Virus record (IMG/VR): IMGVR_UViG_3300027833_000098
Coordinates: 1 to 40,920 of that record
Strand: one strand, 5' to 3'
DNA length: 40,920 nucleotides
Origin: a virus
This document shows positions 1-40,920 of this stretch, one piece after another (the first letter of the stretch is position 1; every line of letters starts with the position of its first letter). A program made the position numbers and the translations under genes. The notes below the pieces were generated by a model. That model was not told where the DNA came from and did not search any database. It saw nothing but the letters and a program-made list of their open reading frames with translations.

Positions 1-1
1 T

Positions 2-1264
2 TTTGCTGACAATGATGGTTTATTTACAGCAAGACATTATCCTAAAGATGGAGATCTTATACAAGTTAATATTAGGTCACAGGGTGATGAAACTACATAT
101 AAGCCAATAAGAATAGATTTTTCAGTGGTTGACTGTCAGCCTGCCGGTGGAGGTGGCGGAGAATCAGCTAGCAAATATTTAATTACAGGTAGAATGTTTG
201 TTCCAAAATTATTTACAGAATCTGTTCAATACGAAGAAGAAGTTACAAGCTTTGATGCCTTATTAAATATTGCTGAATCAATGCAATTAGGTTATGCATC
301 AAATGTTGAACAAACAGCAGATGTAATGAATTGGACAAATCCGAATGACACGACAGAAACATGGATACAAGATATTGTTGCAAATAGCTATTTAAGTGAT
401 GAATCATTTTTTACAAGTTATATTGATCCTTATTATTATTTGACAATGGTTGATGTTAATAAATTATTTAGCCAAGAAGGTGCAATAGAGGCTAGTGAAA
501 CTTTTGCGCAGAATGCATTGGACACTGTTGGGGAAAGCGGTGCTGAAACAGGTGAAGCAACACCAATGCCATATATGTTAAGTAATATGACTCAATTCCA
601 AGGTGGGTCTGGGTATATTTCTAAATATGAAATGGTTAATAAGAGTGGTGAAATTAGTAGAGAAAATGGTTATAAGAGATATACGCAGTATTGGGATTTG
701 GAGGCTAAGGAATGGATTAGCGAATTTGTAGATCCTATAACCAATGATACTGAAGGAATGGTTCCAGCAACTAAAGGTAGGCTTGTGAACGGTGAAGTAG
801 AAGGCCCAAGAAACGACCAAGTTAAATATAAATACTTAGGTACACAAGGAGATAATGTTCATCCTGAATTTCAATATAGCAATGTATTAAATTATCAGAA
901 TATGACTGAGATTAAAAAGATGGGAATGATTATAGAATTAGATACTGTAAATCCTGCAATTACAAGATATAGTAGAATATATTGCCAGATAGTGGAATAT
1001 GCAGCAGGTGTACAGGAAACTATATTAAAACCTGCCGCTGATTTAGATGGTGTTGAACAAGAAGAAGGTGCAGGGGCATTACAGGAAAGAACCGGTGAAG
1101 ATGGTGAAAATGATGCGTCAACATCTGGAAATCAAAATGGGGTTAAAAATGAATTCTTAACAGGATTTTATGTTGTGGATGGCGTAGAGTATTTATATTC
1201 AGCTCCAGGTCCTTTAAGAATGAAATTACATCTGTTAAGACGCGAGTATGTTCCAACGACCTAA
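2..1264 (+). CDS. Baseplate hub protein, gp27/gpD-like (5' end outside window)
   Basis: The frame is open from base 2 with no stop, so the gene begins before the window; the GTG at 125 is not a credible start. About 420 residues are visible; T4 gp27 has 391. The segment KLFTESVQYEEEVTSFDALL, followed by a Trp/Asn-rich stretch (DVMNWTNPND) and DPYYYLTMVDVNKLF, resembles the hub domain of gp27 and late-control-D proteins, which form the ring that joins tail tube to spike. A Gly-rich linker (PAGGGGGES) lies about 45 residues into the visible part. The neighbours agree: a tube-like protein and a gp5-like spike follow. The family call rests on pattern and context, not on an alignment. Confidence 0.6.
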   Translation, partial: FADNDGLFTARHYPKDGDLIQVNIRSQGDETTYKPIRIDFSVVDCQPAGGGGGESASKYLITGRMFVPKLFTESVQYEEEVTSFDALLNIAESMQLGYASNVEQTADVMNWTNPNDTTETWIQDIVANSYLSDESFFTSYIDPYYYLTMVDVNKLFSQEGAIEASETFAQNALDTVGESGAETGEATPMPYMLSNMTQFQGGSGYISKYEMVNKSGEISRENGYKRYTQYWDLEAKEWISEFVDPITNDTEGMVPATKGRLVNGEVEGPRNDQVKYKYLGTQGDNVHPEFQYSNVLNYQNMTEIKKMGMIIELDTVNPAITRYSRIYCQIVEYAAGVQETILKPAADLDGVEQEEGAGALQERTGEDGENDASTSGNQNGVKNEFLTGFYVVDGVEYLYSAPGPLRMKLHLLRREYVPTT

Positions 1265-1291
1265 TAAATATAAAAACAATACAAAAGTATC

Positions 1292-2698
1292 ATGAATGGA
1301 AATAATAATAATGCCAATGAGCTAGGAAATCCTTTTACAGCAGCAGGTGTTAGTGGATCTTCTTTAAATAGTGGATCATTTCCAACCGCGTATGATTTTG
1401 CAAAGAAATTTGTAAATCCTAAGAGTGCTAACGGGAGTGGTAATAATGGAGTTACTTCATTAGATGATCCTACATATTTAGGGTATAGTTTAATGTTTGA
1501 TATTACATCACCGTTATTTAATGGTGCTATTGCAGGTAATCCTGCTATTGAGACAGGTGGCTCTGGTGGTAATTACCCACAAGATTCTGAATCTGCTATT
1601 TCATATCTTCTGCAGATAGGTGAAGCAAACCGAGTAGAATATTTAAAGGCATTTATACAGGGGTTATTAGAAATACAAAACACAAGACCGTATTACTTTC
1701 AAACTATAGCTGGTTTATTAGAGGCTTGGGAAAAATCTACTAAGTTTGAAGAAGATCCTTTTACAGGAAGTGAAGGAGAAGAAGGTATTACTATAGGATG
1801 CCTAGAGGCCATAGATTTAAAAATAACTGCATTGTTTAATTTATATAGAATGGCCGTGTATGATGTACGATATAAAAGATTTGTTTTACCTAAAAATCTA
1901 ATGAGGTTTGATGTTTATGTAAGTGTACATGAAATAAGAAAATTCAAAACAACAGTAAGAGGAGTTGAGGCAGCTGCTAACACAGCAGAAACTAATTCTG
2001 CTACAGTTGTAAATGAAAATACTTCTCAGCTTAGATTTAAATTTACTCAATGTATATTTAATGCTGGTGCAAGTGGTAAAGTTTTTGAAGGTGTTACTAA
2101 TACTGGTGGTACTGTAGCAACAACTGAAATGAAATGGACTTATGGCCAGCTTGAAATGCTATCTCAATATTCTGGCTTTAATACATCACTTGAAGAAGAT
2201 AAGAAGCAAACTATAAGCTCACCAGATATGATAGGTAAACAGAAAAACTTCTTTAAAGATAAGCTTGATGGCGTCGTGGACCAAGCCAAAGGGATTGGTG
2301 AGTCTGCATTAGCTAATCTTAAAGCAGCACCAGGTAATTTATTAGCAGCAGCACAGGCAAGAATAGGTGGTATAATTGATGGAGCAGTTTTAGGAAATGT
2401 ATTTGGTTTACAAAATCAAATATTAGGTGCATTAACAAATCCAGGTATACTTAATGCTGCAGTAGGTGCAGCCTTACAGGGAAGCGGTTTAGGTGGAGCT
2501 AATGCTGGAAGTATAGCAGCTAGCTTAGGCGATGGTGCATTTGATCCAGCCGTAGCAATCGGGAGTTCATTAAATGGTTCTACATCGGTCTTTGATCCAT
2601 CAACAAATACTGCAGGTGGTTTAAATTCTGCTAATGCATTTGGACCATCAGGACCACCAGCAAATAACACTTTACAATCTTCAAATATATTTAACTAA
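1292..2698 (+). CDS. Tail/baseplate structural protein, possibly tube-initiator type (gp48/gp54-like)
   Basis: 468 residues. The N-terminal 60 are Asn/Ser/Gly-rich. Residues about 120-320 hold the folded core, with PKNLMRFDVYVSVHEIRKF, LRFKFTQCIFNAG and MKWTYGQLEML, which reads like the beta-rich tail-tube fold. From about residue 330 the chain becomes Ala/Gly-rich and hydrophobic (NLLAAAQARIGGIIDGAVLG and similar), which would suit a segment buried in the tube lumen or hub. It lies between the hub and spike genes and its TAA shares an A with the next ATG, so the three are co-translated. A role joining baseplate to tube is inferred; another hub-associated structural role is equally possible. 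Confidence 0.4.
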   Translation: MNGNNNNANELGNPFTAAGVSGSSLNSGSFPTAYDFAKKFVNPKSANGSGNNGVTSLDDPTYLGYSLMFDITSPLFNGAIAGNPAIETGGSGGNYPQDSESAISYLLQIGEANRVEYLKAFIQGLLEIQNTRPYYFQTIAGLLEAWEKSTKFEEDPFTGSEGEEGITIGCLEAIDLKITALFNLYRMAVYDVRYKRFVLPKNLMRFDVYVSVHEIRKFKTTVRGVEAAANTAETNSATVVNENTSQLRFKFTQCIFNAGASGKVFEGVTNTGGTVATTEMKWTYGQLEMLSQYSGFNTSLEEDKKQTISSPDMIGKQKNFFKDKLDGVVDQAKGIGESALANLKAAPGNLLAAAQARIGGIIDGAVLGNVFGLQNQILGALTNPGILNAAVGAALQGSGLGGANAGSIAASLGDGAFDPAVAIGSSLNGSTSVFDPSTNTAGGLNSANAFGPSGPPANNTLQSSNIFN

Positions 2699-3612
2699 TG
2701 GGAAAAGTAAATCCAGACAATTTTAATGCAGATGATTTAAGAACTACTCAGTGGGTAGGTATAGTAGAAGATACTGCAGATGATATCTTTGAAGGAAGAT
2801 GTAAGATAAGAGTATATGGAAAGATGGATGACAGGGTTGATCCTGAAGATCCTGCAAGTGCATACAAGATTCCTACTGCAACTTTACCGTGGTCTAGGCC
2901 TCATCAATTAATGTATGGAGGGAGCGCAACAGGTAGTGGTAAATTTGAAATTCCAAAATTAGGATCTATTGTTAGAGTTACATTTGATAATGGAAACTTT
3001 TATCAGCCAGTTTATCATGAAAACATTTATCCTTCAGATGAAACAAAAGGAGAGATAGAAGCAGCGTACCAAAATTCGCATGTATTAATATATGATACAG
3101 CATTTGGTTTAACTGGTGAGTTGCAGGATGGCGTTTCTGAGGTTACAAATGAAAGGGAAGGTGAGCATGTTAAAATTTTCTTTACTGAAGAAAAAGGAAT
3201 AATGATGGACTATACAACAACTGAAGGACCAACTACAATTAATGTAAAGCCTGATAACTCGGTTCATATAATTAATGCTAATGGAGATTCTATGGTAATG
3301 CTTAACGATGGAAATATAACATTTACCCATTCTGCTCAGTTTACAATTAATAGTGGAGCTGATACAGTAATTAATGCTACAACAGATACACTTATTAATT
3401 GTGTTAATGCGGTAGTAACTGCAACAGGTGAAACTCATATTAATTCACCAAGAATTAAATTAGGTGAAGCGGCTGCTGAGGCTGTTATTAAAGGTGATAC
3501 ATTTGCAGGTATATTTGATTCACATTATCATATTGGTAATTTAGGTGCTCCTACTAGCCCTCCTAACAAAGTTACCGCACCTGCACTAAGTGCCAAGAAT
3601 ACAACTGACTAA
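2698..3612 (+). CDS. gp5-like baseplate spike protein (OB-fold plus beta-helix), no lysozyme domain
   Basis: 304 residues. Residues about 15-110 form a gp5/VgrG-type OB-fold (TQWVGIVEDTADD, GRCKIRVYGKMDD, IPKLGSIVRVTFDNGNFYQP). Residues about 170-255 carry short repeated beta strands (TINVKPDNSVHI, TFTHSAQFTINSG, DTVINATTDTLI) like the spike helix. The C-terminus (GDTFAGIFDSHYHIGNLG) resembles the tip region of spike proteins. T4 gp5 is 575 residues because a lysozyme domain lies between OB-fold and helix; there is no room for one here. The start ATG overlaps the preceding stop by one base. It acts as the cell-puncturing trimer under the hub. Confidence 0.75.
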   Translation: MGKVNPDNFNADDLRTTQWVGIVEDTADDIFEGRCKIRVYGKMDDRVDPEDPASAYKIPTATLPWSRPHQLMYGGSATGSGKFEIPKLGSIVRVTFDNGNFYQPVYHENIYPSDETKGEIEAAYQNSHVLIYDTAFGLTGELQDGVSEVTNEREGEHVKIFFTEEKGIMMDYTTTEGPTTINVKPDNSVHIINANGDSMVMLNDGNITFTHSAQFTINSGADTVINATTDTLINCVNAVVTATGETHINSPRIKLGEAAAEAVIKGDTFAGIFDSHYHIGNLGAPTSPPNKVTAPALSAKNTTD

Positions 3613-3619
3613 TATATAA
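3611..3619 (+). promoter_or_regulatory. Candidate phage late promoter element AATATATAA
   Basis: Exact copy of a 9-base element found in several intergenic gaps of the window. It lies 24 bases before the start of the small Ala/Gly-rich gene. It resembles the T4 late promoter core TATAAATA in composition and position; promoter function is inferred. Confidence 0.45.
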
Positions 3620-3642
3620 ACTATAAATTAAAATAATAAACG

Positions 3643-3921
3643 ATGCCTTTAATACAACCCGTAATTACCGCCGCTATGGATGCTGCCTTTGTCGCAGGAA
3701 TGGAAGCAATGGCTTCATATTCAACTGGTGCGGAGGGAACTCAACAAAATGATAAAGGTACTGTGATTGCCGCAGGTGCAGCCGCGTTTGCCGCTATTGC
3801 TGGGCCGGCAATTACTACATATATTCAATCAGCAACGGTAGTCCCTGGAATTCCAGTTGCAACTGCAGGTTCACCTTCAGCTCAAGCCGGTGCAACTACT
3901 GGACCAGGAGTTATTCTATAA
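3643..3921 (+). CDS. Small Ala/Gly-rich protein after the spike gene
   Basis: 92 residues, rich in Ala, Gly and Thr, with a hydrophobic middle (TVIAAGAAAFAAIAGPAITT) and a Pro/Gly tail (GIPVATAGSPSAQAGATTGP). I do not recognise a characterised family. T4-like phages often have a small spike-tip protein (PAAR, gp5.4) just after gp5, but the PAAR metal-binding His/Cys residues are absent, so I do not call it PAAR. It has its own promoter-like element 24 bases before the start (3611-3619). It is probably a virion component near the spike. Confidence 0.5.
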   Translation: MPLIQPVITAAMDAAFVAGMEAMASYSTGAEGTQQNDKGTVIAAGAAAFAAIAGPAITTYIQSATVVPGIPVATAGSPSAQAGATTGPGVIL

Positions 3922-3971
3922 TCTTAAACTATTACATTTTTAAAAGTATAATAATTAAATCTAAACCGAGT

Positions 3972-3980
3972 AATATATAA
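3972..3980 (+). promoter_or_regulatory. Candidate phage late promoter element AATATATAA
   Basis: Exact copy of the repeated element, preceded by T, 29 bases before the start codon of the S1-domain gene, in the 87-base gap after 3921. It suggests that the S1-domain gene can be transcribed independently of the spike genes. Confidence 0.45.
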
Positions 3981-4008
3981 TCTATAATAACACTCTTAAT
4001 AAAAAATA

Positions 4009-5151
4009 ATGAAAGAACAAGAAATCACAATCCAATTAAGTGATGATCCATTTGACACTAAAGTAGTAAAAGTACAAGTTCCGCATGGTACAAAATTAAT
4101 GAGCAATGAATCATATGCAGCTGATGCATTATCTATGTATGGTCTTACTGATGCTACTCTTACAAAAACCCAATTAACAGAAGATCGCATTGCATATACT
4201 ACAAGAGGTCAGATTACTTTTATATCAGATGATAAATCAAGAGCTCTTATTGATATTGGATCTAAGCATACTGCGTACTGCGCATTAGCCAAAGAACCTG
4301 ATTATATTGTTGAGCAATTAGAAGTAGGTATTGAGATTGATGTAAAAATTAAAACCAATACTAAAACCAATGATGTGATTGCTTCAATTAGTGATGCAAT
4401 TATGGAGGTTAAGTTAAAAGAAATGAAAGATGCGATTGGAAACAAAACAATTGGATTTAATGCAATAGTGAAGGAGTTAATACATGGTGGGTATTGGGTA
4501 GACGTTGCAGGAATTAAATGCTTTATGCCAGGATCTTTAGGTGGCTTAAATAAATTACATGATTTTAATTCATTAGTCGGTAAAGAAATAATTGTAATGC
4601 CAATTATATTTTCAAAAGAAAAAGACACGATTGTAGTATCACACAGAGAATATTTAAGAACTATGATTCCTACTACTATTGACAATTTAGAAAATACTAT
4701 AAAAGAATCTAGAACCGGGTTTGTTACAGGAACTACTAAGTTTGGTATATTTGCACAATTTGATGAATGTTTAACTGGTTTAATACCTAAGGTTGAATTA
4801 ACCGAGGATACTCAAAGAGAATTGGAAAAAGGTAGTATAAAGCCAGGGGATCCTATTCAATTTTGGACCAAGGAAATTATATCAGATAAGAAAATCATAT
4901 TAAGCCAATTAGGACCTAAGATTGATCTATGGGATGGTATAGATGAAAAATATAAACCTATGATGATTACTGAAGGTAAAGTTACAAAAGTTACTTCATA
5001 CGGTGCCTTTGTCGAATTAGAAAAAGGAATCAGTGGCCTAATCCATAAATCTAAACTTAAAGAAGCAAATCTAACCAAGGGTGATATTATTAATATTAAG
5101 ATCGGTAGTGTAAATGTTAGTGATAGAAAGATTACTATGAACATGGCATAA
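4009..5151 (+). CDS. Ribosomal protein S1-like RNA-binding protein (four S1 domains)
   Basis: 380 residues, built of four consecutive S1/OB RNA-binding repeats at about 60-130, 145-215, 231-300 and 322-380. The clearest signatures are GFVTGTTKFGIFAQFDECLTGLIP (shortened: G-F-V-x-G...G-I-F-A-x-F...G-L-I-P) in the third and GKVTKVTSYGAFVELEKG...GLIHKSKL in the fourth. Cellular bS1 usually has six repeats in Gram-negatives. S1 proteins bind A/U-rich mRNA leaders and help place them on the 30S subunit. A phage copy could favour phage mRNA, bind phage RNA, or join a replicase-type complex. It is flanked by spike and amidoligase genes and has its own promoter-like element. Family assignment is firm; role is inferred. 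Confidence 0.85.
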   Translation: MKEQEITIQLSDDPFDTKVVKVQVPHGTKLMSNESYAADALSMYGLTDATLTKTQLTEDRIAYTTRGQITFISDDKSRALIDIGSKHTAYCALAKEPDYIVEQLEVGIEIDVKIKTNTKTNDVIASISDAIMEVKLKEMKDAIGNKTIGFNAIVKELIHGGYWVDVAGIKCFMPGSLGGLNKLHDFNSLVGKEIIVMPIIFSKEKDTIVVSHREYLRTMIPTTIDNLENTIKESRTGFVTGTTKFGIFAQFDECLTGLIPKVELTEDTQRELEKGSIKPGDPIQFWTKEIISDKKIILSQLGPKIDLWDGIDEKYKPMMITEGKVTKVTSYGAFVELEKGISGLIHKSKLKEANLTKGDIINIKIGSVNVSDRKITMNMA

Positions 5152-5157
5152 CAGCAA

Positions 5158-5187
5158 TCCTGGTTTGAATATATAAACAAATCAGGA
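5158..5187 (+). promoter_or_regulatory. Inverted repeat enclosing an AATATATAA element before the amidoligase gene
   Basis: TCCTGGTTTG (5158-5167) pairs with CAAATCAGGA (5178-5187): nine Watson-Crick pairs and one G-U in RNA, with a 10-base loop. The loop contains AATATATAA (5168-5176), the candidate late promoter. The right arm ends 5 bases before the ATG at 5193 and contains AGGA, one of the few Shine-Dalgarno-like strings in the window. It may be a regulatory hairpin, or an operator around the promoter. Confidence 0.45.
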
Positions 5188-5192
5188 ACTAC

Positions 5193-6485
5193 ATGTACAC
5201 TAACGAACAGCTAAATGCAATATATGGATCCAAGATTGGAATTGAATTTGAATTCTTTGCCAATGAAGGAATGGATGAGGTTAAACGAAGCCTATCACAA
5301 GCTCTTAATAAACAAATAAGAGTAGAAGAAAAGGCCCATAGTGAATTCACGCCTAGCGATGAAATATTTAAATTAGAACCAGATAATTCTGGAGGCTCCG
5401 GTATGATCGAATTGGTAACTGGGCCAATGCCGTTTGTTGAATCAAAACTTATTATAGCAAAAACTCTAAAGTGGATCCGTGAAAATGGGTCCACTAACGA
5501 GCGATGTAGTATTCATATTAATGTTGCTTTTGATGGTAAAAAATTAGGAGCAGGTACTAATGTATCATCTTTAGACATAGGTAAATTTGTACTTAACTTT
5601 AATGAAGAAGCTGTATATGAAGCCTTTCCAAATAGGAGAGATTCGGTTTATGCTAAATCTATAAAGTTTATTGTACCTCTTAGTGGTATGACTCAGCCAT
5701 CACCTGAAAAAAGGCTATGGAAAAACTATATGTTTGTTACTGAAAAATATTATGGTGTAAACTTTTCTAAATTACCAAAGAATTATATTGAGTTTAGATA
5801 CTTAGGTGGTAAGGATTATGAAAAGAAGTACAACACTATATTAAACATGACAGAACATTTTGTCTTATCTCTTTATGAAAGTTTAGTTGATCCTGTATAT
5901 AATGAACATGATTTAAAAATATTAGATTCATTATTAGAAAAACACAAGAGTGTAATTGAATCTTATAAAACTTATTCTGCATTCAAAACAAATTATCCTA
6001 AGATTAAGTTAATGGTTGATTTAAATACTTATGACCAGATAGTAGAAACATTTTATCCTAAAATGAGAGAAAAGATATTTGAGTTATTAACAAAGGCAGG
6101 TTTAAGTGAAGGTTTAATTAATTACGATGCTGACACTGGTAAAATGCAACTTAAAAATGCTGAACTAATGAAATGTTTTGAGATAAGTGGAATTGATATT
6201 GTTGATTGTAAAATACAAGGTAATATTATAGACTGTGATATATTTAGTACTGAATTGATTAACTCATCAATGTTTGAATGTAATCTATTTGGCGCTACTG
6301 ATGCTATCGATTCTAAGATAGAGGATTCCTATGTAAGCAGACATGTAGCTGTCAAAGATTCATATGTCTTTGGTCCACGTGGTGTATTCAGTGGAGATAT
6401 GGAAGGTGGCATATTTAGAAAAGGTAGAGCTACTGAATTTGCAAAATTTGAAAATACCGAAATTATAGAAATAGAAAAAATATAA
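5193..6485 (+). CDS. Amidoligase-like enzyme (COOH-NH2 ligase fold) with beta-helical C-terminus
   Basis: 430 residues. The N-terminal half shows the amidoligase pattern: GIEFEF at 16-21, LEPD...MIELVTGP at 61-78, CSIHINV at 105-111 (matching the family's H-x-H/N motif) and YIEFRYLGG at 198-206. These enzymes, related to glutamate-cysteine ligase and glutamine synthetase, use ATP to join a carboxyl to an amine, often on peptides. Residues about 325-425 are a run of short strands with repeated C/I/D patterns (DIVDCKIQGNIIDCDIFSTE), like a beta-helix or pentapeptide-type tail. The substrate is unknown; a phage protein, cell-wall peptide or host protein are all possible. It lies 41 bases after the S1 gene and 6 before a structural gene. 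Confidence 0.65.
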   Translation: MYTNEQLNAIYGSKIGIEFEFFANEGMDEVKRSLSQALNKQIRVEEKAHSEFTPSDEIFKLEPDNSGGSGMIELVTGPMPFVESKLIIAKTLKWIRENGSTNERCSIHINVAFDGKKLGAGTNVSSLDIGKFVLNFNEEAVYEAFPNRRDSVYAKSIKFIVPLSGMTQPSPEKRLWKNYMFVTEKYYGVNFSKLPKNYIEFRYLGGKDYEKKYNTILNMTEHFVLSLYESLVDPVYNEHDLKILDSLLEKHKSVIESYKTYSAFKTNYPKIKLMVDLNTYDQIVETFYPKMREKIFELLTKAGLSEGLINYDADTGKMQLKNAELMKCFEISGIDIVDCKIQGNIIDCDIFSTELINSSMFECNLFGATDAIDSKIEDSYVSRHVAVKDSYVFGPRGVFSGDMEGGIFRKGRATEFAKFENTEIIEIEKI

Positions 6486-6491
6486 ATTAAG

Positions 6492-7355
6492 ATGGCTAAT
6501 CCAAATACTTATTGTAATGATCCAGAAGAAGCTGCATGTTTAGATGCGCTAATAAAAGAAATTAATGACGACTTAACTATCGCATGCCAATTACCTTTTA
6601 CCGTTCCTAAAAAAGAATTAGCTCATATTATACAAAGAGCAAAAGGTTACTTTTACAAAATATATGAAGATAGTGTAGAGCAGATGTATATTGCTTTACC
6701 AGCAGGTGCTCTTTCTAAACCCGAGTTTAAACAAGGTGTACCTTATGGTAGTGGTGCCAATCGTGAAGTTATAACTAATAAAGATAACATTAATAATCCA
6801 AGAGGTGTTGTAAAAATGCCATCAAGAGTATATTCAGTTAATGCAGTATTTGAGATAGGTGGCTTTAGTGGTGAAGATGGTGGTTTTGGTAGTAACAGTT
6901 TTAATGCAGATGATGTTGATTTTTCAATTGATAAGTTTATCTATGATGATGTCTATGGTGCAGGATTAGGAAGCGAAAATTTAATGTATTATGTTGTTAA
7001 CTCATTATTTATGGATAATGCAAGACAAGTTCTTTTACCACAAATATCATATACTTATAATAGATTAACTAAGAAATTTAGATTTCAAGGTGAATTACCA
7101 AAGCAAGCTGTTATATTTGAAATATTTTCAACAATTCCTGATTGTGCATTATTCCAAGATGAAGCTTTTATTAGATACTGTATTGGTCAAGCTAAAATAC
7201 AATTGGCTAGAATCCTAGGAACATTTTCTTTTAACCTTCCAGGTAACATTACAATTAATTATGATCTAATTTCAAGTGAAGGTAGGGAAGAAGTAGATAG
7301 AGTAGTTGAGGAGATTAAGAATGATGAAGGTGTTGATTACTTTTTCACTGGGTAA
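6492..7355 (+). CDS. Virion structural protein, family not recognised
   Basis: 287 residues, no membrane segment or signal peptide. An N-terminal acidic helix region (EEAACLDALIKEINDD) is followed by a mixed alpha/beta body with FKQGVPYGSGANREV and RQVLLPQISYTYNRLTKKF. The C-terminus has a distinctive helix and turn (CIGQAKIQLARILGTFSFNL, then PGNITINYDLISSEGREEVD). Its position directly before the gp25-like and gp6-like wedge genes suggests a baseplate or neck component. Connector proteins of the head-tail joint are the main alternative. The start follows the amidoligase stop by only six bases, so the two are probably co-transcribed. Confidence 0.5.
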   Translation: MANPNTYCNDPEEAACLDALIKEINDDLTIACQLPFTVPKKELAHIIQRAKGYFYKIYEDSVEQMYIALPAGALSKPEFKQGVPYGSGANREVITNKDNINNPRGVVKMPSRVYSVNAVFEIGGFSGEDGGFGSNSFNADDVDFSIDKFIYDDVYGAGLGSENLMYYVVNSLFMDNARQVLLPQISYTYNRLTKKFRFQGELPKQAVIFEIFSTIPDCALFQDEAFIRYCIGQAKIQLARILGTFSFNLPGNITINYDLISSEGREEVDRVVEEIKNDEGVDYFFTG

Positions 7356-7386
7356 TTATAATATAAAAGCTATTAAATAAAAAGAG

Positions 7387-7395
7387 AATATATAA
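7387..7395 (+). promoter_or_regulatory. Candidate phage late promoter element AATATATAA
   Basis: Exact copy of the repeated element in the 59-base gap before the gp25-like gene, 20 bases before its ATG. It would start the wedge-protein operon. Confidence 0.45.
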
Positions 7396-7414
7396 TAAAA
7401 ATTAGTGTTTTATA

Positions 7415-7777
7415 ATGATAAGAGATATTTATAGCCGAAGTATAGATGCGCCTAAATATAATGATCAAACATTGGAAGTAAGCGATACATTATCTCAGTT
7501 AATTATAAAGATAGAGAATTGTTTATTTACTAGGAAAGGTGATGTTCTAGGTTCACCGGGTATTGGTGCCAATTTAAATGATTTAATATTTTCATTAGTA
7601 TTAAATGAAAACACGATACAAAACAATATTAATGGACAAATCGCTGCATACTGTTTACCTAACACAGGAGGTTTTACCGTAGATTGTAAAGTAAGTTTTT
7701 TTTCGACAGATGAAAGAGACGGCGCGTTTATTGATATATTTGTAAATGAACAAAGAGTTATAGGGGCTCTTTTTTAA
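7415..7777 (+). CDS. 25: Baseplate wedge protein, gp25-like
   Basis: 120 residues, close to T4 gp25 (132). The family pattern is visible: a conserved hydrophobic helix (DTLSQLIIKIENCLFTRKG), then the core loop GDVLGSPGIGANLNDLIFSL, then paired strands ending in a short C-terminal tail. gp25 clamps the core bundle of gp6 and gp7 in the wedge and helps start sheath assembly. The gp6-like gene follows after 13 bases, as in many contractile tails, which strongly supports the call. Confidence 0.85.
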   Translation: MIRDIYSRSIDAPKYNDQTLEVSDTLSQLIIKIENCLFTRKGDVLGSPGIGANLNDLIFSLVLNENTIQNNINGQIAAYCLPNTGGFTVDCKVSFFSTDERDGAFIDIFVNEQRVIGALF

Positions 7778-7790
7778 AAAAGAAAATTGA

Positions 7791-9647
7791 ATGTCATTTT
7801 TTAGTAAAACAAGAATAAAAGCAACTGAGCTATTTGAAGATTCCTTTGAATATCTCCAGCGTACTTATGACCAAGCAATAGAAACATTTACACCTGCATC
7901 ACCGTTTGGTCAAGTGTTAACTGTGGTTGCCAACTTAGGAGAATTAATATTCTTTTATATAGAATCTATAGCAACAGAGTCTAATATTGCACGAGCCAGA
8001 AATATAGAGTCAATATATGGATTATCTAGATTAACAGGCCATGACCCTACACGAGGTATATCATCAAGAGGTATTATTGGATTACGTTTAAATACAAGTG
8101 CGTCTACTCTCCTCAATGGAGATTATGTACAAATTATGAATGGTTCCAGTTTAGAAATTAGCCAGAATAATTTAACTTACTTCTTAAAATTTAACAGTGA
8201 CTTTATAAGACTAGATAAAACGACAAAAGATTTTGTCAATGTTGAAATAATACAAGGGGAAAAAGATGAGCAAAGTTTTACAGGTTCAGGTTTGCCATTA
8301 CAAAGTTATAACTTAATTACAAAAGATCCTACCGATCAATTTTTAGTTGATGTTTTTGTAGATGGTGAATTATGGAAATTGGTAGATTCTATATATGATA
8401 TGAACCCAGGTGAAAAAGCTGCAATGGTTAAAACTAGTGTAACAGGTGGTTTAAGTATATTCTTTGGAACTACCCAGTTTGGTATTTCTCCTGCATTAGG
8501 ATCTCGTATAAGAGTTACTTATATAAAAACAAGAGGAGCGTCTGGTAACATTGGAGGAAAACAAATAGATATGAAATTTTCAGAACCAGGTACAGACCCA
8601 TCCGGAGAAGAGGTAGATTTAAATGAAATTCTTTCTATGAATATTACAAGGAATCCAATGTTTGGTTCTGATTCTGAAGATCCTGCGTTTACGCGATTAA
8701 TTGCACCTTATGCAAGTAATTCATTTGTATTGGCAAACCCAAATAATTATATTTACTATTTAAGTAAGTATGACTTCTGGTCTTTTATAGATGCTTACAA
8801 TACAAAGAATGATGAATACTTAGATGATGACAATATTATTTACTTATTTTTAATTCCTGATGTAAGAAAGAAACTTACTAGTGATATTGATTATTTCAGT
8901 ATTCCTGAAGTTGAATTTTCAATGACCGATGCTGAAAAGGAAATGACATATGAAATACTTAACAAGAGTGGACGACAGGTTGTTACAGCAGAAACTAGAA
9001 TAGTAGATCCTATTATTAAAAAGTATGCATTAAATGTTGTAATCAGATGGTTTGAAAATTATGATAAAGATGCTATAAGAATTGAAATAAGAAAAAATCT
9101 AGATGAATATTTCTTAAATGTAAATAGAAGAGATAGGATACCTCGCTCTGATATTATTTCAATAATTGAAAATGTAGAAGGTATTGATTCAGTAAATGTT
9201 TTCTTTATTTCAGAAGAAAATGAAAATGCTATTAGAAATGGTTTTTATGAAATTCCTGTTTATGGAACAGATCCTATCACAGACCAAAAAGTATTAATTG
9301 AGAATAAAAAAATTGTATTAAAGAAAGGTGAAGATCCGCAATTAGGATTGGATAGTTTTGGAGATGTTGTAATAGAAAATAATGACTTAGCAATAATCAG
9401 AGGTGGTTGGACTGATAGAAATGGAACTTTTTATGAACCAATACCAGAGGCTAATAAAATAAGTTCTCTTAATGTATTCTATAAAGAAGAGATTCAAAAT
9501 AATCTTTACAATAAAATACAACAAGAAAAGTACAATTCTGTAAAAAGAAATAGAGGTACTACAATTGCAACAGGAGTTAATGCTGCTGGTTTAAATACTG
9601 GTAGATTACAAAACACACCAATAATTAAAACCTTAAAAGACAAATAA
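7791..9647 (+). CDS. 6: Baseplate wedge protein, gp6-like (baseplate-J type)
   Basis: 618 residues, compared with 660 in T4 gp6. The N-terminal helical region (FTPASPFGQVLTVVANLGEL, then IESIYGLSRLTGHDPTRG) is typical of gp6/J proteins. Residues about 395-485 hold the C-terminal dimerisation segment: VTAETRIVDPIIKKYALNVV, a helix (DAIRIEIRKNLDEYF) and RSDIISIIENVEGIDSVNVF. gp6 dimers form the iris ring of the inner baseplate. It lies directly after the gp25-like gene and its stop is followed one base later by the next ATG, so it is in one translational unit with the next genes. Confidence 0.8.
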   Translation: MSFFSKTRIKATELFEDSFEYLQRTYDQAIETFTPASPFGQVLTVVANLGELIFFYIESIATESNIARARNIESIYGLSRLTGHDPTRGISSRGIIGLRLNTSASTLLNGDYVQIMNGSSLEISQNNLTYFLKFNSDFIRLDKTTKDFVNVEIIQGEKDEQSFTGSGLPLQSYNLITKDPTDQFLVDVFVDGELWKLVDSIYDMNPGEKAAMVKTSVTGGLSIFFGTTQFGISPALGSRIRVTYIKTRGASGNIGGKQIDMKFSEPGTDPSGEEVDLNEILSMNITRNPMFGSDSEDPAFTRLIAPYASNSFVLANPNNYIYYLSKYDFWSFIDAYNTKNDEYLDDDNIIYLFLIPDVRKKLTSDIDYFSIPEVEFSMTDAEKEMTYEILNKSGRQVVTAETRIVDPIIKKYALNVVIRWFENYDKDAIRIEIRKNLDEYFLNVNRRDRIPRSDIISIIENVEGIDSVNVFFISEENENAIRNGFYEIPVYGTDPITDQKVLIENKKIVLKKGEDPQLGLDSFGDVVIENNDLAIIRGGWTDRNGTFYEPIPEANKISSLNVFYKEEIQNNLYNKIQQEKYNSVKRNRGTTIATGVNAAGLNTGRLQNTPIIKTLKDK

Positions 9648-9648
9648 T

Positions 9649-9918
9649 ATGGCAACAGTTAAAGATAATAATACAGGGTACCCTAGTTTATATAGAGCAA
9701 CCCGCGAAGAAGGCTGGGTTTTAAAAAACACAGGGTTTGATTATGCTGATAATTTATTAAGAAATACAATGTCTTCATATATGTTCCAAAATCCTAACCT
9801 AAGAGAATTCTTAGAAAGATATTTAAATCCTATAATGGTATTTTATATTAATAGAGTTAAATATTTAAGAATTTATTTTAATTATGCAGTTCCTAAATGG
9901 TATCAAAAAATAAATTAA
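9649..9918 (+). CDS. Small baseplate-operon protein, unknown family
   Basis: 89 residues, basic and aromatic, with no recognisable domain. Visible features are YPSLYRATREEGWVLKNTGF and a Tyr-rich C-terminal helix/strand (LERYLNPIMVFYINRVKYLR). It starts one base after the gp6-like stop. It ends in a TAA in the same reading frame as the following 1104-residue gene, whose GTG start lies only six bases on. It could be a separate wedge accessory protein, or the former N-terminus of the next protein. Confidence 0.6.
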   Translation: MATVKDNNTGYPSLYRATREEGWVLKNTGFDYADNLLRNTMSSYMFQNPNLREFLERYLNPIMVFYINRVKYLRIYFNYAVPKWYQKIN

Positions 9919-9924
9919 GAGATT

Positions 9925-12900
9925 GTGAATAAGTGGAAACATTTAATTTTCTTTGATAAAGAAGGAAAGAATTACAATATGGACTATGACAGTACTACTG
10001 ACATGTGGTCCGGTGATATATTCTTGCCTCAGGTTTCTATTGATTTGTTTGAAGTAGGGCAATTATTCATTTTAGAAAAAATGATTAATGCAACAACCAA
10101 TACTTTTGAATATGGCTACCCACATGAATCTACAGGTGCTACTGGTGGCTGTGAGTGGGAAGTTGAGTGGGACACTGAGCAGCCTAATGAAATATTTCTT
10201 TTTCAATTTAATAAAGATTTTAATACAGGTACCCAATCTGCATTAGTCCAAGAACCTGATGGTCCACCTTTAGTTAGATATGATAACATAAAAATTCCAT
10301 TAGAGTTTGATCCTAATCAAACTATAAGCCCAGAAGGATTTATTATTAGTGATAACATAAAATCAGAATCATTACAACTTAATATTGCTTTTTCATCAGG
10401 TAGTGAAAATACTTATAAGAGAAAGCTTTTAATTGTTGACACATGTACAAATACTAAAATTGCAGAGTTTACTGTTTGGGCTGAGAGTATTGAGGAAGAT
10501 GAAAGATTGAGAGTCATGACGCAAAACATGGGCTATAATGTTATTGCATCGGATAGTACAATTTTTAGAGATACTAATTTAAAAGAAGCATTACCTGACT
10601 TTGTAGAAATAAATTTAAAGCGTAAAGAAATTATGCTAGAGGGTAGTAATATTTACCCATTCATAGGCTCATATAAAGGATTAATAAATGCAATTAAGTT
10701 TTTTGGTTATAGCAATTTAAAGGTTAAGGAATTTTGGAAAAATGTAAATGCAAATTCTCCACAGTTTGGAAAGTATATTCAAAGTAATAGTGTTGATTTA
10801 TTTTCGCCTACTGCGCAGTTTGATGATCTTAAGATAACCTTACCAAACAAAAACTTTAGAAAGACTAGTATGTTTAGTCTTATCTATAGAATTAATAAAA
10901 TTAATCCTAATAAATTCACAGATGAGGATTTACCGGTTACTGAAGAAGTACAAGACTTTACTATAGAGGAAGTTTTAATTAAGTTATTTGGTCTAAAGAG
11001 AAAATTAGAAAACGAATATTTACCACTAAATGCTCATATTAAAGATATAACAGCAGAGGCTGATTTCTTTGGTTTATTGGAAGTAACTAATACAATTAGT
11101 AGGAATGCAAAAAATACAATTAAAGTAGGAATTAGTACAGACTTTAAAGTATCCCCTAGTTCATGTATTTATTTAGAAGATCTTAGAACCTTTGATAACT
11201 TTTGCTTAAAGGAAGCCGCTTATGTTGGAGTTACACCTGTTCATTCTGGTGCTATCATAAATTTTTGTAATGCTTATATTGCACCTCTTACTGCAGGAAC
11301 TGCGGCGGTTGGCGCTAATATGATAGCAGGACCATATACACCAGGCCAAGTTTTACCTCCACCACCAATTGGGCCAGATGTTAACAGCATATTAGGAACA
11401 CTACAGGATGGTGGTAATGTTTCAATCCAATCTGTAGCTGGAGTATACAACGCTTATTTTGCAAGATATGCACCAAACCTAAATAGAACATTAGCTGAAT
11501 ATGTACCAGGTGAATCCTCAAGAAGTTTACCTGACCAACCTGGAGTTAAATCAGGAGCGTTAATAACTTTAACTAATGATAGTTTTAATAATGTAACATG
11601 GAATAACATAGATAGTACATGGGATCAAATAACTAATGCAAATGATTTCTTTACTTTTGATTTTAATGTGCAAGGAGCAAACGTAGGAGATATTTATAAA
11701 TTAACAGATCCCGCAACTTCAACTGGTGCTACACATACAGTGATACCCGGTGATACTATACAGTCAATCACAACTTCACTATACAACCAAGTAGCATTAT
11801 TAAAAACTACACAGACTGATCCGTGGTTATGGTTTGATTGGTCTCAAGTAACAAATGACATTGGTCCATGTATTAGGTCTTATGGTAATGATGTTAATAG
11901 ATTTGTACCATCTGTTGAATTAATTAACAGTGCAAGTGGTGGAGCTTATACAGAAACACAATTACCTGGTGAAACTTTATTTACCTGGGATGCTGTTGGT
12001 GCAGGTAACTTTACAGAAATTGAATGGACTATTTACAAAGATGCATCTGATATTTCCCCAGCATATTATTTTAGTATAAGAGGAGAAATTGGAACTTATG
12101 GAACCTTGCCTATTACATTACCTTATGTTGGTGATTATAGTGTAGAGATGAAATTGTTTGATTTATATAATAATATTTCATCATCAGTTAAACATTCTGC
12201 AATATGTGTAGATGAAAGAGAAGTAGAATATTCAGGATGGTATCAAAGTAGAAAAAGAAAATATACTTGGAATGTTGAAGGTAAGTATGTTTGGAACGAT
12301 TATGGATCTTTATGGGATTTACCAATTGAACCTTCCATTACCTGGGATGAGGAAACTCCGAGTTTATATGATTCTTTAGACAGAGTTAATGCAATATTAA
12401 ATTCTTTTGGTATAGGTACCCCTACTGATTTTCAATTAATGAACTATCAGAATAATGGTAAAGCTAGTTTTAGTGGACCTTATCAATGGAAAAATTTAAA
12501 TGCGCCAACTTCTACGTGGAATAATACATACCACTTGTGGTGGGATATGACTGCAACAACTGGAGACACTCCTGCATTTTTCGAGTTTAGCCAAATACAA
12601 CCTAATAGTTATTTAAAAATTGTAGATTCTGACGGGGTTACTGGAACTGAATATTTTGATTTTACTATTGATACTTTAAGTAAGGTAGTTAATCAACTTA
12701 ACATAAGCACTAATAATATAATTAATAAGTATGTTTATAATCTTGTTATGAATGCAAGTGGTAGCCAAATTTATGTTCAAGCCGTATCTAGATATTATGG
12801 AAAGTTTGGTAATTTTAAATCAGTAGACATGGTTGATGTTAATGGAGATAGAATTTGTGAAAGTGGAACTGGTCTTACTGATTCCGGTAGCAGTTGTTTG

Positions 12901-13239
12901 AGCAGAATATATAAGTCAAGACAAAGTATATCAAGTAATCCAACCTGGAATACTGCTAAATTTATTAATGATGGAAGGACACTACCACCAATGACATGGG
13001 CAATGTTTGTCTATGATAAATGTAGAATTGTTGGTAAGGCTGATCCTAAATGGACTATCTCTAATACTACTAACTCATCCGTGGCTGATATATATTTTGA
13101 AAGCAAGTATTTAACATATCTTTTTAAAGACCCAGGAAAGTATATGATAACATTAGAACTTACTGATACAAATGGGAATAAATATAAAAAGGGTAGAAAT
13201 ATCGTAAATATAAAACAAATAAAACAAAATGGCAATTAG
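9925..13239 (+). CDS. Large baseplate wedge protein in the gp7 position, with PKD-like domains
   Basis: 1104 residues; T4 gp7 has 1032 and also follows gp6. The N-terminus (MNKWKHLIFFDKEGKNYNMD) looks like a proper start, so GTG at 9925 is preferred; the first in-frame ATG lies some 18 residues further in. Residues about 230-270 contain LEGSNIYPFIGSYKGLINAI, a helical core. Two Ig/PKD-like beta domains are visible: about 685-762 (VGDYSVEMKLFDLYNNISSS) and about 1028-1102 (PGKYMITLELTDTNGNKYKK). Length, position and operon support a wedge role; homology to gp7 itself is not shown. Its 3' end overlaps the next gene by 11 bases. Confidence 0.5.
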   Translation: MNKWKHLIFFDKEGKNYNMDYDSTTDMWSGDIFLPQVSIDLFEVGQLFILEKMINATTNTFEYGYPHESTGATGGCEWEVEWDTEQPNEIFLFQFNKDFNTGTQSALVQEPDGPPLVRYDNIKIPLEFDPNQTISPEGFIISDNIKSESLQLNIAFSSGSENTYKRKLLIVDTCTNTKIAEFTVWAESIEEDERLRVMTQNMGYNVIASDSTIFRDTNLKEALPDFVEINLKRKEIMLEGSNIYPFIGSYKGLINAIKFFGYSNLKVKEFWKNVNANSPQFGKYIQSNSVDLFSPTAQFDDLKITLPNKNFRKTSMFSLIYRINKINPNKFTDEDLPVTEEVQDFTIEEVLIKLFGLKRKLENEYLPLNAHIKDITAEADFFGLLEVTNTISRNAKNTIKVGISTDFKVSPSSCIYLEDLRTFDNFCLKEAAYVGVTPVHSGAIINFCNAYIAPLTAGTAAVGANMIAGPYTPGQVLPPPPIGPDVNSILGTLQDGGNVSIQSVAGVYNAYFARYAPNLNRTLAEYVPGESSRSLPDQPGVKSGALITLTNDSFNNVTWNNIDSTWDQITNANDFFTFDFNVQGANVGDIYKLTDPATSTGATHTVIPGDTIQSITTSLYNQVALLKTTQTDPWLWFDWSQVTNDIGPCIRSYGNDVNRFVPSVELINSASGGAYTETQLPGETLFTWDAVGAGNFTEIEWTIYKDASDISPAYYFSIRGEIGTYGTLPITLPYVGDYSVEMKLFDLYNNISSSVKHSAICVDEREVEYSGWYQSRKRKYTWNVEGKYVWNDYGSLWDLPIEPSITWDEETPSLYDSLDRVNAILNSFGIGTPTDFQLMNYQNNGKASFSGPYQWKNLNAPTSTWNNTYHLWWDMTATTGDTPAFFEFSQIQPNSYLKIVDSDGVTGTEYFDFTIDTLSKVVNQLNISTNNIINKYVYNLVMNASGSQIYVQAVSRYYGKFGNFKSVDMVDVNGDRICESGTGLTDSGSSCLSRIYKSRQSISSNPTWNTAKFINDGRTLPPMTWAMFVYDKCRIVGKADPKWTISNTTNSSVADIYFESKYLTYLFKDPGKYMITLELTDTNGNKYKKGRNIVNIKQIKQNGN

Positions 13240-13876
13240 CGTAACAGAAATATTAGGAACAGATTCCTTATCCGGCTCAAGGCTGGTAATCAATGACAAC
13301 TTTAATGTTCTTGCAAGTGAGATTAATTCAATGGAGGTGTATTTTTCACCATCTGCTGGAACTATCACTAATTTAAATAATCTTTCATCAGAAGCATTAA
13401 GAGTAGGTTTAAGTACAATACTACTAGATATTAATTCTAGTACATTTGATATTTTAACAAATGTTAAAATGACTGGTAATTTAAATATGACAGGTGCTGG
13501 TATATTTAGAAATGATACAAACATTCAAACACTTAATGATGTATTTGCCGGTGGAAGCCCAATCCCAGTAGGGACAAGCACAGCAATACCAGCTTATACT
13601 ATGAATAGGGTTGGTAATTCAACCGCTTCACCGATAGCAATTACTTTAAATAGTGGAAGTATAGGACAAGAAATTTTCTTTATCTATACTGAAGGTAGTG
13701 GTGATGTTGTTATTTCAGGGGTAGCAAGTAACCTAGTATTACCTGGTGCTACAACAAGCCCAAACAAATTAACATTAAACGCAATAGGACAAAGTGTACA
13801 TTTGCTAGCTATTGATAATGACCAAGGGCAGGCGGTCTGGTTCCTAGTAGGTGGACAAGGATACGTAATAGCATAA
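13229..13876 (+). CDS. Short fibre-like baseplate appendage protein
   Basis: 215 residues. The N-terminus (ISVTEILGTDSLSGSRLVIN, then DNFNVL) matches the N-terminus of the collagen-like fibre protein encoded at 24772-27717, which points to a shared docking motif. The rest is beta-rich, with a repetitive strand region (TNVKMTGNLNMTGAGIFRND) and a C-terminal domain rich in Ile, Val and Gly that ends GGQGYVIA. Small T4-like short-fibre or fibritin-like proteins have this layout. It begins inside the last 11 bases of the preceding wedge gene, in another frame. Confidence 0.5.
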   Translation: MAISVTEILGTDSLSGSRLVINDNFNVLASEINSMEVYFSPSAGTITNLNNLSSEALRVGLSTILLDINSSTFDILTNVKMTGNLNMTGAGIFRNDTNIQTLNDVFAGGSPIPVGTSTAIPAYTMNRVGNSTASPIAITLNSGSIGQEIFFIYTEGSGDVVISGVASNLVLPGATTSPNKLTLNAIGQSVHLLAIDNDQGQAVWFLVGGQGYVIA

Positions 13877-13899
13877 TAATTAAAAGATAAAAACTATAC

Positions 13900-16029
13900 A
13901 TGGCAACAACGCCCTTAATCAGAACACCACAGGCAGACGGAGGAACTTTTTATACATTTTCTTCTGCCGCTAAAGACTTATCTAGGACTCTCAATAATGA
14001 TGGTCTTAAATTAGTCTTTTCTAAATTTGTGCTTTTAAATTTACCAGACTTTGATAAGTTAGAAAGCAATCCAAATAATCCATTTGGTAACAAGGAAAAC
14101 TATATGCAGTTTGATACTATTGATGGTGCAATATGGAACGGTGGCTTAAAAGGTGATCCTAATGTTAACTTTACTGAAAGTCTTCAAAATTACGCGCTAA
14201 ATATAGAAGAACTTATTATTAGTGATCCAACTTATGATAATACTACAAACTTATCTGTAACCGAAAGAGTATTCTTTAAATGGTTAAAAGAATGTGGTGC
14301 ATTAAGATTTAGAGCAGCTAGTGAATTAGAAAAATCAGGTACTGCAGAAGGTTTAAGATTTGTTGAAGAAGATGAGGCAACAACAGGAACTAGGCAATAT
14401 AGAAGAGTAGTAAAATATATTGGGGAAATTGATATTGTAAATAATGTAGACAGGGCCGGAGAGGCGTATACTGAATTGTATATTAATGTACCAACAGAAG
14501 TAGGTGGAACTCCCACTATCCTCTTTGATTCAGTTTCTGATGCAAATTACCAACCATCTTTAACTATACAAGGATCAAGTGAATTCATCTTAGGTAGAAA
14601 TTCTGCAACTATACATCCACAAGGATTAAGCATAAGTGCATTTTATGATTATGATAACCAATTACAAGGATTAGGACCTGCAGGTTATACTGATCCTGAT
14701 GCAGATTGGATGGGTCTAGGGCCAGGTGTTACTAGTGCAATTACTAATGCATACTTTACAGAGCCTTCATCATTCGAAAGCGTGCTTAATGCTGAAATTA
14801 TAAAATATAAAGGAGATTACAATAACCCAACAGGTTATATTGGATCTGCTTACCTAAGAAGTGAGTTAGATGGAATTAGTGTAGATTTTAATCCTAATGA
14901 TTATGAACAGATAGTAGCTGATAATACAGTAAGCACAATACCACAATTCAACGGAACTGGGCTGTCTCAATCATTTGAATTTAATGCAGTATTAGTTTAT
15001 TATGATATGGTAGATCTTAGTGACTCTACTAAAACAACTACTAACTTATATGGATTATTATTATTAGATAATGTAACACCAACAACAGATGGTGGTTATA
15101 TACAAAGATATCCTAAATATAAACCTAACCTAGTTACTGGACAAAACGGTAATAGTTATGGTTTTAAAATTAATTTAAGATTTGATGCATCCCCAGGTAG
15201 TGCAGGTATTGATACAATTATTAATGATTACAATACCTTTTCAATGGGACTCTTTTCAGATGCATCTGCACAATTGCAAACATCTGCACAAATATTCCAA
15301 AGACAGCAATTAGAGATTGCTGATATTGAGGTTAGGTTAGCTGCAGTAGAAAATACTTTAAATGCTGTTAGTACTTCTGCATTCTTACAATCACAAATTG
15401 ATAGTTTGCAATCTCAAATTGATAATGCATCCTTAGCTTTTGCAAGTAGCACTACACTTTTAGATTTAATTGCTAAGAATTCAGATGAAATTCAAATGTT
15501 AGCAAATGGCCAAGTTTCAACTACGCTACAATATAATACTGCCGTGGTAAGACAAGGTTCTGGTATTACTGTTGATACTAATACACCTAATCAAATACAT
15601 GTATCTAATAATGTACAAGCTTATAATTTTATGTTACCATTTGATAATTCAGATGTTCAAATAACAACAGCTGCACCATTAAATATAAATGTTGTAGCTC
15701 CACAAGTGTTTACTACATTAGGTACATATTCAAACATGCTAAGATTAGATACTATTAATCAAGCAGGTGGAGATTTAGATATTTTTATTGATGATACTAC
15801 AATTACATGGAAGACCGGCCAAACAGTAAGATTAACATTTAATAATATACTTCAAATAGGATCTAGAGATATAAGAATATTTACAGATGCACCAAGTAGA
15901 TTAAATAGTGGAGCATTTGGAAAAATAGCAGCAACTATACCAAATGCAAGTTTGAGTGATATTCCAATCATTGATTTGATTTGTACAGAACAAGGAGTGT
16001 TAACATTCGTATATGATATAGTTAAATAA
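13900..16029 (+). CDS. Large virion structural protein with C-terminal coiled coil
   Basis: 709 residues. Residues 1-200 are mixed alpha/beta (TPQADGGTFYTFSSAAKDLS; YALNIEELIISDPTYDNTTN). Residues about 465-550 are a long coiled coil (RQQLEIADIEVRLAAVENTL; LQSQIDSLQSQIDN), followed by a beta-rich end. It is in the run of baseplate and fibre genes, in a place where T4 has gp8-gp10. No specific T4 counterpart is recognised. The coiled coil suggests a trimeric peripheral baseplate or fibre-network part. Confidence 0.5.
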   Translation: MATTPLIRTPQADGGTFYTFSSAAKDLSRTLNNDGLKLVFSKFVLLNLPDFDKLESNPNNPFGNKENYMQFDTIDGAIWNGGLKGDPNVNFTESLQNYALNIEELIISDPTYDNTTNLSVTERVFFKWLKECGALRFRAASELEKSGTAEGLRFVEEDEATTGTRQYRRVVKYIGEIDIVNNVDRAGEAYTELYINVPTEVGGTPTILFDSVSDANYQPSLTIQGSSEFILGRNSATIHPQGLSISAFYDYDNQLQGLGPAGYTDPDADWMGLGPGVTSAITNAYFTEPSSFESVLNAEIIKYKGDYNNPTGYIGSAYLRSELDGISVDFNPNDYEQIVADNTVSTIPQFNGTGLSQSFEFNAVLVYYDMVDLSDSTKTTTNLYGLLLLDNVTPTTDGGYIQRYPKYKPNLVTGQNGNSYGFKINLRFDASPGSAGIDTIINDYNTFSMGLFSDASAQLQTSAQIFQRQQLEIADIEVRLAAVENTLNAVSTSAFLQSQIDSLQSQIDNASLAFASSTTLLDLIAKNSDEIQMLANGQVSTTLQYNTAVVRQGSGITVDTNTPNQIHVSNNVQAYNFMLPFDNSDVQITTAAPLNINVVAPQVFTTLGTYSNMLRLDTINQAGGDLDIFIDDTTITWKTGQTVRLTFNNILQIGSRDIRIFTDAPSRLNSGAFGKIAATIPNASLSDIPIIDLICTEQGVLTFVYDIVK

Positions 16030-16052
16030 ATAATAAAATTGAAACCTAGATA

Positions 16053-19000
16053 ATGGCTGAAAATAATTCAATACAAACTTTGCTTCCAGAATTGTTAAGA
16101 CTCTTTAACAATTCACTGGAGAGCTTTGAGAAAGTTAATCAAGCGATTACTTCAAGCAGAGATTCTGTAACTGTTAACATACAAAATAATGATGGGACTA
16201 ATTCTAGGCTTACTATACCAAGTTTTGGATATCTTAAAAATTCAGTTGATAGGTTAAATACAAATATTAATACTATAACTAATTTTAATGATGCTAATAG
16301 CTCAATAAGATTACCAGATGGTACGTTTAGAAAATTAGTATTAGCTCAGTTGCCAACTGAGGCCGCTGACTTAACTACAATTAATTCAGTTAATGAATTC
16401 AATATAAAGCCTAACTGGTTCTTTGAAGAGTTGATTAATCCATTACTGTATATCTCATTTGATATTACCGGACAGGCTCCTATTGATACCGAGAGGGCTA
16501 TCGTACAGCGCTATATTTTAAATACTAATAGTCAAAGTAAAATTAATTATTTTGAAAATGAATATAATGGAAGCTCGGAAATTAATTATAATAAGTTTTT
16601 ACAACAGATAGTTGAAAAGAACATATCTTATGTATTAGATGAAGCAGTAGTTGATCTACCGCCAAGAGACAAGAGATTTTCAGGTAACTTTAGTGTAATA
16701 AGAATTGGTGAAGAAAGTATAACAGAAACAGTTAATGGCGTTGAGCAAACAACTATCCAAAAACTTTATAAGCTTAATAAAATATTTTATACTGATTCAG
16801 AGGCTGATTTTGCAGATACAGTCCAACTAAAAGTAGGTGATAGCTTAGAAGTTGTATCTACACCAGTTGATACAAGATATACTGTAACACAAATTGATTC
16901 AAGTACTAATTCTGTAACAGTGAGATTACAAGAAGGGTCTAGAACTATAAGTATTGGTGCTGATGTATTAAAAGTTGGGTCTTCATTAAATGACTTATTA
17001 GAAGTTGATGTTACTGTAGGATTTAATGAAAGGTGTGTAACCTTTGTAAAGCCTATTGATCCTAATTCAAAAATACCTGCAGTTAATTGGTCGCCGGGTA
17101 GTGGTTTTTATACTAATGATTTAAACACAATTGATTCAAGCGGTAACCTACAAAACTTAGCTGATTATTATCAAAGAAATGCTGTTGATTTTGGAAGGTA
17201 CTTATTATCATTTGCACAAGATAAGATGCCTACTAGTAGAGAAGGATTAATACCAAATGCACCAGTGTTATCATCAGATGATTTTACTGTATCTTTAATT
17301 AATGCACAAGTTAGTAAGTCAGATGCTATAGTACAACTCGTAGATTTAAATAATCAGAAAAATACTGTTCAGGCTACTTTAAGTGAATTGGATGTTTCAA
17401 TAGCTCAAAGTAGAGAAAGAATACAAACAACTAATTATTCAACTGAGGTTGAGCGAGATGCAGATAAGAATGCATTACAAGGTCTTGTTACCGAGAAAGG
17501 GTCTGCGGCAAAACTTTATTCATCAGTAGTTACTGAGATAAGTGCATCTGCAAAAGATAACTCCGTTAAGAGTATATCACCTAAATATAGAGTAAGAGGA
17601 TTTTGGGCAATGCCACAAGAAAAGTCATTCCCTGCAACTGGTGTTCAGGATATTATAAAATTTCAATATCGTTATAGATATCTTTCTGCAGACGGTGCTG
17701 CTAACCCTGTGAGTCAATTTTCATTTACAGATGGCAGTGGTACAAGCCAAGGTGCATTTTCAAATTACATTGTTGTTGATAGTGTAGTAAGACCTAGAAT
17801 AAAAAATTCAGTAACAGGAGTATATGAATGGGCCCCTATTAATGATGATAATGCTGACTCAGTTAATATTAATCAATTAGACATTCCTATTAGAAAAGGT
17901 GAACAGGTAGAAATACAAGTAAAATCCATATCAGAAGCAGGTTGGCCATCTAATCCATTAACAAGTGAATGGAGTGATGCAATAAGAGTTGAGTTCCCAG
18001 TTGATTTAAGTTCTGATAATGCAACCGAAGCAGTGTTAGCACAGAACCAAGCAGATTTAGCATTAGTTTTATTGGAAGAAAATTTAGAAGCTATGGGATT
18101 ACCTACCCATTTAAGTAGTTCATTTACTGCTAATGAAACATACTTTGCGCATTCAACTCCAGTAATAGCTTCAGGATTTTTATCAGAAAATCAAACCCCT
18201 ATTGATTTATTTACTAAGTTAACAGAAATGCAAAATCAATTAGATTTATTTGCTGAAATTTTAAATAATGCTGTTGGTGAATTAAATACTACATTAGTAG
18301 ATGATGCAGGAAATACTTTTAGTTTAAGAAGGAATGCAATTACTAATATTTTTGCTGGATTTTATTCACAAGAAGTAGATGGTTTAGATGATCCTAGAGG
18401 AGCGATTATAACTAAAACATATTTTATTAATATTGCAAATACTGCACAATCAACATTACAATTAATATCCAGAGTTACTGGAGGTAGAGCAAGGATGGTA
18501 AATCAATCTGAAAACCCTTCATATACTCTAAACGATGTATCAAGCGGTAGTACAATTTTACCAGCAACATATTCATGGTTAGATAACAGTGCAGTTAATC
18601 AAAAAAATGGTAGAGCTACATACAGGTCTGATGATGTTGATTATAATGTTGTTAGAAAATATGATCTCACACCTATTTTATTAACTAATCCAAATGTAAC
18701 AGCAGCCACAGCATATGGGCAAACTGTTTCATTGCCACCGTTTCAATCAACACAAAATAAAAATCAGTTTATTTATAGTAGATTTAGCGACGTATCAAAT
18801 GATGATACTTTTTACAGTTATATAAACCCAAGTGCAACAGCGTACACTCTTAATTTAGATACTATAGAAAATTTCTATAATGTAACAGCTGCTTCTAATG
18901 TAGGTAACCCAACTGCTGAATTTATTTGGGGTGGTGGTTTCCTACCATCAGGTTTACCAACAACAAGAGCTTCATATTTTGCAGGGGACAATGTAGTTTC

Positions 19001-19970
19001 GGTTTCAATTGCTCACCCATGGTTAACAAATTATACTACATATAGAAATGCATACATAGCATTGACTGGTGATACTCAAACCTTACCAGCTAATATACCT
19101 GTAGGTGGAATTAATTGTACAACAGGAAACGCTGTACCAGCAAATCCAGGTGTTCCTGATATTAATAGTGGAATAGGAACTGCTGCTGTGTTATTTAGAC
19201 AGTCTAAGTTTGCACCATTACCATCAAGCAATACCTTTGGTCGTCAGCAAGGAATGTATTTAAATGAAAATGTTACTGACTTGGCTAATCTTACAGTAAG
19301 TCTTGGGACAATTAACTTTGATCCACCGTTTAATACTCAGATATTGCAACCTAGTCCATCGCTAACAGTTGCAAATTTAGAAAATCTTTGGGATCCAACT
19401 AGTGGTAATTACATTACAGGTGGTTATGATAGAAATTCAAAGTCATCATTTGAAAATTTTGACCAATATACTTTAGGTAAGCAATCATGCGGATCTTATT
19501 TATTCATATCTGCTGATAATCATGAAAATATACAAGTAGATGGTGACTCTATTCAATCGTTTGAGAATATTCAATTTGGACAACAGAATTCGATTAGTGT
19601 TCCTTTAGTTTTTCAATATAGAATGACTGATTATTTTGGTGTTACAACCGGGAGCGGTTTAGGTAATATTGGAGGTGATTCAACTGGATCTACTGTTAAT
19701 CTTACATATGCAAAAAGAATAGGTTTTGATTTATTTCCAAATAATTCTGATGTTGTACAATTTGATATTGAAGTTTCAGCTAAGTATAGATCTGATAGAT
19801 TAAGTATTGATAATTTCCCTAAAGCAACTGTTACAAAAGGACTTAATGATTTAGAAAAGGTAGTGGCAACACTGCAGCCTTCGATAACTCAAACTACCGT
19901 AACTCGTGGTGGTGGTGCAACGGGCGGAGGCGGTCGCAAAAACTTCAGTGGTATTGTAGCACCTAACTAA
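16053..19970 (+). CDS. Very large virion protein with fibronectin-III-like domain
   Basis: 1305 residues. The N-terminal helix (LLPELLRLFNNSLESFEKVN) resembles oligomerising starts of tail proteins. A coiled coil lies about 430-480 (QLVDLNNQKNTVQATLSELD). Residues about 505-660 look like a fibronectin-III-type domain, ending EQVEIQVKSISEAGWPSNPL...SEWSDAIRVEF. A further helical pair follows (TKLTEMQNQLDLFAEILNNA). The C-terminus is Gly-rich (RGGGATGGGGRKNFSG). It is preceded and followed by other giant structural genes. Exact role is unknown; a peripheral baseplate or fibre protein is the best guess. Confidence 0.5.
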   Translation: MAENNSIQTLLPELLRLFNNSLESFEKVNQAITSSRDSVTVNIQNNDGTNSRLTIPSFGYLKNSVDRLNTNINTITNFNDANSSIRLPDGTFRKLVLAQLPTEAADLTTINSVNEFNIKPNWFFEELINPLLYISFDITGQAPIDTERAIVQRYILNTNSQSKINYFENEYNGSSEINYNKFLQQIVEKNISYVLDEAVVDLPPRDKRFSGNFSVIRIGEESITETVNGVEQTTIQKLYKLNKIFYTDSEADFADTVQLKVGDSLEVVSTPVDTRYTVTQIDSSTNSVTVRLQEGSRTISIGADVLKVGSSLNDLLEVDVTVGFNERCVTFVKPIDPNSKIPAVNWSPGSGFYTNDLNTIDSSGNLQNLADYYQRNAVDFGRYLLSFAQDKMPTSREGLIPNAPVLSSDDFTVSLINAQVSKSDAIVQLVDLNNQKNTVQATLSELDVSIAQSRERIQTTNYSTEVERDADKNALQGLVTEKGSAAKLYSSVVTEISASAKDNSVKSISPKYRVRGFWAMPQEKSFPATGVQDIIKFQYRYRYLSADGAANPVSQFSFTDGSGTSQGAFSNYIVVDSVVRPRIKNSVTGVYEWAPINDDNADSVNINQLDIPIRKGEQVEIQVKSISEAGWPSNPLTSEWSDAIRVEFPVDLSSDNATEAVLAQNQADLALVLLEENLEAMGLPTHLSSSFTANETYFAHSTPVIASGFLSENQTPIDLFTKLTEMQNQLDLFAEILNNAVGELNTTLVDDAGNTFSLRRNAITNIFAGFYSQEVDGLDDPRGAIITKTYFINIANTAQSTLQLISRVTGGRARMVNQSENPSYTLNDVSSGSTILPATYSWLDNSAVNQKNGRATYRSDDVDYNVVRKYDLTPILLTNPNVTAATAYGQTVSLPPFQSTQNKNQFIYSRFSDVSNDDTFYSYINPSATAYTLNLDTIENFYNVTAASNVGNPTAEFIWGGGFLPSGLPTTRASYFAGDNVVSVSIAHPWLTNYTTYRNAYIALTGDTQTLPANIPVGGINCTTGNAVPANPGVPDINSGIGTAAVLFRQSKFAPLPSSNTFGRQQGMYLNENVTDLANLTVSLGTINFDPPFNTQILQPSPSLTVANLENLWDPTSGNYITGGYDRNSKSSFENFDQYTLGKQSCGSYLFISADNHENIQVDGDSIQSFENIQFGQQNSISVPLVFQYRMTDYFGVTTGSGLGNIGGDSTGSTVNLTYAKRIGFDLFPNNSDVVQFDIEVSAKYRSDRLSIDNFPKATVTKGLNDLEKVVATLQPSITQTTVTRGGGATGGGGRKNFSGIVAPN

Positions 19971-19972
19971 TA

Positions 19973-19998
19973 ATCTGTAATTACTTCAGATTTATTTT
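19973..19998 (+). terminator. Weak candidate terminator after the 1305-residue gene
   Basis: AATCTG (19973-19978) and CAGATT (19988-19993) form a 6-bp stem with a 9-base loop, followed by a T-rich run (TATTTT). The stem has only two G-C pairs, so it is a weak call. Confidence 0.25.
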
Positions 19999-20001
19999 AA
20001 C

Positions 20002-20040
20002 TTTATCTTTGGTGAATAAATAAAAAAAGTGAAAGATAAA
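20002..20040 (+). promoter_or_regulatory. Inverted repeat ending at the start codon of the 1573-residue gene
   Basis: TTTATCTTT (20002-20010) is perfectly complementary to AAAGATAAA (20032-20040). The right arm ends on the A of the start codon at 20040. In mRNA this would pair the bases just before the start and could restrict ribosome entry. All but one pair in each arm are A-T, so the structure is weak alone. Confidence 0.3.
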
Positions 20041-23000
20041 TGGCTGAACAACTGCTTGATAAAGCATCATATAGTATTATAAGGACAAATCCTAAATTAA
20101 CAGGGAATGTTAAAGTAGTATCTGATGGAACAGATATTTACTTAGAATCATTTAGTGCCAACACTAGATTGTCTTCTCAAAAATTTAAAGCCTTTAAGGT
20201 TGATGGTACTAGTACCTATGACCAAGATGTCTTTAGGTTTTTTGACAGTGGTAAATTCCCAATAGAGGCGGCGTATGAAATATTTCAAGAATTTGAGGAT
20301 ACTGCTGTACTTTCAAATTATAGAAATCAATATGAAATGTTTTATGCAGCAGGTACTAGATCTATTGCATCCGAATCATATTCACAAAGTTTAGGAACAC
20401 TTGCACCGCTATGGTTAAATGATCAAATGCCTAGTGCCTTTGTAATATTTAGATTAGATGGTCCAGCTGCTGTGAATAATATAAAAGCCTCTACTGAAAA
20501 TGAAAATGCTACTAATGCACAAACATCTGCTAATTTTTCAAAACAAGTTTTAGAAAATTGTACTGCAATTAAAACCTTTGATTTAACTGAAGGTACTGCG
20601 TTAGGATCTTATATTAGAAATTACAGAAATCAAGAAACTTTTCCAGAGGTACCACTTAATATGACATGGAGAAAAGATGAGCCAATTCTTTGGAATGGTA
20701 TATCTTATAAATATGGAGGCTTTACTAGCAGTGGTAATTTTGCATATAAAGACTTAATAGTAAAAGATTCTACTATTATGCAAGATGATTATTTATTTAC
20801 ACAAGGATTTCAAAATAATGGAATACTTTTAGCTAATCTTTTAAATTTAGAATTTTTATTTGATGATCCAACTGCTGACGAATATTCTATTAACAGATAT
20901 TTTGGTATGTATGTTAATGAAGTGGAGGAAGGTCAGTTTGATTTATCTGGAGAAGCGTTCTTTAAAAATACAGAAAAAAGCCAACTGCCAAAAATAAAAA
21001 CTATTACTGAGGTTTCACAATATTTAAATACACCATTTGAAATTACAAATGAAAATGGTATATTATTATTTTTGGATCCAAGTAAGACAACTACTATTAC
21101 TGGCCTACCGACACCAACTCGTGTTAATGATGTTGAATCTGTTTTTTATGTTAAGGATAAAGATGATGATTTTCATACAATTAAAAAAGGCTCTACTTGG
21201 GGAGAAAATCAAATTAGATTATTTGATACAAAGGTAGACGTATCTTTATTTACAGGTTATAAATCACCTGATACTTTTGCAAACGCAAGTATTATTAGTC
21301 ATCTTGGTTTTGCCCAGGCATATTTAAAAATATTAGATAATGTAGTTGAAGGTTCTCGTATATCTTTATATGATGGAATTAATTTAACAGGAACTATAAC
21401 TGCTGATAGTACGCTAGCTACAATACCGGGTAAATCATTTGAAAAGTTTTTTAATCCAAACGGAACTATACAGGAAGTTGCACAATCTTTAACATCTGCT
21501 ATTAATAAAGGCATAAATGAAAATGATAGATTTTTTAATGCTACTTACAATGATAGTACTGTTTACATTAAGTCAAGACTTAGTGGTAGTAGATTTAATC
21601 AATTAAAATTTGAAATGGATAGCGCATATCCTGAGCAGTTTGAACAAATAGAATCATACCCACAAACAACCGTTGCAACACCTATGCAAAACTTTGTAGG
21701 TGGAAATAATGTAACTGATAGTTTAATAAAAGTTGAACTAGGAGACCAAGATAGATTTGTAAAAGGTAACTTTGTACAAACTACTGGTAATTATGCGGTT
21801 ATTGGTGATTGGGTACCATACACTGAAGAACCTATATTTGATGGCTTTAATAGAATTATAGGTTATACTGATATTGATAAGTATGCAGTAATAACATGTA
21901 ATGATAATCAGATAATGATTACACGATCTAATCAAGTTGCGCTATATTCAGATTATAAACCATCATTTGGTAGATTCTCATTTTTTGAAGTAAGAGATTT
22001 TGATTTTGATTTTTATAGTACAATGTACAGCCAAGAAGGTGAATTAGATTATGAGTATGCTGAATACAATCAAACCACACCAGGAACTACAACATTAGTA
22101 GGAATAAGCACTAATCCGCAAATTAAAGATTTTTATTCTAACGGTGGTTTTTATAATCTTATTGGGTTGCTAAATGACAATGAAAAACAAAACCCTAATG
22201 ATGAATACATTGCTAGTGAATATATTAGATTAGAAGAAAACTTTTTAACTTCTTTAGCTAGTGTATCAAGAATTGCTCCTTATATTAATAAATGGGCATG
22301 GATTAATGATGGTAAAGATGTGAGAAATCACCCATATAGATTAGATGTTAATTTAGCATTTGGTTTAAATAACTTTGCACCATCAAAATGGGATATAGTA
22401 CAAGAAGCTAGTGGATTTAGCCATGAATGGTATTATCTTTCTGAATTTCCACAATACTTTACACAAGATGCAATTAAGAGTTCATGGAGTTATATTGACA
22501 CTGCACCAACTGATAGTATAAATCCAAATCCTATCACAGGACAAGTTTTTGTACCAGGAACTTTTCAAGATATTACAAAGAATTATTTTGATGATTATTT
22601 TATTGTAGAAAAATTTACAACTGGTGGAATTACTGAAATTGATAGGCAGTTAAGATACGGTAGATTTAATGGAGGAAATGAAAAGAATTTTGCAGAATCA
22701 TTTTTGCGAGGTGTTAGAATTATTGCAAAAGATAAAGCTATAGGTTCACAGAAACCTGATTTTGACGCAAGATCATTATCATATGTTAGAAACGGTAATT
22801 TTAATGATTATCGCTTTTCAGCTATGCTAGTACCTAACTTACCTAATAAACCTGAGAGTCAAATTAAGTTTATTAAAAATGAAAAATGGAAAACTGTTGT
22901 TATGTTAATTTCAGTAGACTATGCAGATGAATGCTTAAATAATTCTGGCGATTCTATAATAGATAGAACAACTTTATATTCTTTAAATAGTTCTTTTGTA

Positions 23001-24761
23001 ACAGATGCGACTTGTGCACCAATAACAACTGGAAATCCACCTGAATATGATTATACTGATAACCCGCTGAATGGTGCAATAAGCTTTAATGGATCTAGCT
23101 TTAATAATTCAACTGGGCTATTTACAATAAATGGTATTCCAAATAATAATGGCCAAGAAACTGAATTTATTAATGACTTAAGAGTATTAGCAGACGGTTC
23201 TTATGGTGATATAAAATTTTCAGTAGGCCTAGATGATTATGTAATTGGTGGTATTCAAAAAGTAATATCATCTAGTCAATTTATATGTACTAAAGTTAGT
23301 AAGAACGGTATTCCATACACTTTGCCTAATCCTCTGCCAACACAGTTCCAATTAAGAAACGCATCTTATACAGTTGCAGATAATGGATATCTTCAGTTTG
23401 CAAATAGATTAAACGCAGTTAGTTTTGGTCAGATTTTTAATGCAGTTAATCAAGGTAACCCTAATGTAATATATGAAACTATTGCTAAGGACGGTTCACA
23501 GGTTAGAAATACTGATGGTACACTGGCTCAAACATTTGGAATAGAACTTAGAGCTCAAACTGATATTCTTAAATCTATTTATGTTGGTGTATTACCAACT
23601 CCGGCTAAACCAACTGAATTTAATTTAACTGATGTAGTAGGTTATGATTTATCTTTACAGAAGACTCCTAACATTACACCAATTGCAAGACATGCTGGTT
23701 ATTATGCACCTTACGCGTTGCCATTACTTTCTTTCAGAGATCCTTATATGAATATAGATTTTGATATTACTGGTAGCAGAGACGATGAGGCATATGAGTT
23801 AAAGGTGTTAGAGCTATGTAAATTTAAAAATACACAATTTAATAGTGCGGATCCTACCTTTGGGCAAATACCAAATTTCTTTTATCATAAAATAAATGAG
23901 CAAGATCCATCAACAGTATTAGAGCTGTCCAAAGAAAGCGCATTCCCTAGTTTATATCCTCTGATTAATGAGATAGGTATTGACTATAAAGAGTTTTATA
24001 CATTTTCATCTAACTGGGAACCTTCTTACTTTACCAAAAGTATTGATAAGTCTCAAATAGAAGATGTTATCGGTACAAGATCAATGTTTGAAAGAAAATC
24101 ATTTTTTGGTTCTAAATATTTAAAAGTTCCAGAGGTTATTATTTTAGAAACATTTGAGCCAGATCCTTTTGTGAAAGCAGCAATAAGACAACCTGATTTA
24201 ATAGATGGTACATTTATGTATAAAGATACACCAACAGTTACATTAAATAAAAAAGTAATAAATTCAAGATCCGCGTTGAGAACAAGAGCTGTGCAAAATG
24301 AAAAACCATTTCTACCAGCTAAAAAATTTACTCGGGAAATTAAGAAGGTTCCATCAACACCTACTATTGAATTTTACTTATTTAATCAAAAAAGATTAAT
24401 GGAATATTTGTTTACTCCAATTAAAGCTCAATTTGAAAAATATGTTAATAAGTTATATGGGTGGGGTGATTTAGAAACTTTAGATGATGATGTAAATCAA
24501 TATATTAGAGAAAATATTCTAAAGCTTTACAAAATAGATAAGGTAGAATTTTATACATTAGCAAGTAGAAAAAGAGGAGCATCTACATTTACTACTGCTG
24601 AACTAACAGACACAGAGAAAATTGAAAATGGCTTAACTATTAATAATAGTGTATCATCAAAAACCATAAATACAAACCCATTTGATTTAAGGCTAATATA
24701 TAATAAAAGAACAGGTTTCTCTGAATCATTTGGTTTTAGTGTTACTATAGTTAAAAAATAA
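20040..24761 (+). CDS. Giant virion structural protein (1573 residues), family unknown
   Basis: The largest gene in the window. It is beta-rich and Asn/Tyr/Phe-rich throughout, without membrane segments. The N-terminus (MAEQLLDKASYSIIRTNPKL, then TGNVKVVSDGTDIYLESF) starts a folded domain. Segments such as WKTVVMLISVDYADECLN and RHAGYYAPYALPLLSFRDPY look like repeated beta domains. The C-terminal 150 residues include a helix-rich part (EFYLFNQKRLMEYLFTPIKA). Context places it among baseplate and fibre genes. Its expression may be controlled by the inverted repeat that reaches its start codon. No T4 counterpart is recognised. Confidence 0.5.
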   Translation: MAEQLLDKASYSIIRTNPKLTGNVKVVSDGTDIYLESFSANTRLSSQKFKAFKVDGTSTYDQDVFRFFDSGKFPIEAAYEIFQEFEDTAVLSNYRNQYEMFYAAGTRSIASESYSQSLGTLAPLWLNDQMPSAFVIFRLDGPAAVNNIKASTENENATNAQTSANFSKQVLENCTAIKTFDLTEGTALGSYIRNYRNQETFPEVPLNMTWRKDEPILWNGISYKYGGFTSSGNFAYKDLIVKDSTIMQDDYLFTQGFQNNGILLANLLNLEFLFDDPTADEYSINRYFGMYVNEVEEGQFDLSGEAFFKNTEKSQLPKIKTITEVSQYLNTPFEITNENGILLFLDPSKTTTITGLPTPTRVNDVESVFYVKDKDDDFHTIKKGSTWGENQIRLFDTKVDVSLFTGYKSPDTFANASIISHLGFAQAYLKILDNVVEGSRISLYDGINLTGTITADSTLATIPGKSFEKFFNPNGTIQEVAQSLTSAINKGINENDRFFNATYNDSTVYIKSRLSGSRFNQLKFEMDSAYPEQFEQIESYPQTTVATPMQNFVGGNNVTDSLIKVELGDQDRFVKGNFVQTTGNYAVIGDWVPYTEEPIFDGFNRIIGYTDIDKYAVITCNDNQIMITRSNQVALYSDYKPSFGRFSFFEVRDFDFDFYSTMYSQEGELDYEYAEYNQTTPGTTTLVGISTNPQIKDFYSNGGFYNLIGLLNDNEKQNPNDEYIASEYIRLEENFLTSLASVSRIAPYINKWAWINDGKDVRNHPYRLDVNLAFGLNNFAPSKWDIVQEASGFSHEWYYLSEFPQYFTQDAIKSSWSYIDTAPTDSINPNPITGQVFVPGTFQDITKNYFDDYFIVEKFTTGGITEIDRQLRYGRFNGGNEKNFAESFLRGVRIIAKDKAIGSQKPDFDARSLSYVRNGNFNDYRFSAMLVPNLPNKPESQIKFIKNEKWKTVVMLISVDYADECLNNSGDSIIDRTTLYSLNSSFVTDATCAPITTGNPPEYDYTDNPLNGAISFNGSSFNNSTGLFTINGIPNNNGQETEFINDLRVLADGSYGDIKFSVGLDDYVIGGIQKVISSSQFICTKVSKNGIPYTLPNPLPTQFQLRNASYTVADNGYLQFANRLNAVSFGQIFNAVNQGNPNVIYETIAKDGSQVRNTDGTLAQTFGIELRAQTDILKSIYVGVLPTPAKPTEFNLTDVVGYDLSLQKTPNITPIARHAGYYAPYALPLLSFRDPYMNIDFDITGSRDDEAYELKVLELCKFKNTQFNSADPTFGQIPNFFYHKINEQDPSTVLELSKESAFPSLYPLINEIGIDYKEFYTFSSNWEPSYFTKSIDKSQIEDVIGTRSMFERKSFFGSKYLKVPEVIILETFEPDPFVKAAIRQPDLIDGTFMYKDTPTVTLNKKVINSRSALRTRAVQNEKPFLPAKKFTREIKKVPSTPTIEFYLFNQKRLMEYLFTPIKAQFEKYVNKLYGWGDLETLDDDVNQYIRENILKLYKIDKVEFYTLASRKRGASTFTTAELTDTEKIENGLTINNSVSSKTINTNPFDLRLIYNKRTGFSESFGFSVTIVKK
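24695..24703 (+). promoter_or_regulatory. Possible late promoter element AATATATAA inside the 3' end of the giant gene
   Basis: Exact copy of the repeated element, but within coding sequence, 69 bases before the start of the collagen-like fibre gene. Because it is coding and further from the start than the other copies, it is less certain. Confidence 0.25.
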
Positions 24762-24771
24762 ACAAAAAGAA

Positions 24772-27717
24772 ATGCCAATTACTATACAAGAAATAATAGC
24801 ATCAGATACTATTTCACAGTTTGTTGATAAGACCAACTTTAACTTTGATCAATTACTGCTTAATGGTGGCGGGCCCGGTGGTCCTAGTGGTCCTATAGGT
24901 CCTACGGGTCCTGGTGGAGGGAGAGGACCTAAAGGTAGTACTTGGTATGAAGATAAATCAACGGTATCACCAGGTTTAACACCTAATGCTGCACCACCTA
25001 CATCTACGCCGTTTAATAAAGATTATTATTTACAATTTAACGGACAGGTTTGGGAATATAATGGAACTTTAGCCGTTTGGGATATTACCACGATAGATTT
25101 ACAAGGGCCTGCTGGTGCTGCAGGTGGAGGTGGAGGATTTGGTTTAACTGTAGGTTCACCTATTATAAATCAATCAAACATAAGGTATAATGGACCGATA
25201 GGTCTTAATGATGGCGCAAATGCTACGAATGAAGGTGTTCCTTCTGTATTAATAGGTGGTGTTGGTTCAAATGCAGTTTCGTTGGCTGGAATTCCTCTTA
25301 CTGCAGCTTATATTGTACCTAATGATATTATTGTTGCCAGCAGTTCTCCTGAAACTTCGCTATTAATTCATCAAAAAAATTCTCAAACTAAAGGTATTGT
25401 GTTTCATGGTGGTGTAGACATAGGAAGTGGTGATAATTTTGAACAAATCGACCCTACTCAACTAAGTAATATTGGAATATCTGTTGATGATACTTTAGTG
25501 CTAAATGTTCCAAAGGTTCCACCAACTAACCCTACTACACAAAGTGAATTTATGGGTTTTCAAGCATTAACCCCAAACAGATCTCAACAATTTTTTGCAG
25601 GTTCTGATATATCAATACAAAGTGGAACAGGTTCTCAGAGTATTGGTTTTGCTGGGCAACATTCAAACATTGAAATTAATGTTGGAACAGGTGGAACCCA
25701 AGGTGTTGGAAGTTTATTCAGAACATTAACACAAGGTAGTATAAGTACTACATTATTAGAGGCTGGTAATACTACACAAATTGCATTAGTCACAAACCAA
25801 GCATTACAAACTGGTAATTGGCAAGTACAGGCAGGGGAAATTAGAATGGTTAGTTCAACAACAAAGGATCTTTCATTATATTCAGGTGGTGATCTTAGAT
25901 TAAATACTTTAGATGCTGGTGGTTCTAACGCAGGTACTGGTGATATTAGATTAGATACTGGCTCTGGTAGTATTTTTATGGTTTGTAAACCAACCGCTGG
26001 TGGCGTTATTTATGGTTCAGGAAAAGATGTTTTATTAAGTGGTGAGGATGAGGTGAGTATATTCGCTGGTGATAATATGGTACTGCGTGCATCAGATGAT
26101 ATGACAATAAAAGTTGATGATGGTAATATGGTTATCGCACAACAGGCAAATTTTAATGATGGTACAACACTAGGCAGAAATATTGACATACAAAACAGAG
26201 GGGTAGCCGACACTATTAGTTCACAGGGTACAGCCGTACAAAGAGTAGGGCGCATAACAGCTAAAAATTACACGCAAATAATATTAGCTCATTACGGACA
26301 AGATGTAGAGCAACGTAGTATGCCAAGTATAGTAATAGACCAAAATTATTCAGCTGCAAATTCAATAAAAGTATTTCCTCATACTAGATTTGTTGGTCAG
26401 CAAACATGGCAGCGTGATGCATTTGGTAGCGCAGATAATACTGGTGGGATTTTATATCCGGAAGGAGATTCACCTGCACAATACAATGCGCTTGACGGTC
26501 TTGTGACTAACCAAAAGAACTTTAGACAAACTGGAAATAGTAACTTAGATGGAATAAGCCCAGGTGTAGCTTATGAACTTTGGTCAGGAGGTGTGCAAAC
26601 ATCTGGAAGAAATGATGCTGTTGACGCAGGTACAATTAAGATATTTCAAGGAAATGAATTACCTAATTCAGCGTTAGTCAATGATCCTTGGTTTGTAGTA
26701 GGTCAGTCACAATATGCATGGGATAGTTCATTAACACTAGCTGTTAGGGATAACCCTAATAATTCTTCCTCAACTAAGCAGTTCTTTTCTACTAATTCAA
26801 ATAAAACCGCAATAGGAAACCCACTTGTATTAAATAGAACACAAGACTACACGTATCATGCAGGAGGAGGTCCAACATCTGATGGAAATACAAGACCATT
26901 AGCTGAGACTAATTTTCAGATACCTTCAGGTAGCAATACTGCGATGTCTGGGAATTTTCCAATCTGGGGTTTTGATTATAGAAATGATACAAAACCGGTC
27001 TCAAATCAGCCATCCACTTTAGGCATGCCAACAACCGCAGATTTAACATCACCAATAATAACTTTAAAATATGGAATAGGTGTTGGAAAATTGATAAATC
27101 TAACCGATATAAATTCATGGTATAACCCAGGGGTTGATAATAGTTTTATATTTCCGACAGGAATGTATCCAGGACAACGTATTGTACTTATAATTGAAAA
27201 TTATGCTATGGCTGGGTTAGACTTGGAGACTGGCGCTTCAAACCTAGGTGTTGTATTTTATGGTAAGATAAGAATAAATATACCGACTAATAGAAAATCT
27301 ACTAGTGAAGCTGGATTAACTTCAGCTAATTGGTATTATGATGGCGGTGTAGATACCAATGCAGACTATCAACCATCTGATGGGTGGCCAGTTACTAATG
27401 CTAGGAGAGGTTATGAGCAAGTAGTAAATGACACTAGCAACGTCACTGGAGTTAACGCGTGGAGCATGGCTAGTAACTGTGTAACAAAAATAACAATGGT
27501 AGAAATGATATGGGATGGTTCTGTTACTAAGACATGGGGCTCAACAGCTAATTTGAATTTTAATCAACCAAATCCCGGCAGTCCTTATAGCCCAATCAAT
27601 ACACTTGGCGAAGTCTGGACACAGGCAGGATGGCGTATTTTAAATGAAGGTTCAAAATTTAGTAATAAAGTTACTGATGGCACTTATGGTAGAAATACAT
27701 GGCAACCGTTTCCATAA
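24772..27717 (+). CDS. Collagen-like tail fibre or fibritin-type protein
   Basis: 981 residues. Residues 1-29 (ITIQEIIASDTISQFVDKTN, then FNFDQL) repeat the N-terminal motif of the 215-residue protein at 13229. Seven Gly-X-Y triplets follow from residue 34 (GPSGPIGPTGPGGGRGPKG), and a short Gly/Ala patch near 112-125, so the protein is probably a collagen-type trimer. The middle has stacked short strands (GKDVLLSGEDEVSIFAGDNM; LRASDDMTIKVDDGNMVIA) like a beta-helix shaft. The C-terminal 250 residues, with several Trp and a WRILNEGSKF end, look like a receptor-binding head. It is a good candidate for host adhesion. Confidence 0.6.
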   Translation: MPITIQEIIASDTISQFVDKTNFNFDQLLLNGGGPGGPSGPIGPTGPGGGRGPKGSTWYEDKSTVSPGLTPNAAPPTSTPFNKDYYLQFNGQVWEYNGTLAVWDITTIDLQGPAGAAGGGGGFGLTVGSPIINQSNIRYNGPIGLNDGANATNEGVPSVLIGGVGSNAVSLAGIPLTAAYIVPNDIIVASSSPETSLLIHQKNSQTKGIVFHGGVDIGSGDNFEQIDPTQLSNIGISVDDTLVLNVPKVPPTNPTTQSEFMGFQALTPNRSQQFFAGSDISIQSGTGSQSIGFAGQHSNIEINVGTGGTQGVGSLFRTLTQGSISTTLLEAGNTTQIALVTNQALQTGNWQVQAGEIRMVSSTTKDLSLYSGGDLRLNTLDAGGSNAGTGDIRLDTGSGSIFMVCKPTAGGVIYGSGKDVLLSGEDEVSIFAGDNMVLRASDDMTIKVDDGNMVIAQQANFNDGTTLGRNIDIQNRGVADTISSQGTAVQRVGRITAKNYTQIILAHYGQDVEQRSMPSIVIDQNYSAANSIKVFPHTRFVGQQTWQRDAFGSADNTGGILYPEGDSPAQYNALDGLVTNQKNFRQTGNSNLDGISPGVAYELWSGGVQTSGRNDAVDAGTIKIFQGNELPNSALVNDPWFVVGQSQYAWDSSLTLAVRDNPNNSSSTKQFFSTNSNKTAIGNPLVLNRTQDYTYHAGGGPTSDGNTRPLAETNFQIPSGSNTAMSGNFPIWGFDYRNDTKPVSNQPSTLGMPTTADLTSPIITLKYGIGVGKLINLTDINSWYNPGVDNSFIFPTGMYPGQRIVLIIENYAMAGLDLETGASNLGVVFYGKIRINIPTNRKSTSEAGLTSANWYYDGGVDTNADYQPSDGWPVTNARRGYEQVVNDTSNVTGVNAWSMASNCVTKITMVEMIWDGSVTKTWGSTANLNFNQPNPGSPYSPINTLGEVWTQAGWRILNEGSKFSNKVTDGTYGRNTWQPFP

Positions 27718-27748
27718 TTAATAAAATATTAATATTAAATTTAATAAA

Positions 27749-27982
27749 ATGACAAAGAAAGAAATAAAAGATTTAAATAGTTTTATAAGTAGATATAGGG
27801 AAATTCAACTTTCATTAGATCTAATGCAAAAGAGCATTCAAAGTTTAGCAAAAAAACGAGACGACCTCTTCCTAGAAGTAGATGCCATGAAAGTTAAAGA
27901 AACTAAGTTTATTAAAAAAATTGCAAAAAAATATGGAGCTGCAGAGGTAACACCTAATAAGCTACTTAAGTATATAGAATAA
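27749..27982 (+). CDS. Small coiled-coil protein
   Basis: 77 residues, mostly one long charged helix (FISRYREIQLSLDLMQKSIQ; KKRDDLFLEVDAMKVKETKF), with a basic C-terminal part. No family is recognised. Its stop shares a base with the ATG of the next, membrane-anchored gene, so the two are translationally coupled and may act together. Confidence 0.6.
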   Translation: MTKKEIKDLNSFISRYREIQLSLDLMQKSIQSLAKKRDDLFLEVDAMKVKETKFIKKIAKKYGAAEVTPNKLLKYIE

Positions 27983-28767
27983 TGATATTAATTATTAAAA
28001 ATATTCTTGGTATTCTGACAGACCCAAAGAACACGAGAATGTTTTTACTGGGTGGTATTGTAGTGTTGTTATTTTTATTAGTTAGACAATGCAATGAAAC
28101 CGAATATGCAAAGGGAGAAGTAACTAGGTTTCAGAATAATTTAGTTGCAGCTAATGATACTATACAAAATTATGTAAATGAGAAAGGTGAAGCTGTTGGC
28201 GAAATCAAGGGATTAAGTTTATCTTTAGAGGAGTTAAGAGATAGTCTAGATTATGAACAAGGAAGGCCGCCTATTACTATTGTTAAATATAAAACTATAA
28301 TAGAAGAAAAGATTATTGAAGTACCAGTTAAAACTAAAGATACTTTAATAAAGCAAGGCAAAGAAAGTTTTAATTCCATGCTAAGCTTTACTTCATTAAA
28401 TAATTGGCAAAAAAGCTCAAGATCTATAGATGTAGATTTACCTTATAGTTTTACAGATAGTTTAACTTTTGGATCTGCAACAATTGGACTTAAGCAAAAT
28501 ATATGGTTAGATGCTACGCTGTCACAAGACATGGCGTCAAAAGAAATTTTTATTAAATTAACTTCTGATTACCCAGGAACTACATTTAATAATACACAAG
28601 GAATAATGATTGATCAAAAAAGCTCTGAATTTAAAAGCCTTCAGTTGCAAAATAGAAAGCCATTTGGTTTAGGAGTTAATATAGGAATGGGAATAACTGG
28701 TGATGGTACATTTGGCCCGTATATAGGACTGGGTATTTCCTGGAATCCAAAGCTTTTACAATGGTAA
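27982..28767 (+). CDS. Membrane-anchored coiled-coil protein with beta-rich C-terminus (spanin-like candidate)
   Basis: 261 residues. A single membrane helix at about 20-34 (MFLLGGIVVLLFLLV) is followed by a coiled coil (about 40-95, LSLSLEELRDSLDYEQGRPP) and a beta-rich domain. The C-terminus has amphipathic Gly-rich strands (FGLGVNIGMGITG; FGPYIGLGISWNPKLLQW) and ends in Trp, like the last strand of outer-membrane proteins. Inner-membrane anchor, periplasmic coiled coil and an outer-membrane-seeking end would suit a protein that links both membranes, as spanins do in lysis. This is inference; no holin or endolysin is seen nearby. Confidence 0.45.
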   Translation: MILIIKNILGILTDPKNTRMFLLGGIVVLLFLLVRQCNETEYAKGEVTRFQNNLVAANDTIQNYVNEKGEAVGEIKGLSLSLEELRDSLDYEQGRPPITIVKYKTIIEEKIIEVPVKTKDTLIKQGKESFNSMLSFTSLNNWQKSSRSIDVDLPYSFTDSLTFGSATIGLKQNIWLDATLSQDMASKEIFIKLTSDYPGTTFNNTQGIMIDQKSSEFKSLQLQNRKPFGLGVNIGMGITGDGTFGPYIGLGISWNPKLLQW

Positions 28768-28781
28768 ATAAATAGAATAGA

Positions 28782-30251
28782 ATGGAATCATCAAGGTTTA
28801 TACAAATATCGGAAAACATACTTATAGAATATATCTATACTAGTCAGACTGCGCCAACAACTTTTAACACTGGAACTTATCCAATAGAGTTAATGAGAGA
28901 CAGTCAAACTAAGGGTACTTATTTATTTAATACGAATGTAGACGATTCACCAGCAGTACCACAGTTGTGGACTGAACAAGGAAATTATCGAGATAGATCA
29001 GCAGTCAGTAATAATATTAATAAGACACAGTATGTTTCTTTAAATACTAGCATAGGAGTTCCTTACAATGATTCAGTAAATTTTTTAACTGATACAGTAA
29101 ACCTTCAGCAAACATTTAATCCTGAGCTTGATGTTGTATATGATACTGTAAGAGTTCATTTTGTAGCAGGATTTAATTTTGCAGGATATGATGGTTTAGT
29201 TGCTGAAGTGTTAGCACCTAGGAGAGATGGTGTAATGCTTAACTTTGCATCAGTAAATTTTAATAAGTTAGATACACCAACATTTAATGCAGACCCTTTA
29301 CTATTAGCTGATAAATTATATGCAACCTATATTGAATGGAAAATACCATCTTTATTTTATGCTAATAATTTATTTGATGTGGCTGACCCAAATGGTTTAG
29401 CATATAAGATAACAGAAGGGCAAGGTTTTTTACCGTCACCACCAATCACTTTAAGAATTAGTGGAATTTATGAAACTATTATACAAAATGCATATTCTTT
29501 TTATCAGATGCAGGAAATTAATTCCGTATCAATATTAAGTAGAGATATCTATGATAATTTATATGCACAGGTAATTCAATCAACAGCTGGAGATTACTTT
29601 GAATTATCAGGAGAAGTTACAGGTTCTACTTTTGCTGATTTTATTGCAAGATTAAATGCCACAGGTGGGCAGTATGTAGTATTTCATGAAATAAGTGTAA
29701 CAGAACAAATAGGAACAGTGTTTACGCAAACAAGTTTTCAGGTAATTTCACAGACTCAAGATTTTGATGAACCTATATTATTTAGACCAATTATTAAAAA
29801 TGCAAACTCTGCAATTTCTTTTTCAATTAATTATGTATTACGACTATATAATAAATTTGATGCTACACAGATAATTAAAAATGCTAAGTTAACTTCATTT
29901 CAACCTCAGCAGTATGGAAGACAAATGATACAACTTAATTTAGGTGTTGTGCCTACTGTTGCTAATGTATACAATCAAATTAGTAATGATAATGGCAAAC
30001 AAATTGTAGTTGGTACAGAAACTCCTGCTGATAATAAAGCAAACACATCTGAGCAAATAGCAGAGAAGCTAGTTGTAAAAACAAAATATGTAACTTCATT
30101 TAGAGATAGGTTAAATATTAAAGCTGCTATATCACCAGTTAAAGTTCAAACAATAACAGATGAAACTATACCTAGACCTAGTTTCGGTACAGTTGATAAC
30201 AGTGCTAAAAAAGCTAGATTTGAATTTAAGTCTAAACCAAAAACAAAATAA
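28782..30251 (+). CDS. Virion structural protein, unknown family
   Basis: 489 residues, beta-rich for about 400 residues (DTVRVHFVAGFNFAGYDGLV; SFSINYVLRLYNKFDATQII), then a charged low-complexity tail rich in Lys and Thr (residues about 410-489). No membrane segment. It lies 3 bases before the next structural gene and is probably a tail or head component. The Lys-rich tail could contact nucleic acid or an acidic partner. I do not recognise a homologue. Confidence 0.5.
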   Translation: MESSRFIQISENILIEYIYTSQTAPTTFNTGTYPIELMRDSQTKGTYLFNTNVDDSPAVPQLWTEQGNYRDRSAVSNNINKTQYVSLNTSIGVPYNDSVNFLTDTVNLQQTFNPELDVVYDTVRVHFVAGFNFAGYDGLVAEVLAPRRDGVMLNFASVNFNKLDTPTFNADPLLLADKLYATYIEWKIPSLFYANNLFDVADPNGLAYKITEGQGFLPSPPITLRISGIYETIIQNAYSFYQMQEINSVSILSRDIYDNLYAQVIQSTAGDYFELSGEVTGSTFADFIARLNATGGQYVVFHEISVTEQIGTVFTQTSFQVISQTQDFDEPILFRPIIKNANSAISFSINYVLRLYNKFDATQIIKNAKLTSFQPQQYGRQMIQLNLGVVPTVANVYNQISNDNGKQIVVGTETPADNKANTSEQIAEKLVVKTKYVTSFRDRLNIKAAISPVKVQTITDETIPRPSFGTVDNSAKKARFEFKSKPKTK

Positions 30252-30254
30252 TTC

Positions 30255-31187
30255 ATGAGAATTAATACTAATATAGCTGTAACTAAAACTCAAAAGGAAT
30301 ATTTCCAAAAGTTTGTTAACTTATCAGTTAAGGAAGAGCCATTACCACAAGGTGACGGTATAATTAGAATATCGCCTTTTGATGATTATTTTCTTTTTAC
30401 TTTATTTGATGAAGTAGAGGGAGAAGACACACCTATTGATCTGAGTAATGTAGGTGACATTTATATTAACTTTATTGGCACAACTGATGAGATAGATGTT
30501 AAAAATCATACGCAAGTTGCCGAGGTTGATTTATCACAAGGCCAGGTTTTATTTAAAATAACTAAATCAGATAGCAAGAAAATCATAGCATTAGATAATA
30601 ACAATTTTTATATTTCAACAAAAATGATTAGTGCATTAGACGATTCTATTTCTGATGAGTCTATTCTATACCAAGGACTATGGTTAGCTTTTAATGATGC
30701 AAGTAGATTGTCATTAACTTCTAAAATAGAAGAACAGAGAATAGCATATAGCGAAGAATTGGCTAGATTAAAAGAAGAAATAAATGCATGTAATAAAGAC
30801 AATAAAGAATTATTAAATTCTGCAAGTGAAGACAACTTAACAATACAGGCATTACAGAATAGTAATGATGAATTAACAAATGAACTTGCAAGACTAAGTG
30901 CAGACTTATCATCTACAGAAATTGCATTAGCTAACAGAAATGCAAAAGAAGCACAAAGGTTAGCAGAATTAAACAAAACAAAAAGACAACAAATAAGAGC
31001 AATAAATGAAAATGCAGTAACCGCTCAGACTGGTGCAGTTAAACCAGAGTTTTACCAACAAGCCGCTAAAAATTTACAGAATTTTACTACTGATGCTAAT
31101 CCTGTAACAATACGAGAATCCGTAGATAGGGGTAGGGGTAGAGAAAATTTCCAAAGAGAAAGAGATAATGGTTTTGATCAATTTTAA
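30255..31187 (+). CDS. Structural protein with BppU-like N-terminal domain and long coiled coil
   Basis: 310 residues. Residues about 35-140 resemble the Ig-like N-terminal domain of baseplate upper proteins: an IDLSNVGDIYINFIG strand pair, then QGQVLFKITKSDSKKII. Residues about 155-255 are a strong coiled coil (IEEQRIAYSEELARLKEEIN; NDELTNELARLSADLSSTEI). The last 50 are disordered and end in Arg/Asp-rich sequence (RGRGRENFQRERDNGFDQF). It could be a trimeric linker between baseplate and fibre. The domain likeness is weak evidence. Confidence 0.45.
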   Translation: MRINTNIAVTKTQKEYFQKFVNLSVKEEPLPQGDGIIRISPFDDYFLFTLFDEVEGEDTPIDLSNVGDIYINFIGTTDEIDVKNHTQVAEVDLSQGQVLFKITKSDSKKIIALDNNNFYISTKMISALDDSISDESILYQGLWLAFNDASRLSLTSKIEEQRIAYSEELARLKEEINACNKDNKELLNSASEDNLTIQALQNSNDELTNELARLSADLSSTEIALANRNAKEAQRLAELNKTKRQQIRAINENAVTAQTGAVKPEFYQQAAKNLQNFTTDANPVTIRESVDRGRGRENFQRERDNGFDQF

Positions 31188-31206
31188 AAACACATATTAA
31201 TATATT

Positions 31207-31761
31207 ATGATATTAAGCGCTAGAAATAACCAATTTAAGTTTGATTTTCCTAGGAATTTTATACCTAAACCAATTGCAGAAAAATATAAACCTTTTCTTA
31301 CAAGAATTCCAGGAGGGCTAATTAAAGAGCCTATTGATTATTGGAACTATGGAATTCAGTCTATTAATTTACCTGGGCCATCTTTTGATCCAGTAACACA
31401 GACTGATTATCCTGGTAATACTAGAGCATTTAGATCAAGTTTACCAAAGCAACAGCTATTTGATAAATCTATGACTGTTACTATGCAAGCATTTGATGGT
31501 TATGTAAATTATTGGATGGCTGTTGAAATGTTTGATTATTACTATAAGCTAAGTGGTAAACATCCATATTTACCAGAAGGAGTTGGAGTACAAATGTTAG
31601 ATGCAGAAGGAACTGTTTTTGTAACTGTGCAATTAAAAGATATGTTTATTTCAAATATAGGTGCGTTAGATTTAAACTTTTCAAGTAACACTGTTGAATT
31701 CCAGACATTTGATATGGAGTTTAGTTATAATGTCTTAGATGTTGTAGTTAATGTAACCTAA
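31207..31761 (+). CDS. Tail-tube-fold protein (tube or tube-initiator type)
   Basis: 184 residues, the size of T4 gp19 (163). The pattern of beta strands is typical of tail tubes: WNYGIQSINLPGPSFDPVTQ, FDKSMTVTMQAFDGYVNYWM, GTVFVTVQLKDMFISNIGAL and a final VEFQTFDMEFSYNVLDV. Tube subunits stack as hexamers under the sheath. Because it is among fibre genes and a second tube-like protein is encoded at 1292, it may be a baseplate-proximal tube initiator and not the main tube protein. Confidence 0.55.
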   Translation: MILSARNNQFKFDFPRNFIPKPIAEKYKPFLTRIPGGLIKEPIDYWNYGIQSINLPGPSFDPVTQTDYPGNTRAFRSSLPKQQLFDKSMTVTMQAFDGYVNYWMAVEMFDYYYKLSGKHPYLPEGVGVQMLDAEGTVFVTVQLKDMFISNIGALDLNFSSNTVEFQTFDMEFSYNVLDVVVNVT

Positions 31762-31768
31762 TATATAA
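31760..31768 (+). promoter_or_regulatory. Candidate phage late promoter element AATATATAA
   Basis: Exact copy of the repeated element, 18 bases before the ATG of the Gly-zipper gene, just beyond the stop of the tube-fold gene. Confidence 0.45.
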
Positions 31769-31785
31769 ACAAATAAAGAACCTAA

Positions 31786-32142
31786 ATGAAAACCTTTAAA
31801 GATTATTTAACTGAAAATGAAACTTCGCTAATTGATATACAAAGTATATTAAATGAATCTCATGAACTAACTGAAGAACAAGATGCTGCAATAGATTTTG
31901 CAGTAGAAAGAATTCTTGAAGCTCAGAAGGAAGGTAAGAATTTAGAAGACTGCGTTGAAGAAATAATTAATGAAGGTATCCTAGGAAGTATATTTGGTGG
32001 TTTAACTGGTTTTGCATTAGGAAAGACTATAGGTAAAGCAGTAGCTAAAGTATTAGGTGTTACTAAAGGTGCTCTTTATGATTTATTAACCTCACGTCTT
32101 GTAGGTGCTGCGCTTGGTGCAGTTATCGGCAAGAGAATATAA
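31786..32142 (+). CDS. Probable internal-head protein with Gly-zipper hydrophobic segment
   Basis: 118 residues. The first residues MKTFKDYLTE closely match the capsid-targeting peptide of T4 internal proteins (MKTYQEFIAE) and end in the L-x-E form cut by the T4 head protease. A second I-N-E followed by Gly lies at residue about 64 (EEIINEGILGSIF). Cutting there would release a hydrophobic Gly-rich segment (GGLTGFALGKTIGKAVAKVL; GAALGAVIGKRI) able to form membrane-spanning Gly-zipper helices. It may be packaged and used in genome delivery. This function is inferred; the sequence features are directly visible. Confidence 0.5.
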   Translation: MKTFKDYLTENETSLIDIQSILNESHELTEEQDAAIDFAVERILEAQKEGKNLEDCVEEIINEGILGSIFGGLTGFALGKTIGKAVAKVLGVTKGALYDLLTSRLVGAALGAVIGKRI

Positions 32143-32147
32143 ACATA

Positions 32148-32807
32148 ATGATTAATATAGGAATTGACTTTTCACTAAATAGTCCAGGAGTCTGTGTAGA
32201 AACAGAAGATGGCAAATATCACTTTATAACTTTTTTTAATTACGGAAATCGTATATGGGATGAAGAAGGTAAAAAAATACCAAAAGCATTCAGTGTACAT
32301 AAAGAATTAATGGATGATTCTGCAATGTTAGGATTTCCTTATAATAGAGATGTAACAAGTAAAGAGTTTTTACCTAGAGAACGCCAAAAACTACAAGACG
32401 CTGGAAATATAAGTTCTTTAATGGTAAATATTTTCTCAACACTATTTGAAGGTGATAAAGTATCAGTTGCATTAGAAGGATTTTCATATGGTTCAAAGGG
32501 AAATTCATTCATAGACATTATTCAGTATAATACATTTTTAAGAAAGGAACTAATAGATAAGTACTCTATAGAAAATTTATCTGTCTTTCAACCTTCTCAT
32601 GTAAAGAAATTAGCTGGTAAAGGAAATGCAAACAAACATTATATGGCTAAAGCATTCCAAGATGATGTCCTTAATGATAAGAACTTAAGATCTACTAAAT
32701 TATGGAAATGGACACAAGGAAAGGACTTCAGCATTAAAATTCCTAAACCTATCGACGATATCATTGATGCCTACTTTATACTTAAAGCAATAAAGGCTAA
32801 CAACTAG
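32148..32807 (+). CDS. RuvC-like Holliday-junction resolvase (RNase H fold)
   Basis: 219 residues. Catalytic acids of the RuvC family are visible: D7 in NIGIDFSLNSPG, E110 in VALEGFSYGSKGNS, and D203/D204 and D207 in KPIDDIIDAYFI. The motif PSHVKKLAGKGNANKHYM precedes the last helix, as in phage RuvC-type enzymes. It would cut branched DNA during recombination or before packaging, the job done in T4 by the unrelated endonuclease VII (gp49). It starts six bases after the Gly-zipper gene. An alternative is another RNase H-fold nuclease. Confidence 0.75.
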   Translation: MINIGIDFSLNSPGVCVETEDGKYHFITFFNYGNRIWDEEGKKIPKAFSVHKELMDDSAMLGFPYNRDVTSKEFLPRERQKLQDAGNISSLMVNIFSTLFEGDKVSVALEGFSYGSKGNSFIDIIQYNTFLRKELIDKYSIENLSVFQPSHVKKLAGKGNANKHYMAKAFQDDVLNDKNLRSTKLWKWTQGKDFSIKIPKPIDDIIDAYFILKAIKANN

Positions 32808-32856
32808 ATACTTTTCTAACTAAATACAGATAAAAATTATATTGCAACATGTGGAG

Positions 32857-32886
32857 TTTGTTTCAGCTTTACACTAATTAAATTTA
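32857..32886 (+). promoter_or_regulatory. Possible Bacteroidetes-type promoter before the GroES-like gene
   Basis: TTTG (32857-32860), an 18-base spacer and TAAATTTA (32879-32886) approach the Bacteroidetes consensus TTTG/TAnnTTTG. The start codon is only 8 bases further, leaving almost no leader. Weak support in AT-rich DNA. Confidence 0.2.
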
Positions 32887-32893
32887 AAATAAT

Positions 32894-33181
32894 ATGATAA
32901 AACCATTAGGAGATAGAATATTCTTAAAAAAAGATAAGCCAATTGAGAAGATTGGAAACATAATTATACCAAAAGAAGAGGGCATGCATGCACCTCCATA
33001 CTCAGGTACAATCACAGCAGTAGGTATAGACGTAGAAGACAAAGAATATCAAATAGGCAAAAGAGTTATATTTCATGACTTTGCTGGCACGGAACTAATG
33101 TTTGATGGTGAAACTGTATTTAGTTTACGTGAAGAAGATATAACTGCAATAATAATAGATAATAATATTCAAATAAGCTGA
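32894..33181 (+). CDS. GroES-like co-chaperonin (functional analogue of T4 gp31)
   Basis: 95 residues, the usual Cpn10 length. It begins IKPLGDRIFLKKDKP as GroES proteins do, then has the mobile-loop region (IGNIIIPKEEGMHAPPYSG), the GTITAVGID strand, and GKRVIFHDFAGTEL near the end. T4 needs its own co-chaperonin, gp31, to fold the large head protein inside host GroEL; a similar role is likely. Unlike gp31 this one is easily recognised as GroES, so it may have been acquired from a bacterium. It stands between the resolvase and the ssDNA-binding gene. Confidence 0.9.
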   Translation: MIKPLGDRIFLKKDKPIEKIGNIIIPKEEGMHAPPYSGTITAVGIDVEDKEYQIGKRVIFHDFAGTELMFDGETVFSLREEDITAIIIDNNIQIS

Positions 33182-33353
33182 AACAAACTCACCTAATGAA
33201 TATATAATAAACAAAGGAATCAATAATTTATTGGTAACTTTTAAACTGGCGATAACAAGGCAAAATAAATAGGCAATTAAAAAAGTAGTTTAGGCATCGA
33301 GCTTTGTTATCATTTTTAAACAATTAAATAATAACAAAAAAAAGGCAATTAAC
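33182..33353 (+). promoter_or_regulatory. Structured leader of the ssDNA-binding protein gene
   Basis: 172 bases without a gene. It holds a candidate late promoter AATATATAA (33199-33207). There is an 11-bp inverted repeat GATAACAAGGC (33251-33261)/GCTTTGTTATC (33301-33311) with one G-U pair, followed by ATTTTT. A 10-base direct repeat AGGCAATTAA occurs at 33271-33280 (in the loop) and at 33343-33352, just before the ATG. T4 gene 32 represses its own translation through a leader pseudoknot and A/U-rich operator; a comparable control is inferred. The hairpin plus T-run could alternatively be a terminator for the GroES-like gene. Confidence 0.45.
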
Positions 33354-34271
33354 ATGGCAAATGAATTCGACATTTTTAACGTAAGTGTAAAAGATTTAGA
33401 CACTGGTGAAAGACCATCTACTGCAGGTAGTGATCTTTATTCACCTAAACCAGATCAAGGACAGGACGGAACTTACCGTTCTTTAATTAGGTTTCTACCT
33501 AATGCTAAAAACCCAAGAAAACCATTCGAACGCAAGTATGTATACTGGCTAGAAGACAGAGAAGGAAACGGCTTTTATGCTGACTCCCCATCAACAGTTG
33601 GAGAAAAAGATCCTATCCAGGATATGTTCTTTAAACTAAGAAACTCTGAATCTGCAGTAGACAAAAAGATGTCAGAAGGTTTAAAGCGTAGAGAAGTATT
33701 TTACGCATTGGTACAAATCGTAAAGGATCCACAAAACAGAGATCTTGAAGGGCAAGTTAAAATCATGAAGTTTGGTTATAAAATCAAAACTAAAATTGAT
33801 GAGGAGTTAAATCCGCAATTTGATGAACCTACACAAGTATTTGATCCATTTGAAGGAAAGAACTTTGAATTAGTAATTTCTAAAAAAGCAGGGTTCCCTA
33901 ATTATGACTCAAGTAAATTCCACGGAAATAAATCTCCAATGACAATTGAAGGTGAAGCAGTATCTAATGATGATGCAAGCCGTAAATTAATTTTAGATTT
34001 ATTAAAGGATGCTCCTGATTTATCAAGTTGGGGTTATAAAGCATGGGATGATGTAGTAAGAGGAAAGGTAATGAATGTATTATCTCAATTTACATCTCCT
34101 GGTGATTCAATCCAAAACATAACAAGATCAAAGCCTGCACCAGTTAACACTGAGGCAACTAAGGCTGCTGCTGTAATAGCAACCACTGAATCAAAAACTG
34201 AAACTCAACCTGCCGAAAGCACTGAGAAAAAAGAAGATTTTGATGATTTTATTAATGGGTTAGATCTTTAA
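33354..34271 (+). CDS. 32: ssDNA-binding protein, gp32-like
   Basis: 305 residues, equal in length to T4 gp32 (301). The OB-fold core shows basic and aromatic DNA-contact stretches (YRSLIRFLPNAKNPRKPFER, KYVYWLEDREGNGFYADSPS) and VKIMKFGYKIKTKID. The C-terminal 50 residues are low-complexity and end in an acidic tail (KKEDFDDFINGLDL), the site that recruits partner proteins. T4 gp32 binds zinc through Cys/His residues; this protein has no cysteine at all. It coats ssDNA for replication and recombination, and the primase gene follows six bases later. Leader elements suggest its synthesis is regulated. Confidence 0.85.
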   Translation: MANEFDIFNVSVKDLDTGERPSTAGSDLYSPKPDQGQDGTYRSLIRFLPNAKNPRKPFERKYVYWLEDREGNGFYADSPSTVGEKDPIQDMFFKLRNSESAVDKKMSEGLKRREVFYALVQIVKDPQNRDLEGQVKIMKFGYKIKTKIDEELNPQFDEPTQVFDPFEGKNFELVISKKAGFPNYDSSKFHGNKSPMTIEGEAVSNDDASRKLILDLLKDAPDLSSWGYKAWDDVVRGKVMNVLSQFTSPGDSIQNITRSKPAPVNTEATKAAAVIATTESKTETQPAESTEKKEDFDDFINGLDL

Positions 34272-34276
34272 TAATT

Positions 34277-35350
34277 ATGGCAGAAGAAGTAATAATATCT
34301 TCTGAAATGAAAGCTCGGATCATTGATAAGGTGGTCCGAGTTCTTCATACTAACCATTCTCATCCAGAAAAAAGAAGATTATTGGAGAGTAAAGGCAGAT
34401 TAAATTTTGCATGCCCTTACTGTGGCGATTCCACTGATAATGTTAGAAAGAAAAGAGGTAACCTTTATTGGAATGATTTATTCTTTCATTGTTATAACTG
34501 TTCTGCTCATGCATCATTAGATGTTTTCTTAGCAGAGCATAACCAAAATTTTGAAGGTGATGATAGGATTGATGTAATTAATTATATTAAAGAAAATCGC
34601 AAACATTTTTCATTAGGTGAAAATTTAGACTTTTATCTTTTTGACAAAGCTAAAGAACTTGCATTAACTTTTGATGAATTAGCACTAGGCTTTAATGTAT
34701 ATCCAATTAATACCCTTACTTATCAAGCATATCCATATTTAAAAAGTAGATTACTTCATCATAAGACTGAACGATTTGCTTTTGATCCTAGGCGTAGAGA
34801 ACTGTATGTTTTTAATTTAACGCCCGAAGGAAAAATATTAGGATTTCAGACTAGAGATTTAGGTGGTAGTGGTGGTCCTAAATATAAGACATGGAATATT
34901 GAAAGAATATATGATAGATTAAAGTTACCATTAGATGTTACTGAAGAGGAACTAGATAATTTAAATAAAATATCAATGTTGTTTGGTATTTTAACTGTTG
35001 ATATGGCTAGAGATTTTTCAATATTTGAAGGTCCTATTGATGCAATGTTTATGAATAATTCAATAGGCTTAACTGGTGTTAAGAAACAAATAATAGAATT
35101 TAATGAAATACCTACAGCAAGATACTTCTTTGATAATGATATGGAAGGTAAGACTCGGATGATTGAAAAATTAAAAGGTGGTCAAACTGTTTTTATGTGG
35201 GATAAGTTTATAAAGGATTTTAATATACCAGCAAGAAAAGTAAAAGATTTAAATGATTTAGTAAAATGGGAGTATACTAATCGAACAGGCTGCTTAAGCG
35301 ACTTGGATAAATATTTTACAAATAACTCATTAGATATTATTTTCATATGA
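34277..35350 (+). CDS. 61: DNA primase, gp61-like (zinc finger plus TOPRIM)
   Basis: 357 residues; T4 gp61 has 342. Zinc-binding residues are C46-x2-C49 and C72-x2-C75 (ACPYCG...HCYNCS). The TOPRIM part has E251 in FSIFEGPIDAM and the D286-N-D288 pair in ARYFFDNDMEGKTRM. The middle region (GKILGFQTRDLGG) matches DnaG-type catalytic cores. It lays RNA primers on the lagging strand together with a gp41-type helicase, which is outside the window. Its stop overlaps the next ATG by four bases. Confidence 0.85.
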   Translation: MAEEVIISSEMKARIIDKVVRVLHTNHSHPEKRRLLESKGRLNFACPYCGDSTDNVRKKRGNLYWNDLFFHCYNCSAHASLDVFLAEHNQNFEGDDRIDVINYIKENRKHFSLGENLDFYLFDKAKELALTFDELALGFNVYPINTLTYQAYPYLKSRLLHHKTERFAFDPRRRELYVFNLTPEGKILGFQTRDLGGSGGPKYKTWNIERIYDRLKLPLDVTEEELDNLNKISMLFGILTVDMARDFSIFEGPIDAMFMNNSIGLTGVKKQIIEFNEIPTARYFFDNDMEGKTRMIEKLKGGQTVFMWDKFIKDFNIPARKVKDLNDLVKWEYTNRTGCLSDLDKYFTNNSLDIIFI

Positions 35351-35568
35351 TGAGTTTAAAAAATTATAGTAATTTTGTGACTGAAGAAATAGATGACTTT
35401 CATAAAGATTTAGAAACAAGTAATAAAAAGATTAGGTTTTTTGCTAAATTTGATAAATCAGATTTAAAAGAAGTTAAAACTAATTTTTCTATACCTGAGC
35501 CTAAGAAAAGATTTCAACCTAAAATAAAGAGTTTTAAAAAGATTAATAATGATAAAGGTATATTTTAA
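35347..35568 (+). CDS. Small basic protein with internal-head-type N-terminus
   Basis: 73 residues, with two adjacent possible starts (ATGATG at 35347). It begins LKNYSNFVTEE, similar to the targeting peptides of the probable internal-head proteins in this window, and then becomes Lys-rich (FDKSDLKEVKTNFSI; RFQPKIKSFKKINNDKGIF). It overlaps the primase stop by four bases and shares one base with the UvsY-like start, so its translation is coupled to replication genes. It could be a packaged DNA-binding protein or a small replication accessory. No family is recognised. Confidence 0.55.
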   Translation: MMSLKNYSNFVTEEIDDFHKDLETSNKKIRFFAKFDKSDLKEVKTNFSIPEPKKRFQPKIKSFKKINNDKGIF

Positions 35569-36017
35569 TGGAGTACAATGATACAGCAACAGGTGAGGCT
35601 AATGAAGAACTGGCAAAGAGGCTAGCATCTGATCGTAATGATTGGAAGCTTAAGGTAACTAACTTAGTTGGTCTGCTAAAAGAAATGTCTAATTTAGCAG
35701 AATGCCAAGTGCTAATGTTATCTTATAGACAAATCTTATTAGATAAAATCACAGACTTTAAAACAACTAAACATAAAAGACAAGCTGCATATGACCGATA
35801 CTATAAACTTAAGTATAGGGAGTATTCTATTGACTATGATGTTAAACTAACAAGCGGTGAAAAGGTTGCATTTATTAAAGCCGATTTAAGCCACTTAAGA
35901 ACTCAAATGGAAATGTTACAATCTCACATGGATTATTATCAAGAATGTATAAAGACTTGTGATAACTTAGCATTTGCAATTCGTAACCGAATTAACCTAG
36001 ACGACAAAGAATATTAA
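35568..36017 (+). CDS. uvsY: Recombination mediator, UvsY-like
   Basis: 149 residues; T4 UvsY has 137. It is all-helical: an N-terminal helix pair (LKVTNLVGLLKEMSNLAECQ), a basic Lys/Tyr-rich middle (KHKRQAAYDRYYKLKYREYS) and C-terminal helices (HMDYYQECIKTCDNLAFAIR), the same order as in UvsY. UvsY loads the recombinase UvsX onto gp32-coated ssDNA. The UvsW-like helicase gene follows with one shared base; uvsY and uvsW are also close in T4. Context adds much to the call because sequence similarity is modest. Confidence 0.7.
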   Translation: MEYNDTATGEANEELAKRLASDRNDWKLKVTNLVGLLKEMSNLAECQVLMLSYRQILLDKITDFKTTKHKRQAAYDRYYKLKYREYSIDYDVKLTSGEKVAFIKADLSHLRTQMEMLQSHMDYYQECIKTCDNLAFAIRNRINLDDKEY

Positions 36018-37522
36018 TGGAATTATCTCTATCCGAAAATAAAAAGTTTTTAGTTATTGATTCTTGTACTGAATTAGAGTATGAGCAATTAAAAAGTAGC
36101 TTGACTAAAAAAATTGAAGGGTGGAGATTTCATCCTTTGGTTAAGAAGAAAGTATGGGATGGTAATGTATCCTTTGTAAAAAGAAATAAAATTCCAGCCG
36201 GTTTATGGAAGGAATTATTAGATATATGTAAAGATTACGATTTACCAATTTCTTTAAATGGTATAACTGAAATTTTTGATACTGATATTAAAGAAGATGA
36301 ATTTCGAGAATGGGTAGCTAAAATATTTTTAAATCAACCAGACTTTAAACCTAGAGAATATCAAATTGACGCAGCATTTAAAATTTTAAAGTATAGAAGA
36401 TGTTTAGCTGAGTTAGCAACATCTGCCGGTAAAACTTTAATATCATTTATGGTTGTTGCTTACATGATGGATAAATTAGGAAAGAAAAAGCTCTTAATGA
36501 TTGTACCTAATGTAAATTTAGTTTTACAAGCAACTGGTGATTTTGATGAATACAATAAATGTGGTATTCCATTAAAGACTCAACAAATATATGCTGGTGC
36601 AAAAATAAGAAAAAGCTCTAACCTAGTAATTGGAACTTATCAATCATTGGTTAAAAAAGATGAAGAATACTTTAGTCAATTTGATGCAGTATTTGTAGAC
36701 GAAACACATAAAGCAAAAGCTAATTCTATTCAAAAGATTATGGATAAGTGTTGGCATTGTGATTTCAGATTTGGTTTAAGTGGAACTATTCCTAAGAAAG
36801 GAACTGTTAATAGATTAAGCCTAATGTCTGCTATGGGTCCTTTGGTTACTCAAGTAAAAGCAAATCAATTACAAGAGGCTGGGTTTATTGCAAGCTGTAA
36901 AGTTATGCAACTCCACATGGATTATGCAACCCCTGCACAAAAAGAATCATTTTCTTTTCTTTCAAAAAATCCACAAGATAGGCAAAAGCTATTTAGTTTA
37001 GAACAAAACTTTATTAATCAAAGCGAAAAAAGATTAGACTTTGTCTGCCAAGTAATTAAAAAATCAACATCAAACTCTTTAGTTCTATTTCATAAGATTG
37101 CATACGGAGAAAAGATTTATCAAAAATTAAGGCAAATAACTGACAAGAAAGTTTACTATGTAGACGGTTCAGTTAATGTAGATATTAGAGAAGAATTTAA
37201 AAGTAGAATGGAAAAAAATGATGATGTTATTATTGTAGCATCATACGGAACCTTTTCTACCGGTATTTCAATTAAAAACATACATAATATCTTTTTTACC
37301 GAAAGTTTTAAGTCTGAAGTAATTATTAGACAAAGTATTGGTAGAGGATTAAGAAAGCATGCATCAAAGGACGTCGTTAAAATATATGACTTTATTGATG
37401 ATTTTAGGTATAAAGACGCAGACCATGACTGGGTTAACTATATCTACCGCCACGGTATTGCAAGGCGGACAATATATAAAGAAGAGAAGTTTCCGTTTGA
37501 AGTTCAGAATATAAGATTCTAA
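36017..37522 (+). CDS. uvsW: UvsW-like superfamily 2 helicase
   Basis: 501 residues; T4 UvsW has 503. Helicase motifs in order: Q-region REYQIDAAFKI (113-123), Walker A TSAGKT (135-140), DETH box (228-231), GLSGT near 255, and GRGLRK near 442. The N-terminal 100 residues (EGWRFHPLVKKKVWDGNVSF) match the small DNA-binding domain of UvsW. The enzyme unwinds branched DNA and R-loops and moves replication from origin-based to recombination-based start. It ends the tightly coupled gp32-primase-UvsY-UvsW series. Confidence 0.9.
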   Translation: MELSLSENKKFLVIDSCTELEYEQLKSSLTKKIEGWRFHPLVKKKVWDGNVSFVKRNKIPAGLWKELLDICKDYDLPISLNGITEIFDTDIKEDEFREWVAKIFLNQPDFKPREYQIDAAFKILKYRRCLAELATSAGKTLISFMVVAYMMDKLGKKKLLMIVPNVNLVLQATGDFDEYNKCGIPLKTQQIYAGAKIRKSSNLVIGTYQSLVKKDEEYFSQFDAVFVDETHKAKANSIQKIMDKCWHCDFRFGLSGTIPKKGTVNRLSLMSAMGPLVTQVKANQLQEAGFIASCKVMQLHMDYATPAQKESFSFLSKNPQDRQKLFSLEQNFINQSEKRLDFVCQVIKKSTSNSLVLFHKIAYGEKIYQKLRQITDKKVYYVDGSVNVDIREEFKSRMEKNDDVIIVASYGTFSTGISIKNIHNIFFTESFKSEVIIRQSIGRGLRKHASKDVVKIYDFIDDFRYKDADHDWVNYIYRHGIARRTIYKEEKFPFEVQNIRF

Positions 37523-37549
37523 TACATAATATCTTTTCTCAAGAGCATG

Positions 37550-37558
37550 GATATATAA
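37550..37558 (+). promoter_or_regulatory. Candidate phage late promoter element, variant GATATATAA
   Basis: One base different from the AATATATAA element, 21 bases before the ATG of the acidic repeat protein. Same spacing as the other copies. It would begin the internal-head gene set. Confidence 0.4.
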
Positions 37559-37578
37559 AAAAAATAAAAATAACTAAC

Positions 37579-39201
37579 ATGAAGTCAATCAAAAAGTTTT
37601 CTGCAATGTCTGCTAAAGATCAACCGATCACAGAATCTGCGAAAGTAACAAAAGAGGCTGTTGATGAATTGATCAAAAAGATTGGTTTTAACAGTATAGA
37701 TGAGCTAAAGAAAGAAAAGGATTTACTTTCTAAGCTTGAGGCAATGTCTAAGACATTTGCAAAAAGTAACGATATATCTGAGGATGAAATCGAAGAAGAT
37801 AGAACCGAAGATATAGAGGATGAAATGAAGGCTAAAGGATCTCCGAAGTCTTTGGAAGGTGCTGAAGATAAAGGCAGCGACGAAGAAGTAGTCGATGCTG
37901 AAGTTGAAGAAGTAGAAGAAGAAGTCGAAGATGACTTAGTTTCTGATGAACAAGAAATCACAAAGGAAGTTCCTGCTGAAGCAGAAGAAGTAGAGGATGA
38001 AGGTGGTGTTGATGTTGCATCTGAAGAAGAGGAAACTCCAAAAGCTACTAAAAGAATTATGGCTTTCGAAGATTTTATTAAAGAAAAAGAAACTACTGTT
38101 AATAAGAATATAAATTATCGTGATGATAATGAAGAAGAGGAAGATTACGCAGTACCGGTTGCTGCCTCTGCTGATCCTCTTGCCGAAGGTGCTGAATCTA
38201 AAGGTAAAGAAGATGAAAAAGAAGGTGATGAGCTAGAAGATAAAGGAGATAAGAAAGTTGATTCTGAAGATGATAAAGAAAAAGCAGACCATTATAAAGG
38301 AGCTGTTAAATCTGATGATAAACAAATCGATGCTTTAAAGAAAGATGCAGAATACGATAAAGAAGAAGAAGAAAAGAATGAATCTACTATTATGGATTTT
38401 GCAAGTTTTGTAAATGAAGCTTATGACAAAGTTGTATTTGGTGGAAACAAAGGAGATAAGTCTAAAACTAAAGAAGATGAAGAAGACTTTGAAGATGAAG
38501 ATAAAAAAGATGAAGCATATGATGTAGTAACTTTAGGTGGTAATAAAGGCGATAAGTCTAAAACCAAAAAAGGTGAAGAAGATTATGAAGATGAAAAAGA
38601 TGAATCAGTTGAAGAAGATCGTGCTGAAGATATCGAAGATGAAGTAAATGCAAAAGGTAAACCTAAATCTGTTAAAGAAGGTGTTGCTGAAGTAATTACT
38701 AAAATTGAAGGTGATGAAATTGCTGATGAAGAAGCAGGTGCTGATGGTATCGCTATTCCTGCAATGAAAGGTGATGGTTCTGAAACTGCTGCTGGGATTG
38801 CTGGTGATATAATGAATAAAGGTAAAGTTAAAAACTTATCTGCAATGGCTGGTAAATTAGTTACACCAGATCAAAAGGTTACTGAAGTAATTCCTGATGA
38901 AGCAAACGATGTATCTGAAGATGGTATTGAAATTCCATTAGTTAAAGAAGAAGTATTCGCTGATGATTCAATTGCTGATAAATTTAGAAAAATTGCTACT
39001 AATAAATTAGGTAAGGTAAACGAAGCTGAAATTACTTCTGCTGATCAATTTAAAGAATATGCAATGAAAATGTTAAAAGATGCATTCGGTGCTGATTTTG
39101 ATGAAGCTAAAGCTACTGAAGTTGCTGATGGTTTAATTTCTAAGTATGGTGAAGATTACGGCGCAATGGTTGGAGCTTTACAATCTACTATGGGATCATA
39201 A
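37579..39201 (+). CDS. Acidic repeat protein, probable internal-head or prohead-core precursor
   Basis: 540 residues, extremely rich in Glu, Asp and Lys. It starts MKSIKKFSAM, and contains two inner copies of the targeting-like peptide: MAFEDFIKE (161-169) and IMDFASFVNE (271-280), both ending in forms similar to the I/L-x-E cleavage site of the T4 head protease. It has two pairs of internal repeats (see separate entries). The C-terminal 55 residues (SADQFKEYAMKMLKDAFG; EVADGLISKYGEDYGAM) are a folded helical domain. An acidic scaffold or a polyprotein cut into several peptides inside the head is the best guess, by analogy with T4 gp22, gp67 and internal proteins. Not related by any clear sequence match. 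Confidence 0.5.
   Translation: MKSIKKFSAMSAKDQPITESAKVTKEAVDELIKKIGFNSIDELKKEKDLLSKLEAMSKTFAKSNDISEDEIEEDRTEDIEDEMKAKGSPKSLEGAEDKGSDEEVVDAEVEEVEEEVEDDLVSDEQEITKEVPAEAEEVEDEGGVDVASEEEETPKATKRIMAFEDFIKEKETTVNKNINYRDDNEEEEDYAVPVAASADPLAEGAESKGKEDEKEGDELEDKGDKKVDSEDDKEKADHYKGAVKSDDKQIDALKKDAEYDKEEEEKNESTIMDFASFVNEAYDKVVFGGNKGDKSKTKEDEEDFEDEDKKDEAYDVVTLGGNKGDKSKTKKGEEDYEDEKDESVEEDRAEDIEDEVNAKGKPKSVKEGVAEVITKIEGDEIADEEAGADGIAIPAMKGDGSETAAGIAGDIMNKGKVKNLSAMAGKLVTPDQKVTEVIPDEANDVSEDGIEIPLVKEEVFADDSIADKFRKIATNKLGKVNEAEITSADQFKEYAMKMLKDAFGADFDEAKATEVADGLISKYGEDYGAMVGALQSTMGS
37786..38670 (+). repeat. Dispersed protein repeat in the acidic gene (EEDRxEDIEDE)
   Basis: Residues 70-91 (37786-37851) and 344-364 (38608-38670) share EEDRxEDIEDExxAKGxPKS. 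The span given covers both copies; only the two ends are the repeat. Confidence 0.8.
38419..38604 (+). repeat. Tandem protein repeat in the acidic gene (AYD...GGNKGDKSKTK)
   Basis: Two adjacent units: residues 281-312 (38419-38514) and 313-342 (38515-38604). Each begins AYD, continues to GGNKGDKSKTK and ends in an acidic stretch with E-D-x-x-D-E. The first follows directly after the internal FASFVNE motif. Confidence 0.8.
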
Positions 39202-39233
39202 CACATTAAATCAAAAATATAAAAACAAAAATT

Positions 39234-39869
39234 ATGAAAAGTATACTAAAATTTTCAGAATTTGTAAATGAAAATTTAAATGAAGAATCATTTGCGGATT
39301 TTAACAAGTCTTCTGGTTTTAAAATGGATTCTAAAGCTAAAAGTACATTAAAAAAATTAAATGTAAATCCTACAAAGTTAAAGGATGCATTTGATGATTA
39401 CAGTAAAATCATGAAATACTTAGATTCCAATGGTAAAAAGATTGGTACTGTATCAATACCTAACCCAGGAAGTAAATCAAATCCTGAATTTATGTATACT
39501 GTTTATGATACTGATATGTATGGCAAAGTATTAACAGGCGATGGAGATTCAGTATTTATTGAAATGGTAAAGGAATCACTTAATGAAAAGTTTACATTTG
39601 CCGATGCGGTTGAAACTGCAGGTGATGATGTAAAGAAAAATGAAAAAGGTATTGCTTCTGCACTTAAGGCACTTAAGGCTAAGAGCGGTAGTGATATTAT
39701 GATCATGACAGATACCACAGAAGACGATGGTTTATTTGATGCAATTAAAGGTATGAAAGAACTTCCTGTAAATTCTACTATTTATGATAAAGCATATGTT
39801 GGTAAATACAAAGGTAAAGACGTTGTTGTATTTGATGGCGGTGAAGATTTATTTGCTTATACAAAATAA
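39234..39869 (+). CDS. Probable internal-head protein with targeting-type N-terminus
   Basis: 211 residues. It begins MKSILKFSEFVNENLNEES, again the MKxxKxFxxFxxE pattern. A possible second cut site lies after VKESLNE (residue about 120). The remaining sequence has a folded C-terminal domain (SGSDIMIMTDTTEDDGLFDA; VGKYKGKDVVVFDGGEDLFA). It is encoded 32 bases after the acidic protein and 7 bases before the ligase-like gene, forming one probable head-protein operon. Function of the folded domain is not recognised. Confidence 0.5.
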   Translation: MKSILKFSEFVNENLNEESFADFNKSSGFKMDSKAKSTLKKLNVNPTKLKDAFDDYSKIMKYLDSNGKKIGTVSIPNPGSKSNPEFMYTVYDTDMYGKVLTGDGDSVFIEMVKESLNEKFTFADAVETAGDDVKKNEKGIASALKALKAKSGSDIMIMTDTTEDDGLFDAIKGMKELPVNSTIYDKAYVGKYKGKDVVVFDGGEDLFAYTK

Positions 39870-39876
39870 TTAAAAC

Positions 39877-40920
39877 ATGAAACATATAAAATTGTTTGAA
39901 CAATGGCTGACTGACAAAAGTCAGCCATTTTTGTTTGAAGGTGGTGCTGCTGGTCATATGCAACATCCATTTGATAATAAAGATTTAACATTTGGAGATT
40001 TCAAAGCAATGGTTGACGCTGGGCTTAGGGGTCAATTAAACTTTGAAGAAGATCCTACAGAAAAAACTGATGGTCAAAACTTGTTTGTAACTATTCAAGA
40101 TGGTAAAGTAAAATTTGCTAGGAATAAAGGCCAAATGCAACACCCGTTAGATCTTAATGGTATTATTGGTATGTTTACTGGCCATGCATCAAAATTAGTT
40201 GAAGATACTTATATCTTTGCTGCTAGAGATTTAGATAAATTATTAATGAATCTTTCACCAGCAGATCAAGAAAAGTATTTTAAGAATGGAAAAGATTTTA
40301 TGAATATGGAATTAATCTATTCATTAAATCCAAATGTTATTCATTATGATACTGATGTTATACAATTTCATGGAATAAAAGAAACAGACGGTAAAGGTAA
40401 TATCATAGGTACAAACAATAAACCTGCTAAAGAAATAACAAGTATACTTCAAAAAGTAAAAGCTGATATTGGTAAAACATTTAAAATTATACCTCCTAAA
40501 GTAATTCAATTACAAAAAGATTTAGACTTTACTGTAAATAAGAAAAGGTTTATTAATCAAGTTAATGCTTTAGAAAAAAGATATGGTTTAAACGACGGTG
40601 ATGAAGTTTCAAGGTATCATGAAATGTGGTGGAGAGAATTAATAGATAAAGAATTTCCAACTCTATCTCAGGACGTTAAAGAAGGTTTACTTAGAAGATG
40701 GGCATACGGTGATAAGAAGAGTTTAAACATGAGATCTTTAGCTAAACAAGTTGGTCCTAAGGAAGCTGCACTAGTTAAGAAGTTTGATAAAGAAGATGTT
40801 GCTAAAAAGTATAAAGAAAACATTAGACCATTTGAAGATCTGTTTTTAGAGCTAGGTTCTATCATTATGAAAAATGCTTCTAACTTTTTAGCAGCTAACC
40901 CAACGGCTGAAGCACAAAGG
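39877..40920 (+). CDS. Nucleotidyltransferase/RNA-ligase-like protein with targeting-type N-terminus (3' end outside window)
   Basis: The first 348 codons are visible. Residues 1-26 (MKHIKLFEQWLTDKSQPFLF, then EGGAAG) begin like the probable internal-head proteins. TEKTDGQNLFVT (residues 61-72) fits motif I (K-x-D-G) of covalent nucleotidyltransferases such as DNA and RNA ligases, with K63 as the candidate nucleotide-binding lysine. FARNKGQ (80-86) and FMNMELIYS (141-149) are placed where motifs Ia and III would be. Motifs IV and V are not clear. T4-like cyanophages have a comparable uncharacterised protein with a K-W-D-G motif (from memory). ATG at 39877 is chosen because the N-terminus is family-like; M28 (39958) is the alternative. 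Confidence 0.5.
   Translation, partial: MKHIKLFEQWLTDKSQPFLFEGGAAGHMQHPFDNKDLTFGDFKAMVDAGLRGQLNFEEDPTEKTDGQNLFVTIQDGKVKFARNKGQMQHPLDLNGIIGMFTGHASKLVEDTYIFAARDLDKLLMNLSPADQEKYFKNGKDFMNMELIYSLNPNVIHYDTDVIQFHGIKETDGKGNIIGTNNKPAKEITSILQKVKADIGKTFKIIPPKVIQLQKDLDFTVNKKRFINQVNALEKRYGLNDGDEVSRYHEMWWRELIDKEFPTLSQDVKEGLLRRWAYGDKKSLNMRSLAKQVGPKEAALVKKFDKEDVAKKYKENIRPFEDLFLELGSIIMKNASNFLAANPTAEAQR
39902..39936 (+). terminator. Terminator-shaped hairpin inside the 5' coding region of the ligase-like gene
   Basis: AATGGCTGACT (39902-39912) and AGTCAGCCATT (39919-39929) are perfectly complementary over 11 bp with a 6-base loop (GACAAA). The right arm runs into TTTTTGTTT (39928-39936). The stem is rich in G-C for this genome. 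It begins 33 bases after the stop of the preceding gene, a usual place for a terminator, yet codes for residues 9-18 of the next gene. It could end late transcription partially or act as an attenuator. Confidence 0.6.

Follow-up and report, generated by a model that had tools for sequence, protein, structure and literature searches.

The window, meaning the whole stretch of DNA analysed, is a 40,920-base virus record of a T4-like phage. A single open frame at 37579..39201 of its + strand encodes a protein of 540 aa, predicted to be an acidic head-core polyprotein, and all features of this gene given below lie on the same strand. With 94 Glu, 69 Asp and 73 Lys, the window protein has D or E at 163 of 540 residues, a pI of 4.26 and a net charge of about -85, which bears out the preliminary description of a strongly acidic, low-complexity protein. 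Its orthologue in G001, a 181-kb relative, has the most negative net charge among 212 predicted ORFs. The window protein has no match in PHROGs at E 0.001 or in Pfam at E 1, and no homology to the protease domain or scaffold of phrog_207 (gp21/gp22 protease-scaffold) was found at these thresholds.

A UvsW-type helicase, a UvsY-like protein, a primase and an ssDNA-binding protein are encoded upstream of the acidic gene, and a phage GroES-like chaperonin (Cpn10, E 1.8e-14) is found at 32894-33181. Of the helicases in named phage records, the closest is encoded by LR756500, an uncultured phage of 462 kb (57% identity); those that follow, at 36% or less, include helicases of other uncultured huge phages and of Tenacibaculum, Methylophilales and Prevotella phages. 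We infer a Bacteroidota host for the window phage. The acidic gene adjoins uvsW/uvsY, outside the head cluster. The window fragment does not extend to the head genes; in G001, the portal gene lies at 16489-18135, the protease gene at 18182-19903 and the acidic gene at 174235-175968.

Relatives were collected by IMG/VR scans that yielded 73, 76, 14 and 12 loci, with overlap; the second scan took the best 80 of 117 relatives and so covered not all of the most distant ones. The 73 loci gave 55 distinct ORFs; 18 cut by contig ends and L055, whose start was not found, were omitted from family counts, and the remaining ORFs, the window and 10 further loci form the family of 47 distinct full-length proteins. 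In 46 of these, no more than 600 nt separate the gene from uvsW on its upstream side, and the gene that follows is the same one in 42 of the 44 testable members.

Several ORFs in the same phage group begin with N-terminal tag copies. In the window, three further ORFs start with targeting-like peptides, at 31786-32142 (MKTFKDYLTE), 35347-35568 (MMSLKNYSNFVTE) and 39234-39869 (MKSILKFSEFVNE). The next ORF (39877-40920), cut by the contig end, has the N-terminus MKHIKLFEQW and the motif EKTDGQN, which we take to resemble nucleotidyltransferase/ligase motif I; it has no Pfam match above the cut-off. The G001 counterparts of this region are at 175985-177256 and 178153-180954. A gene further downstream of the EKTDGQN ORF contains TEKLSGSSF, and the LR756500 gene in its place has a CTP_transf_like domain (PF01467).

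A late-promoter-like element, GATATATAA (37550..37558), ends 20 nt before the start codon, and every one of the 47 family members has ATATATAA no more than 60 nt upstream. On the G001 + strand, [AG]ATATATAA occurs 32 times and lies at most 60 nt upstream of 23 of the 201 + strand ORFs, namely those of the portal, the protease, the tail sheath, the tail tube, a tail-fibre-like gene and the acidic gene, plus 17 that are mostly unidentified. Of six further promoter-bearing G001 genes compared with PHROGs, those for sheath, tube and tail fibre had a match and the other three had none. RATATATAA is mildly enriched in the window (10 found vs 5.84 expected, with 7 of 100 shuffles reaching 10), and all 10 sites are on the + strand. 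By analogy with T4, RATATATAA would be the late promoter of this phage group.

Internal targeting-like copies and putative protease sites

The protein begins with a targeting-like segment, MKSIKKFS...PITE|SA (residues 1-19, 37579..37635), in which E19 and the following S20 are invariant in a 27-row alignment of proteins 59-87% identical to the window protein. [ILV].ES is found within the first 30 residues of 46 of the 47 family members. The segment ends in PITE|SA and is without F..F[ILV].E; the N-terminal tag is canonical in the relative L206 and near-canonical in L170.

T4-type capsid targeting is known from short N-terminal peptides. Two such targeting-like copies, recognized by motif and conservation, lie deep inside the window protein: IMAFEDFIKE (residues 160-169, 38056..38085) and IMDFASFVNE (residues 271-280, 38389..38418), with putative cuts after E169 and E280, respectively, whereas T4 IPII and IPIII have one copy, at the N-terminus. 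Both agree with the IPII/IPIII peptide MKTYQEFIAE of the T4 record at positions 4, 7, 8 and 10, sharing aromatic residues at 4 and 7, an aliphatic residue at 8 and Glu at 10. According to the available text of section 2.6 of PMC9026906, T4 genetics assigns tag residues 4 and 7 to targeting, and 8 and 10 to processing. Among the matches listed for the open-licence literature, seen in part, no description of internal capsid targeting copies was met.

Chance is an unlikely origin for the two internal matches. The pattern [FY]..[FYW][ILV].E occurs twice inside the window protein, against 0.027 times in composition shuffles, and at least two internal occurrences were reached in 5 of 20,000 such shuffles. 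In 210 G001 ORFs (a background that excludes the acidic polyprotein and the protease-scaffold), 9 internal matches in 52,034 aa give an expectation of 0.09 for the window protein. Both copies are present in 43 of the 47 family members, the window counted. As for the others, L159 keeps the second copy intact and has the first changed to FEDFCTE, which fails the strict pattern, L170 and L174 have the first copy only, and L185 has neither. Among the 55 distinct ORFs, copy 1 is found in 53 and copy 2 in 48, the remainder being lost at contig ends.

Computed on 12 of the 47 sequences, dN/dS is 0.035 around copy 1 (residues 158-171), the lowest of nine regions compared, and 0.14 around copy 2 (residues 268-283), against 0.12-0.23 in the acidic regions, 0.26 in the C-terminal domain and 0.46-0.53 in the linkers. 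When 10-residue windows were ranked by conservation in 37 sequences, copy 1 came 2nd of 531 and copy 2 126th, so that copy 2 is the less conserved. The two internal targeting-like peptides of the preliminary description are, therefore, real features, kept together in most relatives and under purifying selection.

The T4 protease gp21 cleaves after L/I-x-E, and both gp22 and gp67 end up as several fragments (PMC9026906, available text). This bare consensus, as [ILV].E, is not enriched in the window protein (17 sites vs 14.6 in shuffles). Seven of the 17 sites are kept in all 27 alignment rows: E19, E42, E68, E169, E203, E280 and E482. Two of them belong to further putative protease sites, PLAE (residues 200-203, 38176..38187) and VNE (residues 480-482, 39016..39024), where the Glu and the I/L/V two residues before it are kept in 27/27 rows. 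The VNE site directly precedes the C-terminal domain, and a comparable site stands there in L170 (VNE), L185 (IVE) and L206 (VNE). E42 and E68 are equally invariant, yet no cut is proposed there; as every row keeps 24 of the 94 Glu in any case, Glu invariance alone proves little.

A gp21-type protease is encoded in the same phage group. The Peptidase_S77 protein of G001, a genome that also encodes gp23 and the portal, has 573 aa and comprises a protease and a scaffold part. This protein (L079, 18182-19903) carries, at residues about 243-361, nine tandem 14-residue repeats of the type Y[ST]EY[ILV][AG]E.LDK (loosened, Y..Y[ILV].E), a repeat that the window protein, unlike the G001 protease-scaffold, does not have. 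The LR756500 protease-scaffold has a degenerate form of the 14-residue repeat, and that of PTm1 a different repeat, of 16/32 residues.

These repeats bear on whether the internal motifs target at all. They might be protease sites only, resembling tags since one protease reads them all, with the N-terminal segment alone doing the targeting. The nine loosened motif copies in the scaffold part of the G001 protease protein fit this, as do the conserved putative sites E19, E203 and E482, which have no aromatic pair, and the propeptides of giant phages, which contain several redundant cleavage sites (PMC9026906 and PMC10052503, available text). A bare cutting site would, nevertheless, require just the last three residues, whereas aromatics 4 and 7, the targeting positions in T4 genetics, are in both copies in 43 of 47 members. 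We give this explanation a little less than an even chance, as a variant that shares part of its probability with the preferred reading, in which the internal copies are also recruitment tags.

Acidic repeats, C-terminal domain and shorter relatives

The first acidic region (residues 66-158, 37774..38052) consists of degenerate units of the forms ..EDRAEDIEDEV.AKG.PKSLE.. and ..VS.DQEIT.EVPAEADE... Further acidic repeat units, including a conserved GDGSETAAGIAGD block, were recognized by self-comparison and alignment in residues 342-460 (38602..38958). Residues 66-158 resemble residues 342-384 (z 9.3, 0 of 2000 shuffles) and 385-460 (z 3.9, 3 of 2000), and in L026 three unit pairs give z 10.6, 5.1 and 23 (0 of 2000 each). 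A tandem pair of repeat family D5 stands between these regions: unit 1 (EAYDKVVFGGNKGDKSKTKEDEEDFEDE) at 38414..38499 and unit 2, 80% identical to it, at 38510..38595. The number of tandem units ranges from 0 to 4 across the family and is zero in 27 of 47 members, so the pair is a lineage-specific expansion; the degenerate units are older.

The tags had been described as standing directly before acidic modules, one of them before the tandem pair. This is accurate for copy 2 in the window, which overlaps the start of unit 1 by 5 bases, and does not extend to the 27 relatives without the pair. The proposal that packaged units had been fused by duplication found no support in this wording: in none of the loci read do the modules occur as individual genes, and the flanks of copy 1 show no clear resemblance to those of copy 2 (z 1.8, 127 of 2000 shuffles, in the window; z 2.8, 33 of 2000, in L026). 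A duplication origin of the tag copies is thus unsupported in the window and finds slight support in L026.

The varying number of acidic repeats and the fast linkers (dN/dS as given above) are what a functionless, random low-complexity expansion would produce. The motif columns are, however, invariant in the 27-row alignment, whose proteins share 59-87% identity with that of the window, and the selection on copy 1 contradicts such an origin, so that this explanation retains next to no credibility. The repeats are, therefore, not a random expansion devoid of conserved motifs, the finding that would have spoken against the preliminary description.

The C-terminal domain (residues 483-540, 39025..39198) is predicted to form three helices, carries [DN]YGAM.G and is common to Chryseobacterium phage MA9V-2 and L206. 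AlphaFold gave the C-terminal 60 residues alone a pLDDT of 90.9, with three helices. For the whole protein on the 27-row alignment, the mean pLDDT was 46.8, with 398 of 540 residues below 50, and weak helices were predicted at 155-177 and 274-286, covering or overlapping both tag motifs, as well as helices at 488-538. The protein is, thus, predicted to be mostly disordered, with an ordered C-terminal domain. Comparison of this domain with PDB folds gave no match of note (31 matches, best E 2.6). In BFVD, the best match was an uncharacterised phage protein (E 0.0029), followed by a 366-aa nameless entry and Tenacibaculum PTm1/PTm5 proteins (E 0.18-0.54, TM (query) 0.81-0.90).

In tblastn searches of a phage collection, the whole window protein had no relative at E 0.01 and the N-terminal 60 residues none at E 10; the C-terminal 63 residues had 7 weak matches, one of which (MA9V-2, E 5) was upheld by profile comparison. 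A single hhalign comparison of the C-terminal domain with MA9V-2 gave a probability of 94 and E 1.5e-7, and HMM searches of whole records gave E 0.002 in MA9V-2 and 0.19 in MA9V-1. The domain HMM was present in 6 of the 15 records searched, and was not found in LR756500, PTm1, pT24, Lak-C1, LR756502 or T4. Evidence that a 287-aa protein of LR756500 is a homologue of the window protein was insufficient (best BLASTP E 0.016 over 20 residues); it serves as a weak outgroup, because only position and style are in common.

Shorter relatives (130, 266, 304 and 331 aa) exist. In L170 (266 aa), the N-terminal tag, IKKFSDAVNE|S, is shorter than the segment of the window protein; a single internal copy, a V-N-E site and the C-terminal domain follow. 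L206 (130 aa, on a 294-kb contig) is minimal: a middle stretch lies between MQKFSEFVNE| and VNE|, and the C-terminal domain comes last. Three of the five ORFs at its locus start with MKNL.TF.EF[VI]NE. A ferritin (L206:1907-2449, - strand; PF00210, E 1.5e-20) with the N-terminal MNIINES adjoins the minimal protein and is possibly packaged. The existence of such relatives suggests insertion rather than gene fusion: acidic repeats and tags may have been inserted between the N-terminal part and the conserved C-terminal domain of an ancestral single-tag protein. In a uvsW tree of 21 sequences, which leaves aside Tenacibaculum PTm1, the two-copy phages stand apart from L178, L170, L174, L185 and LR756500 (local support 0.991); L178 is incomplete, and its one copy means at least one. 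If the tree is rooted on the side of these five, the tag copies would most simply have been gained, a direction that depends on a root that is not secure.

Proteins rich in putative cleavage sites in related phages

By the strict aromatic motif, the corresponding MA9V-2 and PTm1 proteins do not stand out from other ORFs, and the motif seems to take a form of its own in each phage. The 269 ORFs of MA9V-2 contain 79 [ILVFMYAT]NE[SAN] sites, of which the protein with the related C-terminal domain has 19 (17 if T is excluded at the first position), the protease-scaffold 16 and the next ORF 3. N-termini of MA9V-2 ORFs include MKNFFQFINE|S, MKTFFTFVNE|S and MRTFTQIINE|S, and the probable major capsid protein (phrog_28442, as G001 gp23) has FINE|A near its N-terminus. 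The MA9V-2 protein with the C-terminal domain has 15% D+E and is not notably acidic, nor does it figure among the ORFs listed for the strict aromatic motif. This protein (WNN12485, 1044 aa) and its MA9V-1 counterpart (WIC41443, 889 aa), both hypothetical proteins, are longer than the window protein and related to it in the C-terminal domain. Residues about 464-576 of the MA9V-2 prohead protease-scaffold (L227:10979-14602) form a domain matching phrog_858 and DUF5856; the phrog_858 label is 'starvation-inducible transcriptional regulator'.

Among PTm1 proteins, the annotated protease-scaffold has the most NE sites (8), followed by a protein of 396 aa (6), a possible core polyprotein. The 396-aa protein (L210:6767-7957) matches phrog_28651, carries RNLLSFVSE|SLDY and has several NE sites; phrog_28651 is also matched by proteins of L190, LR756500 and L206. 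The MA9V-2 pattern is not general, because the G001 polyprotein has just 2 [ILVFMYAT]NE[SAN] sites while three other G001 ORFs have 4 each. With a loosened tag pattern, two other G001 ORFs equal the polyprotein at 2.

The position beside uvsW raises the alternative of a non-virion acidic protein of a uvsW/uvsY recombination operon, whose motif matches would be incidental. Apart from that position, kept in nearly the whole family, the observations point elsewhere: the late-promoter-like element precedes the gene in every member, the motifs are conserved, the minimal relative L206 lies among ORFs with N-terminal tags, and the site richness of the MA9V-2 relative is matched solely by the protease-scaffold. 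Such a role appears very improbable.

A probable prohead-core protein

The closest functional parallel is T4 gp67, annotated 'prohead core protein, precursor to internal peptides', which is very acidic and has FLIE directly before its acidic tail. Like gp67, the window protein combines strong acidity with an I/L-x-E site that precedes acidic sequence; it differs in that gp67 has 80 aa and is without an internal aromatic tag, comparable acidic repeat units or such a C-terminal domain. Homology to gp67 was not found (BLASTP best E 0.44, 13-residue alignment). T4 gp67 sits between genes 20 and 68, whereas the G001 acidic protein is not between portal and protease; only 46 bases separate these two genes, so that gp67/gp68 are not in the T4 place in G001. 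T4 gp67 is degraded by gp21 (PMC9958956, available text). The T4 gp22-type scaffold and the phrog_207 protease-scaffold are likewise core proteins with several sites, as is predicted for the window protein. In head proteins of SPN3US and phiKZ, several prohead-protease sites per protein are described, and 13 of the 14 sites mapped in SPN3US remove N-terminal propeptides, with the motif A-x-E (PMC10052503 and PMC9026906, available text). The best reading, made by analogy, is that the window protein functions like gp67/gp22, as an analogue rather than a demonstrable gp67 homologue.

We consider it probable that the window protein is a late-expressed prohead-core protein, recruited by its tags and cut by the gp21-type protease into acidic peptides and a C-terminal domain. 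Several observations argue for this: the tag match to T4 IPII/IPIII, the low likelihood of two such matches by chance, the conservation of the motif, and a promoter-like element that also precedes the portal, protease, sheath and tube genes of G001; the predicted disorder, with weak helices over both motifs and an ordered C-terminal domain; the gp21 protease and repeat-bearing scaffold of G001, and the tag that heads other ORFs of the group; and the confinement of NE-site richness in MA9V-2 to the protease-scaffold and the C-terminal-domain protein. Counted against it are the missing gp67 homology, the locus beside uvsW/uvsY, the unenriched bare [ILV].E, the N-terminal segment without F..F[ILV].E, the NE-site pattern of MA9V-2 that does not extend to G001, and the modest acidity of the MA9V-2 protein. 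The earlier suggestion of a core scaffold or internal protein fits in so far as the tags are conserved, the promoter-like element is present and a gp21-type protease is encoded in the same phage group.

The acidic protein would be synthesized late from the promoter-like element and recruited into the assembling head core via its N-terminal segment and two internal tags. The gp21-type protease would then cut after E169 and E280, and probably also at the I/L/V-x-E sites E19, E203 and E482, to yield mostly disordered, strongly acidic peptides and the small three-helix C-terminal domain. The acidic pieces may exit through the shell, the route taken by most T4 core fragments (PMC9026906 and PMC9958956, available text), or remain as internal peptides. 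Among the matches listed for the literature, seen in part, no proteomics or protease assay was met for this protein family; in the available text, the MA9V-1 paper has an SDS-PAGE gel without the term 'mass spectrometry' (PMC10537231), and proteomics was looked for and not found in the MA9V-2 paper (PMC13414440).

The fate of the pieces is where another explanation departs, as cutting could yield several mature acidic proteins that remain in the head and are delivered into the host along with the DNA, as anti-restriction DNA mimics, for instance. T4 IPI is a packaged anti-restriction protein. Its inhibition of the GmrSD endonuclease (PMC9958956, available text) is a precedent, strong acidity suits DNA mimicry, and many neighbouring ORFs carry N-terminal tags. 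The pieces between the sites are, however, predicted to be disordered and differ in length as repeats are gained and lost, and the C-terminal domain has no informative fold match, which makes packaged cargo unlikely.

Within the core-protein reading, a more specific and rather doubtful proposal is that the capsid tag equals one unit of the scaffold's repeat. The scaffold would have nine tandem units, a cargo protein one N-terminal unit and the polyprotein extra internal units; the cargo strand would join the scaffold coiled coil, the polyprotein would act as a multivalent cross-linker, and one protease, acting at this one motif, would dissolve scaffold, cross-linker and tags alike. If true, this would provide a molecular basis for capsid targeting.

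The window protein offers a conserved natural case of a tag repeated inside the chain, as opposed to the known short N-terminal peptides. Its relatives, which have no, one or two internal copies, allow tests of the need for a tag to be N-terminal, of copy number and of scaffold-repeat mimicry. Moreover, likely core proteins can be picked out among the 'hypothetical' proteins of Bacteroidota phages by the C-terminal domain and NE|S/A/N sites.
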